Assembly (NCBI RefSeq): GCF_000244895.1
Contig: NZ_CM001441.1
Span: 1,302,001-1,366,000, forward strand
Reading direction: 5' to 3'
Length of the DNA stretch: 64,000 nucleotides
From: Desulfosporosinus youngiae DSM 17734
Lineage (GTDB): Bacteria > Bacillota > Desulfitobacteriia > Desulfitobacteriales > Desulfitobacteriaceae
Of the stretch, positions 1 to 64,000 are shown piece by piece. The translations under genes and the position numbers were made by a program. The notes under the pieces were generated by a model. It did not search any database. It saw only the letters and a list, made by a program, of their open reading frames with translations, and was not told the origin of the DNA. Position 1 is the first letter of the stretch. Every line of letters begins with the position of its first letter.

Positions 1-1
1 T

Positions 2-2197
2 AAGCAGAGTATTCGCGGAAATATTTGCCGCTGCACAGGCTATATAAAAATTGAAAAAGGAATATTCTTAGCAGGACAAGTTTTACGAGGAGAAATTAAT
101 CCCAAATCTCTACAGTCCGGGGCTGGAGTCGGCACCAGCATCCAACGTGTGGATGCCCGTGAAAAAGCCATGGGAACAGGACAATATGTGGATGATATGC
201 ATGTGGATAATATGCTTCACGCTGCGGTCTTAAGGGCAAAATATCCCCGGGCTGTTCTCAAATCAGTGGATGTTTCCGAGGCTCGTGCTTATCCTGGTGT
301 AGAAGCGGCTTTAACCGCGGAGGATATCCCGGCAGACCGCCATCATGGACATATTTTCCATGATTGGCCGACAATGGTTTCGATCGGAGAAGAGACAAGG
401 TATGTAGGAGATGCTATTGCTATTGTTGCCGCTCAAACCAAAGAACAAGCCAGAGAAGCCGTTAAATTGATCAAAGTGGAGTATGAAGAGCTTAAACCGA
501 TACTTAGCCCGACGGAAGCCCTTGAGGATCAGGCTCCCCGGATTCATGAGAAAGGGAATTTGTTGAGCGTAACTAAGATTAAGCGCGGGAATACTGAGGA
601 AGCCCTGGCTAAATCCGCGCATGTGGTCACGAACCGCTATTCAACCCCCCCGACTGAACATGCCTTCATGGAACCGGAAAGTGCCTTAGCTATCCCTCAG
701 GAAGACGGTGGAGTTACTGTTTATGTAGGGGATCAAAGTGTTTATGATGACCAGCATGGCATTATGGCAATGCTCGGTCTGCCTGAAGAAAAAGTCCGTA
801 TAATCAGTAAGCTGGTAGGCGGCGGATTTGGCGGCAAAGAGGATTTAAGTGTCCAGCACCATGCGGCTCTGCTTGCTGTTAAAACCCAAAAACCTGTCAA
901 GCTTACCTTCACGCGCCAGGAAAGTATCTTAGTTCATCCCAAGCGACATGCCATGGAATTGGAAGTTACCACCGGATGCGATGAAAAAGGAAAATTGACG
1001 GCTATGGTTGCCAGGATTGTCGCCGATACCGGAGCTTATGCTTCATTAGGCACGGCTGTTCTGCAGCGGGCATGCACCCATGCCAGCGGTCCTTATCAAA
1101 TCGACAATGTAGAGATTACCGGACTTTGTGTTTATACCAATAATCCACCGGCAGGTGCCTTTCGAGGTTTCGGTGTTCCCCAGTCCTCTTTTGCGGCTGA
1201 GACCAATATGGATCTCTTAGCTGAAAAGGTAGGAATTTCCCCATGGGAAATTCGCTACCTCAACGCCTTAGAACCAGGGATGGTAAATTCAACGGGTCAG
1301 ATTGCGGATGAAGGTACGGCAATCAAGGAAACATTACGGGCGGTTCGTGAAGTTTATGAGTCCCACCCTTATGCGGCAGGAATTGCTTGTGCTATGAAAA
1401 ACACCGGAATTGGGGTAGGTCTTCCGGATACGGGACGGGTAAAAATAAAAGTCTCCAATGGAAAAGCCTTAGTTCTCACGAGTGCAGCCTGTATCGGGCA
1501 GGGTTTTGCCACGATCGCAACTCAGATTGTCCATGAAGCCACTGGATTGCCACTGGAAGTGATTGAAGTTGGTGCGCCCGACACTTGTCTGACTCCAAAT
1601 TCCGGTACAACAACGGCTTCGCGCCAAACCATGTTCAGTGGTGAGGCTGTGCGCCAAGCAGCTCTAAAGTTACAACAAGCCATGCATGATTCCTCAATTG
1701 CGGACTTAGAAGGCCAGGAATTTTATGGAGAATATTTTGGGAAGACTGACCCCATGGATTCAGATAAGCCGAACCCGATTAGCCACGTTGCCTATAGCTA
1801 TGCGACACATGTTGTTTTACTCAATGAGCAGGGCATGGTTGAAAAGGTTGTGGCTGCTCATGATGTGGGAAGGGCTATTAACCCGAAAGTCATCGAGGGA
1901 CAGATTGAAGGCGGAGTATGCATGGGTTTGGGATATGCTTTGCGCGAGGATTTCCCTCTCGTTAATGGTGTGCCGGCGGTTAAGTATGCCAAATTAGGGC
2001 TCTTACGTTCGACAGAAATGCCTGAAGTTGAATCAGTGATTATTGAGAAGAACTCTTCTCCTTTAGCGTATGGGGCTAAAGGGGTGGGTGAGATCTCGTC
2101 TATTCCAACAGCACCAGCCGTTGCATCCGCTTACTACAAGCTTGATGGTAAGCTAAGGTGTTCTTTGCCTTTAAAAGAAACTCCTTATAGAAAATAG
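2..2197 (+). CDS. Selenium-dependent xanthine dehydrogenase-type molybdenum hydroxylase (5' partial)
   Basis: The reading frame is open from base 2, so the gene starts outside the window. The first codons give IRGNICRCTGY, with Cys codons at 26-28 and 32-34. This is the second [2Fe-2S] motif of the small iron-sulfur subunit of xanthine dehydrogenases. It runs without a stop into a complete molybdopterin-binding subunit with GGGFGGKE (nt 818-841), AFRGFG (about 1155-1172) and GAKGVGE (about 2071-2091). The Fe-S/molybdopterin fusion followed by yqeC, ygfJ and yqeB is the known arrangement of selenium-dependent molybdenum hydroxylases, which carry a labile non-selenocysteine selenium. The expected reaction is hydroxylation of hypoxanthine or xanthine in the cytoplasm. 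The purine genes downstream support this substrate, but it is inferred. No FAD subunit is visible here. Confidence 0.9.
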   Translation, partial: KQSIRGNICRCTGYIKIEKGIFLAGQVLRGEINPKSLQSGAGVGTSIQRVDAREKAMGTGQYVDDMHVDNMLHAAVLRAKYPRAVLKSVDVSEARAYPGVEAALTAEDIPADRHHGHIFHDWPTMVSIGEETRYVGDAIAIVAAQTKEQAREAVKLIKVEYEELKPILSPTEALEDQAPRIHEKGNLLSVTKIKRGNTEEALAKSAHVVTNRYSTPPTEHAFMEPESALAIPQEDGGVTVYVGDQSVYDDQHGIMAMLGLPEEKVRIISKLVGGGFGGKEDLSVQHHAALLAVKTQKPVKLTFTRQESILVHPKRHAMELEVTTGCDEKGKLTAMVARIVADTGAYASLGTAVLQRACTHASGPYQIDNVEITGLCVYTNNPPAGAFRGFGVPQSSFAAETNMDLLAEKVGISPWEIRYLNALEPGMVNSTGQIADEGTAIKETLRAVREVYESHPYAAGIACAMKNTGIGVGLPDTGRVKIKVSNGKALVLTSAACIGQGFATIATQIVHEATGLPLEVIEVGAPDTCLTPNSGTTTASRQTMFSGEAVRQAALKLQQAMHDSSIADLEGQEFYGEYFGKTDPMDSDKPNPISHVAYSYATHVVLLNEQGMVEKVVAAHDVGRAINPKVIEGQIEGGVCMGLGYALREDFPLVNGVPAVKYAKLGLLRSTEMPEVESVIIEKNSSPLAYGAKGVGEISSIPTAPAVASAYYKLDGKLRCSLPLKETPYRK

Positions 2198-2254
2198 TTG
2201 TATTTTCCATGATACTTGAACTATATAAGAAACTAACGTAAACTATGTATGAGC

Positions 2255-2282
2255 GTAGGGGCAATTCGTAAATTGCCCCTAC
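2255..2282. repeat. REP-like perfect hairpin between xdh and yqeC
   Basis: GTAGGGGCAATT and its exact reverse complement are separated by CGTA, giving a 12-bp stem with a 4-nt loop. There is no T-run, so a classic terminator is unlikely. The GTAGGGGC...GCCCCTAC ends resemble dispersed REP-type palindromes found in many bacterial genomes. Confidence 0.55.
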
Positions 2283-2315
2283 TTCAGAGAATGACCAATT
2301 AAAATAGGAGAAACT

Positions 2316-3137
2316 ATGACCAGTTCAGCAACAAGGTTAAGTTTAGGTTTGGTTAGCGGAAGCGGTAGTCTCTGGAATATGACTCATCGGTTACAGGTTA
2401 CTACGTTCATTGGGGCCGGCGGTAAAACTACATGTCTCAAAACGCTGGCTCATGAAATTGAGTCACTGGGTTTTCCGGTTGTGGCAACGACTACAACAAA
2501 AGTATATCCGGAGGATCATATGATTCTTTGGAAAAATCTCAATCCTCCGCCCCAAAAAGCGCAAGGTGCTTGGTTTTGGTATGATAGAACAGAGGATGAA
2601 ACCGGAAAATGGATTGGTCCGCCGGTCACAGCTGTCGATGAGGGGATTGCAGTGGACAACCTGCGGCAACGGTATTGGGTGATTGAAGGAGATGGAGCCC
2701 GGGGGCACAAGTTAAAGTGCTGGGAGTCTTATGAACCGCAAATACCAAAGCTTACTGATTGTGCAGTGTTAGTGTCAGATCGTGGGTTGTGGGGAAGGAC
2801 TCTGCAATCTGAAGACATTCATAGATATCATCGTTGTATGGATCTTCCAGGGGACGTTTGGAATGCGGAAAGTGCGTGGCATTATTTTTTAAAGTCACCT
2901 GTATTTGCGTCGCAATATGCTCATATGTCTTGGGTTATTCTATTCAATGGCTCTGGAAAAGACCTTGTGAAGGAAAGTGTAAATGATCCGAGGAGTTCGT
3001 TGGATATCTTAAAGGATCTTTCAGGTAGATGGAAAGATATAAAACAAAACTCTATCGCGGCAAAGAGACCGAAGCATTTGCGCATAGCTGCAGGGGATGC
3101 CAAGGAAGGAGAACTCCAATGGTTAGATTTGTGGTAA
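2316..3137 (+). CDS. yqeC: Selenium-dependent hydroxylase accessory protein YqeC
   Basis: The 273-residue protein has a P-loop-like GAGGKTT at about residues 33-39 and the later WVIEGDGARG stretch typical of the YqeC family. YqeC co-occurs with yqeB and selD in genomes that carry selenium-dependent molybdenum hydroxylases, and is thought to help install selenium or mature the enzyme. Its biochemical step is not settled. The ATG at 2316 has a good TAGGAG site five bases upstream. The 3' end overlaps ygfJ by 19 bases, which points to translational coupling in one operon with xdh. Confidence 0.85.
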   Translation: MTSSATRLSLGLVSGSGSLWNMTHRLQVTTFIGAGGKTTCLKTLAHEIESLGFPVVATTTTKVYPEDHMILWKNLNPPPQKAQGAWFWYDRTEDETGKWIGPPVTAVDEGIAVDNLRQRYWVIEGDGARGHKLKCWESYEPQIPKLTDCAVLVSDRGLWGRTLQSEDIHRYHRCMDLPGDVWNAESAWHYFLKSPVFASQYAHMSWVILFNGSGKDLVKESVNDPRSSLDILKDLSGRWKDIKQNSIAAKRPKHLRIAAGDAKEGELQWLDLW

Positions 3138-3769
3138 TGGCAGCAGGTTTAGCTACTCGAATGGGTCGGGACAAACTCGCACTTCCCTGGAAAAAGACGA
3201 CTGTGCTGGGGCATGTTTTACAAACTGTTATTGAGGCCATCAAACTTCAAAAGAGCGTCTCTTCTCAATGCAGGATTGAAATCCATGTCGTTTCACGGCA
3301 ACCCATTGAAACGTATATTTCGGAAGATGATAAAAAAGAATTCGAAGAACGGGGTGGAATTTGGCATTATGCCCCTGGCCCTCGACCATTAGCTGAGACA
3401 ATTAAGATAGGGTTACAAGATCTGGGCAGTGATGTACATAGTTTGGCATTCTTACCCGGAGACCAGGTGGGAATAACGGTTCACGAGCTTTCGGACTGCT
3501 TGGATGAGGTACTTAGGTTCTTGCCGGACTTTCTTGTACCGATGGCTGGGGAAAAAACGGGATCACCTGTGTTTTTTCATAAACGATATATTCCGGAACT
3601 TTCAGAACTCCAAGGGGAGCAAGGCGGAAAAGTTGTTTTAAATCGATACCCGGAGCGGTGGCACAAGTTTCCCGTCGGGGAAAGCTTATTTTACGACGTC
3701 GATACTCCGGAGCAATACCAAGTGTTATTTGATAAACACGTGGACAAGGAGAAACGAGCAGATGAATAA
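3119..3769 (+). CDS. ygfJ: YgfJ/MocA-type molybdenum hydroxylase maturation nucleotidyltransferase
   Basis: The 216-residue protein starts MVRFVVMAAGLATRMGRDKL, the nucleotide-binding AAG-x(4)-RMG-x-DKL motif of MobA-like NTP transferases, and has FLPGDQ further in. The family, which includes MocA (molybdopterin cytidylyltransferase), prepares the molybdenum cofactor for xanthine-dehydrogenase-type enzymes. The position between yqeC and yqeB fits the YgfJ subgroup tied to selenium-dependent hydroxylases. The ATG at 3119 is chosen because it follows GGAAGGAG and because homology begins there. An upstream in-frame start would lie deep inside yqeC. It overlaps yqeC by 19 bases and yqeB by 8. Confidence 0.85.
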   Translation: MVRFVVMAAGLATRMGRDKLALPWKKTTVLGHVLQTVIEAIKLQKSVSSQCRIEIHVVSRQPIETYISEDDKKEFEERGGIWHYAPGPRPLAETIKIGLQDLGSDVHSLAFLPGDQVGITVHELSDCLDEVLRFLPDFLVPMAGEKTGSPVFFHKRYIPELSELQGEQGGKVVLNRYPERWHKFPVGESLFYDVDTPEQYQVLFDKHVDKEKRADE

Positions 3770-4607
3770 GATACATATGAATGGACCGGTAGTATTAATC
3801 CGTGGAGCAGGGGAACAAGCTTCGGGAGTAGGCTGGGCTTTGGCTAAAGCCGGTTTTCGAGTGGTGATGACGGAAGTAGCAAACCCCCTAATGGTTCGCT
3901 GGCCGGTATGTTTTGGGACGGCCATTGAAGAAGGCCGGTGGCAAGTTGAAGGAATCACGGCATGCCGTGCAGAGTCAGCGGCTTCAGATTGTCAAGCTGC
4001 CTGGCAGGCAGGGGAAATTCCAGTCTTAGTCGACCCTAATCTTGAAATGTTATCCGTAGTGAAACCTTTGATATTGGTCGATGCCATCATGGCCAAGAAA
4101 AACTTAGGAACGAAGCGGGGGATGGCCCCGATGACGATTGGCTTGGGACCGGGTTTTACAGCAGGCGATGATGTGGATATCGTCATAGAAACTAACCGCG
4201 GTCATAATCTGGGCAGGATTATTTATTCGGGATCGGCTCAACCCAATACAGGTATTCCGGGCGAGATCAAGGGTATTTCTAAAGATCGGGTTGTTTATTC
4301 TACCAAGACGGGGGTCTTTCGAGCAAAGCGAGATATCGGAGACCAGGTTTTAGCAGGAGATTGTCTGGGAGAAATCGATGATGGCATACAGACTGCAAAT
4401 GTCGTAACCCTGATTGATGGTGTTTTAAGAGGGTTATTAAGGACAAATACCCCTATTTCTGCAAATGTCAAGATTGGGGATATTGATCCTCGTGGGCAAG
4501 AAGAGTATTGTTGGACGATTTCTGAGAAAGCACGTGCTCTTGGGGCCGCAGTTTTATTAAGTATTCTGGAATCCGGTCTGATTAGTCCCCTGAGGGGCAA
4601 TGAATAG
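3762..4607 (+). CDS. yqeB: Selenium-dependent molybdenum hydroxylase system protein YqeB
   Basis: The 281-residue protein opens with a Rossmann-like VVLIRGAGEQASGVGWALA and continues RVVMTEVANPLMVRW, characteristic of YqeB. YqeB is one of the marker genes of the selenium-dependent molybdenum hydroxylase system alongside yqeC and selD. Its exact role in selenium delivery is unproven. The ATG at 3762 overlaps the ygfJ stop and has AAGGAG about 11 bases upstream. A second in-frame ATG at 3777 is possible. It closes the accessory operon. The following 286 bases to the riboswitch hold no convincing gene. Confidence 0.85.
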   Translation: MNKIHMNGPVVLIRGAGEQASGVGWALAKAGFRVVMTEVANPLMVRWPVCFGTAIEEGRWQVEGITACRAESAASDCQAAWQAGEIPVLVDPNLEMLSVVKPLILVDAIMAKKNLGTKRGMAPMTIGLGPGFTAGDDVDIVIETNRGHNLGRIIYSGSAQPNTGIPGEIKGISKDRVVYSTKTGVFRAKRDIGDQVLAGDCLGEIDDGIQTANVVTLIDGVLRGLLRTNTPISANVKIGDIDPRGQEEYCWTISEKARALGAAVLLSILESGLISPLRGNE

Positions 4608-4893
4608 AGTGATTACATAGTATCTTTAACATGAAGGTTTACGGCGGAAAGCAATTGCGAAGCTGCAAGAGTATATCGGAGCGCCAAGCTCATCGTCGGG
4701 GTAAAACGCGGGGACAGGTGCACTAAAATTATAGTAGACACACGTTTGGTTGGGTGGTTTTAACATAAATGTAAGTATATATTTTCGTTTTTAAAGAAGG
4801 ATAATTCAGATATCTATCGAATTTGTATATTGTTAAGTAAATGTTAAATCTAATGACATGCGTTAATCGTTATACAATTAAATAATGTTCTTT

Positions 4894-4960
4894 AACTCAT
4901 ATATCCTTGATAATTGGATCAGGGGTTTCTACGAAGCAACCGGAATTGCTTCTCTATGAG
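4894..4960 (+). promoter_or_regulatory. Purine riboswitch aptamer (guanine-class, C74)
   Basis: The three-way junction can be drawn by eye. P1 is CTCATA (4896-4901) with TATGAG (4955-4960). P2 is CCTTGAT/ATCAGGG around loop AATTGG. J2/3 is GTTTCTAC, matching the purine-aptamer consensus. P3 is GAAGCAA/TTGCTTC around loop CCGGAA, so the GG of L2 can pair with the CC of L3. J3/1 reads T-C-T before ATGAG, which puts C at the specificity position as in guanine/hypoxanthine riboswitches. The usual A before it is T here, a departure worth testing. It lies upstream of a xanthine dehydrogenase fragment and the purine permease. Confidence 0.9.
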
Positions 4961-5002
4961 CCAGAGATGGCCATAGAGTCTTGCAATAGAGGTTGCTTTT
5001 TT
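4934..5002 (+). terminator. Riboswitch expression-platform terminator
   Basis: Four helices stack into one long hairpin: AAGCAACC (4934-4941) with GGTTGCTT (4991-4998), ATTGC with GCAAT, CTCTATG (4952-4958) with CATAGAG (4972-4978), and GCCA with TGGC around a GAGA tetraloop. A run of six T follows directly. The left arm uses both strands of P3 and the 3' strand of P1 of the aptamer, so aptamer and terminator are mutually exclusive. Ligand binding should therefore permit read-through. Confidence 0.75.
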
Positions 5003-5029
5003 GTGTGCGAAAAAATAAAGAGTGAAAAA

Positions 5030-5485
5030 ATGGCTGAAGTTGAAGTAGATACTGAGACCGGTATAGTCCGAGTTCTCAAAGTGGTTGCAGTTCATGACGT
5101 AGGAAAAGCCCTGAATCAAACTCAAGTGGAAGGGCAGATCGCTGGCGGAGTAACCCAGGGAATAGGGCATGCTTTACTTGAGGACCTGGAATTACACGAG
5201 GGCAGGATCAAGAATCCGGCGCTTTCCAGTTATTTGATTCCCACGGCCTTAGATGTGCCTGACATAGAAGCTTTTTTTGTGGAAGATCCGGAATGCACCG
5301 GTCCTTTTGGTGCTAAGGGACTCGGCGAACGCGCGATGCTTCCGACCGTTGCGGCTATCATCAATGTTATTGATGATGCTGTGGGAGTGAGAATTACATC
5401 TTTGCCAGCGACGCCGGAAAAGATTCTGGAAGGGTTAGCAGAGAAGAAGGAGGTGACCAGTACCAACTCAGAGGGTAGGCGATAG
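5030..5485 (+). pseudogene. C-terminal fragment of a xanthine dehydrogenase molybdopterin subunit
   Basis: About 150 residues match only the extreme C-terminus of the large subunit: MAEVEVDTETG, VVAVHDVGKALNQ, VEGQIAGGVTQGIGHALLE and GPFGAKGLGERAM. Some 600 residues, including most of the molybdopterin site, are missing. Upstream bases are the riboswitch terminator, so the frame that stays open back to 4907 is not coding there. The ATG at 5030 has only a weak AAAGAG ahead of it. The protein differs from the intact xdh at the window start, so it comes from a second, conventional large subunit. It is most likely a deletion remnant still under the riboswitch. Confidence 0.75.
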
Positions 5486-5567
5486 GACTAATAATATTCC
5501 TTGGATTTGATTAAACTACAGACTAAGTAAAAAATAGGCTAAATCCATCTTAATGGGAGGGCTGTTC

Positions 5568-6944
5568 ATGTCAACCGTTACGAATAACAATCAGAAAAAG
5601 CCACCTGCAAACGAACCAATAGGGTTATTAGATCGATTCTTTCACTTGACAGAAATGGGTACCACCGTGCGTACGGAAATTCTGGCCGGAATAACAACCT
5701 TTGTTACCATGGCCTATATCTTGTTTGTAAATCCTAATATTTTGGCGGATGCAGGAATGCCTATTAATGCAACGTTTGCGGCAACGGCAATTGCCGGAGC
5801 TTTCGGCACCTTGATTATGGGTTTGTATGCGAACTATCCTATCGCGTTAGCTCCCGGTATGGGGCTAAATGCGTTCTTTACGTACACCGTTGTTCTAGGC
5901 ATGGGGCTTCCTTGGCAAACTGCTCTAGGTGCCGTCTTTATTTCAGGAGTTGTCTTTTTCTTAATGACTGTCACTAAAGTTCGGGAATGGATTATTGAAG
6001 GAATTCCTGAAGTTCTTCGTCTCTCAATTGGAGTAGGTATTGGTATATTTATTGCGTTTATCGGACTTAAGAATGGCGGAATTGTCGTTGCTGACTCCAA
6101 CACATTCGTGACATTAGGCGATATGAAATCGGGAAGTGCAATTGTGACTGTTTTTGGTTTGATTGTCACTGGATTTTTCATAGCCAGAAGAGTCAAAGGT
6201 GGCTTACTGATCGGTATTTTACTGACAACTCTTTTCAGCATGCTTATGGGTTATTCCTCATTACCAACGGGTTTGTCAAGTATTGTATCAGTTACTAATC
6301 CGTTTACAGTCATTGCTCCAGTGGCGCTTCAGCTTGATATTATAGGAGCTGTAAGCTACGGATTGATTTCTATCCTATTTGCATTTACGCTAGTCGATTT
6401 ATTTGATAATATTGGAACATTACTAGGAGTATCACGGAAGGCAGGACTTCTAGACAAAAATGGAAATCTGCCACGTGCCGGGAAAGCCCTAATGGCAGAC
6501 TCTTTTGGAACAATGTTTGGAGCCGCCGCTGGAACACCGACCGTTACATCCTATATTGAGAGTGCTTCCGGTGTAGCAGAAGGTGGAAAGACCGGGTTAA
6601 CTGCAGTCACGGTTGCTGGTCTATTTCTGGTATCGCTTATTTTTGCTCCGCTTGTCGGCTTAATCCCAGGAGAAGCAACTGCGCCTATCCTTATATTGGT
6701 TGGTACCATGATGATGAGTGAAGTAGTTCATATCAAGTTTGATGACTTTACAGAAGCTTTGCCGGCCTTTTTGACTATCGTGATGATGCCTTTAACCTCC
6801 TCTATCGCTCAAGGAATTGCGTTTGGGTTTATGTCTTATACGATCATCAAATTGCTCGCTGGAAGGCATAAGGAAAACAATCTAGTGTTGTATCTCTTCA
6901 CATTCCTCTTTATTGTTCATTTTGTAATTGGTGGCGGACATTAA
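5568..6944 (+). CDS. AzgA/PbuG-type purine (hypoxanthine/guanine/adenine) permease
   Basis: The 458-residue membrane protein starts with a polar stretch, then RTEILAGITTFVTMAYILFVNPNIL, the signature of the AzgA-like branch of nucleobase:cation symporters. Later hallmarks are APGMGLNAFF, FDNIGTLLG and GAAAGTPTVTSYIESASG. About 12-14 hydrophobic segments are evident. It would import purine bases across the cytoplasmic membrane. The ATG at 5568 follows GGGAGGGCTG. It lies 83 bases after the xanthine dehydrogenase fragment and about 570 bases after the purine riboswitch, with no terminator in between. It is therefore probably riboswitch-controlled. Confidence 0.9.
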   Translation: MSTVTNNNQKKPPANEPIGLLDRFFHLTEMGTTVRTEILAGITTFVTMAYILFVNPNILADAGMPINATFAATAIAGAFGTLIMGLYANYPIALAPGMGLNAFFTYTVVLGMGLPWQTALGAVFISGVVFFLMTVTKVREWIIEGIPEVLRLSIGVGIGIFIAFIGLKNGGIVVADSNTFVTLGDMKSGSAIVTVFGLIVTGFFIARRVKGGLLIGILLTTLFSMLMGYSSLPTGLSSIVSVTNPFTVIAPVALQLDIIGAVSYGLISILFAFTLVDLFDNIGTLLGVSRKAGLLDKNGNLPRAGKALMADSFGTMFGAAAGTPTVTSYIESASGVAEGGKTGLTAVTVAGLFLVSLIFAPLVGLIPGEATAPILILVGTMMMSEVVHIKFDDFTEALPAFLTIVMMPLTSSIAQGIAFGFMSYTIIKLLAGRHKENNLVLYLFTFLFIVHFVIGGGH

Positions 6945-6988
6945 TCTTTTATATTAATAGCCAGGAAGATGTGTGTCTTTGATCAGAG

Positions 6989-7030
6989 TTCGATGTGCGA
7001 TGATTTGAGACTCAACTATCGCACATCGAA
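6989..7030. repeat. Nested inverted repeat upstream of amidohydrolase
   Basis: TTCGATGTGCGAT (6989-7001) is the exact reverse complement of 7018-7030. Inside the 16-nt loop sits a second dyad, TTGAG-A-CTCAA. No T-run follows either arm, so a cruciform or operator role is as likely as termination. Confidence 0.55.
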
Positions 7031-7137
7031 TGCTGCGCATGGCACGTTGCGGGCTCGGGTATGAAATACGAAAATGCTTGGCGCCTTTTGATTGGTGAAG
7101 AGCGCCTTTGGCATGCAAGTGGAAGGGTGGAAATAGG

Positions 7138-8469
7138 ATGCGTGTGCTCTTTAAGAATGCAACTATTGTAACCATGAATGCTGGACGTGAGGTTATCCAA
7201 GGTGATCTGCTGGTGGATGACACGCAGATCGCAGCAGTTGGCGGGGTCATTGAACAGCCTGCTGATCAAATAATCGACCTGAATGGAGATTTACTGATAC
7301 CTGGTTTGATTCAAACTCACATACATTTGTGTCAGACATTATATCGAGGTCAGGCGGATGACCTGGAGCTTTTAGATTGGCTTAGACAGCGAATTTGGCC
7401 GCTGGAAGGCGGACATGATCCGGAATCCCTATATGACTCCGCTTTATTAGGCATCGGAGAATTGTTCCTGGGAGGGACAACGACGATTGTGGATATGGAA
7501 ACCGTGCATCATACAGAACATGCCTTTGAGGCGATCCTGGCCAGCGGCTTGAGAGCTTTGAGCGGAAAGGTTATGATGGATGACTGCAATGGGGATCTTC
7601 CGGCTTCCTTACAAGAAACGACGGAAAACTCTCTGCAAGAAAGCGTCGATTTATATGAAAAATATCACGGAAAAGGAAATGGGCGGCTCGAAGTTGCGTT
7701 TACCCCCCGTTTCGTTATTTCCTGTACGGATACATTATTAAAAGAGGTTTCGCGTTTGGCCCGTGCAAAAAATGCGTTTGTGCATACACATGCTTCCGAA
7801 AACCGATCAGAAATCCAGGTTGTAGAGAGTACGCGAGGGATGCGCAATATTGTCTATTTGGATAAAGTCGGTTTAACCGGTCCAAAGCTGATATTAGCCC
7901 ATTGCATCTGGCTTGATGAGGCGGAAAAGGAAATTTTGGTCCAGACCAAGACGAGGATTTCTCATTGTCCCTCCTCAAATTTGAAACTGGCCTCGGGAAT
8001 CGCGCCGATTCCCGAACTTATGAAACGCGGGGCAGAGGTTTCTTTAAGTGCGGACGGGGCGCCCTGCGGCAATAATCTGGATGGGTTCCGGGAAATGCGG
8101 CATGCGGCCCTAATTCAGAAACCGTTGCATGGACCGACCGTTATGCCTGCGCGTGAGGTTTTTGAAATGGCGACCCTTGGCGGTGCCCGTGCAATCGGTC
8201 ATGAACATGATCTGGGAAGTCTGGAAGTTGGGAAAAAAGCAGATTTGGCAGCGGTAAGTTTGCAGGGGTTACACACTTGGCCGGTCGAGCATGTGGATGT
8301 TTATTCACAATTAGTCTATCAGGCAGTTTCCTCTGACGTACGTCTGACCATGGTGGATGGACAAATAGTTATGAAAGATCGGCAGCTGCTGACGATAGAT
8401 GTTCCCAAGCTTAAGATAAGCTCGACTCGAAGTTTGAACCGGGTCATGAAAAGGATAGGCCTTGTGTAG
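7138..8469 (+). CDS. Amidohydrolase, guanine deaminase/chlorohydrolase (SsnA/MtaD-like) family
   Basis: The 443-residue metal-dependent hydrolase has the HIHLCQT metal motif at about residues 60-66, HTHASEN, LAHCIWLDE and the aspartate motif SLSADGAPCGNN. This order defines the ATZ/TRZ/guanine-deaminase branch that deaminates purines, 5'-deoxyadenosine or methylthioadenosine. Placement between a purine permease and adenine deaminase suggests a purine substrate, possibly guanine. SsnA-like members are also regular neighbours of selenium-dependent hydroxylases. The ATG at 7138 follows GGAAGGGTGG. An upstream in-frame TTG (7108) lacks a site. The substrate is not decidable from sequence. Confidence 0.8.
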   Translation: MRVLFKNATIVTMNAGREVIQGDLLVDDTQIAAVGGVIEQPADQIIDLNGDLLIPGLIQTHIHLCQTLYRGQADDLELLDWLRQRIWPLEGGHDPESLYDSALLGIGELFLGGTTTIVDMETVHHTEHAFEAILASGLRALSGKVMMDDCNGDLPASLQETTENSLQESVDLYEKYHGKGNGRLEVAFTPRFVISCTDTLLKEVSRLARAKNAFVHTHASENRSEIQVVESTRGMRNIVYLDKVGLTGPKLILAHCIWLDEAEKEILVQTKTRISHCPSSNLKLASGIAPIPELMKRGAEVSLSADGAPCGNNLDGFREMRHAALIQKPLHGPTVMPAREVFEMATLGGARAIGHEHDLGSLEVGKKADLAAVSLQGLHTWPVEHVDVYSQLVYQAVSSDVRLTMVDGQIVMKDRQLLTIDVPKLKISSTRSLNRVMKRIGLV

Positions 8470-8565
8470 GGGGCTTGCCACACAGCACTCGTGGTCTGCA
8501 GCGTACATCCGCCGTTTATGGATGGACTTAGTGTCCCCGGAGCCATGGACAGCGGGGGGAAGCGT

Positions 8566-10317
8566 ATGAGTGGGGAGAGTAGATTGATAATGCCAAGCTT
8601 TAAGCAGAGAATGGATGAGGCCCGCGGCCTGGCTAAGATTGACTTAGTTCTTAAACATGCTAAGTTAGTTAATGTCTTTTCAGGAGAAATCCATGAAACG
8701 GACATTGGAATCCATCGGGGTAATTTTGTGGGTATCGGGAAGTTCGGGGAAGCGGAAACAGAACTGGATTTAAGCGGCAAGTATGTTGTTCCGGGCTTGA
8801 TTGACGGGCATGTTCATATTGAAAGCTCGCATCTTTGTCCGGAAGAATTCTGTTCGCTTCTTCTTTCCCATGGTGTAACGACCGCTGTGGTTGACCCCCA
8901 TGAAATCGCTAATGTCCTGGGGGTTAAGGGAATTCAATATATCCTTGATAGTGTTGAGGACTTACCCTTTAATACCTTTGTCGCCCTTCCTTCATGTGTT
9001 CCGGCAACGGATTTGGAAACCTCCGGGGCGAGTCTTGGAGCGAAGGAATTATCACAATTTGTTGATCATCCAAAAGTGATAGGCTTGGGAGAGGTAATGG
9101 ACTATTTGGGCGTAATTCAGGCCAAGAAGGGTATGGTGGAAAAGTTAGAACTCCCTGTGGGATTTTTCGATGGTCATGCCCCGGGCATATCCGCGCAAGA
9201 TTTAAATGCCTATTTTCTGGCGGGAATTCATACGGAACATGAGTGTTCTACAGTTGAAGAGGCCAGAGAACGTTTGAGGCGAGGATTTCACATAATGCTT
9301 CGAGAGGGAAGCGCTGCCAAAAACCTATTAGATCTTTTGCCTGCCGTGACCCCGCAAAATTCCGGACAATGTCTTCTGGTAACGGATGACCGTCACCCCA
9401 GTGATCTAATGAATGAGGGGAGTATAGATCATCTTGTGCGTATGGCGATAAAGGCGGGCATGGACCCTATTCAAGTCATCCAAATGGCGACGATTAACGC
9501 GGCACGTGCCATCGGGCTTGCTCATCTGGGAGCAGTAGCACCCGGATATCAGGCGGACTTCGTTGTTTTGGATGATCTTAACCGATTTGAGATTAAGGAA
9601 GTTTATTGGCGCGGGATAAAACAAAGTGGAAGCAAAGAACGACCGCGATTTCCGCGCTCCGGCTGTGCGGGACTTAAAGGAAGTATCCATCTTGGAGAAT
9701 GGTCTTCCGCCAAGCTCAGGGTCTTGGCCAATGGCGAAACGAATGAAGGTCTTGCCCGGGTCCGGGTTATTGGAGTCCAAGAACATTCTTTAGTAACGTC
9801 TGAGTTGATTCGGGAATTACCGGTTAAAAATGGCCTTATCAATCCAGATCCATCTCAAAGGATCGCCAAGCTGGCTGTGTTGGAACGACATCACGAAACG
9901 GGTAATGTTGGTCTCGGTTTTGTCGAAGGATTGGGCTTGCGAAAGGGGGCTATCGCTTCGACGGTTGCCCATGACTCGCATAATTTGGTGGTTGCAGGGA
10001 TGAGCGATGAAGAGATGCACCTCGCAGTTATGACCTGTGTCGAGATGGGAGGTGGCCTTTGTCTAGTCGATGGAAATCAGGTGATTGGGAAGCTTCCTTT
10101 GCCGATAGCAGGACTTATGACCGATCAGGATGCCGAAGCAGTCGCACGAATCCTGAGTGAATTGCATGAGAGGGCAGTCTGGCTGGGAATCAGTGAAAAG
10201 GTCGATCCGTTTATGACCCTGGCCTTTCTTTCTCTGCCCGTCATTCCGTCAATAAAACTGACAGACTTAGGCTTAGTGGATGTGGAGCATTTTCAAATAA
10301 TTTCGGCTGTTCTATAA
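8566..10317 (+). CDS. ade: Adenine deaminase
   Basis: The 583-residue protein has the full-length bacterial adenine deaminase architecture. Motifs are PGLIDGHVHIESSHL (metal ligands), DPHEIANVLG, DGHAPGISA, HTEHECSTVEEA, LVTDDRHPSDL and the C-terminal VAHDSHNLVVAG. It converts adenine to hypoxanthine plus ammonia in the cytoplasm, feeding the xanthine dehydrogenase encoded upstream. The ATG at 8566 is selected because GGGGGAAG lies just ahead. The frame stays open about 75 bases further up without a ribosome-binding site. It sits 97 bases after the amidohydrolase and is probably cotranscribed with it. A short hairpin (GGTCTGG/CCAGACC, 10319-10335) follows the stop but has no T-run. Confidence 0.93.
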   Translation: MSGESRLIMPSFKQRMDEARGLAKIDLVLKHAKLVNVFSGEIHETDIGIHRGNFVGIGKFGEAETELDLSGKYVVPGLIDGHVHIESSHLCPEEFCSLLLSHGVTTAVVDPHEIANVLGVKGIQYILDSVEDLPFNTFVALPSCVPATDLETSGASLGAKELSQFVDHPKVIGLGEVMDYLGVIQAKKGMVEKLELPVGFFDGHAPGISAQDLNAYFLAGIHTEHECSTVEEARERLRRGFHIMLREGSAAKNLLDLLPAVTPQNSGQCLLVTDDRHPSDLMNEGSIDHLVRMAIKAGMDPIQVIQMATINAARAIGLAHLGAVAPGYQADFVVLDDLNRFEIKEVYWRGIKQSGSKERPRFPRSGCAGLKGSIHLGEWSSAKLRVLANGETNEGLARVRVIGVQEHSLVTSELIRELPVKNGLINPDPSQRIAKLAVLERHHETGNVGLGFVEGLGLRKGAIASTVAHDSHNLVVAGMSDEEMHLAVMTCVEMGGGLCLVDGNQVIGKLPLPIAGLMTDQDAEAVARILSELHERAVWLGISEKVDPFMTLAFLSLPVIPSIKLTDLGLVDVEHFQIISAVL

Positions 10318-10632
10318 AGGTCTGGGAACCAGACCGCAAATTAGCATAGAGAATGAAAATTGTCATCTTTAAGTTATGATTATTTAACTGAAGGTGGCTT
10401 TTTCGTTAATTAAGCAAGGTTTCTTAAATGGTTAAACTGATTTTTAGGTTTATAAAAATGTTGATTATTATTAGTAAATAGCATAAAATTATTAACTAAT
10501 ATTAATTATCAATTTGATGTTTGGGACTAAAGGAAAAATATTTTCGGAATTTAATCAATTAAAGGTTTTTTAGATATTTTGACGAATTAAATCGTTTAGG
10601 GAACATGACACAAATGGATAGGGTGAAAATTC
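10318..10632. other. AT-rich intergenic region ahead of HD-GYP gene
   Basis: After the short hairpin at 10319-10335 the region is very AT-rich and carries no open frame or recognised RNA. It presumably holds the promoter of the HD-GYP gene. The translation start at 10633 has only a weak AGGGTG nearby. Confidence 0.5.
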
Positions 10633-11700
10633 ATGCGCTTGGTAAACACTCGGTATGTTAAGGAAGGATCAGTCCTGGCACGTCCTGTGATCAATGCTTC
10701 AGGCAGTGTTTTATTGCAGACAGGAGTGCGTGTAACGGCTGCCTATATTGAACGTTTGATAGACATGGGATATGATGTTCTATTTATAGAGGATGACCGG
10801 TTGGATGATGTCGAGTACGGTATGTCTATTTCCGGGAAGACACGGAAAGTTGCTTATAAAACAATTAAGCATGTCAGCAGTTATATTGAAAATGGTATGG
10901 AAGGTTTATTAGTGGCGGACGATGTGCGCGTGGTTATTCAGCAAATGGTTAATGATTTGTTGGCTAGTTCAGACATTCTGGGGAATCTGACCGAAATTCA
11001 GGGATACGACAATTATACATTTCACCATTCTATTAATACATCCATGCTTGGGCTTATATTGGGCATTGCCTCCGGGTATTCTGAACAGAAATTGATTGAA
11101 CTTGGTATGGGCATACTAATGCATGATATCGGAAAGATTTTGATTCCAGAGTCAATTTTAAATAAGAAGACGCCGCTGACAGTGGAGGAATTTGAGGAGA
11201 TCAAGCTGCATACGGTCAAGGGATTTGAAATTCTGCGTAAAAATAATGATTTTAGTTTACTCTCCAGTCATATCGCCTTTCAGCATCAAGAGAAATGGAA
11301 TGGGTCAGGTTATCCGAGGGGGCTTAAAGGAAACGAAATTCACGAGTATGGCCGGTTGACGGCGGTAGCTGATGTGTATGAAGCCCTTACCAGTAAACGA
11401 GTTTATCGCAACGCGATTGAGCCAAATGAAGCTTTCGAATATATCATCTCTCAATCCAATTCGCATTTTTGTCCAACAACGCTTGAAGTGTTTAAGAAAC
11501 ATATTGCGGTTTACCCTTCAGGTTCCGGAATTCTTCTTAGTAATGGACAAAGGGGTAATGTTGTAAAACAAAACCCGTTGTTTCCAAATCGTCCTTACGT
11601 AAGGGTATTCTATGAGAATGAACGGGAATTAGCCTGTCCAATTGATTATAATCTGGCGGAATGTCCGTCTCTAATGATTGTTTTAGTAGATAATCGGTAA
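10633..11700 (+). CDS. HD-GYP domain protein (probable cyclic-di-GMP phosphodiesterase)
   Basis: The 355-residue protein has an N-terminal ~110-residue region of the kind often paired with HD-GYP (MRLVNTRYVKEGSVLARPV...). The HD-GYP domain follows, with HHSINTSMLG, MHDIGK (H164, D165), the later HH motif region and GYP at 226-228 within NGSGYPRGLKG. HD-GYP enzymes hydrolyse cyclic-di-GMP. All metal and GYP residues appear intact, so it is probably active. No membrane segment or receiver domain is seen. It stands alone on its strand, ending at a strong hairpin shared with the convergent yyaL gene. Confidence 0.9.
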   Translation: MRLVNTRYVKEGSVLARPVINASGSVLLQTGVRVTAAYIERLIDMGYDVLFIEDDRLDDVEYGMSISGKTRKVAYKTIKHVSSYIENGMEGLLVADDVRVVIQQMVNDLLASSDILGNLTEIQGYDNYTFHHSINTSMLGLILGIASGYSEQKLIELGMGILMHDIGKILIPESILNKKTPLTVEEFEEIKLHTVKGFEILRKNNDFSLLSSHIAFQHQEKWNGSGYPRGLKGNEIHEYGRLTAVADVYEALTSKRVYRNAIEPNEAFEYIISQSNSHFCPTTLEVFKKHIAVYPSGSGILLSNGQRGNVVKQNPLFPNRPYVRVFYENERELACPIDYNLAECPSLMIVLVDNR

Positions 11701-11730
11701 TATCCGGGAAGCAGTCAAACGAAAAAGGTT

Positions 11731-11774
11731 GAGCCTTAGGTTTGCTTCGATAGAACGAAGTAAACCTAAGGCTC
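11731..11774. terminator. Bidirectional terminator between HD-GYP and yyaL
   Basis: GAGCCTTAGGTTT (11731-11743) pairs perfectly with 11762-11774 and is extended by GCTTCG/CGAAGT around a 6-nt loop. T-rich stretches flank both sides, better on the minus strand. The neighbouring genes converge here. Confidence 0.85.
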
Positions 11775-11795
11775 TTTCCATAAAGTTAGTACAGG

Positions 11796-13925
11796 CTAAG
11801 TTATCTTTAAAAGTTTTTTAAAGTCCTCGATTTGATGAACCGGCTGCTGGCAGGAGAAGTTTTGACACAAATACGCAGTTGTTTGACTTGGATCAAGAGG
11901 GTAATCCTGGACCCAGGGAACAATTTCGCCAAGACTTCCTTCTTGGTATAGAACCGAAGCAAAGGGGCGAAACGTGGAAAAGAAAAGCTGACGCATTTCG
12001 GGAAGATCTGCTGAGTCGAGGGAACCAGCTAATACTAATTCCTGAGTAGGATGAAGGGCGAATTGCAGTGCTTGAAGAAAAGCTGTATATCCGGAGGGAT
12101 GTTCTTCCAGAACCGCTCGGAAATCCAGAAGCTGCTGTTCTGCTTTACGCTCCCAACGCTCATCGCCGGTCAGCCGGCCTAAGCGAAGGAGGTTGAGAGC
12201 TGTGATCGAGTTGCCGGAAGGAAGTGCTCCATCATAGCTTTCTTTAGGACGGAAGAGAAGTTCTTCGGCATCTGATCCGGTTAAATAGTATCCGCCGATT
12301 TCTTTGTCCCAAAAGAGCCGGTCCTGTTCCTCTTGAAACTGAAGTGCAGTTTGGAGGAACTGAGGTTTACCGCTGGCTGAGTAAACCTCCAGAAGACCCC
12401 AGATAAAGAAGGCATAGTCGTCTAAGTACCCAAGATAGGCGGTATCACCCTCTCGGTAGCGGGCCATAAGACGTCCATCACTGCGCCGCAGATGAGTAAG
12501 AATAAAATTTACAGCTTTTTGAGCGGCATCTAAGTAAGAATTATTGCCAAGGACCTGAGCACCTTTCGCCAAGGCAGCAATCATCAGACCGTTCCATGCG
12601 GTTAAAATTTTATCGTCTTTATGAGGGTGAATACGTTTTTCGCGTGCAGCAAAGAGTATTTGACGGGCGCTTTCCAGAGAGTGCAAAAGCTCATCTTCGG
12701 AAAGGCCGTTGTCGCGGGCGACATTCTTGATATTCCCTTGTAAAAGGTTGGGGATGTTCCTTCCTTCGAAATTACCCTGAGATGTGACATCATAAACGGC
12801 ACAATACTTAATGGCTGTTTCTTGGTCCAGTACGGCTTCAATTTCCTGAGGAGTCCAGACGTAGAATTTTCCTTCTTCTCCCTCGGAGTCAGCATCTTCG
12901 GCTGAGTAAAAACCACCTTCCGGGGAGGTCATATCCCGAAGCACATAAGTAAAGATTTCCTGAGCTATCTGAGCATGCTTGGTAAAATGAGCAGCCTGAT
13001 AACTTTCCAAGTAGGCCAGGGCTAGTAAGGCATTGTCATAGAGCATTTTTTCAAAGTGGGGTACTAACCACTTTTCATCCGTACTATACCTGGCAAAACC
13101 GAATCCTATATGATCATACATGCCGCCGAGAGCCATACCATCGAGAGTTTTGCGGACCATTTCTCTTGCCTTATCTTGAGGGTGTTCCCCGGCATAGCGC
13201 AGCAGGAAGGTAAGGGTATGGGGAGCAGGGAATTTTGGTGCACGGCCAAACCCTCCGTAATGTGGATCAAAGCTGTGGGCTAAGATTTCATAAGCTTGGG
13301 AGATAACCTTAGTCCCCCAGGATTTGAAAGAGTCTGAATTCTCTTTAAGGTCACCGGCCATGGCGGATGAGGTTTTATCGGGAAGTGAACGCCCTGATTG
13401 CAGGGCAGCCACTATCTGATCAGCAGTCTCTCGCAGTTTGTCTTCATTATTTGCCCAGAGAGTCCCAACTTGATCTAAGAGTTCCATGACTCCTTTATAG
13501 CCATAACGTTCAGTTTTAGGAAAGTATGTCCCTGCAAAAAACGGTTTTTTTTCGGGTGTCATAATAATTGTGAGCGGCCAGCCCCCTGACCCGGTAAGAG
13601 CCTGACAGAAGGCCATGTACAAATGGTCGACATCCGGGCGTTCTTCCCGATCAACTTTTATGGAGACAAAGCAGCGGTTAAGTAAAGCGGCAACCTCTTC
13701 GTCTTCAAAGGATTCACGTTCCATGACGTGGCACCAATGACATGTCGGCAAAAGACCAAACTACGAATACCCAATAGATAAGAAAACAGGTTTATTCTCT
13801 GTTTTTGCAACCTGAAAAGCCTCTTCGCTCCAAGGATACCAATTGACGGGATTATAGGCATGTTGGAGCAAGTAGGGCGATTTCTCGTTAGCTAATCTAT
13901 TGGGCGTTCGGTTGTTTGTAGTCAT
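11796..13925 (-). pseudogene. yyaL: YyaL/DUF255 thioredoxin-domain protein interrupted by in-frame TAG
   Basis: Read from the ATG at 13925 the product begins [20 protein letters not shown] and reaches FLSIGYS at codon 54. Codon 55 is TAG (13763-13761). Homology resumes at TCHWCHVMERESFEDEEVA after an 18-nt insertion (13763-13746) that keeps the frame. The rest, about 650 codons, is intact: a thioredoxin-like domain with CHWC, then the long alpha/alpha-barrel half typical of YyaL/SSP411 proteins. The function of the family is poorly known. A TTG at 13751 could restart translation just before CHWC but lacks a clear ribosome-binding site. The insertion cannot be a simple base-calling error. Confidence 0.85.
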
Positions 13926-13966
13926 GGGCAACACCACCTTTCTATTATAAATTTATAAATAATAAC

Positions 13967-14006
13967 GAGCCTTATGGGATTGGTACTATTATGTCCCACG
14001 AGGCTC
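13967..14006 (-). terminator. Terminator after the LytTR regulator
   Basis: GAGCCT...GGGA (13967-13979) pairs with TCCC...AGGCTC (13994-14006). On the minus strand it is followed by an AT-rich GTTATTATTT. It lies between the regulator and the yyaL start. Confidence 0.55.
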
Positions 14007-14061
14007 ATTTATTATTTAAATTCGATTGTATTTCAATCAGTATGTACATACGAAACCTTGG

Positions 14062-14139
14062 CTAATATCGCGTGCATAGTCGGTTGATTTCTTCCAATGT
14101 GGATACATTCATTACGTTTGCGAATTTCAACTTCATCAT
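14062..14139 (-). CDS. Candidate 25-residue peptide overlapping the regulator stop
   Basis: ATGATG at 14139-14134 overlaps the TGA of the LytTR regulator. It opens a 25-codon frame, MMKLKFANVMNVSTLEEINR followed by LCTRY. There is no independent ribosome-binding site, so expression would need translational coupling. I do not recognise the peptide. LytTR systems often have small signal peptides nearby, but those are usually upstream of the sensor. It may be chance. Confidence 0.25.
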   Translation of the reverse strand: MMKLKFANVMNVSTLEEINRLCTRY

Positions 14140-14873
14140 AGGTTATTACATCCATCAAACGAATAGTCAATATACGTCTGTTTAATATTCTTATATAGCT
14201 CTCTTGAGATTGGAACGGGACTATTTGAAAATGTGATGATATCTTTATCGGTAAAACTGTGAATATAGTCCATATTCACTATGTAAGAGCGGTGGGGCTT
14301 GATAAACCGCTTATCGCTCAGCAAGTCGTTTTCGAGCTGGCTCATAGTACCAAGGCTTTCCAAAACCTCACCGTTTGTTAAGTGGAAGAATAATGTGCGC
14401 CTTAAAACCTCGATATATTCGAGCCTATGATAAAAAACTTTTGTTAAACACATTTTAGATTTTATGATGATTCCCTTTTCTCTTTTATCAACAATATCAG
14501 AGCAAGCCATTTCTAAAATGGGGATAAGCTCCTCTTTTTTTATTGGCTTTAATAGGTAATAAAAAGCATTTACCTTGTAAGAATCCACGGCAAACTCGCG
14601 TGATGAGGTTAAAAAAACTATTTTAGAAAGGTTATTACTCTTTCTAATCTCTGCTGCAACTTCAATACCAGTTATCAAAGGCATCACAACATCTAAAATT
14701 AAAATATCATAGCTTATTCCATTTTCTGTTGTTTTAAGCAGATCCAAGCCGTTTGAAAAGGTGTCGCATTTAATATTATATTTAGAAATATGAGAAGCCT
14801 TAAACGTCTCTACGATTTGTTCTATCAATAATAATTCGGTGTTATTGTCATCGCATATTGCAATTTGTAACAT
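14136..14873 (-). CDS. LytTR-family response regulator (AgrA/ComE-like)
   Basis: The 245-residue protein has a receiver domain (acidic DD at 8-9, phospho-acceptor D61 in LILDVVMP, later K in LLKPIKKEE). A C-terminal LytTR DNA-binding domain (about 140-240) follows, with the FIKPHRSYIVNMDYI core. LytTR proteins bind pairs of ~9-bp direct repeats spaced 21 bp apart. Four such pairs (TTCATG-type) occur in this window, at 14979, 15288, 18804 and 31300. The start at 14873 is where homology begins. The frame is open about 60 bases further up. Its probable partner, the GHKL kinase at 29906-31174, lies 15 kb away on the same strand, with the surface-protein genes between them. Confidence 0.9.
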   Translation of the reverse strand: MLQIAICDDNNTELLLIEQIVETFKASHISKYNIKCDTFSNGLDLLKTTENGISYDILILDVVMPLITGIEVAAEIRKSNNLSKIVFLTSSREFAVDSYKVNAFYYLLKPIKKEELIPILEMACSDIVDKREKGIIIKSKMCLTKVFYHRLEYIEVLRRTLFFHLTNGEVLESLGTMSQLENDLLSDKRFIKPHRSYIVNMDYIHSFTDKDIITFSNSPVPISRELYKNIKQTYIDYSFDGCNNL

Positions 14874-14978
14874 AAAAAGAGTCATTCCTTTCGCTGTCGG
14901 TATGGCAAAAAATGAGTGAAAGCAGAATCTCATATGTCGTATAATTCTACTAGGATTAGATTAATTATATCATTTATA

Positions 14979-15041
14979 TTCGTAACGAAAAGCAGGCGTT
15001 TCATACAGATGGCGATTTATTTGAAGCACTTCATGCTACAG
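14979..15041 (+). promoter_or_regulatory. Degenerate LytTR operator with -10 box
   Basis: TTCGTA (14979) and TTCATA (15000) start 21 bp apart, and the flanks match the sites at 15288 and 31300 (for example TATATT before the first repeat). TACAGT at 15036 stands 36 bp after the second repeat, as in the other sites. Confidence 0.5.
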
Positions 15042-15044
15042 TAA

Positions 15045-15227
15045 GTGGAGGTTAGGGTTAGTGAAAGAAAGCAACATGGACAGATGTGGTTAATGAAGCA
15101 AGCTACGATGTACTACTCTGGAAGAGCCCAAGGAGCAGCAGTAAACGTTGGAGTAGGAATATCTAGGCAAAAACGAAAACTAGACCTAGAAGAGAGAAAT
15201 CTCTCCTAGGTCTAGTTTCTTCGTTTT
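15045..15227 (+). ncRNA. Candidate short LytTR-controlled transcript ending in a strong hairpin
   Basis: A promoter-like region (14979-15041) is followed about 130 bases later by a strong hairpin at 15170-15227 with no recognised gene between. The stretch contains GGAGG at about 15047 with a GTG nine bases on, but that frame is only 10 codons. A 33-codon frame starting MYYSGRAQGAAVNVGVGISR lacks a ribosome-binding site and runs into the terminator. It may be a small RNA, a peptide transcript, or the scar of a deleted gene. Confidence 0.3.
15170..15227 (+). terminator. Long imperfect terminator hairpin
   Basis: AAAACGAA, CTAGACCTAG and GAGAG pair in order with CTCTC, CTAGGTCTAG and TTCGTTTT, with small bulges. 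The loop is about 4-5 nt. The right arm ends in TTTT. Confidence 0.75.
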
Positions 15228-15287
15228 GGGGAGAAGTTCGTTAAACGCTTACTTTACGCAAAATCATCCCTAGGACCAAGATTACAG

Positions 15288-15351
15288 TTCATGACAGAAA
15301 ACAACCGTTTCATGCAGGTCTCAATTTATTTCATATATTTATTGCTATAAT
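15288..15351 (+). promoter_or_regulatory. LytTR operator and promoter of the lipoprotein/peptidase operon
   Basis: CAGTTCATGAC and CCGTTTCATGCAGG place TTCATG at 15288 and 15309, 21 bp apart, matching LytTR operator geometry. TATAAT at 15346-15351 is 37 bp past the second repeat, the same distance as at 18804. No good -35 box is present, as expected for an activated promoter. Confidence 0.75.
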
Positions 15352-15496
15352 ACTATGAATCTAGATGGAAGAATGCCAAGTTCGAAAAATTTGTAACAAA
15401 AGGCTGAGTCTATGAAAACGGATTTGTCTTGTTGATGATAAATTATTATGTACCTACCCATAACGTTGATTGGTATGAAAGAAGGTTTGGAAACTT

Positions 15497-16678
15497 ATGA
15501 AAAGAATAATAGCCGCTGTATTATTGATATTAATACTAATTGTCGGATGCTCTAACAATAGTTTGAAAAGCGATAATCGTAAACCTATTCTAAATCAAAT
15601 GAATAATGAACATGAGACTCAGAATCAGGGCATTAGTATTTTTGAAAGCAAAGAGGATAATCAAAGCGGAATAAAATCTAAAGTTGCAATCAAGACATAT
15701 TATAAAGAGCCGCCATCATTAAAGGATGAAAATACGATAATTCTCAATGGTTTACTGAAGGGAGAATTTATTGAAGTTGTTGTAGAAGGAGAGATTAAGG
15801 ATTTTAAACATGTAGAATTAAAATGGGACGACAAACTAAAGGCATTGATAGAGACAAGGGTTATTAATAAGTTTGATACACTAACCAATAAAACTATTGT
15901 CATACAAACATATTTACCAGACGGGATACCCTCTGAAAAAGTTCAATGGAAGACGATATCTGGGAAAGCATATGAATTTATTATTGCAGAAAATAATTTA
16001 GGAATTGGTCGAAAGGAAGAGGGTATTACGGAAGAGAAACCAATTCTTACTTCTAATGCATCAACAACTGTTCAGAATTCAGCTAATGATAATAATCCGA
16101 CACTGCCCCTTAAGGGTAAGGATTTAGAAGGCTTTATTCCGGAGGGGTGGGACATCAAGAGTTCCGCTGAAGGCGATTTGAACATGGATTCTTTGCTCGA
16201 TATTGTAGCTGTAATTGAGAAAAAAGATGATGAAGATAGTTCGTTTCCACGTATTCTCTTTGTTCTTGTTCAAGACAAGGATAGATCCTATACATTAACT
16301 GTTAAGACTGCTACGGCGATTATGAGAGCAAACGAAGGTGGAGTATGGGGAGATCCTTTTGAAAGCATTTCCGTTGATAGAGGATCAATTCTATTAAGTT
16401 TCTGTGGTGGAAGTAATTGGAGATGGTATAAACAATATCGATTTAGATTTCAAGATAATGGTTGGTACTTAATTGGAGCTACACTTGGTTCATACTTTAC
16501 AGGAACAACGACAAGAGAGAATGCCGATCAGGAAGATTATAACTTGCTCACGGGAGAAACTATTATAAAAAAGGCGGGTGAAAACGGCAGGATTAACGCG
16601 ACAAAAAGCAATCGGGGGATAAAGGCACTCCTTAATTTAAATAAATTTAACGTGGATTCTGAGGAAAAGCAGTTTTAG
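15497..16678 (+). CDS. Putative lipoprotein of unknown function
   Basis: The 393-residue protein begins with a lipoprotein signal (MKRIIAAVLLILILIVGCSN, lipobox LIVGC), so it should be anchored outside the membrane through Cys18. A low-complexity polar spacer follows. The C-terminal half (about 215-370) has EGDLNMDSLLDIVAVIEKKD and SFCGGSNWRWYKQYRFRFQD. It resembles secreted FG-GAP/VCBS-like or copper-amine-oxidase-associated lipoproteins, but I cannot name the family. The LytTR operator at 15288 precedes it, and the M14 peptidase gene begins 55 bases downstream, probably in the same operon. Confidence 0.75.
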   Translation: MKRIIAAVLLILILIVGCSNNSLKSDNRKPILNQMNNEHETQNQGISIFESKEDNQSGIKSKVAIKTYYKEPPSLKDENTIILNGLLKGEFIEVVVEGEIKDFKHVELKWDDKLKALIETRVINKFDTLTNKTIVIQTYLPDGIPSEKVQWKTISGKAYEFIIAENNLGIGRKEEGITEEKPILTSNASTTVQNSANDNNPTLPLKGKDLEGFIPEGWDIKSSAEGDLNMDSLLDIVAVIEKKDDEDSSFPRILFVLVQDKDRSYTLTVKTATAIMRANEGGVWGDPFESISVDRGSILLSFCGGSNWRWYKQYRFRFQDNGWYLIGATLGSYFTGTTTRENADQEDYNLLTGETIIKKAGENGRINATKSNRGIKALLNLNKFNVDSEEKQF

Positions 16679-16733
16679 CCTGAGAAATACGCCATCAATG
16701 CCTGTGAGAATTATATTATAAAGGGGAGTATTG

Positions 16734-18692
16734 ATGAAAAGAAATAGTATTAAGGTATTCATTACTGTACTTGCTGTAACAAGTTTTATGCTATTTAACA
16801 CCTGCACGATTGCAGCCACCCCCTCGATAAATCTAACACAAACACCGGAGGTCACAAGGATTTGGGGAGCAGATAGGTATGAAACAGCCAAAGCGATTGC
16901 TGAAAAATATTGCAGCGATACCGTAGAAAATATTGTCCTTGTTCCTGGAAATAGTTATGCGAATGCAATTCCGGCAGCAGTTTTAGCGTATCAAAAAAAA
17001 GCAGCATTTCTTTTAGTAGGGCCCAGTGCCAATCAAACGAAAGAAGCCTTTGATTTCATTGCCAAGCACTTAAATACTGCTGGCATGGTCTACCTTGTGG
17101 GGGACAGCGATCAGATAGGACAAGATGTTGAGAGTAAATTAGCGGATATCGGGTGTGCGAACATTACGAGAATCAGCGGTGAAAACAAGATTGAAACAGA
17201 CCATTTGATTGCCAAAGAATTGAGTGTGCAGATAGGGACACCGGTTGTTATTGCTACTAGTGAAAATTTTCCCGATTCGTTATCGATCTCCAGCATTGCT
17301 GCAGCCAATGGCTGGCCGATACTTTTTAGCGAGAACAATCAACTACCTGATTCAATTAAAGAATATATAAGCTCGATTAAACCTTCCCAATTTTATATTA
17401 CCGGGGGAACAGTGGTAGTATCTGCTGAAGTGGAAGCGGAGTTAAAGCTGATTCAACCGGAAGCGGAATTCATACGATTCGCCGGCAAAGACAGATATGA
17501 TACCTCCCGTCAGATCGCCAATTATTTTGCTCCGGATGCCTCCAATATTTATATAGCATCCGGTCTCCAATTCCCTGATGGTATAACGGGAGGCATGCTA
17601 GCCGCCCAAACCAAAGCTCCGGTATTATTGATCAACCCTAATGCACAGATTCAAGAACTTTCCAATTTCCGAACAGTATCAACTATCACCTGCTTCGGTG
17701 GGACGCAGGCTTTATCGGCTGAATTAGTAAGAGGATTGAGGCAGAAGAGTAGTGTAGTCAATCCTTATGTAGAATATAGTTATGAGCAAATGCGCAAGGA
17801 CGCTGCAGAAATTCAAGAACTTTATCCTGAGGCTGTACAATTAGAAACTATAGGCCAATCTGTAGAAAATAGAGAGCTGTTACTCCTTAAACTTGGCAAG
17901 GGAGAAAAGAAAGTCTTTCTGAATGGCAGTATGCATGCCAGGGAATATATGACGACCTCTTTCCTGATGAAAATGATTGATGAATACGCCTATGCCTATA
18001 CGTATGATGAACCATTCGATAACTATAATGTCAAAACGCTTTTGGACAATGTAACACTCTACATCGTCCCCATGGTCAATCCGGACGGGGTCAATTTAGT
18101 GCAAAACGGGTTATCTGCCGTAAATAATCCTCAGAAAGTTAAGCAAATGCGTCTATTCTATCCGAAATTGGGTTACGCCAGTTGGAAGGCGAATATCAAC
18201 GGCGTAGACCTCAATCGAAATTTTCCGGTAGGTTGGGATGTAAAATCAAGCGATACCAAGGTTCCAAGTTCACAAAACTATAAAGGAACGCAACCGATGA
18301 CCGAACCTGAAGTAATGGCTGTCATGGATTTGGTTAAAAATAACAGTTTTAAGATTGTCGTGTCCTATCATACCCAAGGCGAATATATTTTTTGGTCGGA
18401 TAAAAACTGCGGTTCTTTTAATTATCTATTAGAACCGATGACAAATAGACTTGTAAGCCTCACCGGATATGAAAAAGGAGGGAAAATACATACCTCAGGA
18501 AATTGGGGTGCTGGGATTGCGGATTGGACCCGGTCACTAAAAATTCCGACCTTTACCCTTGAGCTCTGTCCATATCGCAGCGAAATTCCTTATCCTGATT
18601 CAGGGTTTGATGATGTTTGGGAAAGGGTAAAGGATACAGGATTGTTTTTTGCACAAGAGGCTATAGCGCTTGACGGCAGCATTACAAAATAA
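16734..18692 (+). CDS. Secreted M14 zinc carboxypeptidase with cell-wall-binding repeats
   Basis: The 652-residue protein has a signal peptide (first ~30 residues) and three type-2 cell-wall-binding repeats (about 40-340; RIWGADRYETAKAIAEKY, RISGENKIETDHLIAKEL, RFAGKDRYDTSRQIANYF). A peptidase M14 domain follows, with zinc motif HAREY (H401, E404), NPDGVNL, DLNRNFP, third ligand H546 in VSYHTQGEY and catalytic E610 in TLELCPY. Such enzymes often cut gamma-D-glutamyl-diamino acid bonds in wall peptides. Wall anchoring fits that role. The ATG at 16734 follows AAGGGGAG. Its stop overlaps, tail to tail, the relic of a sensor-kinase gene. Confidence 0.92.
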   Translation: MKRNSIKVFITVLAVTSFMLFNTCTIAATPSINLTQTPEVTRIWGADRYETAKAIAEKYCSDTVENIVLVPGNSYANAIPAAVLAYQKKAAFLLVGPSANQTKEAFDFIAKHLNTAGMVYLVGDSDQIGQDVESKLADIGCANITRISGENKIETDHLIAKELSVQIGTPVVIATSENFPDSLSISSIAAANGWPILFSENNQLPDSIKEYISSIKPSQFYITGGTVVVSAEVEAELKLIQPEAEFIRFAGKDRYDTSRQIANYFAPDASNIYIASGLQFPDGITGGMLAAQTKAPVLLINPNAQIQELSNFRTVSTITCFGGTQALSAELVRGLRQKSSVVNPYVEYSYEQMRKDAAEIQELYPEAVQLETIGQSVENRELLLLKLGKGEKKVFLNGSMHAREYMTTSFLMKMIDEYAYAYTYDEPFDNYNVKTLLDNVTLYIVPMVNPDGVNLVQNGLSAVNNPQKVKQMRLFYPKLGYASWKANINGVDLNRNFPVGWDVKSSDTKVPSSQNYKGTQPMTEPEVMAVMDLVKNNSFKIVVSYHTQGEYIFWSDKNCGSFNYLLEPMTNRLVSLTGYEKGGKIHTSGNWGAGIADWTRSLKIPTFTLELCPYRSEIPYPDSGFDDVWERVKDTGLFFAQEAIALDGSITK

Positions 18693-18748
18693 TACTTGCC
18701 TTAAAGACTCTGTCTTCGCATGTGAAGGAATACACACCGGCGTATTTT
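18682..18748 (-). pseudogene. 3'-terminal remnant of a duplicated GHKL sensor kinase gene
   Basis: On the minus strand this encodes QKYAGVYSFTCEDRVFKASI plus IL and a stop. It matches the last residues of the sensor kinase ending at 29906 (HKYGGMYSFTAEDRVFKASI...). The DNA is about 85-90% identical over ~60 bases. The remainder of the gene is gone. The remnant overlaps the end of the M14 peptidase, just as the intact kinase lies tail to tail with the giant surface gene. Confidence 0.85.
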
Positions 18749-18803
18749 TGTACTCACTCGTTTTAAAAAGTAAAAGGAGTTATAGTTCTAAGAAATTTTT
18801 CGT

Positions 18804-18868
18804 TTCATGACGAAAAACATACATTTCATGCAGGGGGAACATTATTTTGAAAAAATTTATGCTATGGT
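18804..18868 (+). promoter_or_regulatory. LytTR operator and promoter of the 3,612-residue surface protein
   Basis: CGTTTCATGACG and ACATTTCATGCAGG place TTCATG at 18804 and 18825, exactly 21 bp apart. A TATGGT -10 at 18863-18868, preceded by TGC, is 38 bp past the second repeat. Confidence 0.75.
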
Positions 18869-18965
18869 GAGATTGTTCCCTTTTTCTCAACACAGGGACC
18901 CTTCACTAAGTTCGTTTCAACAGGACAAATGAAGACAAAAAATACTAGAGGGAGGAGCAGAAAAG

Positions 18966-21900
18966 GTGAGAAATTTCAAAAAAGTAATGTCTGTTTTCTT
19001 GGTAAGCGTCATGTTGCTTTCTATATTGCCACTAAATTCACTTGCTCAGGCATCTAATCTAAGCTTAAGTGACGCTGCAATGTCTGACAAAGACGGGCCT
19101 GTAAGCACTTCAAATTCCTTGGAACAGGGGAGTTCTAATCTAGAGACCAGTGATCCGGCAGTGTCTGAAACAGACATCTCTGAGACTACCGCAAATTCAC
19201 TTGCCCCAGGGGAAGGTAACCCAAACGCAAGAGAGCAGCTTATTGCCGCTCTAGCGGAGCAATACGGCTCCGAAAACTCCGAAGCTATGTTTGACTCAAT
19301 GGTTTCCATGGGTATCGTTGATGAAAAGGGCAACCGTCTTACCTACAAAATCGAGATGGACGGCAAGCTCTACACTTTGGACCAAATGCGGGAGATTGTC
19401 AATGCTCCCGGCGTTGACCTAACTAAGGAGGTTAAAGTCGATGACAAAGTGGTCATGCTGGCTTTTATCTCTCAGTTAATTAACTTTGAAAAGTACCTGC
19501 AATTTGTTGAGGACAATTTTCTCAAGAATCAGGTAACGGTAACGGATGAGCATTTAAAAATGTTGGCAGACCTTGAGAATCAGCTTAATATCGAAGGTAT
19601 AAGCCTTGTAGAGGGTACTTCTGAAAACGCCGTAATCTCGGATACTGATCCGGATGCAGTAGTCGAGTATAGTCTGGGTGCTATCTCCGCAAACAACACG
19701 GTGGACATAACTTACACCTTGACAGGGGGCGGAGCGGATGCTCGTGTCACCTTTTCTCAGGAATGTTTGTCGGGAGTTCTGGATGCTGATGCTATAACGA
19801 CAACCTCAGCAGCTATAACCCTGACTTCCGGTAGTCCAACAGAATCGGTTACCCTTAATTTGCCTGGTGTTGAAAATATACTCTGGAAGGGTGGAGCTGA
19901 CCTATGTTATGTACGCTTACATGCCCTGCAGGGTGGTCTGTTTGCGAACGGGAAATCTAGCCAGCTTGTTCCTGTAAAAATGAATAGTAATTTTAATTTT
20001 ACCGCCTTCAAAGGTGCAAATGTGTTACTAAACCCGGTCCCCAATAACAATTTAGATGGTTGGAAAGTGGACAAGGGTCGTTGGCATAACGGTACTTATG
20101 GCGGCGAGATCAAAGGTAACGCAAATAGTACAGTAACTGCATGGCAAGACGTGCAACTGAGTGCAGACGGTATTAGCCTCGCTGCAAACGGGGAACTGAA
20201 GGTTGGCGCCAGAGGAACCTTTTGGGGACAGGCAAGCTCAACAATGACGGCGTCTCTATTAGTTTACTTTTACGACAGGCAACCGAGTCAGTCAGAGTAC
20301 TTGGATATAGGTTACCTTGCTCTTAAACAGGTCTATGATAAGGATTACCAGGTTGGCGCACATAACGAGACGCTATCTTTTTCGGGTTATACAGTGCCTA
20401 TTAATACTACACATATGAGATTGGTGGCGCAAAATAACAACTCTCTTACACTGGGGCCTTCAATGCGAAATTTTTCACTGACGGTCACAGATACTGTGGC
20501 ACCCAAAGTGAAAGCTATAAGTTCCCCTGCTAAAACATTCAAAGCAGGAGAACAGGTGCCAATCGTAGTCACCTTCAGCGAACCGGTTGTGCAGAACAGC
20601 GGGCTTACGTTAACCATGAAAGACGCTAATAACAAAATATACACCGCTACAAGCCAAGCCACAGGGCTCATAAGCACCAAAGTAACTTTTAGGTATGATA
20701 TACAGCCTCAGACCCCGATAACCCTCTGGCCTGTCAGTATTTCGGCAGGGGTCAAGGACACTTCTGACAACCTAAGTGCGGCTTATAATTTCCCAATCGA
20801 TGGGGGTACTGGTAAAACTATTCCCCTGGCAACGACCTTTGCCTATAACGAGTTAGACAGTTTGCTGGACTTGACCCTAAAACATGCAGATGGCACTGAA
20901 CTAACCGGGGCTTACTTGCCAGAGGAGACCAAAGGCCAATTGGAAATTGAGTTGTTCCAAAGCAATGTGCCAACCATCGATCAGTCTACCGTGGGGGCCA
21001 AGCAAAATGAGTGGCTGATTAACCATACTACTGTTGATCCAGAAGATGGTCAAAAATTCACGGTTGACCGACTTTTTGCCTCCTATGACAACGGAGTAAA
21101 CAAAATACCCCTCTATATTACAGATGCTACAGATAAACTGACTGCCGAATTTGACTTGCCTTCGAGGGATACAGTCTTCAAAATGAGGCTCTTCATGGCT
21201 ACCGGAGAATTGGATGAGGAATCGAAACCAATTTTTCGCCCGATTTTTGAAAACGGATACAGTGCCAATTTCAGTATCGGTGCTTTGACATTAGTCGAGG
21301 CAAAGGACATGACGATTAACTATCCGGAGTCTTATCCTTCAGGGAGGGATAAGGTGCTCAATTTAGGGGATTCAGAAACAGTTAAGCTTACGTATACCTA
21401 TAGTGGAGACGCCACCTATCAAAAACCTGAAGATTTCAAATGGGTATCTTCTGATCCCGCGATTGCGACTATTTCAGCCAGCACAGGCGAGATTACGCCG
21501 GTGGGTGTTGGCAAGGTTACGTTTAATCTAGTAGCCATGAATGGCACAAACGATGGGACAAAGGATGTAAGTATTCAATCAGCCGAATTTACGGTTCAAG
21601 CATCCCTTGATAAGCCCTCCCTGAGCGTGAGCAAGTTTATCACGACCCAAAAGGGTGTGCCGGTGCAAGTTATGTGGAGCACCAATGTAATCTACATGAA
21701 CCAACAGGCCGAGCCTCAAAAAGATACAACGTTTAACGTGGAGCTTTATGAGGGCAGCTACTCAAGTATAGCTGATTTGATGGGTAAAACACCCACCTAT
21801 ACGGCAACCAGCGGGGTAAATGCCAGCTCCTTTACCATTCCCGGGGATCAACTGACCCAGCTTTCCATCGGCGCCCAACCTGCCTATACCGTAAAAATAA

Positions 21901-24900
21901 GCACGGATAATCCCAACGTTTCCGGCGATACGGTGGCAGCAGTGGGGAACATTATCGTTACTTCCCCTCCGGCCCAGGTTAAGATTGACCGCCCTGCCAG
22001 CTACTATATCCTAGATACGGCCAATCAACTCACTGTAAACTGGCAGTCCATGAACGTAAACACCGCCAGCGGCTATGATTTCGAGTTTGAAGTGACCAAA
22101 AATGGGGCTTCAGTGACCGAAAGCCAAGAACCCAGCGGCAGCTATACCCTTAATTTGGCGGATGTTACCGGTAAATTAAAGGACGTGTATACAGTCACAG
22201 CCAAAATCAAAAACACAGGGGACGAGGCTTACAGCTATGACTCCTTTGTCCTCAATGTCTATGACGCTCAGGCCATGAAAATTTGGGTGGATAAACAAGA
22301 CCCGTCTTCCAGCATTACCCTGGATAATTCCGGACGTATTTCGGCCATGACCAGTGCGGAAATAGTTGCCTTAGAAAGAAACATTGCTTTGACTAATCAA
22401 CTGAGTATTAACTATGGTGACTATTCCTATGGTTCTGTCAGCGACCAAATTGAATGGAAATCCAGTGACTCCAAAGTTGGCAGCATTAATTATTCACAAG
22501 GTGGCGTCTATAAGAACATTGAAAATTACGCTTCCCCATCCTACATGCCGACGACCAACTTTATCCTGGCCGGTTTAAAGGATGGCACAACCACAATTGA
22601 TGCTACTCATAAGTTGTCCAGAATGACCGACACCTTAGGAGTCACAGTCAAGACCTTGAAGGACAAGCTGTATCTCTTCCAAGCCATGCCCTTGGCTGTA
22701 ACTGAATTTAGTTACACCAACGGAGACGGTACAGAGAAAACCATATCCAGCGATAATCAAGGTGCTGTCGCTATTTATGAACCGAAGGGTATTAAAAGCG
22801 ACGTAAAGCTCAAAAGTACCGTGGGTGACAGTATCTATCTGGGAACGATCTATCATAACACCCTGTTGTCCGGTGAAAATGACGGCTCCAAGGGACAATT
22901 TTATCCCATCAATAACTTTGTGCTCCGGAAAGCCGCCCAGCTGGACTTGAACTTCAAAAATCCTGATGGTACACCCTACACAGGGACGGTTACCCTCCGC
23001 GGCGGCGTCTATAAAAACGGAAATTACTGTGAAGACAGTGAAATTTCTGATCAGGCTGACGCTTGGAAAAGAACCATCACCATCAACCCGGACAACGGTG
23101 CTTATCGACAAGTCTTTGATATTACCCGCTTTTGGTCAGCTGCTGGAGGGGAAAACAGCACTTCCAGCGTAAATGCCAGCGACAAAATTGACTATATCTT
23201 TGAGTTTCACTTCGGCAACGATGATTACCAGCCCCAAATCAGGAAGTTTTCCGGCAACTTATCCGGTGCCGATGTACTGCGCTTTGGTGAAAGCGTTGTA
23301 AATCTGGTTTCGATTGCTGCAGAGGATAAGGATAAACCCTTTTTCGCTGCCCAGTATTTAGACCGCTACAAGAAAAGCGGACGTCTTGACTATATAAAAA
23401 ATGCGACAGGAAACCTGGGATTGAATGCCCAAACACCTAAGGTCAGAATTGATACCCAAGCACTTTGGTGGGGAGAACCCCTGGAGAACAAACAGGTCTC
23501 AATCTCCCTGATCAATGAAAAAGGTTCCGTCCTTGCCGGACAGAATTTCAAAACCTTCCAATACCCCTTTGCAACCATGCTGGTAACTGAGAACCAATTG
23601 GTCATTGATCAAAGTAATATTTGGGTGGATGAAAAGGGCAGGGGGAAACTTACCGTTAAGCTCTTCAACGCAGATGGAACCCTGTATAATTCCACGTTGC
23701 AACCTTATTCGATTCGCAATATGCTGAACGTGGAAAATGTCTCCCAAAGCCAGGATATTAACCAAAAGTTTCAAGAGGAGCTCCAAAAAAGCATCAAAGC
23801 CGGTTCTTCCTTTGATGCCAAGGACAAATTCACCCAACGTGCCCTCGACTATGCCAGCAACATCAAGTTTGGCAACGACAACTTTTCCTTAATGCTGGCA
23901 CCCACCTCAGATCCTACCGTCTTTAACGGACTCTTGCAGCTCAAGGCAGGAGACGATGTCATGGATATGGGCCCGGAAGAGGACGAGTTTTCGCTGATGC
24001 TGGATGATGACGAGGTGGAGAGCGCTGTCAAATCCGGCTACGCTAAGGCCCGTGAATTGGCCGGCAATCTGAAGGATGATCTTGAGAGTTTACAGGAAGA
24101 TGCCCAGGATAGTTCGGTCAACTACCAAGTAGGCGGCTACTTCAGCTGCCAAGTTCGTTACAATTTTGAAACGACAACATGGGAAATACGTCCCATTGGC
24201 GGCGGGATCAAAGCGGGCATTGGCTTCAATTACTCAACGACTAACAATGTCTTGATTGGCGGCATTGTTCCTGCCACCTTTGAACTTGCCCTGGGTGCTG
24301 CCGTGCGTTTGGAGTTTGATGCCCATATGCTCTATGAACCTGTTTCCTTTGGAGGCATTGACTACTCATGGCAAGCAGACAAAGAAAATGTCACAGATTA
24401 TTTGACCAATCTCAGAATTAAGGCCTATATCTATGCCTTTGGCGGCTTGGGCTTTGATGCTACGATTGTGGCGCTGAAAATTGGCGTGTTTGGTCAATTA
24501 ACCCTGGAAAATGAAAATAAGTTCCTTAACCGTAACTATCTAGATGCGGCTATAGCCGATCTGCCGGCAGGTCATAACCAAACAGAAAAGGCCTTATCCG
24601 GTTCCAGGCTTAATCTGCAGGGGAAGATCGGAATTAAGTTTGTAGCCAAATTACTGTTGATTTCCTATAAGAAAACCTTAGCCTCAGCCAGCTTCGAAAA
24701 AGAATGGACCTATCGCAACTGGAACAAAATTGAGGCCTATTGGAAAGAGACTACGGGAGACATGCTGACGGAGGATAATATGAGTCTGGCGACACGTTTA
24801 TATGCCGCAGCAACAGGACAGGATTTGGTGGTTATTACTAAGGCACCTGAGCTGGAGAGTCGGGAGTATCTTAAGGAGTATACTCGTGTTTGGGGATCAC

Positions 24901-27900
24901 CCAGTGGAATGATGCGAGCCTTGTCACTGGATACCGAGAATCTTGCCCCCAACACACTCCAGACAAATGCCTATCCTTATGCCAATCCACTGCTGGCCAG
25001 TGATGGATCGATGTTTGTGTATTTATCCGATAACAATAGTTCAAATGTTTGGGATACCACCGCAAACTATGCCCTTAAGCATGACGGCAGCTATGTTGAC
25101 CAAGGCAAGATCAACCCATCTGTAGAAAGCTTTGGTGATTCCCAGTTGTCCTTTGCCGGTAATGGTAGTCTGGCTATATCTGCCTGGGTAAGGTTAGCAG
25201 ATAAGCTGGAGAAAAACGGCGATCAAGAACTCAGCACTGCCGAAATAGCCATGATGACAAACAACACAGAGATTTTTACCAGTATTTATAAGGCCGGTTC
25301 ATGGACGACGGAAAGACTGACCAACAATAGCACCCCGGACATGGCTCCGGTGGTTGCCACAAACGGCAGGCAGGCGCTTGCTGTCTGGCGGAGTGTCTAT
25401 GCCGGCGATGCTGCCAATCCCACGGATTTCAGCAGCAAAGACACCCTGGTTTACCGTATTTATGACGGAAGAAACTGGAGTGAAACCAAGTCGCTTTACA
25501 ACGGTGTGTCAGGGAGTGTCGTAGGTTTAGAAGCAGCTATGATGTCTGACGGAACCTCAGCTGTTGCTTACATTATTGATCCAAGTGAGGCCAGAGAAGC
25601 TAATAGCTACGAAATTGTCTATGGAGTGCTTGATGAGGGCGGTGCTATCGTCAAGAATGTTCGTTTGACTAACGATGACACACCTGATGAAAATCCTCAG
25701 CTAACCGTTGCTAAAATCGGAGATGAGGAACGATTCATGCTTGGCTGGTACAAAATGGAGGGAGAAAACTCCGATATTCGCCTGGCAACCTTTAGCGAGG
25801 ACGGCAGTCCTAAAGAAGATTTTGTGGACAGCTTGAAGGCAGTGTCCAGCGGTAACACGATTGGCAGCAACTTTAAGTTCGTTAACACCAGTCAAACAAA
25901 TAATGACTTTAAGAACCTTTCCCTTCTATGGGTTGAACCTAATTCTCAGGGAAGTGACTCTTTAAAGGCTATCAAATTTATGCAGGAATCAGTAGACGGA
26001 ACAAACCTCACTTTGACCTCAGCAGCCGTCGACGTTGCAGAGATGCCGGAGAAAACCGTCATCGACAGCTTCGATGCCTATGTTTCAAATGCTGCCAACG
26101 ACGAAGTCAAGGTGATCATTTTAGGGACTGAAGCGAAAGATGGGGAATTTGACACGGAAACGGATACCGACGAGGATGGAAATACCGTTGAAATTCAGGT
26201 GCCCAAGACAGAAAGCAAGATGTTCACGGCAACCCAAGCCTATCAGAATAAAGCCCAGATAACAGCGGCAGAGTTTGACTATACTGGAATTAAGTCAGGT
26301 TTTAGCTTGCCCATCGCCTTTACAGTGCAAAATCAAGGCAAAGAGGTGATGACCAGCGTCACCCTAGACTATAGGGATGGCGACGGCACAGAAAGTAAAA
26401 CCTTTGATCAGCTGACAGTTTTAACCGGCACAAGCAAAACCTTGATTGTCAATTACAGTGTGCCTGTCAACATAGCCGATTTATCCTACAGCGGTACAGC
26501 AAGCTTTGGTGATTCGCCGATCATTCTGACCGGCAATGGGACTTTGCCTTTGGCAGTGGCCGATGTGGGCTTTACTAAGATTGATACCGTTAAAGAGCAG
26601 GATGGTCAGCGTCAGTTTGCCGTGAGTCTGTACAACAGCAGTGACTATAAGCTCAAGACCAGCGGCAAACAAGTAAAACTGGCAATCTACGATAATTCAG
26701 CCTATACCTCAGGGACCGAGGTGGCTCCGATTGTGAGCATTTCCGCTCCTGACCAATTATCCCTCATTGACAACGGCGCCTATACGGCCAATCTAAGCTT
26801 TGATCTCAAGTCCTATCTAGCAGGTCAAGGAAAAGACGAAATCCCGGCTAACGGTGTCACCCTGTATGTCAAGGCTTGGATTGTCGACAGCTCAGACAAA
26901 GAGCTCCCGGAGTTTGTGGGTGAAAACAATTTCAGCACCCTGGTTTGTGACAATCTGGTCAAGCGTAACGGCGGAAACCCCATAAAGGTTGACGTTAAAC
27001 AGTCAAATTCTGAGACAAAAACCACAGCAGTACTGACTCTGCAAAATTTAGCCATGAAAGCAGTAACTAATGGTAATGTAGCTGTTAACCTTCTGGACGA
27101 AGGCGGAAATATTATCTCAACCCAATATCTGTCAAATACGGCGGAGGGGCTTGTTGCTTTAGACAGCGAGGCAGTCATCAATAAAACCTTTGTGTTTGAC
27201 ACTTTGGGTGCGGATGTGGAAGCCTACTATTTTAACGCTGCAGCGGACTCCATGAACGCAGACCTGCTGGTTTTGGGTGCTACCGGTTTGGGAGTAAACT
27301 TTGACAAGGATACTACAACCTATGATAATCTAAGCGCCAATGGTTTAAAATCCACCAACCTAACTGCGATTTCCGCAAACCCAAAGGCTAAAGTGGTGCT
27401 TATGGATGCCAGTAACACTGTCCTCGCTGAGGAAACAGGTGCTGTGGCCTATACCCTGCCACTGGCAGCCGGCAGCAACACTTTTGAGGTGACAGTTGAG
27501 CCGGACGGTGCAGGAGCACTGCCGAAAACTTACTCTCTGACGGTTGCCAATGCAGCTCCAGCCAGCGGAAGTGTGACACTCTCTGCTTCAGAGCCTGGCC
27601 CAAGAGGGTGGTGGAATAGCAGCTCGGTACCTGTCACCTTGACAGCCACTGGCCTGACTAACTTCACTCCAACAAAAGTGGAATACAAAGTGGATAATGG
27701 GGATTGGATGAGCAAAGCCTATACAAGCAGCCCTATTGATGTAACAAACATCACAACTGAGGGCACTCATTTCATCAGTGCCAAACTTCAAGATGCCAAT
27801 GATTACAAATTGACAGCCAGCAGTTTGACCGTAAAAGTGGACAGAACAGCACCTATTTTTAGGGCAGACAAAACGTCAGCAGCTCTGGCAGGAGATACAC

Positions 27901-29804
27901 TGACTGTATCTGCTGAGGTGACCGATGCTTTAAGCGGCATTCACAGCGTGGTGATGACAAGTGGCGGTACAACATACCCGATGCAAAAACAAGGGGATAC
28001 AGATACCTATACTGCTGACATTACGGCAAATATCATTGGTGTTATCACCATTGTGGCAACTGATCTCGCAGGAAATACTGCCCAGATTTCCACTGGCTCG
28101 AGTAATCCTGGTGGATCGTCAGGCGGAGGGGGCTCACATACCCCGAAGCCAACAAACCCGACGACCCCAACATCCACGACTGTTACAGGCAGTGTCATTG
28201 ACGGTAGAACAGGCGCTCAGGTTTCCAATGTCGCAGTTACCGTAACGACGGATAGTGAGGGCAATGTTACGATTTCCATGAATGCTGTGCAGGTATTAAT
28301 CCTAAAACAACCCGACGGAACAACAAGCCCATTCAGTGATTTCTCTAAAGTGGCTATCACAACGGCAACAGGTTCTCCGGCCACAATTTCTGCCGATGGA
28401 ACCATCCAGGTACAGAACTTGGCTAAAGGAACCGATAATCATTTTATTATCTCCTATTATTTGGGCAACGGACAAAGGATTACTCTGGGAACCATGGACA
28501 TTAATATGGACAGCAATGGAAATGTCCAACTAACCACTACCTTAATCGACCCTTATGGGATCATAACGGATTCTGCTACCGGAGCGGTTATCACCGGTGC
28601 TGATGTAACCTTGTATTATGCCGATACTGAGCGAAACAAAGCCGCTGGAAAAATTCCGGATTCATTAGTAGAACTGCCTATTATTGAGGGGTTCGAGCCA
28701 AACGATAATAAAAATCCCCAAATCAGTGATCTAAGCGGCGCCTATGGATTCATGGTATTCCCCACTTCAGACTACTATATTGTGGCAACAAAGGATGGGT
28801 ATGATCAATTCAGGAGTCCGACCATACCAGTAGAACAAGACATTGTAAAACTAGACTTTAAAATGAATCAACCCAGAGTTGGTGTAACCAGACTTGCCGG
28901 CTTAACGAAAGTGGATACCGCTCTGGAAATTGCCAAAGCAAGCTATACCGGAAAGATTTCCAACGTGATCTTGGCAACTGCCGATAACTTCCCCGATGCC
29001 CTGGCAGGAAGCGTCCTAGGCTATAAGCTGAATGCACCCATCCTGCTGGTTGGAAGCAGTGAAGAGGATCATACCAAAGTCATTACTTATCTGAAAGACT
29101 ACCTGGATCCCCAAGGAACAGTCAATATTTTAGGGGGCAGGGCAGCGGTCAGTGCTGCTGTGGAAGGCAAAATTTTGGCTAGTGGATTTTCTCAGATCAA
29201 GAGATTAGGTGGATTCGACCAATATGAAACAGCCCTGAAAATTGCCAATGAATTAGATCTTTTGACAGGAACTCCCGTCGTACTGGCCTATGGGGAAAAC
29301 TATCCAGACGCCTTATCTATAAGCAGCGCGGCAGCGGCCATGCAGTATCCCATACTATTAGTAGGAAAAGATGGAATCAGCGAGGGAGTCAAGGAAAAAA
29401 TCGCGGAACTAAAGCCGATCAGGGTCTATATCATAGGGGGGCAAGCGGTTGTAGGCAGAGCCGTTGAGGATCAAGTGTCTGAGCTGATACCCCTGGGAAA
29501 AAGTGCTATTGTAAGACTCAGTGGCGTGGATCGCTATGAGACTTCATCTGCCGTAGCAAACTACTTCAAGTTAGCCGGGCGAACGATTAGTGTGGCAACC
29601 GGCGAGAACTTCCCGGATGCTCTGGCAGGTAGTGCTTATGCAGCAAACTTCAATGCTCCGATTATTTTAGTCGATGACAAGCTCTCAGAAACTATACTGA
29701 ATTATCTTGAGACCAAAAAAATGACTGGAGCGACCATTTTCGGAGGAGAGTTCGTCATCAGTAAAGCCGTTGAGCAGCAGCTAGAACAATTGCTCGGGAA
29801 ATAG
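18966..29804 (+). CDS. Giant secreted surface protein with Ig-like domains and cell-wall-binding repeats
   Basis: The 3,612-residue protein starts at a GTG with GGGAGGAG eight bases upstream. A signal peptide (MRNFKKVMSVFLVSVMLLSI...) is followed by beta-rich modules. A bacterial Ig-like group-2 domain (about 790-880) carries WVSSDPAIATISASTGEITP. A central region (about 1650-1950) has long beta-strand segments, then comes a possible beta-propeller (about 2000-2350). A cadherin-like sandwich (about 2765-2860), a Gly/Pro/Thr linker (about 3045-3075) and a carboxypeptidase-regulatory-like domain follow. Three type-2 cell-wall-binding repeats (about 3300-3612; RLAGLTKVDTALEIAKASY) close the protein. 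It is probably a wall-attached adhesin or matrix protein. The LytTR operator at 18804 suggests quorum- or signal-controlled expression. Confidence 0.9.
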   Translation: MRNFKKVMSVFLVSVMLLSILPLNSLAQASNLSLSDAAMSDKDGPVSTSNSLEQGSSNLETSDPAVSETDISETTANSLAPGEGNPNAREQLIAALAEQYGSENSEAMFDSMVSMGIVDEKGNRLTYKIEMDGKLYTLDQMREIVNAPGVDLTKEVKVDDKVVMLAFISQLINFEKYLQFVEDNFLKNQVTVTDEHLKMLADLENQLNIEGISLVEGTSENAVISDTDPDAVVEYSLGAISANNTVDITYTLTGGGADARVTFSQECLSGVLDADAITTTSAAITLTSGSPTESVTLNLPGVENILWKGGADLCYVRLHALQGGLFANGKSSQLVPVKMNSNFNFTAFKGANVLLNPVPNNNLDGWKVDKGRWHNGTYGGEIKGNANSTVTAWQDVQLSADGISLAANGELKVGARGTFWGQASSTMTASLLVYFYDRQPSQSEYLDIGYLALKQVYDKDYQVGAHNETLSFSGYTVPINTTHMRLVAQNNNSLTLGPSMRNFSLTVTDTVAPKVKAISSPAKTFKAGEQVPIVVTFSEPVVQNSGLTLTMKDANNKIYTATSQATGLISTKVTFRYDIQPQTPITLWPVSISAGVKDTSDNLSAAYNFPIDGGTGKTIPLATTFAYNELDSLLDLTLKHADGTELTGAYLPEETKGQLEIELFQSNVPTIDQSTVGAKQNEWLINHTTVDPEDGQKFTVDRLFASYDNGVNKIPLYITDATDKLTAEFDLPSRDTVFKMRLFMATGELDEESKPIFRPIFENGYSANFSIGALTLVEAKDMTINYPESYPSGRDKVLNLGDSETVKLTYTYSGDATYQKPEDFKWVSSDPAIATISASTGEITPVGVGKVTFNLVAMNGTNDGTKDVSIQSAEFTVQASLDKPSLSVSKFITTQKGVPVQVMWSTNVIYMNQQAEPQKDTTFNVELYEGSYSSIADLMGKTPTYTATSGVNASSFTIPGDQLTQLSIGAQPAYTVKISTDNPNVSGDTVAAVGNIIVTSPPAQVKIDRPASYYILDTANQLTVNWQSMNVNTASGYDFEFEVTKNGASVTESQEPSGSYTLNLADVTGKLKDVYTVTAKIKNTGDEAYSYDSFVLNVYDAQAMKIWVDKQDPSSSITLDNSGRISAMTSAEIVALERNIALTNQLSINYGDYSYGSVSDQIEWKSSDSKVGSINYSQGGVYKNIENYASPSYMPTTNFILAGLKDGTTTIDATHKLSRMTDTLGVTVKTLKDKLYLFQAMPLAVTEFSYTNGDGTEKTISSDNQGAVAIYEPKGIKSDVKLKSTVGDSIYLGTIYHNTLLSGENDGSKGQFYPINNFVLRKAAQLDLNFKNPDGTPYTGTVTLRGGVYKNGNYCEDSEISDQADAWKRTITINPDNGAYRQVFDITRFWSAAGGENSTSSVNASDKIDYIFEFHFGNDDYQPQIRKFSGNLSGADVLRFGESVVNLVSIAAEDKDKPFFAAQYLDRYKKSGRLDYIKNATGNLGLNAQTPKVRIDTQALWWGEPLENKQVSISLINEKGSVLAGQNFKTFQYPFATMLVTENQLVIDQSNIWVDEKGRGKLTVKLFNADGTLYNSTLQPYSIRNMLNVENVSQSQDINQKFQEELQKSIKAGSSFDAKDKFTQRALDYASNIKFGNDNFSLMLAPTSDPTVFNGLLQLKAGDDVMDMGPEEDEFSLMLDDDEVESAVKSGYAKARELAGNLKDDLESLQEDAQDSSVNYQVGGYFSCQVRYNFETTTWEIRPIGGGIKAGIGFNYSTTNNVLIGGIVPATFELALGAAVRLEFDAHMLYEPVSFGGIDYSWQADKENVTDYLTNLRIKAYIYAFGGLGFDATIVALKIGVFGQLTLENENKFLNRNYLDAAIADLPAGHNQTEKALSGSRLNLQGKIGIKFVAKLLLISYKKTLASASFEKEWTYRNWNKIEAYWKETTGDMLTEDNMSLATRLYAAATGQDLVVITKAPELESREYLKEYTRVWGSPSGMMRALSLDTENLAPNTLQTNAYPYANPLLASDGSMFVYLSDNNSSNVWDTTANYALKHDGSYVDQGKINPSVESFGDSQLSFAGNGSLAISAWVRLADKLEKNGDQELSTAEIAMMTNNTEIFTSIYKAGSWTTERLTNNSTPDMAPVVATNGRQALAVWRSVYAGDAANPTDFSSKDTLVYRIYDGRNWSETKSLYNGVSGSVVGLEAAMMSDGTSAVAYIIDPSEAREANSYEIVYGVLDEGGAIVKNVRLTNDDTPDENPQLTVAKIGDEERFMLGWYKMEGENSDIRLATFSEDGSPKEDFVDSLKAVSSGNTIGSNFKFVNTSQTNNDFKNLSLLWVEPNSQGSDSLKAIKFMQESVDGTNLTLTSAAVDVAEMPEKTVIDSFDAYVSNAANDEVKVIILGTEAKDGEFDTETDTDEDGNTVEIQVPKTESKMFTATQAYQNKAQITAAEFDYTGIKSGFSLPIAFTVQNQGKEVMTSVTLDYRDGDGTESKTFDQLTVLTGTSKTLIVNYSVPVNIADLSYSGTASFGDSPIILTGNGTLPLAVADVGFTKIDTVKEQDGQRQFAVSLYNSSDYKLKTSGKQVKLAIYDNSAYTSGTEVAPIVSISAPDQLSLIDNGAYTANLSFDLKSYLAGQGKDEIPANGVTLYVKAWIVDSSDKELPEFVGENNFSTLVCDNLVKRNGGNPIKVDVKQSNSETKTTAVLTLQNLAMKAVTNGNVAVNLLDEGGNIISTQYLSNTAEGLVALDSEAVINKTFVFDTLGADVEAYYFNAAADSMNADLLVLGATGLGVNFDKDTTTYDNLSANGLKSTNLTAISANPKAKVVLMDASNTVLAEETGAVAYTLPLAAGSNTFEVTVEPDGAGALPKTYSLTVANAAPASGSVTLSASEPGPRGWWNSSSVPVTLTATGLTNFTPTKVEYKVDNGDWMSKAYTSSPIDVTNITTEGTHFISAKLQDANDYKLTASSLTVKVDRTAPIFRADKTSAALAGDTLTVSAEVTDALSGIHSVVMTSGGTTYPMQKQGDTDTYTADITANIIGVITIVATDLAGNTAQISTGSSNPGGSSGGGGSHTPKPTNPTTPTSTTVTGSVIDGRTGAQVSNVAVTVTTDSEGNVTISMNAVQVLILKQPDGTTSPFSDFSKVAITTATGSPATISADGTIQVQNLAKGTDNHFIISYYLGNGQRITLGTMDINMDSNGNVQLTTTLIDPYGIITDSATGAVITGADVTLYYADTERNKAAGKIPDSLVELPIIEGFEPNDNKNPQISDLSGAYGFMVFPTSDYYIVATKDGYDQFRSPTIPVEQDIVKLDFKMNQPRVGVTRLAGLTKVDTALEIAKASYTGKISNVILATADNFPDALAGSVLGYKLNAPILLVGSSEEDHTKVITYLKDYLDPQGTVNILGGRAAVSAAVEGKILASGFSQIKRLGGFDQYETALKIANELDLLTGTPVVLAYGENYPDALSISSAAAAMQYPILLVGKDGISEGVKEKIAELKPIRVYIIGGQAVVGRAVEDQVSELIPLGKSAIVRLSGVDRYETSSAVANYFKLAGRTISVATGENFPDALAGSAYAANFNAPIILVDDKLSETILNYLETKKMTGATIFGGEFVISKAVEQQLEQLLGK

Positions 29805-29843
29805 GAAAGAAGATCATCAGTGACATCTTTGTAAATGTGTTAA

Positions 29844-29887
29844 AAAAGCACCCGTTGTGATTCACTTTAATCACAATGGGTGCTTTT
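29844..29887. terminator. Bidirectional terminator between giant surface gene and sensor kinase
   Basis: AAAAGCACCCGTTGTGATT (29844-29862) pairs with 29869-29887 with a single G-T wobble and a 6-nt loop. T-runs lie on both sides. It serves two convergent genes. Confidence 0.9.
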
Positions 29888-29905
29888 AAATACTACTGTG
29901 CGGCA

Positions 29906-31174
29906 CTACAGAATAATGCTTGCCTTAAAGACTCTGTCTTCGGCAGTGAAGGAATACATTCCGCCGTATTTATGTGCTATTGCTGCGATGCTTTTCGTGC
30001 CAAGGCCATGATTCTCATCCGTACTTATCGGCATATCGTCAACAAATATGATCGTGCCATCAAAGCTGTTGGTAATTTGTATGTAGAGCTTATTATTGTT
30101 GAGTTTGGAGACGATTTTTATATTTCTGTCCTTGGCACTGTTAATGCTCTTGCAGGCATTAATGGCGTTTTCAAGGGCATTGGCCATAATAACGCAAAGG
30201 TCCATGTCGGAGATTGCGTTTTTCTCCGGAAGATTGATCTGAGTTTCAACAGAAATTTGTTCGTTTTTGGCCTTAGCAATATAAGACGATAGAAGCAAAT
30301 TAACAGTATAGTTATTGCAATATTTTTCAACTACAGCACCCTCGATGGTTTTTTCGACCTCAGTAATATATTTTTGGGCCGCTTCCTTGTTGTTGTCTTC
30401 AAGATAGGAATTAATCAGATTCAAGTGGTGTCGCATATCGTGTCGGTACAGCATTGTCTTTTCTTGTGATTCTTCCAATGCTTCAAAATGAACCTGTGCT
30501 GCGGCCACTTGCGTTTGGAGTAGATTCTGTTCGTTCTGCAGGGCGATCTGTTCTCTGGTTTGTTTGAAAAAGCGCAGAATCAGAAAATAAGCTGAGAGAG
30601 TCAAAATAAAGATCAGCGTAGCTCTCCACAAAACATTATCAACCATCGCCTTGTTCAAACTATACATACTAGCAGTATAAAGTAGCACAGAGTATGAAAT
30701 CGGGATCATGCAAAAGCCTATCCAGCCTTTATCCGTGTTGCGCATCATGTAAAGAAACAGCGGACGGATATACTTGAAAATCAGAAACCCCACAGGCAGA
30801 TACAGAATATAACAAACAATAATCACGATTTCCCTGTTGTAGCCCATAAAATATGAAATAATCAGTCCTATCAAAGAGAAGGACGAGGTAATAGCGACGA
30901 GAGTCCAATGAACAAAAAATACCTTGATGGGTTTGAACTTTGATATAAACACAAATGCTAAAAATACCGGAAGGTGGACAAGAAGGGGATAGAGTTTCAT
31001 AAAACTTGGATACCCGATCTTCAGCAAAACAAACCCATCACAAATTAGTACGACAGTTACATAAAGCCCCAACCAATAGCGGTTCTTTTTGTCCTTAATC
31101 TCACAATCCAAAAGCAGATACATCATGCTGATTGCGAAAATAAGGGTTAGAACCGATCGCATATAATCCATCAC
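29906..31174 (-). CDS. GHKL sensor histidine kinase (AgrC/LytS-like partner of the LytTR regulator)
   Basis: The 422-residue protein has six or seven predicted membrane helices (about 1-205). A coiled-coil linker follows, then the phospho-acceptor box LYRHDMRHHLN (His near residue 244-248). A GHKL ATPase domain carries ALENAINAC and HGLGTKSI. This is the AgrC-type layout, a receptor for extracellular peptides. It acts on LytTR regulators, and the only one visible is at 14136-14873. The start has GGAGGA about 10 bases upstream. It converges on the giant surface gene across a strong terminator. A second copy once existed at 18682. Confidence 0.9.
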   Translation of the reverse strand: MMDYMRSVLTLIFAISMMYLLLDCEIKDKKNRYWLGLYVTVVLICDGFVLLKIGYPSFMKLYPLLVHLPVFLAFVFISKFKPIKVFFVHWTLVAITSSFSLIGLIISYFMGYNREIVIIVCYILYLPVGFLIFKYIRPLFLYMMRNTDKGWIGFCMIPISYSVLLYTASMYSLNKAMVDNVLWRATLIFILTLSAYFLILRFFKQTREQIALQNEQNLLQTQVAAAQVHFEALEESQEKTMLYRHDMRHHLNLINSYLEDNNKEAAQKYITEVEKTIEGAVVEKYCNNYTVNLLLSSYIAKAKNEQISVETQINLPEKNAISDMDLCVIMANALENAINACKSINSAKDRNIKIVSKLNNNKLYIQITNSFDGTIIFVDDMPISTDENHGLGTKSIAAIAHKYGGMYSFTAEDRVFKASIIL

Positions 31175-31299
31175 TGTGGGTTCCTCCTATCAACTTTTAA
31201 TAATCATCCGCAAGCCAGTTGATCTGCAAAAGGTGAGTACCATCCTATATTTTTTATCCATTATACCAGAACTGTAACGAAAAACGGATAAATTTATAT

Positions 31300-31362
31300 T
31301 TCATGACGAGGAAATGACATTTCATGTAGGCGATGCATTTTGATTGATTAGAAGACCATAAT
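31300..31362 (+). promoter_or_regulatory. LytTR operator with -10 box, upstream of no protein gene
   Basis: TTCATG at 31300 and 31321 are 21 bp apart with the same flanks as the other sites. CATAAT at 31357-31362 stands 36 bp downstream on the plus strand. It points away from the kinase gene and towards a short region ending in a hairpin at 31422-31466. Confidence 0.65.
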
Positions 31363-31369
31363 GTATGAG

Positions 31370-31470
31370 TATTATGTGATGGTAAAGGCAAATGAAGCAG
31401 ATGATTAAGCACCTGTACTCAGGACTGCCTCTTCATAGAAATTGAATTTCTATGTGAGACAGCCCCATTT
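31370..31470 (+). ncRNA. Candidate short LytTR-controlled RNA
   Basis: About 100 bases separate the -10 box at 31357 from an imperfect terminator-like hairpin (GGACTGCCTC...GAGACAGCC enclosing CATAGAAATT/AATTTCTATG, 31422-31464). The longest frame starting with ATG is nine codons, so a protein is unlikely. It may be a regulatory RNA or the leftover promoter of a deleted gene. Confidence 0.3.
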
Positions 31471-31480
31471 GTTTATGTAG

Positions 31481-31622
31481 GGTTATAGTAATCAGATTAC
31501 CACCAGTGACAGGTCGCTAAACTACACTACGAGTACCCAATAGATAAGAAAACAGACTTGTTTTCTGTTTTCGCTATCTGAAAAGCCTCTTCGCTCCACG
31601 TAACCAATTGAGGGGATTATAA
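31481..31622 (-). pseudogene. yyaL N-terminal scrap B
   Basis: Minus-strand sequence matches yyaL codons for about [15 protein letters not shown] to FLSIGYS. It then has a 15-nt insertion starting TAG at the same place as the insertion in the main yyaL gene, and TGTCACTGGTGG. It ends in a tail, TAATCTGATTACTATAACC, shared with scraps C and D. It is 5' truncated and contains a frameshift (TGGTTACGTGG where TGGTATCCTTGG is expected). Confidence 0.85.
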
Positions 31623-31745
31623 GTACAGTCTTCAGTTTAAAAATTCGGCAGTTTTGAGATTGACGATCTAGTACCTATAGTTTTTCTCTTGTTTAGCCGA
31701 AGTAATAAGGTAGATCTTTTTAATCACAAAGTTACGCGAAAGAGA

Positions 31746-33686
31746 ATGATAACAGTGGATCAAAGAAGAATATGGAAAAAAACCATTTCAAATTGGAGAA
31801 TAATAATCGTCTTCTTTATTATTTCTTTGATGCTTTTTGCCCTGAGTAAGATGTATTCTCCAGTTTCGGGACTCGTTGCTAACGGTAAGGTTGATTTATT
31901 GAGGGTTGATTTTGCACAAAATGAAACTATTGATTTGAATGGACAGTGGGAATTTTATTGGGATCGCCTGTTGACATCGGAAGATTTTATGACGGAGCAT
32001 GTTCCAAAGATGGATTCTTTTATCAAAGTCCCAGGCAGTTGGAATGATAAAGAAGCTGGAATTAAGCCATATCCCAATCATGGAGTTGCCACCTATCGTT
32101 TAATTCTAACCTACCCGGATTCTCTTAAGGATCCTGCACTCAGCCTAAAAACAGTTTCCGCAGCCTATAAGCTCTATGCCGATGGACAGCTTATAACAGA
32201 AGTGGGAAAGGTGTCAGATAAACTTTCCCACTTCCAAGCAGATTATAAGCAGCTGATTGTAGATTTGCCAAATAGCCCAATTGAACTTGAGTTGATTGTT
32301 CAGGTAGCTAACCTGAATTATATTAGGGGCGGACTTCGCGATAGTTTGGTATTTGGTTCAAAACAGGTTTTAGTCCAGCAAAAGATATTTCTTTCTGCTA
32401 TCCAGTTAATCATTATCGGCATTGTCTTTGGGTTTGGTCTTTATTATTTTCTACTCTTTCTTTTGCAGAGGATGAATAAGACGGCCCTGCTTTTTAGTAT
32501 TCTTTGTTTCACCACTGCCTTACGTGCTTCTGTGTGGGGCGAAACGCCTCTAATGGTCTTATTTCCTAAGTTGCGCATCCAAGATGGGGTATTCATTGAA
32601 TATATTACAATTTATAGTTTATTGCCGCTAATAATCTTATTTGTTATCAGCTTGTATCCTATGGATTATCATAAAAAGAGCCTTACTTTGATCTTGCTGC
32701 CAAATCTGTTTTTTGGGGCACTATTGCTGGCACCGGCTGGATTTAGGGCTTCTTTCAACAGTTACTTTACCATACTCATGCTGCTCCAAATGATTTATAT
32801 TTTATGTGTACTCATACAAGCAGTACACAGGAGAAGAGACAATGCTCTATTGCTGTTTATGGTTATTAGTGTTTTTAATTTTACAATCCTAGCAGATCTG
32901 GTTCGCTATAAGGGGATGGGTAGCATTAACCTCTCCTATATGTTTTTATATGGGAATTTTGCCGTTGTTATGGCGATGTCCTTTATTCAAGCCAGACAAC
33001 AGGCCAGTACCCAACAAAAACTTATTTTGTATAACCAGAATTTAATAGAGGCAGACCGACTCAAGGACAAAATAATGGCGACAGAAATGTCCTTTTTACA
33101 AGCGCAGATTAAGCCGCATTTTCTCTACAATGCCTTAAGTGCCATTGCCAATGTCTGCGAAATGGATGGAAAAAAGGCGGGTAAACTCATTATCGATTTA
33201 GCCTTGTATTTAAGAAAAAGTTTAGAATTTAATCACCTAGATAAAATGGAAACGATCAAAAAAGAACTAGAATTTATAGATACGTATTTCAACATTGAGC
33301 AAGCACGCTTTGGGCTTAAAATACGCCTGCAAAAAGAAATTGAAATCCCCCTCAACGACCAAATCCTGGTTCTTATCCTTCAACCCTTAGTGGAAAATGC
33401 AGTTCGCCATGGTGTTTCCAAAAAACCGGGAGGCGGTACAGTAAGATTAAGAATGAATCAGATCGACGAAGGGATCAATATTGAGATTAAAGATGATGGT
33501 GTGGGTATCCCTCGTGAAAAGCTGCCCAACCTTTTAACGAATGAGGGAAAAGGACAAGGCGTAGGTCTCCTTAATATCCATCATCGGCTGCTTCGATTGT
33601 ATGGCAGAGGTCTGACGATCAGCAGTGAGGAGGGGCATGGAACCTGCGTGAGACTATTAATACCGGAAAGGAGAAAAGAGAGATGA
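31746..33686 (+). CDS. 7TM-DISM sensor histidine kinase (LytS-type catalytic half)
   Basis: The 646-residue protein has a membrane anchor (about 15-35) and an extracellular beta-sandwich ligand domain (about 50-200). Seven transmembrane helices (7TMR-DISM, about 215-420) follow. A His_kinase domain contains QAQIKPHFLYNALSAIANVC, with the phospho-acceptor in PHFLYN, and an ATPase domain has VENAVRHG and the G boxes DDGVGIP and GVGLLNI. The start chosen is the ATG at 31746. An upstream TTG at 31689 keeps the frame, but neither has a strong ribosome-binding site. The response regulator gene overlaps its last four bases. The signal sensed is unknown, and the giant protein at 35228 is a candidate target. 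Confidence 0.88.
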   Translation: MITVDQRRIWKKTISNWRIIIVFFIISLMLFALSKMYSPVSGLVANGKVDLLRVDFAQNETIDLNGQWEFYWDRLLTSEDFMTEHVPKMDSFIKVPGSWNDKEAGIKPYPNHGVATYRLILTYPDSLKDPALSLKTVSAAYKLYADGQLITEVGKVSDKLSHFQADYKQLIVDLPNSPIELELIVQVANLNYIRGGLRDSLVFGSKQVLVQQKIFLSAIQLIIIGIVFGFGLYYFLLFLLQRMNKTALLFSILCFTTALRASVWGETPLMVLFPKLRIQDGVFIEYITIYSLLPLIILFVISLYPMDYHKKSLTLILLPNLFFGALLLAPAGFRASFNSYFTILMLLQMIYILCVLIQAVHRRRDNALLLFMVISVFNFTILADLVRYKGMGSINLSYMFLYGNFAVVMAMSFIQARQQASTQQKLILYNQNLIEADRLKDKIMATEMSFLQAQIKPHFLYNALSAIANVCEMDGKKAGKLIIDLALYLRKSLEFNHLDKMETIKKELEFIDTYFNIEQARFGLKIRLQKEIEIPLNDQILVLILQPLVENAVRHGVSKKPGGGTVRLRMNQIDEGINIEIKDDGVGIPREKLPNLLTNEGKGQGVGLLNIHHRLLRLYGRGLTISSEEGHGTCVRLLIPERRKER

Positions 33687-34549
33687 TCAGGATAGCGGCA
33701 GTCGATGATGAGATGCATGTGCTGGAAAGATTCCAGAGAATGACTGTGGAAAGTAAGGAATTAGAGTTATGTGGTTTGTTTGAAACAGGAGAACAGCTTT
33801 TGGATTATTTAACAAAAGAGTCTCTGGATGCCGTTTTTCTGGATATTGAAATGCCAGGGGTTAATGGGCTTCAGTTATCTGAGCAGATCTTAGACCTGAA
33901 CGAAACTATTGATATTATATTTGTCACCGCCTTTAATCAATATGCGGTGGAGGCTTTTGAGCTACAAGCTATGGATTATATTCTGAAGCCCTTAACGGAA
34001 GCAAGACTAGGGAAAACAGTCAGGCGATTATTACAAACTAAAAGAACGGTTAGGCAATCTAATAAACCGTTTATTCAATGCTTCGGCGGCTTCGAAGTGT
34101 TCTTAAATGGAGAAGCACTGACCTGGAAAAATTCCAAAGCTAAGGAAGTATTGGCTTTTCTAGTCCATAAAAGAGGTGTGCCGGTAAACTGGGAAAAGGT
34201 AGCGGATGCAGTTTGGCCGGACTATGACTCCGAAAAAGCTCAGACAAATTTTCATGCCACCACTTATTTGCTGCGCAAAAGATTGGCGGAAGCAGGCCTT
34301 TCGCAGATCTTGCAAAACGGCCGTGGGAAATATAGCGTTGTAACAGACGAAGTCAACTGTGATCTCTATCAACTGGAGGAAATGGTCAAGAACAATCGGT
34401 TTAAAAGAAAGGAAGATATTCATTTACTGGAACGGTTGAAGCAAAGTGGATATTTGGAAGAGGACGGGTATGCTTGGGCCTATCCCAAAGCGGCTCAACT
34501 TGACGAAATGTGTAGAAGAGTTATGGATGATGTTATAGAAAGCAAATAA
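33683..34549 (+). CDS. Response regulator with receiver and SARP/OmpR-like DNA-binding domain
   Basis: The 288-residue protein has a receiver domain (DD at 8-9, phospho-acceptor D54 in VFLDIEMPG, LKPLTEA). A winged-helix Trans_reg_C-like domain follows (about 130-225; CFGGFEVFLNGEALTWKNSK, then NFHATTYLLRKRL). This is the SARP-type fold often paired with 7TM-DISM kinases in Clostridia and Bacillales. ATGA overlap with the kinase shows translational coupling. It would respond to the same membrane signal. Targets are unknown. Confidence 0.88.
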   Translation: MIRIAAVDDEMHVLERFQRMTVESKELELCGLFETGEQLLDYLTKESLDAVFLDIEMPGVNGLQLSEQILDLNETIDIIFVTAFNQYAVEAFELQAMDYILKPLTEARLGKTVRRLLQTKRTVRQSNKPFIQCFGGFEVFLNGEALTWKNSKAKEVLAFLVHKRGVPVNWEKVADAVWPDYDSEKAQTNFHATTYLLRKRLAEAGLSQILQNGRGKYSVVTDEVNCDLYQLEEMVKNNRFKRKEDIHLLERLKQSGYLEEDGYAWAYPKAAQLDEMCRRVMDDVIESK

Positions 34550-34632
34550 ATAGTATTTTTGCGATGACATTACATAGTTATAATTTTATAAAAAAGTGCG
34601 CAACCCCTTTATGCATAAGGTTTTGCATGGAA

Positions 34633-34668
34633 TGCCCTATAGGACGCCTCGTCTTATAGGGCACTTTT
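34633..34668 (+). terminator. Terminator after the 7TM-DISM two-component operon
   Basis: TGCCCTATA (34633-34641) pairs with TATAGGGCA (34655-34663), continued by GGACG/CGTCT, followed by CTTTTC. No other gene is seen between 34550 and 34865. Confidence 0.75.
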
Positions 34669-34865
34669 CATTTAGGGTTTATTCAGGGTTCGTGTTTTAT
34701 GATGGAAAATGAAATCCTATTGAAGAGAAAATAACTCATTAATATATTATATTGCCGAGAATTGGTGAAAAAATTAAGGCGAATGAAAATGGAATAACAA
34801 GTGGCCAGGGCCTCTAAAATTCTCAGAAAATATTAAATATCGTCTTTGCATATGGGAGGGATAAT

Positions 34866-35111
34866 ATGCAAAAGGTAACTGCTATTTGTTGTTTTTTTAC
34901 CTTATTATTTTATGGAATGGGAAATTTTAAAACGTTGGTCATTAGGAACGCGGTTCCTGAACCTATAACAACATATGACTATACTATTTCTATTTCAATG
35001 GCAACGGTATATTTTGATTTAGCAATCCTTTTTGCAGTAATTGGCTCTCTTTTCTTATACGTTAAAAATAATAGGAAAATGAACCCATATAGAAGGGGAA
35101 ATACTTCATGA
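34866..35111 (+). CDS. Small membrane protein of unknown function
   Basis: The 81-residue frame has a well-placed GGGAGGG ribosome-binding site seven bases before ATG. It holds two hydrophobic segments (about 5-20 and 45-66) with a basic tail (KNNRKMNPYRR). No family is recognised. It lies alone between the two-component operon and the giant RCC1 protein, whose start is 116 bases further on, and might be cotranscribed with it. Confidence 0.6.
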   Translation: MQKVTAICCFFTLLFYGMGNFKTLVIRNAVPEPITTYDYTISISMATVYFDLAILFAVIGSLFLYVKNNRKMNPYRRGNTS

Positions 35112-35227
35112 AATATTATCATTGTCGACCCGAAGAAGCAAAACGGCAAAACAATCATCTTTCTTTAACATTAGCAGCAATCATGCTAACAAAATAAAAC
35201 AAATATTATATGGGAGGTAAGTCTGAC

Positions 35228-38200
35228 ATGAAAAGACTGTTATTAATACTAGTTATGATACTGGGGCTTATAACCAATCCTTTATTAGTCTCCGCCAATA
35301 ATCACTATCAGGTAGTGGGGGATTCTATGAATCCTGTTATTAAAGACGGAGATACGATTCAAATTGTATCTGAAACGTATGAAGACGGCGACATGGTAGT
35401 TGCCCAGCTAGAAGATGGCAAAAAAATTGTGAAACGGATAATGGGTGACCGTTTAGTTTCTGTTGGGCATGGAACCAGTTATCCGGTGTCAGAGGTCACG
35501 ATTCTGGGAGCGGCTGAGTATGTTCCCATGAGCATGGAAGAGCTAGAGCTTTTTGGTTTCTCATGGGAAAGTGTGCTGGCTGAAGGCGTAAAAATAGTCC
35601 AGATAGCAGGGGGAACCTATCATTCAATGGCTTTGACCAATACTGGAGTAGTGTATGCCTGGGGGCAAGGCACTTACGGAGAGCTAGGCAGAGGTAGTAC
35701 CAGCGCATCTTACCGCCCTGTTAAAGTATCAGATAATGGAGATATATTTACAAACTCCGGTGTAACAGCCATTTCTGCGGGAGAGTACACTTCATTTGCG
35801 CTAAAAGATGGAGTGGTGTATGCCTGGGGATACGGACAAAACGGAAGGCTAGGCACTGGCTCAACTGATAACCAACTCATACCTGTTAAAGTAGCCCATG
35901 GAGCAATGGGTAACTCTGACGTAACAGCCATTGCTGGTGGAACTCACTCATTAGCGTTAAAAGGCGGAGTGGTGTATGCCTGGGGTGGAGGACAAAACAT
36001 ACCTTTTGCTGTACCAGCTGGCGATATGGCAGGAAACCCGGGTGTAATAACAGCCATTTCTTCGGGTCATTGGCACTCATTAGTGCTAAAAGGTGGAGTA
36101 GTGTATGCCTGGGGGGGGGCGGGATCAACACCTGTTAAAGTATCAGCTGGCGCTATGGGTGAAAACTCCAACGTAACAGCCATTTCTGCGGGTAATTCGC
36201 ACTCATTAGTGCTAAAAGGTGGAGTGGTGTATGCCTGGGGAGACGGATCGGACGGAAGGCTAGGCAATGGCTCAACTGTTAACCAAAGCACACCTGTTAA
36301 AGTATCAGATGGAGCAATGGTTAACTCGGGCGTAACAGCCATTGCGGCTGTTGTAGGAAGCCACTCATTAGCGTTAAAAGGTGGAGTAGTGTATGCTTGG
36401 GGGAATGGACTGCTTGGAAAGCTAGGCAATAACTCTACTGCCAACCAAAGCATACCTGTTAAAGTATCAGATGGAGCAATGGTTAACTCGGGCGTAACAG
36501 CTATTTCTGCGGGTATACTACACTCATTAGCGCTAAAGGATGGAGCAGTGTATGCCTGGGGACAGGGACTTATAGGTGCATTAGGCGACAATGGTTCGAC
36601 CGACAGGTGGACACCTGTTAAAACTTTTTCTCAACCTTGGGTAAACAGTGATGCGGGATTAACCAGTGTTGCAACACAAACAAGTTCGCCAGGAGGAGGA
36701 AATGGAAACGAAGCAGGAACTCCAATTACATGGAGTGTAAATGTACCTAACGCAAAAGCAAGTATAGGTCTATCAGATATAGTAGTAGCAGCAAACGCAA
36801 CAAGGAACCTGTACTCAAACAACCTCTTCACAACAGAAATAACAGGAACAAACACAATATCCCTGGCTGCGGCAGCAAATACAACAGTATATGTAAAAGT
36901 AACTTCACAGGATACCACAACAGTAAAATATTACGCAGTAACAATAAACCGGGCAGGCAGCAGTGATGCAGGATTAACCAGTGTTGCAGCACAAACAAGT
37001 TCGCCTGCAGGAGGAAATGGAAACGAAGCAGGAACTCCAATTACATGGAGTGTAAATGTAGCTAATGCAATAGCAAGTATAGGTTTATCAGATATAGTAG
37101 TAGCAGCAAACGCAACAAAGAATCTGTATTCAAACAACAGCTTCACAACAGAAATAACAGGAACAAACACAATAGCCCTAGCAGCGGCAGCAAATACAAC
37201 AGTATATGTAAAGGTAACTGCAGAGGACAACACAACAGTAAATTATTACGCAGTAACCATAAACCGAGCAGGCAGCAGTGATGCGGGATTGACCAGTATT
37301 GCAATGGAAATAGACAGCTCGCCTGGAGGAGGAAATGGAACCGCAGGAGCTCCAATTACATGGAGTGTAAATGTAGCTAATGCAAAAGCAAGTGTAGGGC
37401 TATCAGATATAGTAGTAGCAGGAAATGCAACAAAGAGCCTGTACTCAAACAGCAGCTTCACAACAGAAATAACGGGAACAAACACAATAGCCCTGGCATC
37501 GGCAGCAAATACAACAGTATATGTAAAAGTAACTGCACAGGATAACACAACAGTAAAATACTACGCAGTAACCATAAACCGGACAGGCCCTGCCCTTGCA
37601 GCAGGAGAAGTAAACAGGACTTCCCATACAGATGCAACAGTTAAGTTTACTTCCAGCGAAGCCGGTAATTATTACTATAGAATAGTGGAAGCAGGAGCAG
37701 CAGCCCCCAATGTTGACACAGGCGGAGCAGGAAGCGAGGCTCTTTCCGGGGAAAACACGATTAATCTAAGTGACTTAACGGCAGGAACGAAAGATATTTA
37801 TATAATAGTGAAAGATGTCGACGGAAGAGTCAGTGATCCATTAAAGATAGAAATACCTGCAGCCCAGACGGCCACAGCCCAAGCAACTACAACTAACCCC
37901 GTGGCAGGGGCAAACAACGCAATCACACTGACGGTCAAAGACAGTACCGGTGCTACCGACACTAACTTCAGCGGAGCAAAAGACGTGACCATCTCCGGCG
38001 TATTAGCTGCGCCCAACGGCAGCTACGGCAGCTTTAACGGGACAGCCCTGACAGCCGCAGCAGGAGAAGGCCAGTCAATCAGCGTAACATTTATCGACGG
38101 CGTGGCCACAGTTAATTTGTCCTTAAACAAGGCGGGAAGCCAGACCATCGCTTTTAGCATATCCGATGTGGCAGTACCAGAGACCAACACATTAACCATC

Positions 38201-41200
38201 GTTCCAGTGCCGGCTCCAGCCAGCACCATGACTCTGACCACAGCTATACTTGCCCCCGAGACAAATGGCGGGCAGTTTGCCAAGCAACCGACACTAACCT
38301 TGCAGGATATCTATGGCAATATTTGTACCAATGACAGCACTACCCAGGTTACAGCCTCGAAGAAGGATGAAGGAGACTGGACCCTGACAGGAACAACAAC
38401 GAAAACGGCAGTAAACGGCGTGGTGGTCTTTACAGACTTGGGAGCCACCAATTCAGATGAGATAATTGACGCACAAATAGCCTTTAGCGCTGTGGAGCTA
38501 ACCGATGTATTGAGCAGTACAGTGACATTAGCAGCTGCCGCTGCCCAGACGGCTACAGCCGAGTTAACTACAACTAACCCCGTGGCCGGGGAAAACAACG
38601 TAATCACCCTGACGGTTAAAGACGGTGCCGGTGCTAGCGACACTAACTTCAGCGGAGCAAAAGGCGTGACCATCTCCGGCGTATTAGTTGCGCCCAACGA
38701 TAGCTACGGCAGCTTTAACGGGACAACCCTCACAACCGAGGCCGCAGGAGCAGGCCAGTCCATCAGCGTAACATTTATCGATGGCGTGGCCACAGTTAAT
38801 TTGTCCCTAAACAAGGCCGAAAGCCAGATCGTCGCCTTTAGCATTGCCAGTGTGGCAGTTCCGGCGACCAATACATTAACTATCGTTCCAGACCCGGCAG
38901 CAGCCAGCACCATGACTCTGAGCACAGATGTAATTGCCCCCGCGGAATACGGCGAGCAGTTTGCACAGCAACCGACAATAACCTTACAGGATGCCTATGG
39001 CAATAATTGTACCAATGACAGCATTACCCAGGTTACAGCCTCGAAGAAGGGCGAAGGAGACTGGACCCTGACAGGCACCACAACAAAAACGGCAGCAAAC
39101 GGCGTTGTAGCCTATACAGACTTGGGAGCCACTAACATAGATCAGATAACTGACGCACAAGTAGCCTTTGACGCTCCCGGTCTAATCGAAGTTGTGAGCC
39201 GTACTGTGACATTAGCAGCTGCATCTGCCCAGGCGGCTGCAGCCCAGGCAGATGCAACGGCTCCCGTGGCCGGGGCAAACAACGCAATAACCCTAACAGT
39301 TAACAACGGTGCCGGTAATACCGACACAAACTTCAGCGGAGCAAAAGACGTGATCATCTCCGGCGTATTAGCTGCGCCCAACGGCAGCTACGGCAGCTTT
39401 AACGGGACAACCCTCACAGCCGAGGCAGCAGGAGCAGGCCAAACCATCAGCGTAGCATTTAGCGGGGGCGTGGCCACAGTTAATTTGTCCTTAAACAAGG
39501 CGGGTAGCCAGACCATCGCCTTTAGCATAGCCGGTGTGGCAGTGCTGGAGACTACATTAACTATCGTTCCAGTGCCGGCAACTGCGAGCACCATGACCCT
39601 GACCACAGATATACTTGCCCCCGAGACAAATGGAGGGCGGTTTGCCAAGCAACCGGCACTAACCTTGCAGGATGCCTATGGCAATATTTGTACCAATGAC
39701 ACCACTACCGAGGTTACAGCCTCAAAGAAAGACTCAGGCGACTGGACGCTGACAGGCACCACAAAGATAGCGGCAGCAAACGGCGTGGTGGCCTTTACAA
39801 ACCTGAGATCCGTCAACCTGGATCAGATAACGGACGCACAAATCGCCTTTAGCGCCGTGGAATTAGCCGATGTTTTGAGCAGTACCGTGACATTGCCGTC
39901 GTGGGAAAGTTCTTTAGGCGAAGGTGTTTACATTGTACAGATAGCAGCAGGTAATTCGCATAGCCTGGCACTTACCAACACAGGCGTTGTCTATGCCTGG
40001 GGTAGTGGAAGTAGAGGACAGCTTGGAAATGGAAGTATTACTTTACAAACCACTCCAGTAAAAGTATCTGACGGAGCAATGGGTAATAGAGGTGTCACGG
40101 CAATCTCAGCAGGTAAGGAGCATTCATTAGCCCTTAAAGATGGTCAGGTCTACGCCTGGGGTGCTCAATCGGATGGACGGCTTGGAAATGAAGTAGATTC
40201 ACCTACAGAGCAAACCACTCCGGTAAAAGTATCTGACGGAGTAGGAACAGGTCAAGACTTCACTAATGAAGGTGTCATGGCAATCTCAGCAGGTAGTAAA
40301 CACTCATTAGCCCTTAAAGATGGTCAGGTCTACGCCTGGGGCGCTCAATTGAATGGACTGCTTGGAAATGCAGTAACTTCATCTACAGGTCAAACCACTC
40401 CGGTAAAAGTATCCGATGGAGAATATTCAGATTTCACTAATACAGGTGTCACAACAATCGCGGCAGGTGATGAGCATTCATTAGCCATTAAAGATGGCCA
40501 AGTCTACGCCTGGGGTTATAACGGTTTTGGAAAGGTTGGAACTGATTACTCTATTATAAGCACCCCGGGAAAAGTATTTGCCGGAGCAATGGGCACTAAT
40601 GAGAATGTCACGGCAATCGCGGCAGGAGCTAATCATTCCTTAGCCCTTAAGGATGGCCAGGTCTACGCCTGGGGTTATTTTGGTAGTGGACTGCTTGGAA
40701 ATGGATCATCAGGTCATGACTCCACTAATAGGCCGGTAAAAGTATCTGGCGGAGCAATGGGCACTAATGAAAATGTCACGGCAATCGCAGCAGTTAGAGA
40801 GCATTCCTTAGCCCTTAAAGATGGCCGGGTCTACATCTGGGGTGAGGGAAGTGGTGGACGGCTGGGAAATGGATCATATGAAAATCAAGCCACTCCGGTA
40901 GAAGTATCTGCAGGAGCAATGGGCAATACAGGTGTCATTGCAATCGCAGCAGGTGGGTTTCATTCCTTAGCCCTTAAAGATGACCAAGTCTACGCCTGGG
41001 GAGGCGGAAGCGATGGACAGCTTGGAGATGGGGGAAGTGGCTATTTATACAGCCAAATCACTCCGGTAAAAGTATCATCACAATCTGATTGGATCAAGAC
41101 CGAAGATATTGCAGCCATCCTAGGCGTAACAGTACCCGTAACAGGAGCAGAACCAGTAACAACAATAACAGAAACAGCACAATACACAGGAACAGTAGAC

Positions 41201-44200
41201 TGGTCACCAGACCATGTTTTGTTCCAGGGCGGCACAACCTACACAGCGACAATTACCCTAACGCCAAAAGCCGGGTTTACACTAAACGGAGTAGCTGAAA
41301 ACTTCTTTACAGTAGCAGGCGCAACGGCAACGAATGTTGCTAATTCAGGGGTAGTAATTGCGGTATTCCCAGCGACAGCAGCAGAAACTATCACATTGCT
41401 AGATATACCAGGAGTAGTAGCGCCGGTATTAGGTGTAGCTCCAGTAACAACAGGAATTGATACAGAACAATACTTAGGAACAGTAACCTGGTCACCAGAC
41501 CATAACCAGTTTGAAGCAAGCACAGTTTACACAGCCAACATCGTGTTAACAGCAAAAGAAGGATTTACATTGGACGGAGTAGCTGCAAACTCCTTTACAG
41601 TAGCAGGCGCAGCGGCAACGAATGCTGGGAATGCTGGAGTAGTAACTGCGGTGTTTCCAACGACGGCACCAACTTTAATCAGTATAGCGATTACCACCCC
41701 AGCTTCGAAGACAGCATACTATGTTGGCGATGAGCTTGACATCACTGGCATGGTAGTAACGGGAACATACAGTGACAACAGTACAAAAGAAGAAACTATA
41801 ACACACGCAAACGTAAGCGGTTTTGATAGCACGGCGGTGGCTGCTACTCAGACACTGACAGTGACAGTCGGTGGCAAGACAATAACGTATACAATAGCTG
41901 TAGCCAAAGCAGACGGACCAGATTTAGTCGGTGTTACAAGCGATGATGCCGCAAACACAATGACAGATATGACTGCAGCCATGGAATTCTCAACGGATGG
42001 GACAACCTGGACAGCGTATAATGCAGAATCACCAAACCTCCCTGATCTGACAGGAACAGTGGCTTTACAGGTTAGAGTGGCAGAAACAGCAACCCATACT
42101 GCCGGAGCACCTACCACCTTCGTCTTTACAGCACCAAGTACCTACACCTTAACCGTAAACATGGACGGTGGTAATAGCGGCATAACAGGAGGAAATTACA
42201 TCGCCGGTGCAGAGGTTGCTATCGACGCCGGAACGAAAGCGGGCTACACCTTTAGCGGCTGGACAACTTCAAATGGCGGTACATTTGCAAACGCTACCCT
42301 TACAAGCACAATCTTTACGATGCCCGCAAATGAGGTAACCATTACAGCGCAGTGGACAGAAAACGCAGCAACCACGTATACCGTAACCTTTACAGGCGGT
42401 GCAGGCGCAACAGGTGTGGCACCGATCCAAGCAGCAACAGGAGCAAATGGAACATTCGCATTGCCAGCCAATACATTCACAAAAACCGGCTACACCTTTG
42501 CGGGCTGGAATGATGGCATGACGACTTATGATGCGGGTACAACGTATACTATGCCAGCAAACGATGTAACCTTTACAGCACAGTGGACAGCCGATGCACC
42601 TAATACTTACACCGTAACCTTCGTAGGTGGTACAGGCGCAACAGGCACAGCACCGACCCAAGCAGCAACAGGAGCAAATGGAACATTCGCATTGCCAGCC
42701 AATACATTCACAAAAACCGGCTACACCTTTGCGGGCTGGAATGATGGCATGACGACTTATGATGCGGGTACAACGTATACTATGCCAGCAAACGATGTAA
42801 CCTTTACAGCACAGTGGACAGCCGATGCACCTAATACTTACACCGTAACCTTCGTAGGTGGTACAGGCGCAACAGGCACAGCACCGACCCAAGCAGCAAC
42901 AGGAGCAAATGGAACATTCGCATTGCCAGCCAATACATTCACAAAAACCGGCTACACCTTTGCAGGCTGGAATGATGGCACGACGACTTATGATGCGGGT
43001 GCAACATATACTATGCCAGCAAACGATGTAACCTTTACAGCACAGTGGACAGCCGATGCACCTAATACTTACACCGTAACCTTCATCGGTGGTACAGGCG
43101 CAACAGGTACAGCACCGACCCAAGTTGCAACAGGAGCAAATGGAACATTCGCATTGCCAGCCAACCCATTTGCAAAAACCGGCTATACCTTTGCCGGTTG
43201 GAGTGATGGTTCGACGACGTACAATGCGGGTACAACGTATACCATGCCAGCAGAGAATGTAACCTTTACAGCGCAGTGGACAGCCAACGCACCTGATACT
43301 TACACCATAACCTTTATAGGTGGTGCAGGCGCAACAGGTGTGGCACCGATCCAAGCAGCAACAGGAGCAAATGGAACATTCGCATTGCCAGCCAATACAT
43401 TTGAAAAAGCCGGCTACACCTTTGCAGGCTGGAGTGATGGCACGACGACTTATGATGTGGGTGCAACATATACGATGCCAGCCAACGATATAACCTTTAC
43501 AGCACAGTGGACAGCCGATGCACCTAATACTTACACCGTAACCTTCATAGGTGGTGCAGGCGCAATAGGTGTGGCACCGACCAAAACAGTAACAACAGCA
43601 GCCAGTATAGTGGTATTGCCAACTAACCCATTCACAAAAGCCGGCTACACCTTTGCCGGCTGGAATGATGGCACGACGACTTATGATGCGGGTGCAACAT
43701 ATACTATGCCAGCAAACGATGTAACCTTTACAGCACAGTGGACAGCCGACGCACCTGATACTTACACCGTAACCTTCATAGGTGGAGCAGGCGCAACAGG
43801 TGTGGCACCGATCCAAGCAGCAACAGGAGCATATGGTACATTCTCATTGCCAGCCAATACATTTGCAAAAACTGGTTATACCTTTGCAGGCTGGAGTGAT
43901 GGCACGACGACTTATGATGCGGATACAACGTATACCATGCCAGCAAACGATGTAACCTTTACAGCGCAGTGGACAGCCAACGTACCAAATACCCACACCG
44001 TAAGCGGCACAATCACGGACACTGACGGCACCCCGGTATCCGGTGCAACAGTAACCTTGACGGACACAAACGACAGCAGCAAGACTTACACAGGCACAAC
44101 GGATGCGGACGGTAATTACAGCATTCCCGGTGTACCTGATGGAGACTATACAGTTACCGTAACCAAAGGAAGCGAAACCCTGGGTAACGGCAGTATTGCA

Positions 44201-47200
44201 GTTGAAGGCGACGATGTAACGGATGAAAGCGCAGATATAACCGTCACCCCACCGACCATCTCGACCCACACCGTAAGCGGCACAATCACGGACACTGACG
44301 GCACCCCGGTATCCGGTGCAACAGTAACCTTGACGGACACAAACGACAGCAGCAAGACTTACACAGGCACAACGGATGCGGACGGTAATTACAGCATTCC
44401 CAGTGTACCTGATGGAGACTATACAGTTACCGTAACCAAAGGAAGCGAAACCCTGGGTAACGGCAGTATTGCAGTTGAAGGCGACGATGTAACGGATGAA
44501 AGCGCAGATATAACCGTCACCCCACCGACCATCTCGACCCACACCGTGAGCGGCACAATCACGGACACTGACGGCACCCCGGTATCCGGTGCAACAGTAA
44601 CCTTGACGGACACAAACGACAGCAGCAAGACTTACACAGGCACAACGGATGCGGACGGTAATTACAGCATTCCCAGTGTACCTGATGGAGACTATACAGT
44701 TACCGTAACCAAAGGAAGCGAAACCCTGGGTAACGGCAGTATTGCAGTTGAAGGCGACGATGTAACGGATGAAAGCGCAGATATAACCGTCACCCCACCG
44801 ACCATCTCGACCCACACCGTAAGCGGCACAATCAAGGACACGAACAACAGCCCAGTATCCGGAGCAACAGTAACCTTGACGGATGCAAACGACAGCAGCA
44901 AGACTTACACAGGCACAACGGATGCGGACGGTAATTACAGCATTTCCGGTGTACCTGATGGGACCTATACAATTACCGTAACCAAAGGAAGCGAAACCCT
45001 CGGTAGCGGCAGTGGCAATGTGACAGTTAACGATGGTGATGTAACGGGTGGCAGCGGGAATATAACTGTAAACCCGCCAACCATAACGACCGCGCAAACC
45101 CCAGTATTTAGTGCCAGCAATGTAAGAGGAATTGAAGCAGTTACTATAAATGCTGCTCTAACACCGCTTACAGTAACAGCAGGAGTAACCGATAGTGGTG
45201 CCCTTACCTACCAGTGGTACCAAAGCACAAAAAATTCAACAACCGGCGGTACTCCCATAAGCGGTCAAACAAGTTCAAGCTACACACCACCCACCGACAT
45301 CGTTGGCACAACCTATTACTTTGTAGTAGTTACCAATACAGCGACCGTCGGGGGCGAAGCAAAAACCTCAACCAACACCAGCAGTATTAAAACGGTGATT
45401 GTACTTGCGGCACCAGCACCTACCTACGATGTTTCAGCAAGTGGCAGTTCATTAAGTAACATTACCCTAAACAACACAAGCGCAACACAATACCAAAACT
45501 ACACCACAACCCTAAGCGCAGCCAGTGGTTACACCTTGCCCAGCAGCATAACCATTACAATGGGCGGAATGACCCTTGTGCCCGGTGTTGATTACATCTA
45601 TATAAAGACATCAGCAACAACAGGAACTTTAACGGTTTACAATGTGACAGGGGAGTTATCAATCACAGCAGTAGGTGTTTTAATACCAACGCAAACCTAC
45701 ACGATAAGATTTAACTCAAACGGTGGAAGTAATGTTGCGGCCATTAGCGGAACTTACGGCACGGCTATAATTCTCCCAACCCCCACAAAACCAGAATTTA
45801 ACTTTGCCGGCTGGTATAGGGACAGCGGCTTTGCAACCTCGTATCTTTCAAACACAATGGGTGCGGAAAATATAACCCTTCACGCCAAGTGGGAGCAAAT
45901 CACCTACGAAGTCACCGGTAATGTCAAGAATGAAGATGACGCCAATGTAAACAGTGCCACAGTGAAGCTTATGGCAGGTAGTCGAGAAGTTGTCCAAGCA
46001 ACCACCGACGCTAACGGCGTTTTCACCATCAGCGGAATTCCAAGCGGCATCTATAACTTGGTAATCAGCAAAGGCACCGACCAAACAATAACCTTAACCA
46101 TCACAGTTTCAGGTAATACTACAACCGGATCGGTTACATTGCCAAAGGGTAATAAAAATAGTGTCGTAGAGGTTAAGTCCGGTACTCCAGATATAATTGT
46201 GGATAAACTCAATGACTTCTTTACTAGCAATCAATTTACTCAGGATGATAGCAATGTTATCGATGCCGGCGGAACGGTTGAGATTAGGCTAATCGTTGAG
46301 CAAAGGGTTGAAAGTGGCGACAATTCCGCTGAAAATGCGCAGAGCATTATAGCTGCAGCAGGAAGCGGAAAAGAAATCGGGATTTTTCTGAATTTAAGCT
46401 TAAGCAAAATTGTAACACCGATTCCCGGTGGTACAGCAGAACAGCCGATTCCAATAAGGGAGCTAGATGATGCCTTAATCATTGACATACCCCTTCCTGC
46501 TGAGCTGCAAGGCAAGAGCAATTATGTAGTTTATCGTTATCATGGTACAGAGGTTCAAACCATCACTGAAACAAATACCGATGGTGAGTATATTGAGTTA
46601 AGCGCTGACGGTAAGTCGATAAAGCTCCACACCAAAAAATTCTCCACCTATGCCATTGGCTACACAGCGGCTTCAACACCAAGCAAAGGTGGCGGCGGTA
46701 AAGGTGGCGGCTCAAGCACTGCACCGACCATTACAACTGACAGCAATACAGGTGGAAAGGTTACAGTCAGCAGCGATCAAAAGACCGCTACCATTACCCC
46801 CGAGGAGGGCTATATAATTTTCGATGTACTGGTGGATGGCAAGAGCGTTGGCGCAACTTCGACATATACCTTTACAGATAACGAAAAACACGAAATAAAG
46901 GCTGTTTTCATGAAAAAAACAGGCGTAAAAAGACTCGCAGGAGTAAACAGAGTCGATACGGCCCTGGAAATTGCCAAAGCAAGTTATGAAGGAAAGGTTT
47001 CCAACGTCGTATTGGCAACAGCGGAAAACTATCCCGATGCTTTAGCTGGAAGTGTACTTGCCTATAAAATGAAGGCTCCGATCCTGCTGGTTGGCAGCAC
47101 AGAAACAGACCAGGAAAAAGTATTAGATTACCTTAAGAAAAACCTGGATTCGGCAGGGACAGTCAATATTCTTGGAGGCACAGCAGTCGTCAGCAGCGCA

Positions 47201-47836
47201 ATGGAAGCAAAAATAACGGCCATTGGATGCAAAAACATAACCAGATTAGGAGGAACAGATCAATATGAAACATCAGTAAAAATTGCTGATAGTTTAGAAG
47301 TTAAGACAGGAACCCCCCTTGTGCTGGTCAGTGGAGAAAACTATCCGGATGCCTTGTCCATAAGCAGCGCAGCAGGTATTATGCAGGTTCCAATTCTGTT
47401 AGTTCAAAAAGATCGAATCAGTGAGGAAGTCAAGCGAAAGATAGCCACAATAATGCCCACAAAAGTATATATCATCGGTCTTGAAGGAGTTGTTAGCGCA
47501 GCAGTAGAAAGCGATGTTGCTCAGATTACGTCTCTAGATCCAGCGAATATCATTAGAATCGGCGGTGCTGATCGATATGAAACATCACTGGCTGTAGCAC
47601 AATACTTTAATTTAGGTGGACAGAATGTCTGTATAGCAACGGGCAGCAACTTCCCGGATGCTCTGGCAGGAAGCGTTTATGCTGCTAATTTAAAGGCACC
47701 TATTCTTTTAGTCGATGGAAGCTTGTCAGATAATCAAATCAATTATTTGAAGACCCTGAAAATGACCGGAGCAACCCTATTCGGAGGAGAGGCTGTCATC
47801 ACTAAAGACATTGAAGAGCAGCTAGAGATTTATTAA
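35228..47836 (+). CDS. Giant secreted protein: S24/S26-like protease domain, RCC1, Ig-like and InlB-type repeats, wall-binding repeats
   Basis: The 4,202-residue protein starts at ATG 35228 after GGGAGGT. A signal peptide (1-23) is followed by a short S24/S26-like peptidase domain. Its GDSMNP (S33) and KIVKRIMGD (K69) fit the Ser-Lys dyad of LexA/signal-peptidase folds. An RCC1-type repeat block (about 120-470; motif VYAWG) comes next, then three cadherin-like sandwiches and three pairs of Ig-like domains. A second RCC1 block (about 1560-1950), MBG-like and Big_3-like domains, seven 77-residue InlB/Flg_new-type repeats (2380-2918) and four 91-residue carboxypeptidase-regulatory-like repeats (2922-3285) follow. 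Three type-2 wall-binding repeats (about 3898-4202) end the protein, close to those of the protein at 18966. It is likely an adhesin or matrix protein on the wall. Confidence 0.88.
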   Translation: MKRLLLILVMILGLITNPLLVSANNHYQVVGDSMNPVIKDGDTIQIVSETYEDGDMVVAQLEDGKKIVKRIMGDRLVSVGHGTSYPVSEVTILGAAEYVPMSMEELELFGFSWESVLAEGVKIVQIAGGTYHSMALTNTGVVYAWGQGTYGELGRGSTSASYRPVKVSDNGDIFTNSGVTAISAGEYTSFALKDGVVYAWGYGQNGRLGTGSTDNQLIPVKVAHGAMGNSDVTAIAGGTHSLALKGGVVYAWGGGQNIPFAVPAGDMAGNPGVITAISSGHWHSLVLKGGVVYAWGGAGSTPVKVSAGAMGENSNVTAISAGNSHSLVLKGGVVYAWGDGSDGRLGNGSTVNQSTPVKVSDGAMVNSGVTAIAAVVGSHSLALKGGVVYAWGNGLLGKLGNNSTANQSIPVKVSDGAMVNSGVTAISAGILHSLALKDGAVYAWGQGLIGALGDNGSTDRWTPVKTFSQPWVNSDAGLTSVATQTSSPGGGNGNEAGTPITWSVNVPNAKASIGLSDIVVAANATRNLYSNNLFTTEITGTNTISLAAAANTTVYVKVTSQDTTTVKYYAVTINRAGSSDAGLTSVAAQTSSPAGGNGNEAGTPITWSVNVANAIASIGLSDIVVAANATKNLYSNNSFTTEITGTNTIALAAAANTTVYVKVTAEDNTTVNYYAVTINRAGSSDAGLTSIAMEIDSSPGGGNGTAGAPITWSVNVANAKASVGLSDIVVAGNATKSLYSNSSFTTEITGTNTIALASAANTTVYVKVTAQDNTTVKYYAVTINRTGPALAAGEVNRTSHTDATVKFTSSEAGNYYYRIVEAGAAAPNVDTGGAGSEALSGENTINLSDLTAGTKDIYIIVKDVDGRVSDPLKIEIPAAQTATAQATTTNPVAGANNAITLTVKDSTGATDTNFSGAKDVTISGVLAAPNGSYGSFNGTALTAAAGEGQSISVTFIDGVATVNLSLNKAGSQTIAFSISDVAVPETNTLTIVPVPAPASTMTLTTAILAPETNGGQFAKQPTLTLQDIYGNICTNDSTTQVTASKKDEGDWTLTGTTTKTAVNGVVVFTDLGATNSDEIIDAQIAFSAVELTDVLSSTVTLAAAAAQTATAELTTTNPVAGENNVITLTVKDGAGASDTNFSGAKGVTISGVLVAPNDSYGSFNGTTLTTEAAGAGQSISVTFIDGVATVNLSLNKAESQIVAFSIASVAVPATNTLTIVPDPAAASTMTLSTDVIAPAEYGEQFAQQPTITLQDAYGNNCTNDSITQVTASKKGEGDWTLTGTTTKTAANGVVAYTDLGATNIDQITDAQVAFDAPGLIEVVSRTVTLAAASAQAAAAQADATAPVAGANNAITLTVNNGAGNTDTNFSGAKDVIISGVLAAPNGSYGSFNGTTLTAEAAGAGQTISVAFSGGVATVNLSLNKAGSQTIAFSIAGVAVLETTLTIVPVPATASTMTLTTDILAPETNGGRFAKQPALTLQDAYGNICTNDTTTEVTASKKDSGDWTLTGTTKIAAANGVVAFTNLRSVNLDQITDAQIAFSAVELADVLSSTVTLPSWESSLGEGVYIVQIAAGNSHSLALTNTGVVYAWGSGSRGQLGNGSITLQTTPVKVSDGAMGNRGVTAISAGKEHSLALKDGQVYAWGAQSDGRLGNEVDSPTEQTTPVKVSDGVGTGQDFTNEGVMAISAGSKHSLALKDGQVYAWGAQLNGLLGNAVTSSTGQTTPVKVSDGEYSDFTNTGVTTIAAGDEHSLAIKDGQVYAWGYNGFGKVGTDYSIISTPGKVFAGAMGTNENVTAIAAGANHSLALKDGQVYAWGYFGSGLLGNGSSGHDSTNRPVKVSGGAMGTNENVTAIAAVREHSLALKDGRVYIWGEGSGGRLGNGSYENQATPVEVSAGAMGNTGVIAIAAGGFHSLALKDDQVYAWGGGSDGQLGDGGSGYLYSQITPVKVSSQSDWIKTEDIAAILGVTVPVTGAEPVTTITETAQYTGTVDWSPDHVLFQGGTTYTATITLTPKAGFTLNGVAENFFTVAGATATNVANSGVVIAVFPATAAETITLLDIPGVVAPVLGVAPVTTGIDTEQYLGTVTWSPDHNQFEASTVYTANIVLTAKEGFTLDGVAANSFTVAGAAATNAGNAGVVTAVFPTTAPTLISIAITTPASKTAYYVGDELDITGMVVTGTYSDNSTKEETITHANVSGFDSTAVAATQTLTVTVGGKTITYTIAVAKADGPDLVGVTSDDAANTMTDMTAAMEFSTDGTTWTAYNAESPNLPDLTGTVALQVRVAETATHTAGAPTTFVFTAPSTYTLTVNMDGGNSGITGGNYIAGAEVAIDAGTKAGYTFSGWTTSNGGTFANATLTSTIFTMPANEVTITAQWTENAATTYTVTFTGGAGATGVAPIQAATGANGTFALPANTFTKTGYTFAGWNDGMTTYDAGTTYTMPANDVTFTAQWTADAPNTYTVTFVGGTGATGTAPTQAATGANGTFALPANTFTKTGYTFAGWNDGMTTYDAGTTYTMPANDVTFTAQWTADAPNTYTVTFVGGTGATGTAPTQAATGANGTFALPANTFTKTGYTFAGWNDGTTTYDAGATYTMPANDVTFTAQWTADAPNTYTVTFIGGTGATGTAPTQVATGANGTFALPANPFAKTGYTFAGWSDGSTTYNAGTTYTMPAENVTFTAQWTANAPDTYTITFIGGAGATGVAPIQAATGANGTFALPANTFEKAGYTFAGWSDGTTTYDVGATYTMPANDITFTAQWTADAPNTYTVTFIGGAGAIGVAPTKTVTTAASIVVLPTNPFTKAGYTFAGWNDGTTTYDAGATYTMPANDVTFTAQWTADAPDTYTVTFIGGAGATGVAPIQAATGAYGTFSLPANTFAKTGYTFAGWSDGTTTYDADTTYTMPANDVTFTAQWTANVPNTHTVSGTITDTDGTPVSGATVTLTDTNDSSKTYTGTTDADGNYSIPGVPDGDYTVTVTKGSETLGNGSIAVEGDDVTDESADITVTPPTISTHTVSGTITDTDGTPVSGATVTLTDTNDSSKTYTGTTDADGNYSIPSVPDGDYTVTVTKGSETLGNGSIAVEGDDVTDESADITVTPPTISTHTVSGTITDTDGTPVSGATVTLTDTNDSSKTYTGTTDADGNYSIPSVPDGDYTVTVTKGSETLGNGSIAVEGDDVTDESADITVTPPTISTHTVSGTIKDTNNSPVSGATVTLTDANDSSKTYTGTTDADGNYSISGVPDGTYTITVTKGSETLGSGSGNVTVNDGDVTGGSGNITVNPPTITTAQTPVFSASNVRGIEAVTINAALTPLTVTAGVTDSGALTYQWYQSTKNSTTGGTPISGQTSSSYTPPTDIVGTTYYFVVVTNTATVGGEAKTSTNTSSIKTVIVLAAPAPTYDVSASGSSLSNITLNNTSATQYQNYTTTLSAASGYTLPSSITITMGGMTLVPGVDYIYIKTSATTGTLTVYNVTGELSITAVGVLIPTQTYTIRFNSNGGSNVAAISGTYGTAIILPTPTKPEFNFAGWYRDSGFATSYLSNTMGAENITLHAKWEQITYEVTGNVKNEDDANVNSATVKLMAGSREVVQATTDANGVFTISGIPSGIYNLVISKGTDQTITLTITVSGNTTTGSVTLPKGNKNSVVEVKSGTPDIIVDKLNDFFTSNQFTQDDSNVIDAGGTVEIRLIVEQRVESGDNSAENAQSIIAAAGSGKEIGIFLNLSLSKIVTPIPGGTAEQPIPIRELDDALIIDIPLPAELQGKSNYVVYRYHGTEVQTITETNTDGEYIELSADGKSIKLHTKKFSTYAIGYTAASTPSKGGGGKGGGSSTAPTITTDSNTGGKVTVSSDQKTATITPEEGYIIFDVLVDGKSVGATSTYTFTDNEKHEIKAVFMKKTGVKRLAGVNRVDTALEIAKASYEGKVSNVVLATAENYPDALAGSVLAYKMKAPILLVGSTETDQEKVLDYLKKNLDSAGTVNILGGTAVVSSAMEAKITAIGCKNITRLGGTDQYETSVKIADSLEVKTGTPLVLVSGENYPDALSISSAAGIMQVPILLVQKDRISEEVKRKIATIMPTKVYIIGLEGVVSAAVESDVAQITSLDPANIIRIGGADRYETSLAVAQYFNLGGQNVCIATGSNFPDALAGSVYAANLKAPILLVDGSLSDNQINYLKTLKMTGATLFGGEAVITKDIEEQLEIY
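42365..43981 (+). repeat. Seven tandem 231-bp repeats
   Basis: Each unit encodes 77 residues (APNTYTVTFVGGTGATG..., GYTFAGWNDG, YTMPANDVTFTAQWTAD) of the InlB B-repeat/Flg_new type. Units 2 and 3 are almost identical in DNA. Units 4-7 are more diverged. An eighth, more distant copy precedes the array. Confidence 0.9.
43991..45082 (+). repeat. Four tandem 273-bp repeats
   Basis: Each unit encodes 91 residues beginning THTVSGTITDTDGTPVSGAT. Units 1-3 (43991, 44264, 44537) differ by only a few bases and the fourth (44810) has diverged. The near-identity indicates recent duplication and likely copy-number variation. Confidence 0.93.
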
Positions 47837-47873
47837 CAAATAAGCATAAGTGATATAATGTGACAAATCGATA

Positions 47874-48200
47874 TTAATCATCTTCTAATGCTTCGTTGCT
47901 TCCTGGGGGTAAAGTGAAAATGGAATTGAAATTATTAAGAAATCTATAGAATGGATAACGAACGGGTTCAGCGTATAATCGCTGAACCCGTTTTTCCCCG
48001 AACTGGTTATAGTAAGCAGTTTGCCACCAATGACAGGTGGAATAGCCAATACTTAGAAAGACTGGTTTATTTTTCTCCTTGGCTATTTCGAAAGCTTCTT
48101 CATTCCATGGATACCAGTCTACTGGATTATAGGCATGTTGCAGAAGATACGGGCTTTTTTCGTTAATCAGTTTGTTGGTATGTTCGCTAGCATGTACCAT
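47874..48200 (-). pseudogene. yyaL N-terminal scrap C (intact start, truncated at CHW)
   Basis: The ATG at 48200 follows GGAGG with correct spacing. The first 61 codons are a well-preserved yyaL N-terminus ([35 protein letters not shown]). Instead of the second Cys of CHWC the frame continues WQTAYYNQ, the tail shared with scraps B and D (GGTTATAGTAAG on the plus strand at 48005). It then reads through the terminator hairpin of the upstream gene to a stop at 47874. The ~46-residue extension past the tail is probably meaningless. It may still be transcribed from its own promoter. Confidence 0.8.
47961..47997. terminator. Terminator after the 4,202-residue protein gene
   Basis: AACGGGTTCAGCG (47961-47973) pairs perfectly with CGCTGAACCCGTT (47980-47992) around TATAAT, followed by TTTCCCC on the plus strand. 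Confidence 0.85.
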
Positions 48201-48420
48201 AGTAACCTCCATTTTGTTGGCTATTAAACATGACATGCTATTAGTATATCTATAAGCACAGAAATTTAGCAAAGGACTTGTATAGTGAAGCAGAAATACT
48301 CAATTAAGAAGATTGACTTAAGTCGCTAAATTTGCGCTTTTGAGTTTTTGTTTCTGTTTAATCCAAATTCCGTTTTCATGAATTTGGCGGGATATCTTGG
48401 ATTTGTCTACTTGCTTTCAT

Positions 48421-48436
48421 TATGACATATGTCATA
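48421..48436. promoter_or_regulatory. Candidate operator: 16-bp perfect palindrome before ABC operon
   Basis: TATGACATATGTCATA is fully self-complementary. It sits about 100 bases upstream of the ABC transporter start in a gene-free stretch. It could bind a dimeric regulator, for example the NarL-type regulator encoded at 55857. Confidence 0.4.
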
Positions 48437-48534
48437 TCTAGTCATGCTTCTGCTCACTACCATCTTATTCCGTCTTGTTTTATCATAAACATGGGTTCAT
48501 CAGAATTCTATACAGAAGACGAGGAGGGTTAGCA

Positions 48535-49464
48535 ATGTTAGTTGAAGTGAAAAATCTGGTTAAACGCTACAAAGATTTGCTAGCTGTTGACAATGTCAGC
48601 TTTACCATTGAAGAGTGTGAGATTTTTGGCCTCTTAGGTCCAAACGGGGCGGGTAAAACCACTGCCATAAATGCTTTAATTGGGATGACAAGGTTGGACA
48701 GCGGTGAAATAAAAATTTTTGGCAAGAATTTTAAGGATCATGAGTTGGATATCAAGAGGGATTTGGGTGTTGTACCTCAGGATTTGGCCATATTTGAAGA
48801 CCTCACCGCCCATGAAAACCTTTGCTATTTTGGAAGGCTCTACGGTTTAAAAGGATCACTCCTTAAGGAACGGGTGGAGGAAGCCCTGAAGTTGACCGGT
48901 CTGCTGGAGAAGAAGAAAGAGTACCCTAGAAAGTATTCCAATGGGATGAAAAGAAGGCTTAATATTGCCTGCGCCATTGTCCATCATCCTAAGCTGATCA
49001 TTATGGATGAACCGACTGTAGGAATAGATCCCCAGTCCAGAAAACACATCCTCCAATCAGTTAAACATCTAAACAAAATGGGCGCCACCATCATTTATAT
49101 CTCCCATTATATGGAGGAGGTAGAAGAGATCTGTAAGAGAGTCGTCATCATGGACCAGGGGCGGGTTATCGCTAAAGGAACCAAAGATGAACTTAAGGCC
49201 CTGATGACAAGTGATCAAAGGGTAGTCATAGTGCTTTCCGCTCTGAACTATACCTTAGTGGACAATATTAAAAAGCTTTCAGGAGTGAAAGAGGCCTGCG
49301 TCAATGGCAATGAGTTAACAGTTGTTTCCCAGAAGAACAGCAAGAATCTTCACAGAATCATTGACTATGTAACCGAAAGCAGTGAAATTATAGCACTCAA
49401 TGTAGAACAGCCCAGCCTGGAAACAGTGTTCTTGACCTTAACAGGCAGGTCATTAAGGGATTAA
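48535..49464 (+). CDS. ABC transporter ATP-binding protein (drug/lipopeptide resistance type)
   Basis: The 309-residue protein has Walker A GPNGAGKTT (35-43), a Q-loop in VVPQDLAIFEDLTAHENL, the signature YSNGMKRRLNIA, Walker B LIIMDEPTVGIDP and the switch His in ISHYMEEVEE. The ~80-residue C-terminal extension is typical of DrrA/CcmA-type exporters. The ATG at 48535 follows GAGGAGG. An upstream in-frame start at 48475 lacks a site. It is the first gene of a three-gene exporter with two ABC-2 permeases, the composition of linearmycin-resistance LnrLMN-type pumps. Confidence 0.92.
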   Translation: MLVEVKNLVKRYKDLLAVDNVSFTIEECEIFGLLGPNGAGKTTAINALIGMTRLDSGEIKIFGKNFKDHELDIKRDLGVVPQDLAIFEDLTAHENLCYFGRLYGLKGSLLKERVEEALKLTGLLEKKKEYPRKYSNGMKRRLNIACAIVHHPKLIIMDEPTVGIDPQSRKHILQSVKHLNKMGATIIYISHYMEEVEEICKRVVIMDQGRVIAKGTKDELKALMTSDQRVVIVLSALNYTLVDNIKKLSGVKEACVNGNELTVVSQKNSKNLHRIIDYVTESSEIIALNVEQPSLETVFLTLTGRSLRD

Positions 49465-49477
49465 GGGGGTGAAATGA

Positions 49478-50602
49478 GTGAGTATTTTCCAAATTACCTA
49501 CTATACACTACTTAGAAATATTAGAAATTGGAAATTATTGCTTTTGCTTGTAATAGTACCTTTGCTGACGTGCATAATGGATGCGAATCTCATGACTAAT
49601 AGGAATGAAGGTCTAAAGTTTGAAAAGGCTAAGATCGCTTATTTTAACGATGATAGTAGCTCAGTCGCCGCAGAGCTTGATCAGTTTCTCCATACCAAGG
49701 AAATCTTGACTTCTTTCGAAGTCCAGAGGGTAAATTCTTTGGCTGAAGGGAATCGGCTGGTGACAAGTGGAAAAATAGAAGCCTTAATTTATCTGGAAAA
49801 TAATTCTTCCCCAAGCCCAAAGGGGGGCCAAAAAACAATTATCGAGATAGTGAGCAATAGAGAAAATTCGCCAACTCGTTTGATAGTTGAAAGCTTTATC
49901 AATTCGGTCAACGCTTCTACGGCATTTCATCAAAGCGGAGGGAATAGTAAAATAGCGGGAGTCTCCAGTGGCATCAAGCAAATTGCCGTTTCGCCGACTG
50001 GGAAAATGTTAAAAGATGCGGACAAATTTTCCCTTCTTGGGTTATTGGAGATGATCTCTTTTGGAGCTTTATTAGGTTGCTTTTCCGTCGTCAACAGTAT
50101 TAAAAAGAATACCCTGATCAGATTTAAAATCTCGCCGATCAACAGCTTATCCTATGTCAGCGGACAATTTTTAAGTAACTTTCTAACTCTTTGCCCCAGT
50201 TATGGATTGTTAATTGCCTTTTTTTACTATGTATGGGGGGCGTTCATGAAGGGGAATATCTTAACCTTCATTATGGCATTTTTGCTGTTTACGGTTATTA
50301 TGACGGCTTTGGGTATGATTGCCGGTTATTTGACGAAAAAAACAGGCTTGGGTGCCTTAGTTACCGTATGTTCTGTTTGCTTCCTTACAGCAGCGGCGTT
50401 TGTACAGGCACTTGGTACTGCTCAAGGATTCTTGAAAGGGATTCTCTTCCTTAGCCCGCAAAATCACATCTATATAATTATTACGGATACGATATTTGAC
50501 GGTCCAGCTTCCAGGATACATGGGTCATTAATTTCGCTGGCCATACTTGCGGCAGTTTTAACCCCAATGACACTTCTGATGGGCAGGAGGAAAGCAGTAT
50601 GA
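49478..50602 (+). CDS. ABC-2 type permease 1
   Basis: The 374-residue protein has one N-terminal transmembrane helix, a ~150-residue extracellular domain (about 35-185) and five or more C-terminal helices. This is the YhgE/LnrM-like ABC-2 layout. It starts at GTG 49478 with GGGGGTG upstream. An out-of-frame ATG four bases earlier leads to a quick stop. It is 13 bases downstream of the ATPase and overlaps the next permease by four bases (ATGA). It pairs with the second permease to form the membrane channel of the exporter. Confidence 0.88.
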   Translation: MSIFQITYYTLLRNIRNWKLLLLLVIVPLLTCIMDANLMTNRNEGLKFEKAKIAYFNDDSSSVAAELDQFLHTKEILTSFEVQRVNSLAEGNRLVTSGKIEALIYLENNSSPSPKGGQKTIIEIVSNRENSPTRLIVESFINSVNASTAFHQSGGNSKIAGVSSGIKQIAVSPTGKMLKDADKFSLLGLLEMISFGALLGCFSVVNSIKKNTLIRFKISPINSLSYVSGQFLSNFLTLCPSYGLLIAFFYYVWGAFMKGNILTFIMAFLLFTVIMTALGMIAGYLTKKTGLGALVTVCSVCFLTAAAFVQALGTAQGFLKGILFLSPQNHIYIIITDTIFDGPASRIHGSLISLAILAAVLTPMTLLMGRRKAV

Positions 50603-51699
50603 CAATTTTGATTGGTAATCTAAGGAGGATATTCAAAAGAAAGCTCCGGGTTTTTGTTATCGTACTTTTACCTGCAATTGCGTTATTGCTTATTAGTCCG
50701 TCCATATTTGATAGGGGTCAAACCCTAATTATCGGCATTGCAGATCAAGATAAAACAGAATTTACGACATTGCTTAAAAGAAACCTTGCTTTACAAACTA
50801 AGATAGTGGATATAACTCAAGACCAAATAAACAACGAAATATTCAATTCCAAGGTTGACTACGTAATCGCTTTTGATAAGGGTTTTACGGCGAGATTGCT
50901 TAAGGGTGAAGACGTAGAGGCTAAGGGTTATTATCTCAAGGACTCAATTCAATCCCTGCCTGTCCAAAATTATGTCCAAAGTTATATTAGTTCTGCCAAG
51001 AGAATTGCTGTAGCAACGGTTGGCGACGAACAAAGATTTTATGAAGGTCTGCAGAATAATAGTGCTGCGTATCTCCAATCGGAATACAAAGTCTTTGCTA
51101 AAATTGAAAGGCAAAAATCCTATTACTTACTTGGAACATTTATTGAAATTATCCTTATGACCTCGGTAATGTTCATTATGCTGATCCTAACTGACAAAGA
51201 AAATAAGACTTTTTACAGAACGATTACTGCTCCGGTATCGTTAAGAAATTACATGTTCCAGAACATTTTAAGTTTTTTACTTGTTTCAATGATCCAGGTA
51301 ATTTTGGGATTTATGGTACTGAAGGTTTTAATGGGAATCTATATGGGAAGTTCCGGCTTGCTAATGTTTTTGCTTCTCTTTACAGCTTCGGTTTTAGCTG
51401 TTTCCATCGGAGTTGTCGTAAGTTCGATTTCCAAAAGTATTATCCAAGCTTCTTTTCTGGGTCTATTTAGCACCTTTATCCTGGCCTTGTTAGGTGGCTG
51501 CCTTTGGGAACACGACTTGACGACAAATCTAATAAGAACGATTGGTAAGTTTACACCCGTTTATTGGGTTATGGATGCGGTTAGCAAAGTCTTACAGGAA
51601 CAGGGTTTATTGGCGATAAGCGGGGATATATTGATAGCGCTTTTATTTGCGATGGTGTTCTTTTTCTTAGGGACGTGGCGAAAAGAAGATATCAAATAG
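50599..51699 (+). CDS. ABC-2 type permease 2
   Basis: The 366-residue paralogue of the preceding permease has an N-terminal anchor (about 12-32), an extracellular domain (about 35-165) and about five C-terminal helices ending FFFLGTWRKEDIK. Its start ATG overlaps the upstream stop (ATGA). Two unequal permeases with one ATPase matches LnrLMN-like exporters that protect Gram-positive cells from membrane-active antibiotics. The substrate is unknown here. Confidence 0.88.
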   Translation: MTILIGNLRRIFKRKLRVFVIVLLPAIALLLISPSIFDRGQTLIIGIADQDKTEFTTLLKRNLALQTKIVDITQDQINNEIFNSKVDYVIAFDKGFTARLLKGEDVEAKGYYLKDSIQSLPVQNYVQSYISSAKRIAVATVGDEQRFYEGLQNNSAAYLQSEYKVFAKIERQKSYYLLGTFIEIILMTSVMFIMLILTDKENKTFYRTITAPVSLRNYMFQNILSFLLVSMIQVILGFMVLKVLMGIYMGSSGLLMFLLLFTASVLAVSIGVVVSSISKSIIQASFLGLFSTFILALLGGCLWEHDLTTNLIRTIGKFTPVYWVMDAVSKVLQEQGLLAISGDILIALLFAMVFFFLGTWRKEDIK

Positions 51700-51765
51700 T
51701 AACTGGTTCTTTGATTTAGCGGGACTGAAATCCAGATTCCAATTGCATCGATTGGAGGGGTTATT

Positions 51766-52665
51766 TTGGCTAAAATATCATCAATTTACGTTAATCCGAA
51801 AAACAAAGCAAAGATAATGTCCATTTATAATAAACACCTTTCCCAGTGGCCTGTACCATACGAGTCTCTCGATGTACCAACGAGATACGGGAGAACACAT
51901 ATCATTGCTAGTGGTCCTAAAGAAGGGCCTCCCATTGTGTTACTTCACGGACAAGGCGGTACTGCCACAATGTGGCTGCCGAACATTCTTGCTCTAAGTC
52001 GCGATTATCGAACGTATGCGATTGATACGATAGGTGATTTAGGTAAGAGCGAATTAGACGACCTAAATATATACCCAAAAAATGGTCGGAATTATAGCGA
52101 GTGGCTTGGAGATGTATTTAATGAACTTGGTATTAACCAGACTTTTGTTATTGGAGAATCAAGGGGAGGTTGGATAACAATAAACCTCTCTATATATGCT
52201 CCAGAAAGAGTTAAGGGAATCGTGCTTCTAGCTCCTGTAGGAATATCCTCTCTCCTAGGGTTTATATTAAAAACTATTTTAATGATGGGATTTCATCCAA
52301 CGGATTCAGAAAAAGTAAAATTTCTGCGCTGGTCTCTGGGCAATAACCCATTAGTTTGCGAACTTTTAGATGAAATTCTTATTACAAGTATGAATTGCCG
52401 TGCTAAATACTCTTGGCCTTCAAAGTTTTCTAGTAAAAAACTGAAACAAATTTCAGCCCCGACATTGTTATTTGTAAGTGGAAGTGATCCTACTTTCAAC
52501 AAGCAGAAAGACATTGACCGAGCTGTTAAAATGATTCCTAATAATCAATTAGAGTTTATGGCCGCCGGAAGCCATGCGATGAATATTGAAAATCCCGATT
52601 TTGTAAACAACCGAATAATTGACTTTCTGAAAGGAATTGAAATGGCAAAGGAAAATTTCATTTGA
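51766..52665 (+). CDS. Alpha/beta-hydrolase
   Basis: The 299-residue protein has the HGQGGTATMW oxyanion region (61-70), nucleophile S132 in GESRGGW, acid D241 in SGSDPTF and H270 in GSHAMN, a complete Ser-Asp-His triad. No signal peptide is evident. It starts at TTG 51766, supported by GGAGGGG five bases upstream. It lies 66 bases after the exporter genes and may be in the same transcript. Carboxylesterase, epoxide hydrolase-like or antibiotic-inactivating roles are all possible. The substrate cannot be read from sequence. Confidence 0.85.
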   Translation: MAKISSIYVNPKNKAKIMSIYNKHLSQWPVPYESLDVPTRYGRTHIIASGPKEGPPIVLLHGQGGTATMWLPNILALSRDYRTYAIDTIGDLGKSELDDLNIYPKNGRNYSEWLGDVFNELGINQTFVIGESRGGWITINLSIYAPERVKGIVLLAPVGISSLLGFILKTILMMGFHPTDSEKVKFLRWSLGNNPLVCELLDEILITSMNCRAKYSWPSKFSSKKLKQISAPTLLFVSGSDPTFNKQKDIDRAVKMIPNNQLEFMAAGSHAMNIENPDFVNNRIIDFLKGIEMAKENFI

Positions 52666-52699
52666 TAAAAAACAACCACAGTTTAGGAACTGATAAAGA

Positions 52700-53470
52700 A
52701 TGAAAGGTAAAAAATGTAAAGTTTTTAATTATTATACCTGCCTATAATGAAGAAAAATTCATAGAAAGATGCCTGGATTCTATCGTAGCTGCGTCAACCC
52801 CTTATCCTGATCAGGTGGAGGTCATCGTAGTCTTGAACCGCTGTACAGATCGAACCGAAGAGATAGCCAGATCCTACGATTGCGTTATTATCAAGGAAGA
52901 CAGAAAGAATATGTCTATTATCAGGAATGCCGGTGCAAAAGTTGCCCGGGGAGAGATCATCGCGACCATCGATGCTGACAGCCGGATGACAGATAACATG
53001 CTGACTGAGATCGAAGAAAAACTGCAGACAGGGAAGTATATTGGCGGGGGGGTTATGTGGAAGTTTGATAAGAGACCTTCATCATCGATATGTGCAAAAT
53101 TTTCAACGACACTGGCAACATTTTTTGTGGTACTTATCTTGATTCCATTACTAATAAAGTTTAGATGCTCGTCCTGCGGAATTTTCTGGTGTTATAAGAG
53201 AGATTTTGAATCAATTAATGGCTTTAACGAGGACCAGCGTATGCTGAATTTGCTTTTCGTCTAAGAAAATGGGGCTTAAAATGTGGTAAAAAGTATGGAA
53301 CAATAACGAAAGCAAAGATGGTGGTTTCGTCAAGAAAAGTGGATATGGTTGGAAAGTGGATGTTATTCAAGCATCCAAAATGGGTTCGGGCTTATTTGAA
53401 AGGGAATGTTGAGAAATATGCAGACGAGATATTTTATGATATAAGAGAGAACTTCAAAGAAAGACTCTAA
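52700..53470 (+). pseudogene. Family-2 glycosyltransferase with two frameshifts
   Basis: Three frames together read MKGKKCKV, then LIIIPAYNEEKFIERCLDSI and VVLNRCTDRTEEIARSYDC, with DADSRMT as the metal-binding motif. The reading ends EFAFRLRKWGLKCGKKYGTI up to KERL and a stop at 53470. The first shift lies in a run of five T (52722-52726). Dropping one T restores the frame. The second lies near 53238-53242 and needs one extra base. The middle frame alone gives a 149-residue product without the start of the GT-A fold. It is probably inactive. Confidence 0.8.
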
Positions 53471-53494
53471 TTAATGGGGAGAGGGGTAAAAAAA

Positions 53495-54253
53495 GTGAAC
53501 GAAGAAGCAGTTATTTGGCATTTAGGATTTATGTCCTTTCATGCAAGAACCTTAATCAATACTTGGCTTGTGATGGCCTCTGTCTATATATTTTGCCGGC
53601 TGGGGGTTCGTCATCTAACCAGTGGTAAGCCGGGTAAAATGCAGAACGTTTTGGAATGGCTTGTGGATTTTGTTAAAAAAATTGTCTCAGATAATATGAA
53701 TTATGAACAAGGACGTCCGATTCTAAGTTATTTACTAACGTTGATCATGTTTGTTTTCTTTTCCAATATGGTAAGTGTGATCCCGAACTTAACGTTTGGC
53801 CTTTTTGAATATTTTCACATCGACTTTGCTCAATTAAACAAGATTTTTGAGGCCAAGGAGTATTTTTCAGCTGCACCCACTTCGGATATCAATGTTACTG
53901 CGGCACTTGCCTTACTAACCATCACTTTGGTACTTGTTTTAGGTGTAAAGACAAAAGGAATGCATTATTTCCATCATTTTTTTGAACCTTACAAGCCGTT
54001 CTTTATTATTCACCTGATCGACATGCTTGCCAAGCCGTTAACGCTGGCCTTTCGTCTATTTGGAAATATCTTTGCCGGTGAAATTCTCGTGAAAGTTATT
54101 TGGATGTTACCGGGAATCAGCGTTTTACCCGGGATATTACCTCAGGTAATTTGGCTGGCCTTTAGCATTTTTATTGGTGCTATTCAGGCTTACGTTTTCA
54201 CTGTATTAACCACAGCTTATGTTGCTCAGGCCGTAACTCCTTCTGAACATTAA
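53495..54253 (+). CDS. atpB: Orphan F0F1 ATP synthase subunit a
   Basis: The 252-residue, five- to six-helix protein has the a-subunit signatures PTSDINVTAALALL, KPLTLAFRLFGNIFAGEIL with the essential Arg, and IFIGAIQAYVFTVLTTAYV. Together with the c-ring it forms the proton path in the membrane. It starts at GTG 53495 with GAGAGGGG upstream. An earlier ATG (53474) is in frame but poorly placed. No other atp gene is nearby. The neighbours are glycosyltransferase wrecks and a two-component system. It is probably a displaced or extra copy. Confidence 0.88.
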   Translation: MNEEAVIWHLGFMSFHARTLINTWLVMASVYIFCRLGVRHLTSGKPGKMQNVLEWLVDFVKKIVSDNMNYEQGRPILSYLLTLIMFVFFSNMVSVIPNLTFGLFEYFHIDFAQLNKIFEAKEYFSAAPTSDINVTAALALLTITLVLVLGVKTKGMHYFHHFFEPYKPFFIIHLIDMLAKPLTLAFRLFGNIFAGEILVKVIWMLPGISVLPGILPQVIWLAFSIFIGAIQAYVFTVLTTAYVAQAVTPSEH

Positions 54254-54339
54254 TAACTTAAAATATATTCTTGTTCCAAATTGAATGGTATCAAAATCTT
54301 AGACAGGTCATAAAGTGATTTGAAAAAACTTGTCTTTCT

Positions 54340-54663
54340 ATGACTGAATACCGGCCATTCTTAGCAATATTATCATATCCTTTTGGTTTTATTATGAATA
54401 TATTTCCATTCGTCGGCTTGTTTACGGGAAATCTCTTCACAAGACTAAGTTGTCTTTGGGTTGTGCTTGTAATCTTTGCCATGTACGGAGTTTTTTCGAA
54501 ATACTCTTCTAATCCCGCTTGGCATGCTTTCTTCCATCCGTTGGAAGGATTAATTAGCATTTATGATTCCTGTATCGCATTGTTTAAAACCTTAAAAACC
54601 GGTAGCGTTACATGGCGGGGCACTGAATATCCAGTGGAAACTTTAAAACGGAATGTTGTCTAA
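54340..54663 (+). pseudogene. C-terminal membrane segment of a glycosyltransferase-like protein
   Basis: The 107-residue frame has two or three hydrophobic helices and ends SIYDSCIALFKTLKTGSVTW followed by RGTEYPVETLK. The WRG-x-x-YP ending is usual at the C-terminus of membrane-associated family-2 glycosyltransferases. The catalytic part is absent upstream, and no good ribosome-binding site precedes the ATG. It is best read as a remnant. A small membrane protein cannot be excluded. Confidence 0.5.
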
Positions 54664-54714
54664 ATTCTAAGAGTTCGCTAATATTCTCCAAAGGGAGGAA
54701 TATTTGGGAAAGAC

Positions 54715-55860
54715 GTGGAATGTAAGGTGATAAGTAGTTTGGGTTTGTATTACCCTAAATTAGATGAGGTGGCCGTGAAACATATAATCAAACTTCTTTT
54801 TCTTATCTACATAATTGTTTTATTCGCTATACAAGGTGATGTGCCGGACAGGGCAGTGCTGGTTTTTATTCTCATGATAGGTGTTAATGTATTTAAAGAA
54901 AGATTTTATGATACTGTCTATGCCACGCTAGCTTCGTTTATCCTGATCTGTATAGCTATCTGGCTGGACAGAAATTTTACTTTCCTGCTCTGTATTCCTA
55001 TATTTGATTTCATATATCAAAAGAGATATCTTGGTGTCTTTCCGGTGGCCATTATGGGCCTATATTTCACCCCGGAATCAGAATTTCCCTCATTGATTTT
55101 GATCATGAGTCTATGCGGAATCCTGGCCTTGGTAATGGAAAAAGCAAAAGCTAAGGAATCAGACTATAAGAATAAGTTTGACGAGGAAAGACGATTAAGG
55201 TACGAGCTTGAGCTGACAAAAGTTAAACTGCTCAATTCGGCAAAAGATATTGCCCATCTTACCGAGGTCAGTGAAAGAAATAGGATCGCCAGGGAAATCC
55301 ACGACAATGTTGGTCATGGTATCGCCGGTATTCTTATCCAATTACAGGCGGCTGATAAGCTCTTTGACCGAAATGAGAAAAAATCTAAAGAAGTCCTGAA
55401 AAAATCCATCGAAAACCTTTCTGATGCTTTGACTTTGCTGCGAAATACTGTTCACAATATAAAACCCCAAGAGACTCTGGGGGTAGAATATATAAAAAGC
55501 GTTATTAATAACTTTGGTTTTTGCCCAATTGAGCTTAAGTTTTATGGGGATTTTGGTCTTCTTGCTTCAAGTCAATTAGAGATCCTAGGATTGATTGTTA
55601 AAGAGGCTCTTACCAACGCCGCCAAGCACTCTAAGGCAACTAAGGTTGATATCACAATTGATATCAATGAAAAATATACAAGGTTATATATTAAAGACAA
55701 CGGGGTAGGCTATGTTGAATTAAAGGAAGGGTTAGGTATAAGCGGGATGCGGGAAAGAGTCCTGAATTTAGGGGGGACTATTTCTATTAGTTCGAATAAT
55801 GGCTTCTTGATAGTATGCCTTTTACCGATGGCTAATCAGGAAGGGTGTGATGTAGTTTGA
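54715..55860 (+). CDS. NarL-type sensor histidine kinase (HisKA_3)
   Basis: The 381-residue protein has four to five transmembrane helices (about 20-145) and a coiled coil. The HisKA_3 box ERNRIAREIHDNVGHGIAGI carries the phospho-acceptor His, and an ATPase domain follows (VKEALTNAAKHSKAT, DNGVGY, GLGISGMRER). There is no large extracellular domain, as in intramembrane-sensing LiaS/LnrJ-like kinases that detect membrane-active antibiotics. The GTG at 54715 is the furthest start. A second GTG at 54727 is possible, and ribosome-binding sites are weak for both. The stop overlaps the regulator start. It probably controls the exporter at 48535. Confidence 0.88.
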   Translation: MECKVISSLGLYYPKLDEVAVKHIIKLLFLIYIIVLFAIQGDVPDRAVLVFILMIGVNVFKERFYDTVYATLASFILICIAIWLDRNFTFLLCIPIFDFIYQKRYLGVFPVAIMGLYFTPESEFPSLILIMSLCGILALVMEKAKAKESDYKNKFDEERRLRYELELTKVKLLNSAKDIAHLTEVSERNRIAREIHDNVGHGIAGILIQLQAADKLFDRNEKKSKEVLKKSIENLSDALTLLRNTVHNIKPQETLGVEYIKSVINNFGFCPIELKFYGDFGLLASSQLEILGLIVKEALTNAAKHSKATKVDITIDINEKYTRLYIKDNGVGYVELKEGLGISGMRERVLNLGGTISISSNNGFLIVCLLPMANQEGCDVV

Positions 55861-56483
55861 AAGTTCTTATTGTAGATGATGATGCTTTAATCAGAGAAGG
55901 ATTGAAGATACTCTTGGAGATTGAAGATGATTTCCAAGTTGTAGGCACAGCAAGTAACGGGCATGAAGCATTGGAAATGTGCCGTAAAGAAAAACCGGAG
56001 CTTGTTCTAATGGATATCAGGATGCCTGTAATGGATGGAGTTTTAGGTACCAAGCTAATTAAAAGTCAATTCCGGGAAATCAAAATTGTGATTCTTACAA
56101 CCTTTAAAGATGATGAGTATATAAAAGAAGCCTTAAAAAGCGGAGCGGAAGGATACATCCTTAAAAATCAACCGGCAGACAGTATAATCGAAAGCCTACG
56201 GACTGTTGGTAAAGGTAATATTGTTTTAGAGCGAGAAGTAGCCAATACTCTTTCTTCCATGCTTAAGGAAAGTAAAAAGGCTACTCCCGAACGTCTTAAT
56301 ATTTCGCCACGTGAATTTGAGATATTAAAATTGGTAGGAGAGGGTCTATCAAATAGGGAAATTGCTGAAAGCCTTAACATAAGTGAAGGTACAACTAGAA
56401 ATTATGTCACGGGCTTGCTGGAGAAACTTGGCTTTAGGGACAGAACCCAGCTTGCAATTTTCTTTATCAGAAATTGTGAATAG
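55857..56483 (+). CDS. NarL/FixJ-type response regulator
   Basis: The 208-residue protein has a receiver domain (DDD at 7-9, phospho-acceptor D53 in LMDIRMP, K in ILKNQ) and a LuxR-type helix-turn-helix (about 142-205; ISPREFEILKLVGEGLSNRE). It starts at TTG 55857 overlapping the kinase stop. Cognate to the kinase upstream, the pair matches the LnrJK/LiaSR class. A candidate target is the palindrome at 48421 before the exporter operon. A 21-bp terminator stem follows. Confidence 0.9.
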   Translation: MKVLIVDDDALIREGLKILLEIEDDFQVVGTASNGHEALEMCRKEKPELVLMDIRMPVMDGVLGTKLIKSQFREIKIVILTTFKDDEYIKEALKSGAEGYILKNQPADSIIESLRTVGKGNIVLEREVANTLSSMLKESKKATPERLNISPREFEILKLVGEGLSNREIAESLNISEGTTRNYVTGLLEKLGFRDRTQLAIFFIRNCE

Positions 56484-56610
56484 TATTTTTGGTATAAGCT
56501 GTTTGTTAGTATAGATTCCAGTTCTTATAAAGCAGAAAAGGATCAGTCAATGTAAAATCCTTAATGTTAACAGTATTTTGGGAAATATAGTTATCTGTAA
56601 ATATTCCAAA

Positions 56611-56658
56611 ATAGATAAGAGGACTCTTTCATGCGGGTGAAAGAGTCCTTTTATCTAT
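56611..56658. terminator. Terminator after the NarL-type two-component operon
   Basis: A 21-bp stem (56611-56631 with 56638-56658; core AGGACTCTTTCA/TGAAAGAGTCCT) has one G-T wobble and a 6-nt loop. TTTT lies inside the right arm. Confidence 0.85.
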
Positions 56659-56702
56659 CAGCTAAAAACAATATATTATGGTATAAAGAAAAATAAGTTT
56701 TT

Positions 56703-56849
56703 GGTTATAGTAATTGGATTGCCATCAGTGACAAGTCGAATAGCCGATGGAGAGGAAGATGGGCTTGTCTTCTGCTTTACTTTGGCAAAGGCCTCATTGC
56801 CCCAAGGATACCAATCCATGGGGTTATGGGCGTGCTGGAGGAGGTAGCA
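56703..56849 (-). pseudogene. yyaL N-terminal scrap D
   Basis: The minus strand encodes [20 protein letters not shown], then after a one-base shift [21 protein letters not shown] replaces the TGG codon, and the GGCAATCCAATTACTATAACC-like tail follows, shared with scraps B and C. The start codon region is missing. It is clearly degenerate. Confidence 0.85.
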
Positions 56850-56940
56850 AGATGTTTCTTATACCATGTATTTTGCCATTAAAAGCTATTCCTATATATA
56901 AATTTCCGATTTATAAACATCTGATTGGCTCCTTGAAATC

Positions 56941-57354
56941 TTACATTTCTTTTTGATATTTGACCGCAAAGTAAGTTGATATTAAATAATATGAAAGGAA
57001 AATCCCAACGGTAATTCCAAATAGCCATAATGGATAATCAAATAAAAGCATAACATATGCTAATCCTATAATAAACCACTGGATAATATCAGCCGATTTT
57101 GCCTTTGCTCTATTCTGAATTATTTTATTGCGTTCATCATTAAAATCAATTTCAAACTGTTTCTTAATTTCAGGGTGTTTTTGCTGGAAGTATTTCGTAT
57201 ATAAATAAAAAAGACTGCTACCAACTAATGATAATCCAATCCCAATCAAGACTGCTGAAATATTTTTATATTCTGCCCAAAACAAAAAACTTGCACCGAT
57301 CAGCCCCATTCCCAATAAAAGTTTAAAGACATAAAATGACGTTTTCTTTAGCAT
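56941..57354 (-). CDS. Membrane protein of unknown function paired with XRE regulator
   Basis: The 137-residue protein has two helices near the N-terminus (about 8-50), a polar middle with EIDFNDERNKIIQNRAKAKS, and two helices near the C-terminus (about 88-130). Its start lies two bases after the stop of the XRE gene, so the two are cotranslated. Small membrane proteins of this shape commonly follow short XRE regulators in Firmicutes. The function is unknown, though signal transmission to the regulator is one guess. Confidence 0.8.
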   Translation of the reverse strand: MLKKTSFYVFKLLLGMGLIGASFLFWAEYKNISAVLIGIGLSLVGSSLFYLYTKYFQQKHPEIKKQFEIDFNDERNKIIQNRAKAKSADIIQWFIIGLAYVMLLFDYPLWLFGITVGIFLSYYLISTYFAVKYQKEM

Positions 57355-57356
57355 TA

Positions 57357-57554
57357 TTATTCCTCCTCATAAATGAAAATTTCTTCGATTGACATATTAA
57401 AATATCGTGCTATTTTAAATGCTAATATGATCGATGGATTGTATCGACCATTCTCTAAAGAGCCAATCGTCTGTCTAGATACTTCTAAAGCAGCCGCCAA
57501 TTCTTCTTGTTTAGTTCCTCGCTGCTTTCGAATTTCTTCTAATCTATTTTTCAA
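57357..57554 (-). CDS. Short XRE-family transcriptional regulator
   Basis: The 65-residue protein is almost only a helix-turn-helix (KQEELAAALEVSRQTIGSLE; then RYNPSIILAFKIARYFNMSI), of the compact YozG/Cro-like class. It starts at TTG 57554 with AAAGGGA upstream. A consensus promoter and a 12-bp palindrome lie directly ahead, so autoregulation is likely. It is the first gene of a two-gene operon with the membrane protein downstream. Confidence 0.9.
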   Translation of the reverse strand: MKNRLEEIRKQRGTKQEELAAALEVSRQTIGSLENGRYNPSIILAFKIARYFNMSIEEIFIYEEE

Positions 57555-57581
57555 AAATTACATCCCTTTCTTTATTTATGG

Positions 57582-57630
57582 AAAGCATGCTTTACATCAA
57601 AAAGATAACACTTATTAATTTTTTTGTCAA
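57582..57630 (-). promoter_or_regulatory. SigA-type promoter and operator of the XRE operon
   Basis: On the minus strand TTGACA (57630-57625), a 17-bp spacer and TATCTT (57607-57602) form a near-consensus promoter. AAAGCATGCTTT (57582-57593), a perfect palindrome, lies about 10 bases after the -10, where a repressor would block initiation. Confidence 0.75.
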
Positions 57631-57999
57631 GCTAACTTTCCATTTGGCTAAAAAGTAATAAGGATTTTTTGTAATACCCTATCAATACATAATCCATAGT
57701 TTCTAAGAAAATCCGTGCATGGAGGCGCGGCGTCATTCGCGTACGGTTTCGTATAACTACAAATAAACGAAGCTGTGTATCGTTTATTTATATAGCCTTT
57801 GTTCGCATCTGTCTCAAGCATGATTCACTATAATATAAGTATCCTATAATTGTTATAAATTGGATTGTTATCAAAATTTATCGGCTTAAGCAAAAAGGGC
57901 TGCTCATTAGCAACCCTTTAGATTTTTTAGCAAATTTTAGCAAATGGACATATAGATGCAATATAAGCCATCATTAAATGAAATGGGAGTGACAACATT
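57631..57999. other. Intergenic region with a hairpin terminator
   Basis: No coding frame is recognised. AAAGGGcTGCT/AGCAaCCCTTT (57894-57919), followed by AGATTTTTT, forms a terminator-like hairpin on the plus strand although no plus-strand gene precedes it. A short transcript or deleted gene is possible. The ribosome-binding site of the next gene (GGGAGTG) lies near 57985. Confidence 0.5.
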
Positions 58000-59235
58000 A
58001 TGAGTTACGAGTTCTACACTCTTCCTCAAAACACTTACAGAGCAGCCTTTATTCCTATTACCAATACACCCACGCCCCTGGCAAGTCTGACAATTGAAGC
58101 CGGTTCAGACAATGATCTCGTAACTCTAAGAGTAAATGTATGCTGGTTTAAATTCCACACTTCATCGTTGGCTACACGCGTATTATTTAAAATCTGGCGC
58201 GGCGCCCCTGTTACCGGTGAACTGATCTGCAGTGTTCAAGATGGTACGGAATTAATATTAATAAGTGGTGATAATGTAGCAACCACAGATTTCAGTGGTG
58301 TGGTTTCCGGACTTACCCCTAATCAACCCGTTACGTTTGTTTTGACTGCAGAAACCGAGGAGGACAATGCATATATTAGCGGCCCTCTGACGTTTACCGC
58401 CTATGGTACAAATTTGAACATTTTGAGTCATTTTCAACTTCCTAACAATTCTTTTGGCGGAGCTGACATTCCCCTTGGGCAGACCCCGGTGCCGGTAGCC
58501 GCTATTAACGTCGATGTTAAACCGGGTCAAGATGTAATCTTAAGATCCACCGCTTGTTGGATCGCCACAGGCGACATCACTCGCAATGCAGATGTACTCT
58601 TCAAACTGTGGCGTGGCGCTCCCGTCACCGGAGTTCTTATCGCCGGCGCAGATGATAGTGTGGATTTGGAAAGAGTAGCTGTCACCTCATTTTCCCATGT
58701 GGATACCGGTTTTGCCACAACAGCGACCCTAACTTATGTTCTTACCGCAGAAGCCCCCAATCCTGATCATACGGCAAGTATTGTGGGTGCACTGACTCTT
58801 ACAGGTTCTGTTCAGCCGGTTGGTGCTTTCTTCACGCTGCCCCAAAATACCGCTGAAAGCGTAAGCATTCCCATCACTGCTCACGGGACGCCATTAGCTG
58901 CGATCACTTTAGAGACCTACCCTGGCCTTAAAATATCCTTGCGCGCTGCTATCGGTTGGCTGCGTCCAAGAATTATTGTTGGCGCCCGTGATATTGGCAT
59001 TATCTTCAAAATCTGGCGCGGGGCGCCCGGTACGGGTAGTTTGATTTACAGCACTGTGGATTCCGGACAAATCAGGAATGATAACTTCAAAGTCACCGCA
59101 TTAGCCCATGTTGACAGTGGATTTACCGCTTCAGGGCCGATAACCTATACCCTTACCGCCGAACTGCTGGCAACCTCGGCAACAGGAGTCAATGTAACAG
59201 GCCCTCTCACGTTCACGGCTGTTCCCGAGAATTAA
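58000..59235 (+). CDS. Three-domain tandem-repeat protein of unknown function (copy 1)
   Basis: The 411-residue protein is made of three ~135-residue units. Each unit has an F-Y/F-TLPQNT-like start, an I-P-I step, a GW/CW strand, the motif VLFKIWRGAPVTGELI, then TSFSHVDSGF and a TYVLTAE...GPLTFTA end. The pattern suggests an all-beta domain of about ten strands. There is no signal peptide, membrane segment or catalytic motif, and I do not recognise the family. In a spore-former, a coat or exosporium structural role is a guess. GGGAGTG precedes the ATG. The paralogue starts 25 bases after its stop, with a copied leader. Confidence 0.8.
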   Translation: MSYEFYTLPQNTYRAAFIPITNTPTPLASLTIEAGSDNDLVTLRVNVCWFKFHTSSLATRVLFKIWRGAPVTGELICSVQDGTELILISGDNVATTDFSGVVSGLTPNQPVTFVLTAETEEDNAYISGPLTFTAYGTNLNILSHFQLPNNSFGGADIPLGQTPVPVAAINVDVKPGQDVILRSTACWIATGDITRNADVLFKLWRGAPVTGVLIAGADDSVDLERVAVTSFSHVDTGFATTATLTYVLTAEAPNPDHTASIVGALTLTGSVQPVGAFFTLPQNTAESVSIPITAHGTPLAAITLETYPGLKISLRAAIGWLRPRIIVGARDIGIIFKIWRGAPGTGSLIYSTVDSGQIRNDNFKVTALAHVDSGFTASGPITYTLTAELLATSATGVNVTGPLTFTAVPEN

Positions 59236-59260
59236 GACACAAAGGAGTGACAACGACATT

Positions 59261-60484
59261 ATGAGTTACGAATACTACACTCTGCCTCAAAACACCTCTG
59301 GGGCAGTTAATATCCCTATTTTCAATACACCTACTCCACTGGCCAGTATTACCCTTGCAGCCGGTTCCGGCAATGATCTCGCAACACTCAGGGCAAATAT
59401 CGGCTGGCGCTCTCTGTCTGACACCTTAGTTCCAGTACAAGTGTTATTTAAAATCTGGCGCGGTGCCCCTGTTAGCGGCGATTTGATCTGTAGTGTTCAG
59501 GACAGCGCGGAAGCCCTGCATGATGAATTTGCAATCACGGATTTCAGTGATGTGGTTGCCGGCCTGGTATCCAATCAGCCCATTACCTTTGTCTTAACTG
59601 CAGAAACCATTGCTGCAGACACTTTGGCAGAAGTTATCGGGCCATTGACTTTTGCCGCCTATGGTACTAATTTGAGTGCTTTGAGGTACTTCGAATTTCC
59701 TAATAATATTGTTGGTGGAGCTAACATTCCCGTTGCGCAAACCCCGGTACCGGTAGCTGTTTTTGAAGTTGCTGTTCAACCAAGCCAGGTTGTCGTCTTA
59801 AGACCGGCTGTCGGCTGGAAAGCGACAGGCGACCTTTATCCTAAAGTAGATGTGCTCTTCAAACTGTGGCGCGGTGCCCCTGTCACTGGGGTTCTTGTGG
59901 CCAGTGCGGACGATAGTGCGGATCGGGAAGAAATGGCGGTTACCTCATTTTCCCATGTGGATTCCGGATTTACTACAGCCCAGACCATAGCCTATGTTCT
60001 CACTGCAGAAGCTCCCGATCCTGATCATAGGGCAAGTATTGTGGGTGCCATGACTCTAACCGGTGCTTTCCCGTCGGTTGGCGCTTTCTATACCCTGCCT
60101 CAAAATACCGCCGGCAGTGTAAATATACCGATTATTTCCACCGGAGCCCCCTTAGCTGCGCTTACTGTGGAGACGCCTGAGCTTAATGTTTTTCTGCGCG
60201 CCAGTATTGGCTGGGCGACTCCAAGTCCTCCCATCGAGACAGCTACTCCCGTTCTCTTTAAAATCTGGCGTGGGGCTCCTGATACCGGCACTTTGGTATA
60301 CAGCGCTCTGGACAGTGGAGAGGGTAACTGGGACAACCGCAAAGTCACCGCTTTAAACCATGTTGACAGTGGATTTACCGCTTCGGGGCCGGTAACCTAT
60401 ACCCTTACGGTCGAACTGATAAATCCGGGAATAGCGGCCAATGTTGTAGGTCCTCTCACCTTTACAGTTGATCCTGAGAGTTAA
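59261..60484 (+). CDS. Three-domain tandem-repeat protein of unknown function (copy 2)
   Basis: The 407-residue paralogue of the preceding gene has the same three-unit build (MSYEYYTLPQNTSGAVNIPI; VLFKIWRGAPVSGDLI; VLFKLWRGAPVTGVLV; VLFKIWRGAPDTGTLV). Even the ribosome-binding region GGAGTGACAACGACATT resembles that of copy 1, so gene duplication included the leader. A perfect 20-bp terminator hairpin follows at 60493. No function can be assigned. Confidence 0.8.
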   Translation: MSYEYYTLPQNTSGAVNIPIFNTPTPLASITLAAGSGNDLATLRANIGWRSLSDTLVPVQVLFKIWRGAPVSGDLICSVQDSAEALHDEFAITDFSDVVAGLVSNQPITFVLTAETIAADTLAEVIGPLTFAAYGTNLSALRYFEFPNNIVGGANIPVAQTPVPVAVFEVAVQPSQVVVLRPAVGWKATGDLYPKVDVLFKLWRGAPVTGVLVASADDSADREEMAVTSFSHVDSGFTTAQTIAYVLTAEAPDPDHRASIVGAMTLTGAFPSVGAFYTLPQNTAGSVNIPIISTGAPLAALTVETPELNVFLRASIGWATPSPPIETATPVLFKIWRGAPDTGTLVYSALDSGEGNWDNRKVTALNHVDSGFTASGPVTYTLTVELINPGIAANVVGPLTFTVDPES

Positions 60485-60492
60485 GACGCAAA

Positions 60493-60536
60493 GGTTAAAT
60501 AAAAACTCCAGATATTTCTGGAGTTTTTATTTAACC
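60493..60536. terminator. Perfect 20-bp hairpin terminator
   Basis: GGTTAAATAAAAACTCCAGA (60493-60512) is the exact reverse complement of 60517-60536, with loop TATT. The right arm contains TTTTT. Confidence 0.85.
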
Positions 60537-60598
60537 GTTTTTCATTAAGGTACATAACGTATTGTAAAATAAGTCAGGATAGGAGGTCCAGTATAGGT

Positions 60599-61111
60599 AT
60601 GGGTTGGGTAATTCAACAGGGTAATGGCATTGCGAAGAACGTTCGCATAGAAGAGAAACCCTTGATTCCACAATCAACTGCCCGAACAATGAATAGCGAA
60701 GGATTTGGTTATTATGTGTTGCCTAATAATATTTCTGATTCTGCATTAATACCCATAACTGAATCCCCCCAGCCCCTGGCTTATGTCCAGGTTGCAACCG
60801 GGATAAATAAGGTGATTATTGTCAGAGTGTCAGTCGGCTGGAGGATTAAGAATGTTGAAAATGAAACTTCTTGCACAGTCATGTTCAAGATATGGCGGGG
60901 TGAGCCGGTGACAGGTGAATTAATATGTAGTCTTCTAGACGGGGGAGAAAGCAAATCCACCAATTATAAGGTTACATCTTTCGAACATGTGGATGCCGGT
61001 TTCAGAGAATTCTCGAAGACAGTTTATACTCTAACCGCGCAGCTTGCTTCCGGGATCGGTGCGGAAATTGTGGGTTGTCTTACCATGACAGCATTGGGTT
61101 TAGAACTTTGA
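60599..61111 (+). CDS. Single-domain member of the FKIWRGAP repeat family
   Basis: The 170-residue protein has one ~135-residue unit of the type found three times in each of the two upstream genes (YYVLPNNISDSALIPI; VMFKIWRGEPVTGELI; TSFEHVDAGF; TVYTLTAQ). A ~35-residue polar N-terminal extension containing IQQGNGIAKNVRIEEKPLIP precedes it. AGGAGG stands 12 bases before the ATG. It lies beyond the terminator, so it has its own promoter. The N-terminal extension could be a targeting or attachment segment. Function unknown. Confidence 0.75.
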   Translation: MGWVIQQGNGIAKNVRIEEKPLIPQSTARTMNSEGFGYYVLPNNISDSALIPITESPQPLAYVQVATGINKVIIVRVSVGWRIKNVENETSCTVMFKIWRGEPVTGELICSLLDGGESKSTNYKVTSFEHVDAGFREFSKTVYTLTAQLASGIGAEIVGCLTMTALGLEL

Positions 61112-61113
61112 TG

Positions 61114-61150
61114 CCAAAAGGTGGTACCGCAAAGGTGGAAGGGTCCTTTT
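61114..61150 (+). promoter_or_regulatory. T-box-antiterminator-like fragment
   Basis: AAAAGGTGGTACCGC followed by GGGTCCTTTT resembles the 3' end of a T-box leader (GGTGGTACCGCG then a terminator ending in T). No specifier stem is recognisable upstream, because the preceding bases are coding. No aminoacyl-tRNA or amino-acid gene follows. Confidence 0.25.
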
Positions 61151-61271
61151 AACTGTTGTATTTCCATATAAAAAGACACTATTTGGCAGCTAGGTTTATA
61201 CCCAAGCCTTCACCATCTGAAGCCCGTCTACGTATGCTGTAATTAAAGCTATCAAAAAGGCGGGAATCAAA

Positions 61272-62063
61272 ATGAATGAAGCATTTACTGAACGTACTCC
61301 CCTGGTCATTGCTGCTGAGATTAACAGGATCAAACAACAGACTTGTAAAATCATGCTTACCAATGCCATCGAGATCGGCAAGCGCCTGAAGGAGGCCAAG
61401 GACTTGCTCCCCCATGGAGAATGGGGGAAATGGCTGGTGGAATCGGTAAGCTATTCCCAGCGCACAGCCAACAGGCTGATGCAGCTTTTTGAAGAATATG
61501 GAGATAAACTATTCGCTGCCAGCGATGACGGCGACAGGTCAAATTCGTCAGCGCTGACGAATTTGACCTACTTCCAGGCCCTTCTTTTTCTGGGGATTCC
61601 GGAAGATGAGCGAGAGAAATTTATCCTGGAGCATGATGTTAAGAATATGACCACCCGGGAGCTGGATCAGGCTCTCAAAGAACAGAAGCAAACCCCTCAG
61701 GAGAAAGGGCAGGCCCTAGTCACCCCCATGCCTGATAATCCTGGGGAAATCAAGATAGACTATCGAACCGTCAAAAAAACCGGCGAACCAAGAAGCAGGC
61801 CAAAAACTGCAGCCTCCCAAGCCTTTACTACAAAGTATGAAGAAAGATGCACCGCCTGCTGCCAAACGATCGCCGATACATTCCAGGAATTGCTGGAAAC
61901 CCTCGGTCAACTGGCCAGACTTGATCCGGAGGTGAAGGAGAAATGCAGTAAAAATGCGAGTCAGCTTGCCGAATATATGGTGGAAAGGCTTAAAGAGTGG
62001 CCGCCTGTTCCCAGGACGAATATGACGACGGTTGAAACCTATGCCACCTATGAACGGTGGTAA
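61272..62063 (+). CDS. DUF3102 domain protein
   Basis: The 263-residue protein has a DUF3102 domain in the first ~135 residues (IAAEINRIKQQTCKIMLTNA, IEIGKRLKEAKDLLPHGEWG, SQRTANRLMQLFEEYG, LTNLTYFQALLFLGIPEDER). A charged, helical C-terminal half has two Cys (CTACC). DUF3102 proteins are common in Clostridia and their phages and plasmids, and some resemble ParB-like or KilA-type DNA-binding proteins. No role is proven. GGCGGG lies about 10 bases before ATG. A 34-bp perfect palindrome sits inside the reading frame (61536-61569). Confidence 0.8.
   Translation: MNEAFTERTPLVIAAEINRIKQQTCKIMLTNAIEIGKRLKEAKDLLPHGEWGKWLVESVSYSQRTANRLMQLFEEYGDKLFAASDDGDRSNSSALTNLTYFQALLFLGIPEDEREKFILEHDVKNMTTRELDQALKEQKQTPQEKGQALVTPMPDNPGEIKIDYRTVKKTGEPRSRPKTAASQAFTTKYEERCTACCQTIADTFQELLETLGQLARLDPEVKEKCSKNASQLAEYMVERLKEWPPVPRTNMTTVETYATYERW
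61536..61569. repeat. 34-bp perfect palindrome inside the DUF3102 gene
   Basis: AGGTCAAATTCGTCAGC (61536-61552) is followed directly by its exact reverse complement (61553-61569) with no spacer. In frame it encodes the stretch around RSNSSALTNLT. Confidence 0.95.
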
Positions 62064-62237
62064 AATCGCCAACGCCTTTATCCGGAAGGCGGCTTTGCCT
62101 TGTCTTGATGTTTAGCAGAAGAAGAAACCAATAAGTTCGATGAGCTAGCTGATGCCCAGTGCAAGAGGGTGATTCAAAAAACAGTATAAATAGGGCAAAG
62201 ATGCTGCAAGTGAAAGATTTATATAAAAATGTTAAAT

Positions 62238-62277
62238 TCGCCCTGATTTTCAAGAGCAGAAAATTGGGGCGAGTTTT
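62238..62277 (+). terminator. Rho-independent terminator
   Basis: TCGCCCTGATTTTC (62238-62251) pairs with GAAAATTGGGGCGA (62259-62272) through two wobble pairs, loop AAGAGCA, followed by GTTTTT. It lies about 175 bases after the DUF3102 stop. The stretch 62064-62237 holds no supported gene. Confidence 0.8.
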
Positions 62278-62369
62278 TAGTGCTGCGCTATTTGTTCCAC
62301 CGGTTACAGCTTTGATTATATTTATCGTTATGGTAATATATAGAAGAATCAGAAGGAGCGGTTCGAGTT

Positions 62370-62944
62370 ATGTCATTACCAAAGGAAGATAAAAAACATA
62401 CCTACGCGGATTACTTAACTTGGTCGGAAAACGAACGCTGGGAAATAATTGATGGAGTATCCTATATGCAATCTGCTCCTAAATGGGAACATCAAAGCAT
62501 TTCTGGTGAGCTTTACAGGCAGCTATCAAACTTACTAATCGACAAACCAGGCAAAGCGTTCGCAGCACCCTTCGACTTATGTCTTGCAGAAGATAATGAA
62601 AAAGACGATGACATTATAAATATTATACAGCCAGGCCTGGTTATAGTTTGTGATGAGAAAAAACTAAGAAAAACCGGTTACTTTGGAGTACCTGCTCTAA
62701 TCATTGAGATCTCTTCACCATCAACTGCAAGGCAGGATAGAGTAGTAAAGTTCAACAGGTACGAAAAGGCTTGCGTAAAAGAATATTGGATTGTGGAACC
62801 GGACGGTAAATATATAAACGTATTTACATTACAGGAAAACAATCGATACGGCCGCATGGAAGCGTATACTGAGGAGACAAGGTGCAATTATCTGTTTTTC
62901 CGAATTTCATTGTTGATTTAAAACCCGTGTTTGACGGTATATGA
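62370..62944 (+). pseudogene. Uma2-family (DUF820) nuclease-fold protein with C-terminal frameshift
   Basis: The first ~170 residues show the Uma2 PD-(D/E)XK pattern: YADYLTWSENERWEIIDGV, IIQPGLVIVCDEKKL, PALIIEISSPST and VKEYWIVEPDGKYINVF. In the first frame the protein ends abnormally (TRCNYLFFRISLLI, stop at 62921). After a one-base shift near 62873-62879 the expected family ending GDKVQLSVFPNFIVDLKPVF appears, with a stop at 62942-62944. The catalytic core precedes the shift, so activity may survive. Family function is uncertain. Members are often numerous in one genome. Confidence 0.75.
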
Positions 62945-62979
62945 ATGATTTAAATACTAAAGATATTTCAAGCAGATAC

Positions 62980-63002
62980 CCCCGGCCTTGGTCGGGGTTT
63001 TT
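62980..63002 (+). terminator. Terminator after the Uma2-like gene
   Basis: CCCCG/CGGGG stem (62980-62984 with 62993-62997) with a G-T extension and loop near CCTTGG, followed directly by TTTTT. Confidence 0.8.
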
Positions 63003-63086
63003 GCAATGTAAATTGTGGTGCCGCGGCAGCAGCATGTCAGGTTACTCTGAAAAAGAAAATCATAGGATTAGATTGGGGAGGTAACT

Positions 63087-64000
63087 ATGTCATTTGACTA
63101 TGGGGAGCTCAGAACAAAAGCAGAAGCCATTGTTCAGATTCCGGAGCATTACCGACTGGAAATGGAAGCTAATACTCGCGATGGGCAGGAACGGTCCTTC
63201 ATTTGGGAAGATCCAGGAAACGATGACTGCCAAATTGAAATTACGTTGGATATTGAAACGGGATAGTTGATTAGACTGGATATCGATATGGAAGCCAAAG
63301 ATTCCGTTGGCCGAGATAGCCCGGCAGAGGAAGCGAGGGCGATTACTGACGCTTTTTTAAGGAAACATGCCCCTGATTATGGGGCATTCACTTGGGTAAA
63401 TAGCGAAGAAAAACGAAACTTGCGCTTTATCACCTATAAGGAGGAAGTGGGAGGACTGCCCCTTCCCGATACGGGCTGCAAAATTACACTGGACAGTAGG
63501 CTGAATGTCATCCGCTACCAATTGGAAAGATCCGGACAAAAAGCTGCTCCTAAACCAGAATGGCCTGGCATCATCGTTGATGTGGAGTCTGTGAGGCAAG
63601 ATGTGTTGAAAAATATGCGGATGGAGCTGACGATTGTTATGTTGTATCCGTCCATGTATGAAATGGAGGGAACAGAGCCTGAATACCGGCTCGTCTATGA
63701 ACCGATTCCCGGTCATCGGTCAATCGACGCGGTTACAGGCCTTGATCTGTTTGGACTTGAACATTATAAGATGCCTCCCAGTCACCCGCTTGCTCCAAGG
63801 CAGGCAGAGGGGGTTAGTGGCTTGGATGAAATGCAAACCTTCGGTGAAAGCTTAAGGTTCGGAAAGCAACTGAAACTGGATGATCTGCCTTCAGGTTCGA
63901 ACAAAGACATCGCGGCTTTGGAGATGCGGTTGGGTATCGATCCAGAGTTATTCTTGCTTGAAAAATTTAAGGATGACGGTGAGAGGATCAAAATGTTGTA
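63087..64000 (+). pseudogene. YcdB/YcdC-like protein with in-frame TAG (3' partial)
   Basis: The ATG at 63087 follows GGGGAGG. The frame reads ITLDIETG then TAG (63264-63266), and continues without shift as LIRLDIDMEAKDSVGRD. It stays open to the window edge, with a second cystatin-like unit (GCKITLDSRLNVIRYQLERS) and EPEYRLVYEPIPG. DIETG-E-L is the usual wording at this point, so a GAG-to-TAG substitution explains it. Such repeats occur in spore-former YcdB/YcdC proteins of unknown role. An internal start downstream of the TAG is possible. Confidence 0.7.

Follow-up and report, generated by a model that had tools for sequence, protein, structure and literature searches.

In open-access papers, guanine-I riboswitches are described as turning salvage and uptake genes OFF. 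For adenine, guanine-II, xanthine-II and 2'-dG-III riboswitches, ON behavior has been either reported or predicted. In the adenine-sensing pbuE riboswitch, aptamer and expression platform overlap in P3 and the RNA acts as an ON switch (PMC9756952), using a P4 hairpin as nucleator or toehold (PMC7707468). Two variants of the purine scaffold are distinguished by their junctions: guanine-II RNAs have a one-base insertion in J2-3 and an insertion in J3-1 and keep U51, and xanthine-II RNAs combine U51G with insertions in J2-3 and J3-1 (PMC9295807). In the open-access literature we did not find a natural guanine-class ON switch with canonical junctions in front of xanthine dehydrogenase genes, an absence that constitutes weak evidence.

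Here we describe an RNA encoded in a 64-kb stretch of the Desulfosporosinus youngiae genome (the window; coordinates below are on its + strand unless another locus is given). It is very probably a transcriptional ON switch with a purine aptamer of the guanine class.

Aptamer and expression platform

In a covariance-model search, the Rfam Purine family (RF00167) matches positions 4877–4976 over the full length of the model (1–102 of 102) with 66.3 bits (E 2.1e-9), compared with a gathering cut-off of 37 bits. This is the sole Rfam RNA at gathering level within the window. At the level of sequence, the match confirms the first-pass annotation of a purine riboswitch at this site. The extent given there is also right: it ends at 5002 together with the U tract, and P1 of the aptamer begins at 4896.

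P1 is formed by CUCAUA (4896–4901) and UAUGAG (4955–4960). The 5' strand is invariant in the genus save for one mismatch, and the 3' strand is common to P1 and the terminator. The P2 hairpin (4905–4911/4918–4924, spanning 4905–4924) shows both-sided changes across the genus and carries the loop L2, AAUUGG. The P3 hairpin, GAAGCAA/UUGCUUC (4933–4939/4946–4952, spanning 4933–4952), carries the loop L3, CCGGAA. Each loop is one base below consensus length, and the GG of L2 and the CC of L3 form the loop-loop contact. J2/3, GUUUCUAC (4925–4932), is canonical and retains U47 and U51. Alignment to the RF00167 model places C74 at 4954, where it is predicted to be the ligand-pairing specificity base, of the guanine/hypoxanthine/xanthine type. 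It is preceded in J3/1 by U73 (4953), a position that is usually A and that is fixed as U in the genus, and the top pair of P3 (54-72) is G-C, where C-G is usual. The canonical J2/3, the loop-loop contact, the specificity base C and the U before it had all been called in the initial reading of this DNA, and each is present.

An intrinsic terminator occupies 4933–5002, with a hairpin (4933–4999) that runs into a U tract (4997–5002), and its formation excludes P1 and P3. Folded to minimum energy, the leader adopts this long hairpin in place of the aptamer. The terminator folds at −35.1 kcal/mol, compared with −16.3 ± 3.0 kcal/mol for shuffled sequences (z −6.3), and none of 200 versions with the downstream part shuffled folds as well. 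Its strands comprise the 5' strand of P3 with the CC of L3, the 3' strand of P3, J3/1 (including C74) and the 3' strand of P1, which bears out the earlier proposal that the terminator consumes both P3 strands and the P1 3' strand. At its tip is a small P4-like nucleator hairpin, GCCA-gaga-UGGC (4960–4971), that is retained in most copies in the genus. Enforcing P1 and P3 costs the fold 17.3 kcal/mol in stability and leaves the downstream RNA with only this hairpin plus a weak one of 5 bp. The 5-bp hairpin (GCAAU/GUUGC) lies beside the U tract and can form even with the aptamer intact; in these models it might permit some termination in the ligand-bound state.

Step-wise folding, which like the other folds uses thermodynamic minimum-energy models that ignore kinetics, tertiary structure and pausing, has the aptamer as the minimum to about +76. 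P1 is then invaded from +78–80 via the P4 hairpin, at a cost of about 7.5 kcal/mol, invasion of P3 starts at +94, and by +102–108 the terminator has formed in full. Since the terminator uses P3, J3/1 and the 3' strand of P1, it and the intact, ligand-bound aptamer are mutually exclusive. This exclusivity points to an ON switch of pbuE-like build.

A promoter scan did not identify a convincing sigma-70 promoter. A GAATA(A/G)TG-like box just 5' of P1 (about 4875–4890) recurs in relatives, many of which have a CGAATA box further upstream, and neither box is accompanied by a clear sigma-70 −35 element.

Conservation within and beyond the genus

At least one purine riboswitch was identified in each of the 30 genus genomes searched; the genome studied here has six. 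This genome also carries a separate, xanthine-II-like RNA (L065; G000:C1:3811802-3811904, − strand). Like L063 and L064, it has U51G, two extra bases in J2/3 and an insertion in J3/1, the hallmarks of xanthine-II. Its terminator reaches into P3, and it precedes a gene for an XdhA-type xanthine dehydrogenase (1230 bits). The genus is not among the published xanthine-II hosts named (PMC9295807).

The riboswitch at 4896–5002 is represented in the genus by 26 copies (the window copy and 25 others) with 20 distinct sequences. The terminator reaches into P3 in all 26 (20/20 distinct sequences), and its fold is ahead of the aptamer fold by 12.6–27.5 kcal/mol in 25 of them. The exception is G015, where the terminator is weak: the margin is 3.7 kcal/mol and shuffled downstream sequence reaches it in 5 of 200 cases, whereas shuffling never matches the terminator in the other copies. 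Across the 26 copies, the downstream part folds weakly on its own, at −1.3 to −7.6 kcal/mol, when P1 and P3 are enforced. The copy in G027 (L055) has a J2/3 that is one base short (GUUUUAC) and an intact terminator; this aptamer may be broken. G022 has, in tandem, a degenerate second copy (G022t/L113) that precedes the main one by about 285 bases. Several of its core bases are changed, and it is possibly a relic.

Orthologues in other genera were found with a covariance model built from the genus aptamers (R1). There are six, from other genera of two families (G030 and G031 of g2, G039 and G040 of g6, G042b of g8 and G047b of g11). All directly precede orthologous genes for the FAD and Mo subunits of xanthine dehydrogenase, and in all of them a terminator of the same type is more stable than the aptamer fold by 13–22 kcal/mol. 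Between the genus and the orthologues there is both-sided compensation within the terminator at positions 54, 55, 57, 58, 59, 72, 73, 81, 82 and 83, and C74 pairs with a terminator G in all 32 copies (26 from the genus and six orthologues). The shared terminator type and the compensation indicate that the ON layout is common across genera, and the pbuE-like ON architecture suggested in the first-pass annotation gains strong comparative support from them.

Similar arrangements occur beyond the order. In family f16, guanine-class RNAs with A73 and an ON-like layout precede xanthine dehydrogenase-type genes, clearly so for L221 and L225 and likely for L211, L212, L216 and L229. In family f41, the same is seen for L202. 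Comparable ON switches thus appear to recur in other Bacillota families.

U73 is combined with G54-C72 in all 20 distinct genus aptamers, and the six orthologues have A73 with C54-G72 within the same ON layout. Among the xanthine dehydrogenase-linked copies compared, U73 is seen only in the genus. Other distinct aptamers mostly have A73 (84 with C54-G72) and U73 is rare. We identified it outside the genus in L186, before an NCS2 permease gene, and in L232 (family f42), before guaA (GMP synthase, named from the start of the sequence only). G73 is recurrent in one large-genome family, f25. Two RNAs of this family (L176 and L184) have G73 aptamers and terminators into P3 and P1 and precede a gene for an FAD-dependent protein; for the protein that follows L176, we did not find a close NCBIfam match. 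Elsewhere, L102 (G042a) has G73 with G54-C72 and adjoins no recognised purine genes.

Gene context and proposed mechanism

Relatives with an intact operon carry, downstream of the riboswitch, genes for the FAD, 2Fe-2S and Mo subunits of xanthine dehydrogenase and then, where the DNA examined reaches far enough, a permease gene. Here, about 3.1 kb of this operon is deleted. Of the first gene, which is lost, the start codon is fused in frame, through a shared ATG, to the end of the Mo-subunit gene, leaving a remnant that encodes its last 151 codons (5030–5485; the C-terminal part only of Pfam MoCoBD_2, with the deletion junction placed by comparison with relatives). Next are genes for an NCS2-type purine/xanthine permease (5553–6944; Xan_ur_permease, 171.8 bits), an amidohydrolase (7108–8469; NF005557, the 5'-deoxyadenosine deaminase model) and adenine deaminase (8491–10317; TIGR01178, 602 bits, cut-off 472). 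Upstream, and not under the riboswitch, is a selenium-dependent xanthine dehydrogenase gene (149–2197; TIGR03311, 1132 bits), followed by the accessory genes yqeC, mocA-like and yqeB (2316–4607; TIGR03172 and TIGR03309 above cut-off, MobA-like NTP transferase by Pfam). The riboswitch had been described as lying ahead of purine oxidation and permease genes: this holds for the permease, but the oxidation genes are found in relatives and are reduced here to the remnant.

The amidohydrolase is a probable purine deaminase. An 8-oxoguanine sensor was considered because the protein resembles deaminases, and is disfavored, as it scores 676 bits with the 5'-deoxyadenosine deaminase model (cut-off 522) versus 296 bits with that for 8-oxoguanine deaminase (cut-off 532). 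In family f25, two guanine-type aptamers with G73 (L175 and L182), whose terminators incorporate the P1 3' strand, precede a homologue of the amidohydrolase with 58% identity. The enzyme named 5'-deoxyadenosine deaminase may in truth be a purine deaminase whose gene a purine riboswitch controls.

We propose that the aptamer (P1-P2-P3, 4896–4960) is transcribed first and that binding of a purine able to pair with C74 (guanine, hypoxanthine or xanthine) would lock P1 and P3. The downstream RNA would then form weak hairpins only, and RNA polymerase would read through. With no ligand, the small P4 hairpin would nucleate strand invasion, first into P1 and afterwards into P3, and the long hairpin ending in the U tract (4997–5002) would terminate transcription. 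In relatives, the switch would induce the xanthine dehydrogenase and permease operon when purines are plentiful. In this strain, it would most likely control the permease, amidohydrolase and adenine deaminase genes. The predicted mechanism of ON switching is well supported by comparison; the identity of the ligand, the direction of switching in the cell and the extent of the operon are what we infer. A guanine-like ligand that turns on genes for purine breakdown would be the opposite of most guanine switches. If this is true, one pocket serves both directions and the platform sets the direction, matched to catabolic or anabolic genes.

The RNA would be an OFF switch if, like xpt and yxjA, it had an independent terminator whose use is promoted by ligand. 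OFF is the commonest behavior of guanine riboswitches in the literature (PMC9295807), and the terminator is separate from the aptamer in 75 of the 114 other distinct purine riboswitches examined (the automatic classifier calls some distant U tracts ON, and its ON count among these is an upper bound). However, all 20 distinct genus copies lack a separate terminator: their single U-tract hairpin draws on P3, J3/1 and P1, and enforcing the aptamer leaves only weak hairpins. We consider an OFF switch highly improbable. The loss of about 3.1 kb of the operon and the reduction of the first open reading frame to a remnant could also mean that the riboswitch has fallen out of use here and is decaying, as may be seen elsewhere in the loss of a core base in G027 and in the degenerate tandem copy in G022. 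This is improbable too, given that the aptamer core and terminator are intact and the copy scores well for the group (100 bits with R1). Moreover, the remnant is still in frame and is followed by intact permease and deaminase genes, and seven more genus members that have lost the dehydrogenase (G010, G016, G017, G019, G020, G027 and G028) retain the riboswitch. The ON switch, in use for the remaining genes, is thus the reading that we prefer.

Position 73 and relation to known riboswitches

In structures of adenine aptamers, A73 forms a triple with A52-U22 over the pocket (PMC6817744), and it contacts or stacks with A24 against the 54-72 pair (PMC9588036). A joint change of 73 and 54-72 is therefore structurally sensible, and we infer that U73 could form a U.A-U triple. 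Position 73 is not in contact with the pairing edge of the ligand. The ligand would be guanine, hypoxanthine or xanthine. The 26 genus copies and the A73 orthologues together provide a natural test of the role of position 73 over the ligand pocket.

Could U73 and the flipped 54-72 pair shift the ligand (e.g., to xanthine, hypoxanthine or 8-oxoguanine) on the same ON architecture, and so define a distinct variant class? The two features are fixed in the genus and missing from the A73 orthologues, position 73 lies over the pocket and contacts A24 next to the 54-72 pair, the gene context is purine-catabolic, and other purine-riboswitch variants with altered ligands exist (PMC9295807). Yet the direct contacts U22, U47, U51 and C74 are unchanged, orthologues with A73 precede the same operon, and U73 is also found upstream of guaA and of a permease gene, as expected of ordinary guanine switches. 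Judging by the guaA case, an aptamer may carry U73 and still sense guanine, so U73 need not mean a new ligand; this somewhat weakens the proposal in the first-pass annotation that the U before C74 could alter ligand choice. In the terminator the partner of U73 is A or G and that of A73 is U, so U73 may be a neutral co-change. A shift of ligand is therefore unlikely in our view. There is only a very slim chance that the RNA belongs to guanine-II or xanthine-II, published variants with which it shares the scaffold, a predicted ON direction and a setting of purine salvage or degradation genes (PMC9295807). U51 is present in place of the U51G of xanthine-II, insertions are lacking in J2-3 and J3-1, and the junction lengths are those of guanine-I provided that G54-C72 is paired, in contrast to L180. 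The RNAs that fit the guanine-II and xanthine-II descriptions (L180; L005/L065, L177, L179 and L188) differ from it.

A guanine-class ON switch with an aptamer of canonical junction length accordingly remains our reading. With little confidence, we also raise the conjecture of an undescribed, widespread branch in which guanine-class aptamers with canonical junctions, on pbuE-like ON platforms, induce purine oxidation in Bacillota, with U73/G54-C72 tuning the pocket in this genus to a breakdown intermediate such as xanthine or hypoxanthine over guanine.

Among described systems, the RNA is like guanine-I riboswitches (RF00167; xpt-pbuX, yxjA) in its aptamer match, in its junction lengths and in having C74 together with U22, U47 and U51. 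It is unlike them in its ON rather than OFF layout and in U73 with G54-C72, as opposed to A73 with C54-G72. A73 is usual in the guanine-I consensus and makes no direct ligand contact, and the position varies elsewhere too (G73, U73). We therefore classify the RNA as a variant within RF00167 rather than a typical guanine-I riboswitch. In its platform, it resembles the transcriptional ON switch pbuE of B. subtilis, where ligand prevents termination (PMC9756952, PMC7707468). Both have a terminator that overlaps P3 and a P4 nucleator hairpin, and here the terminator strands derive from the P1 3' strand and P3 and exclude the aptamer. The two differ in the ligand-pairing base, which is C here and U in pbuE, and in the genes that follow. 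The combination of a guanine-type aptamer with a pbuE-like ON platform has a counterpart in the engineered chimera of the xpt guanine aptamer and the pbuE platform (PMC7707468); unlike that chimera, the RNA described here is natural.
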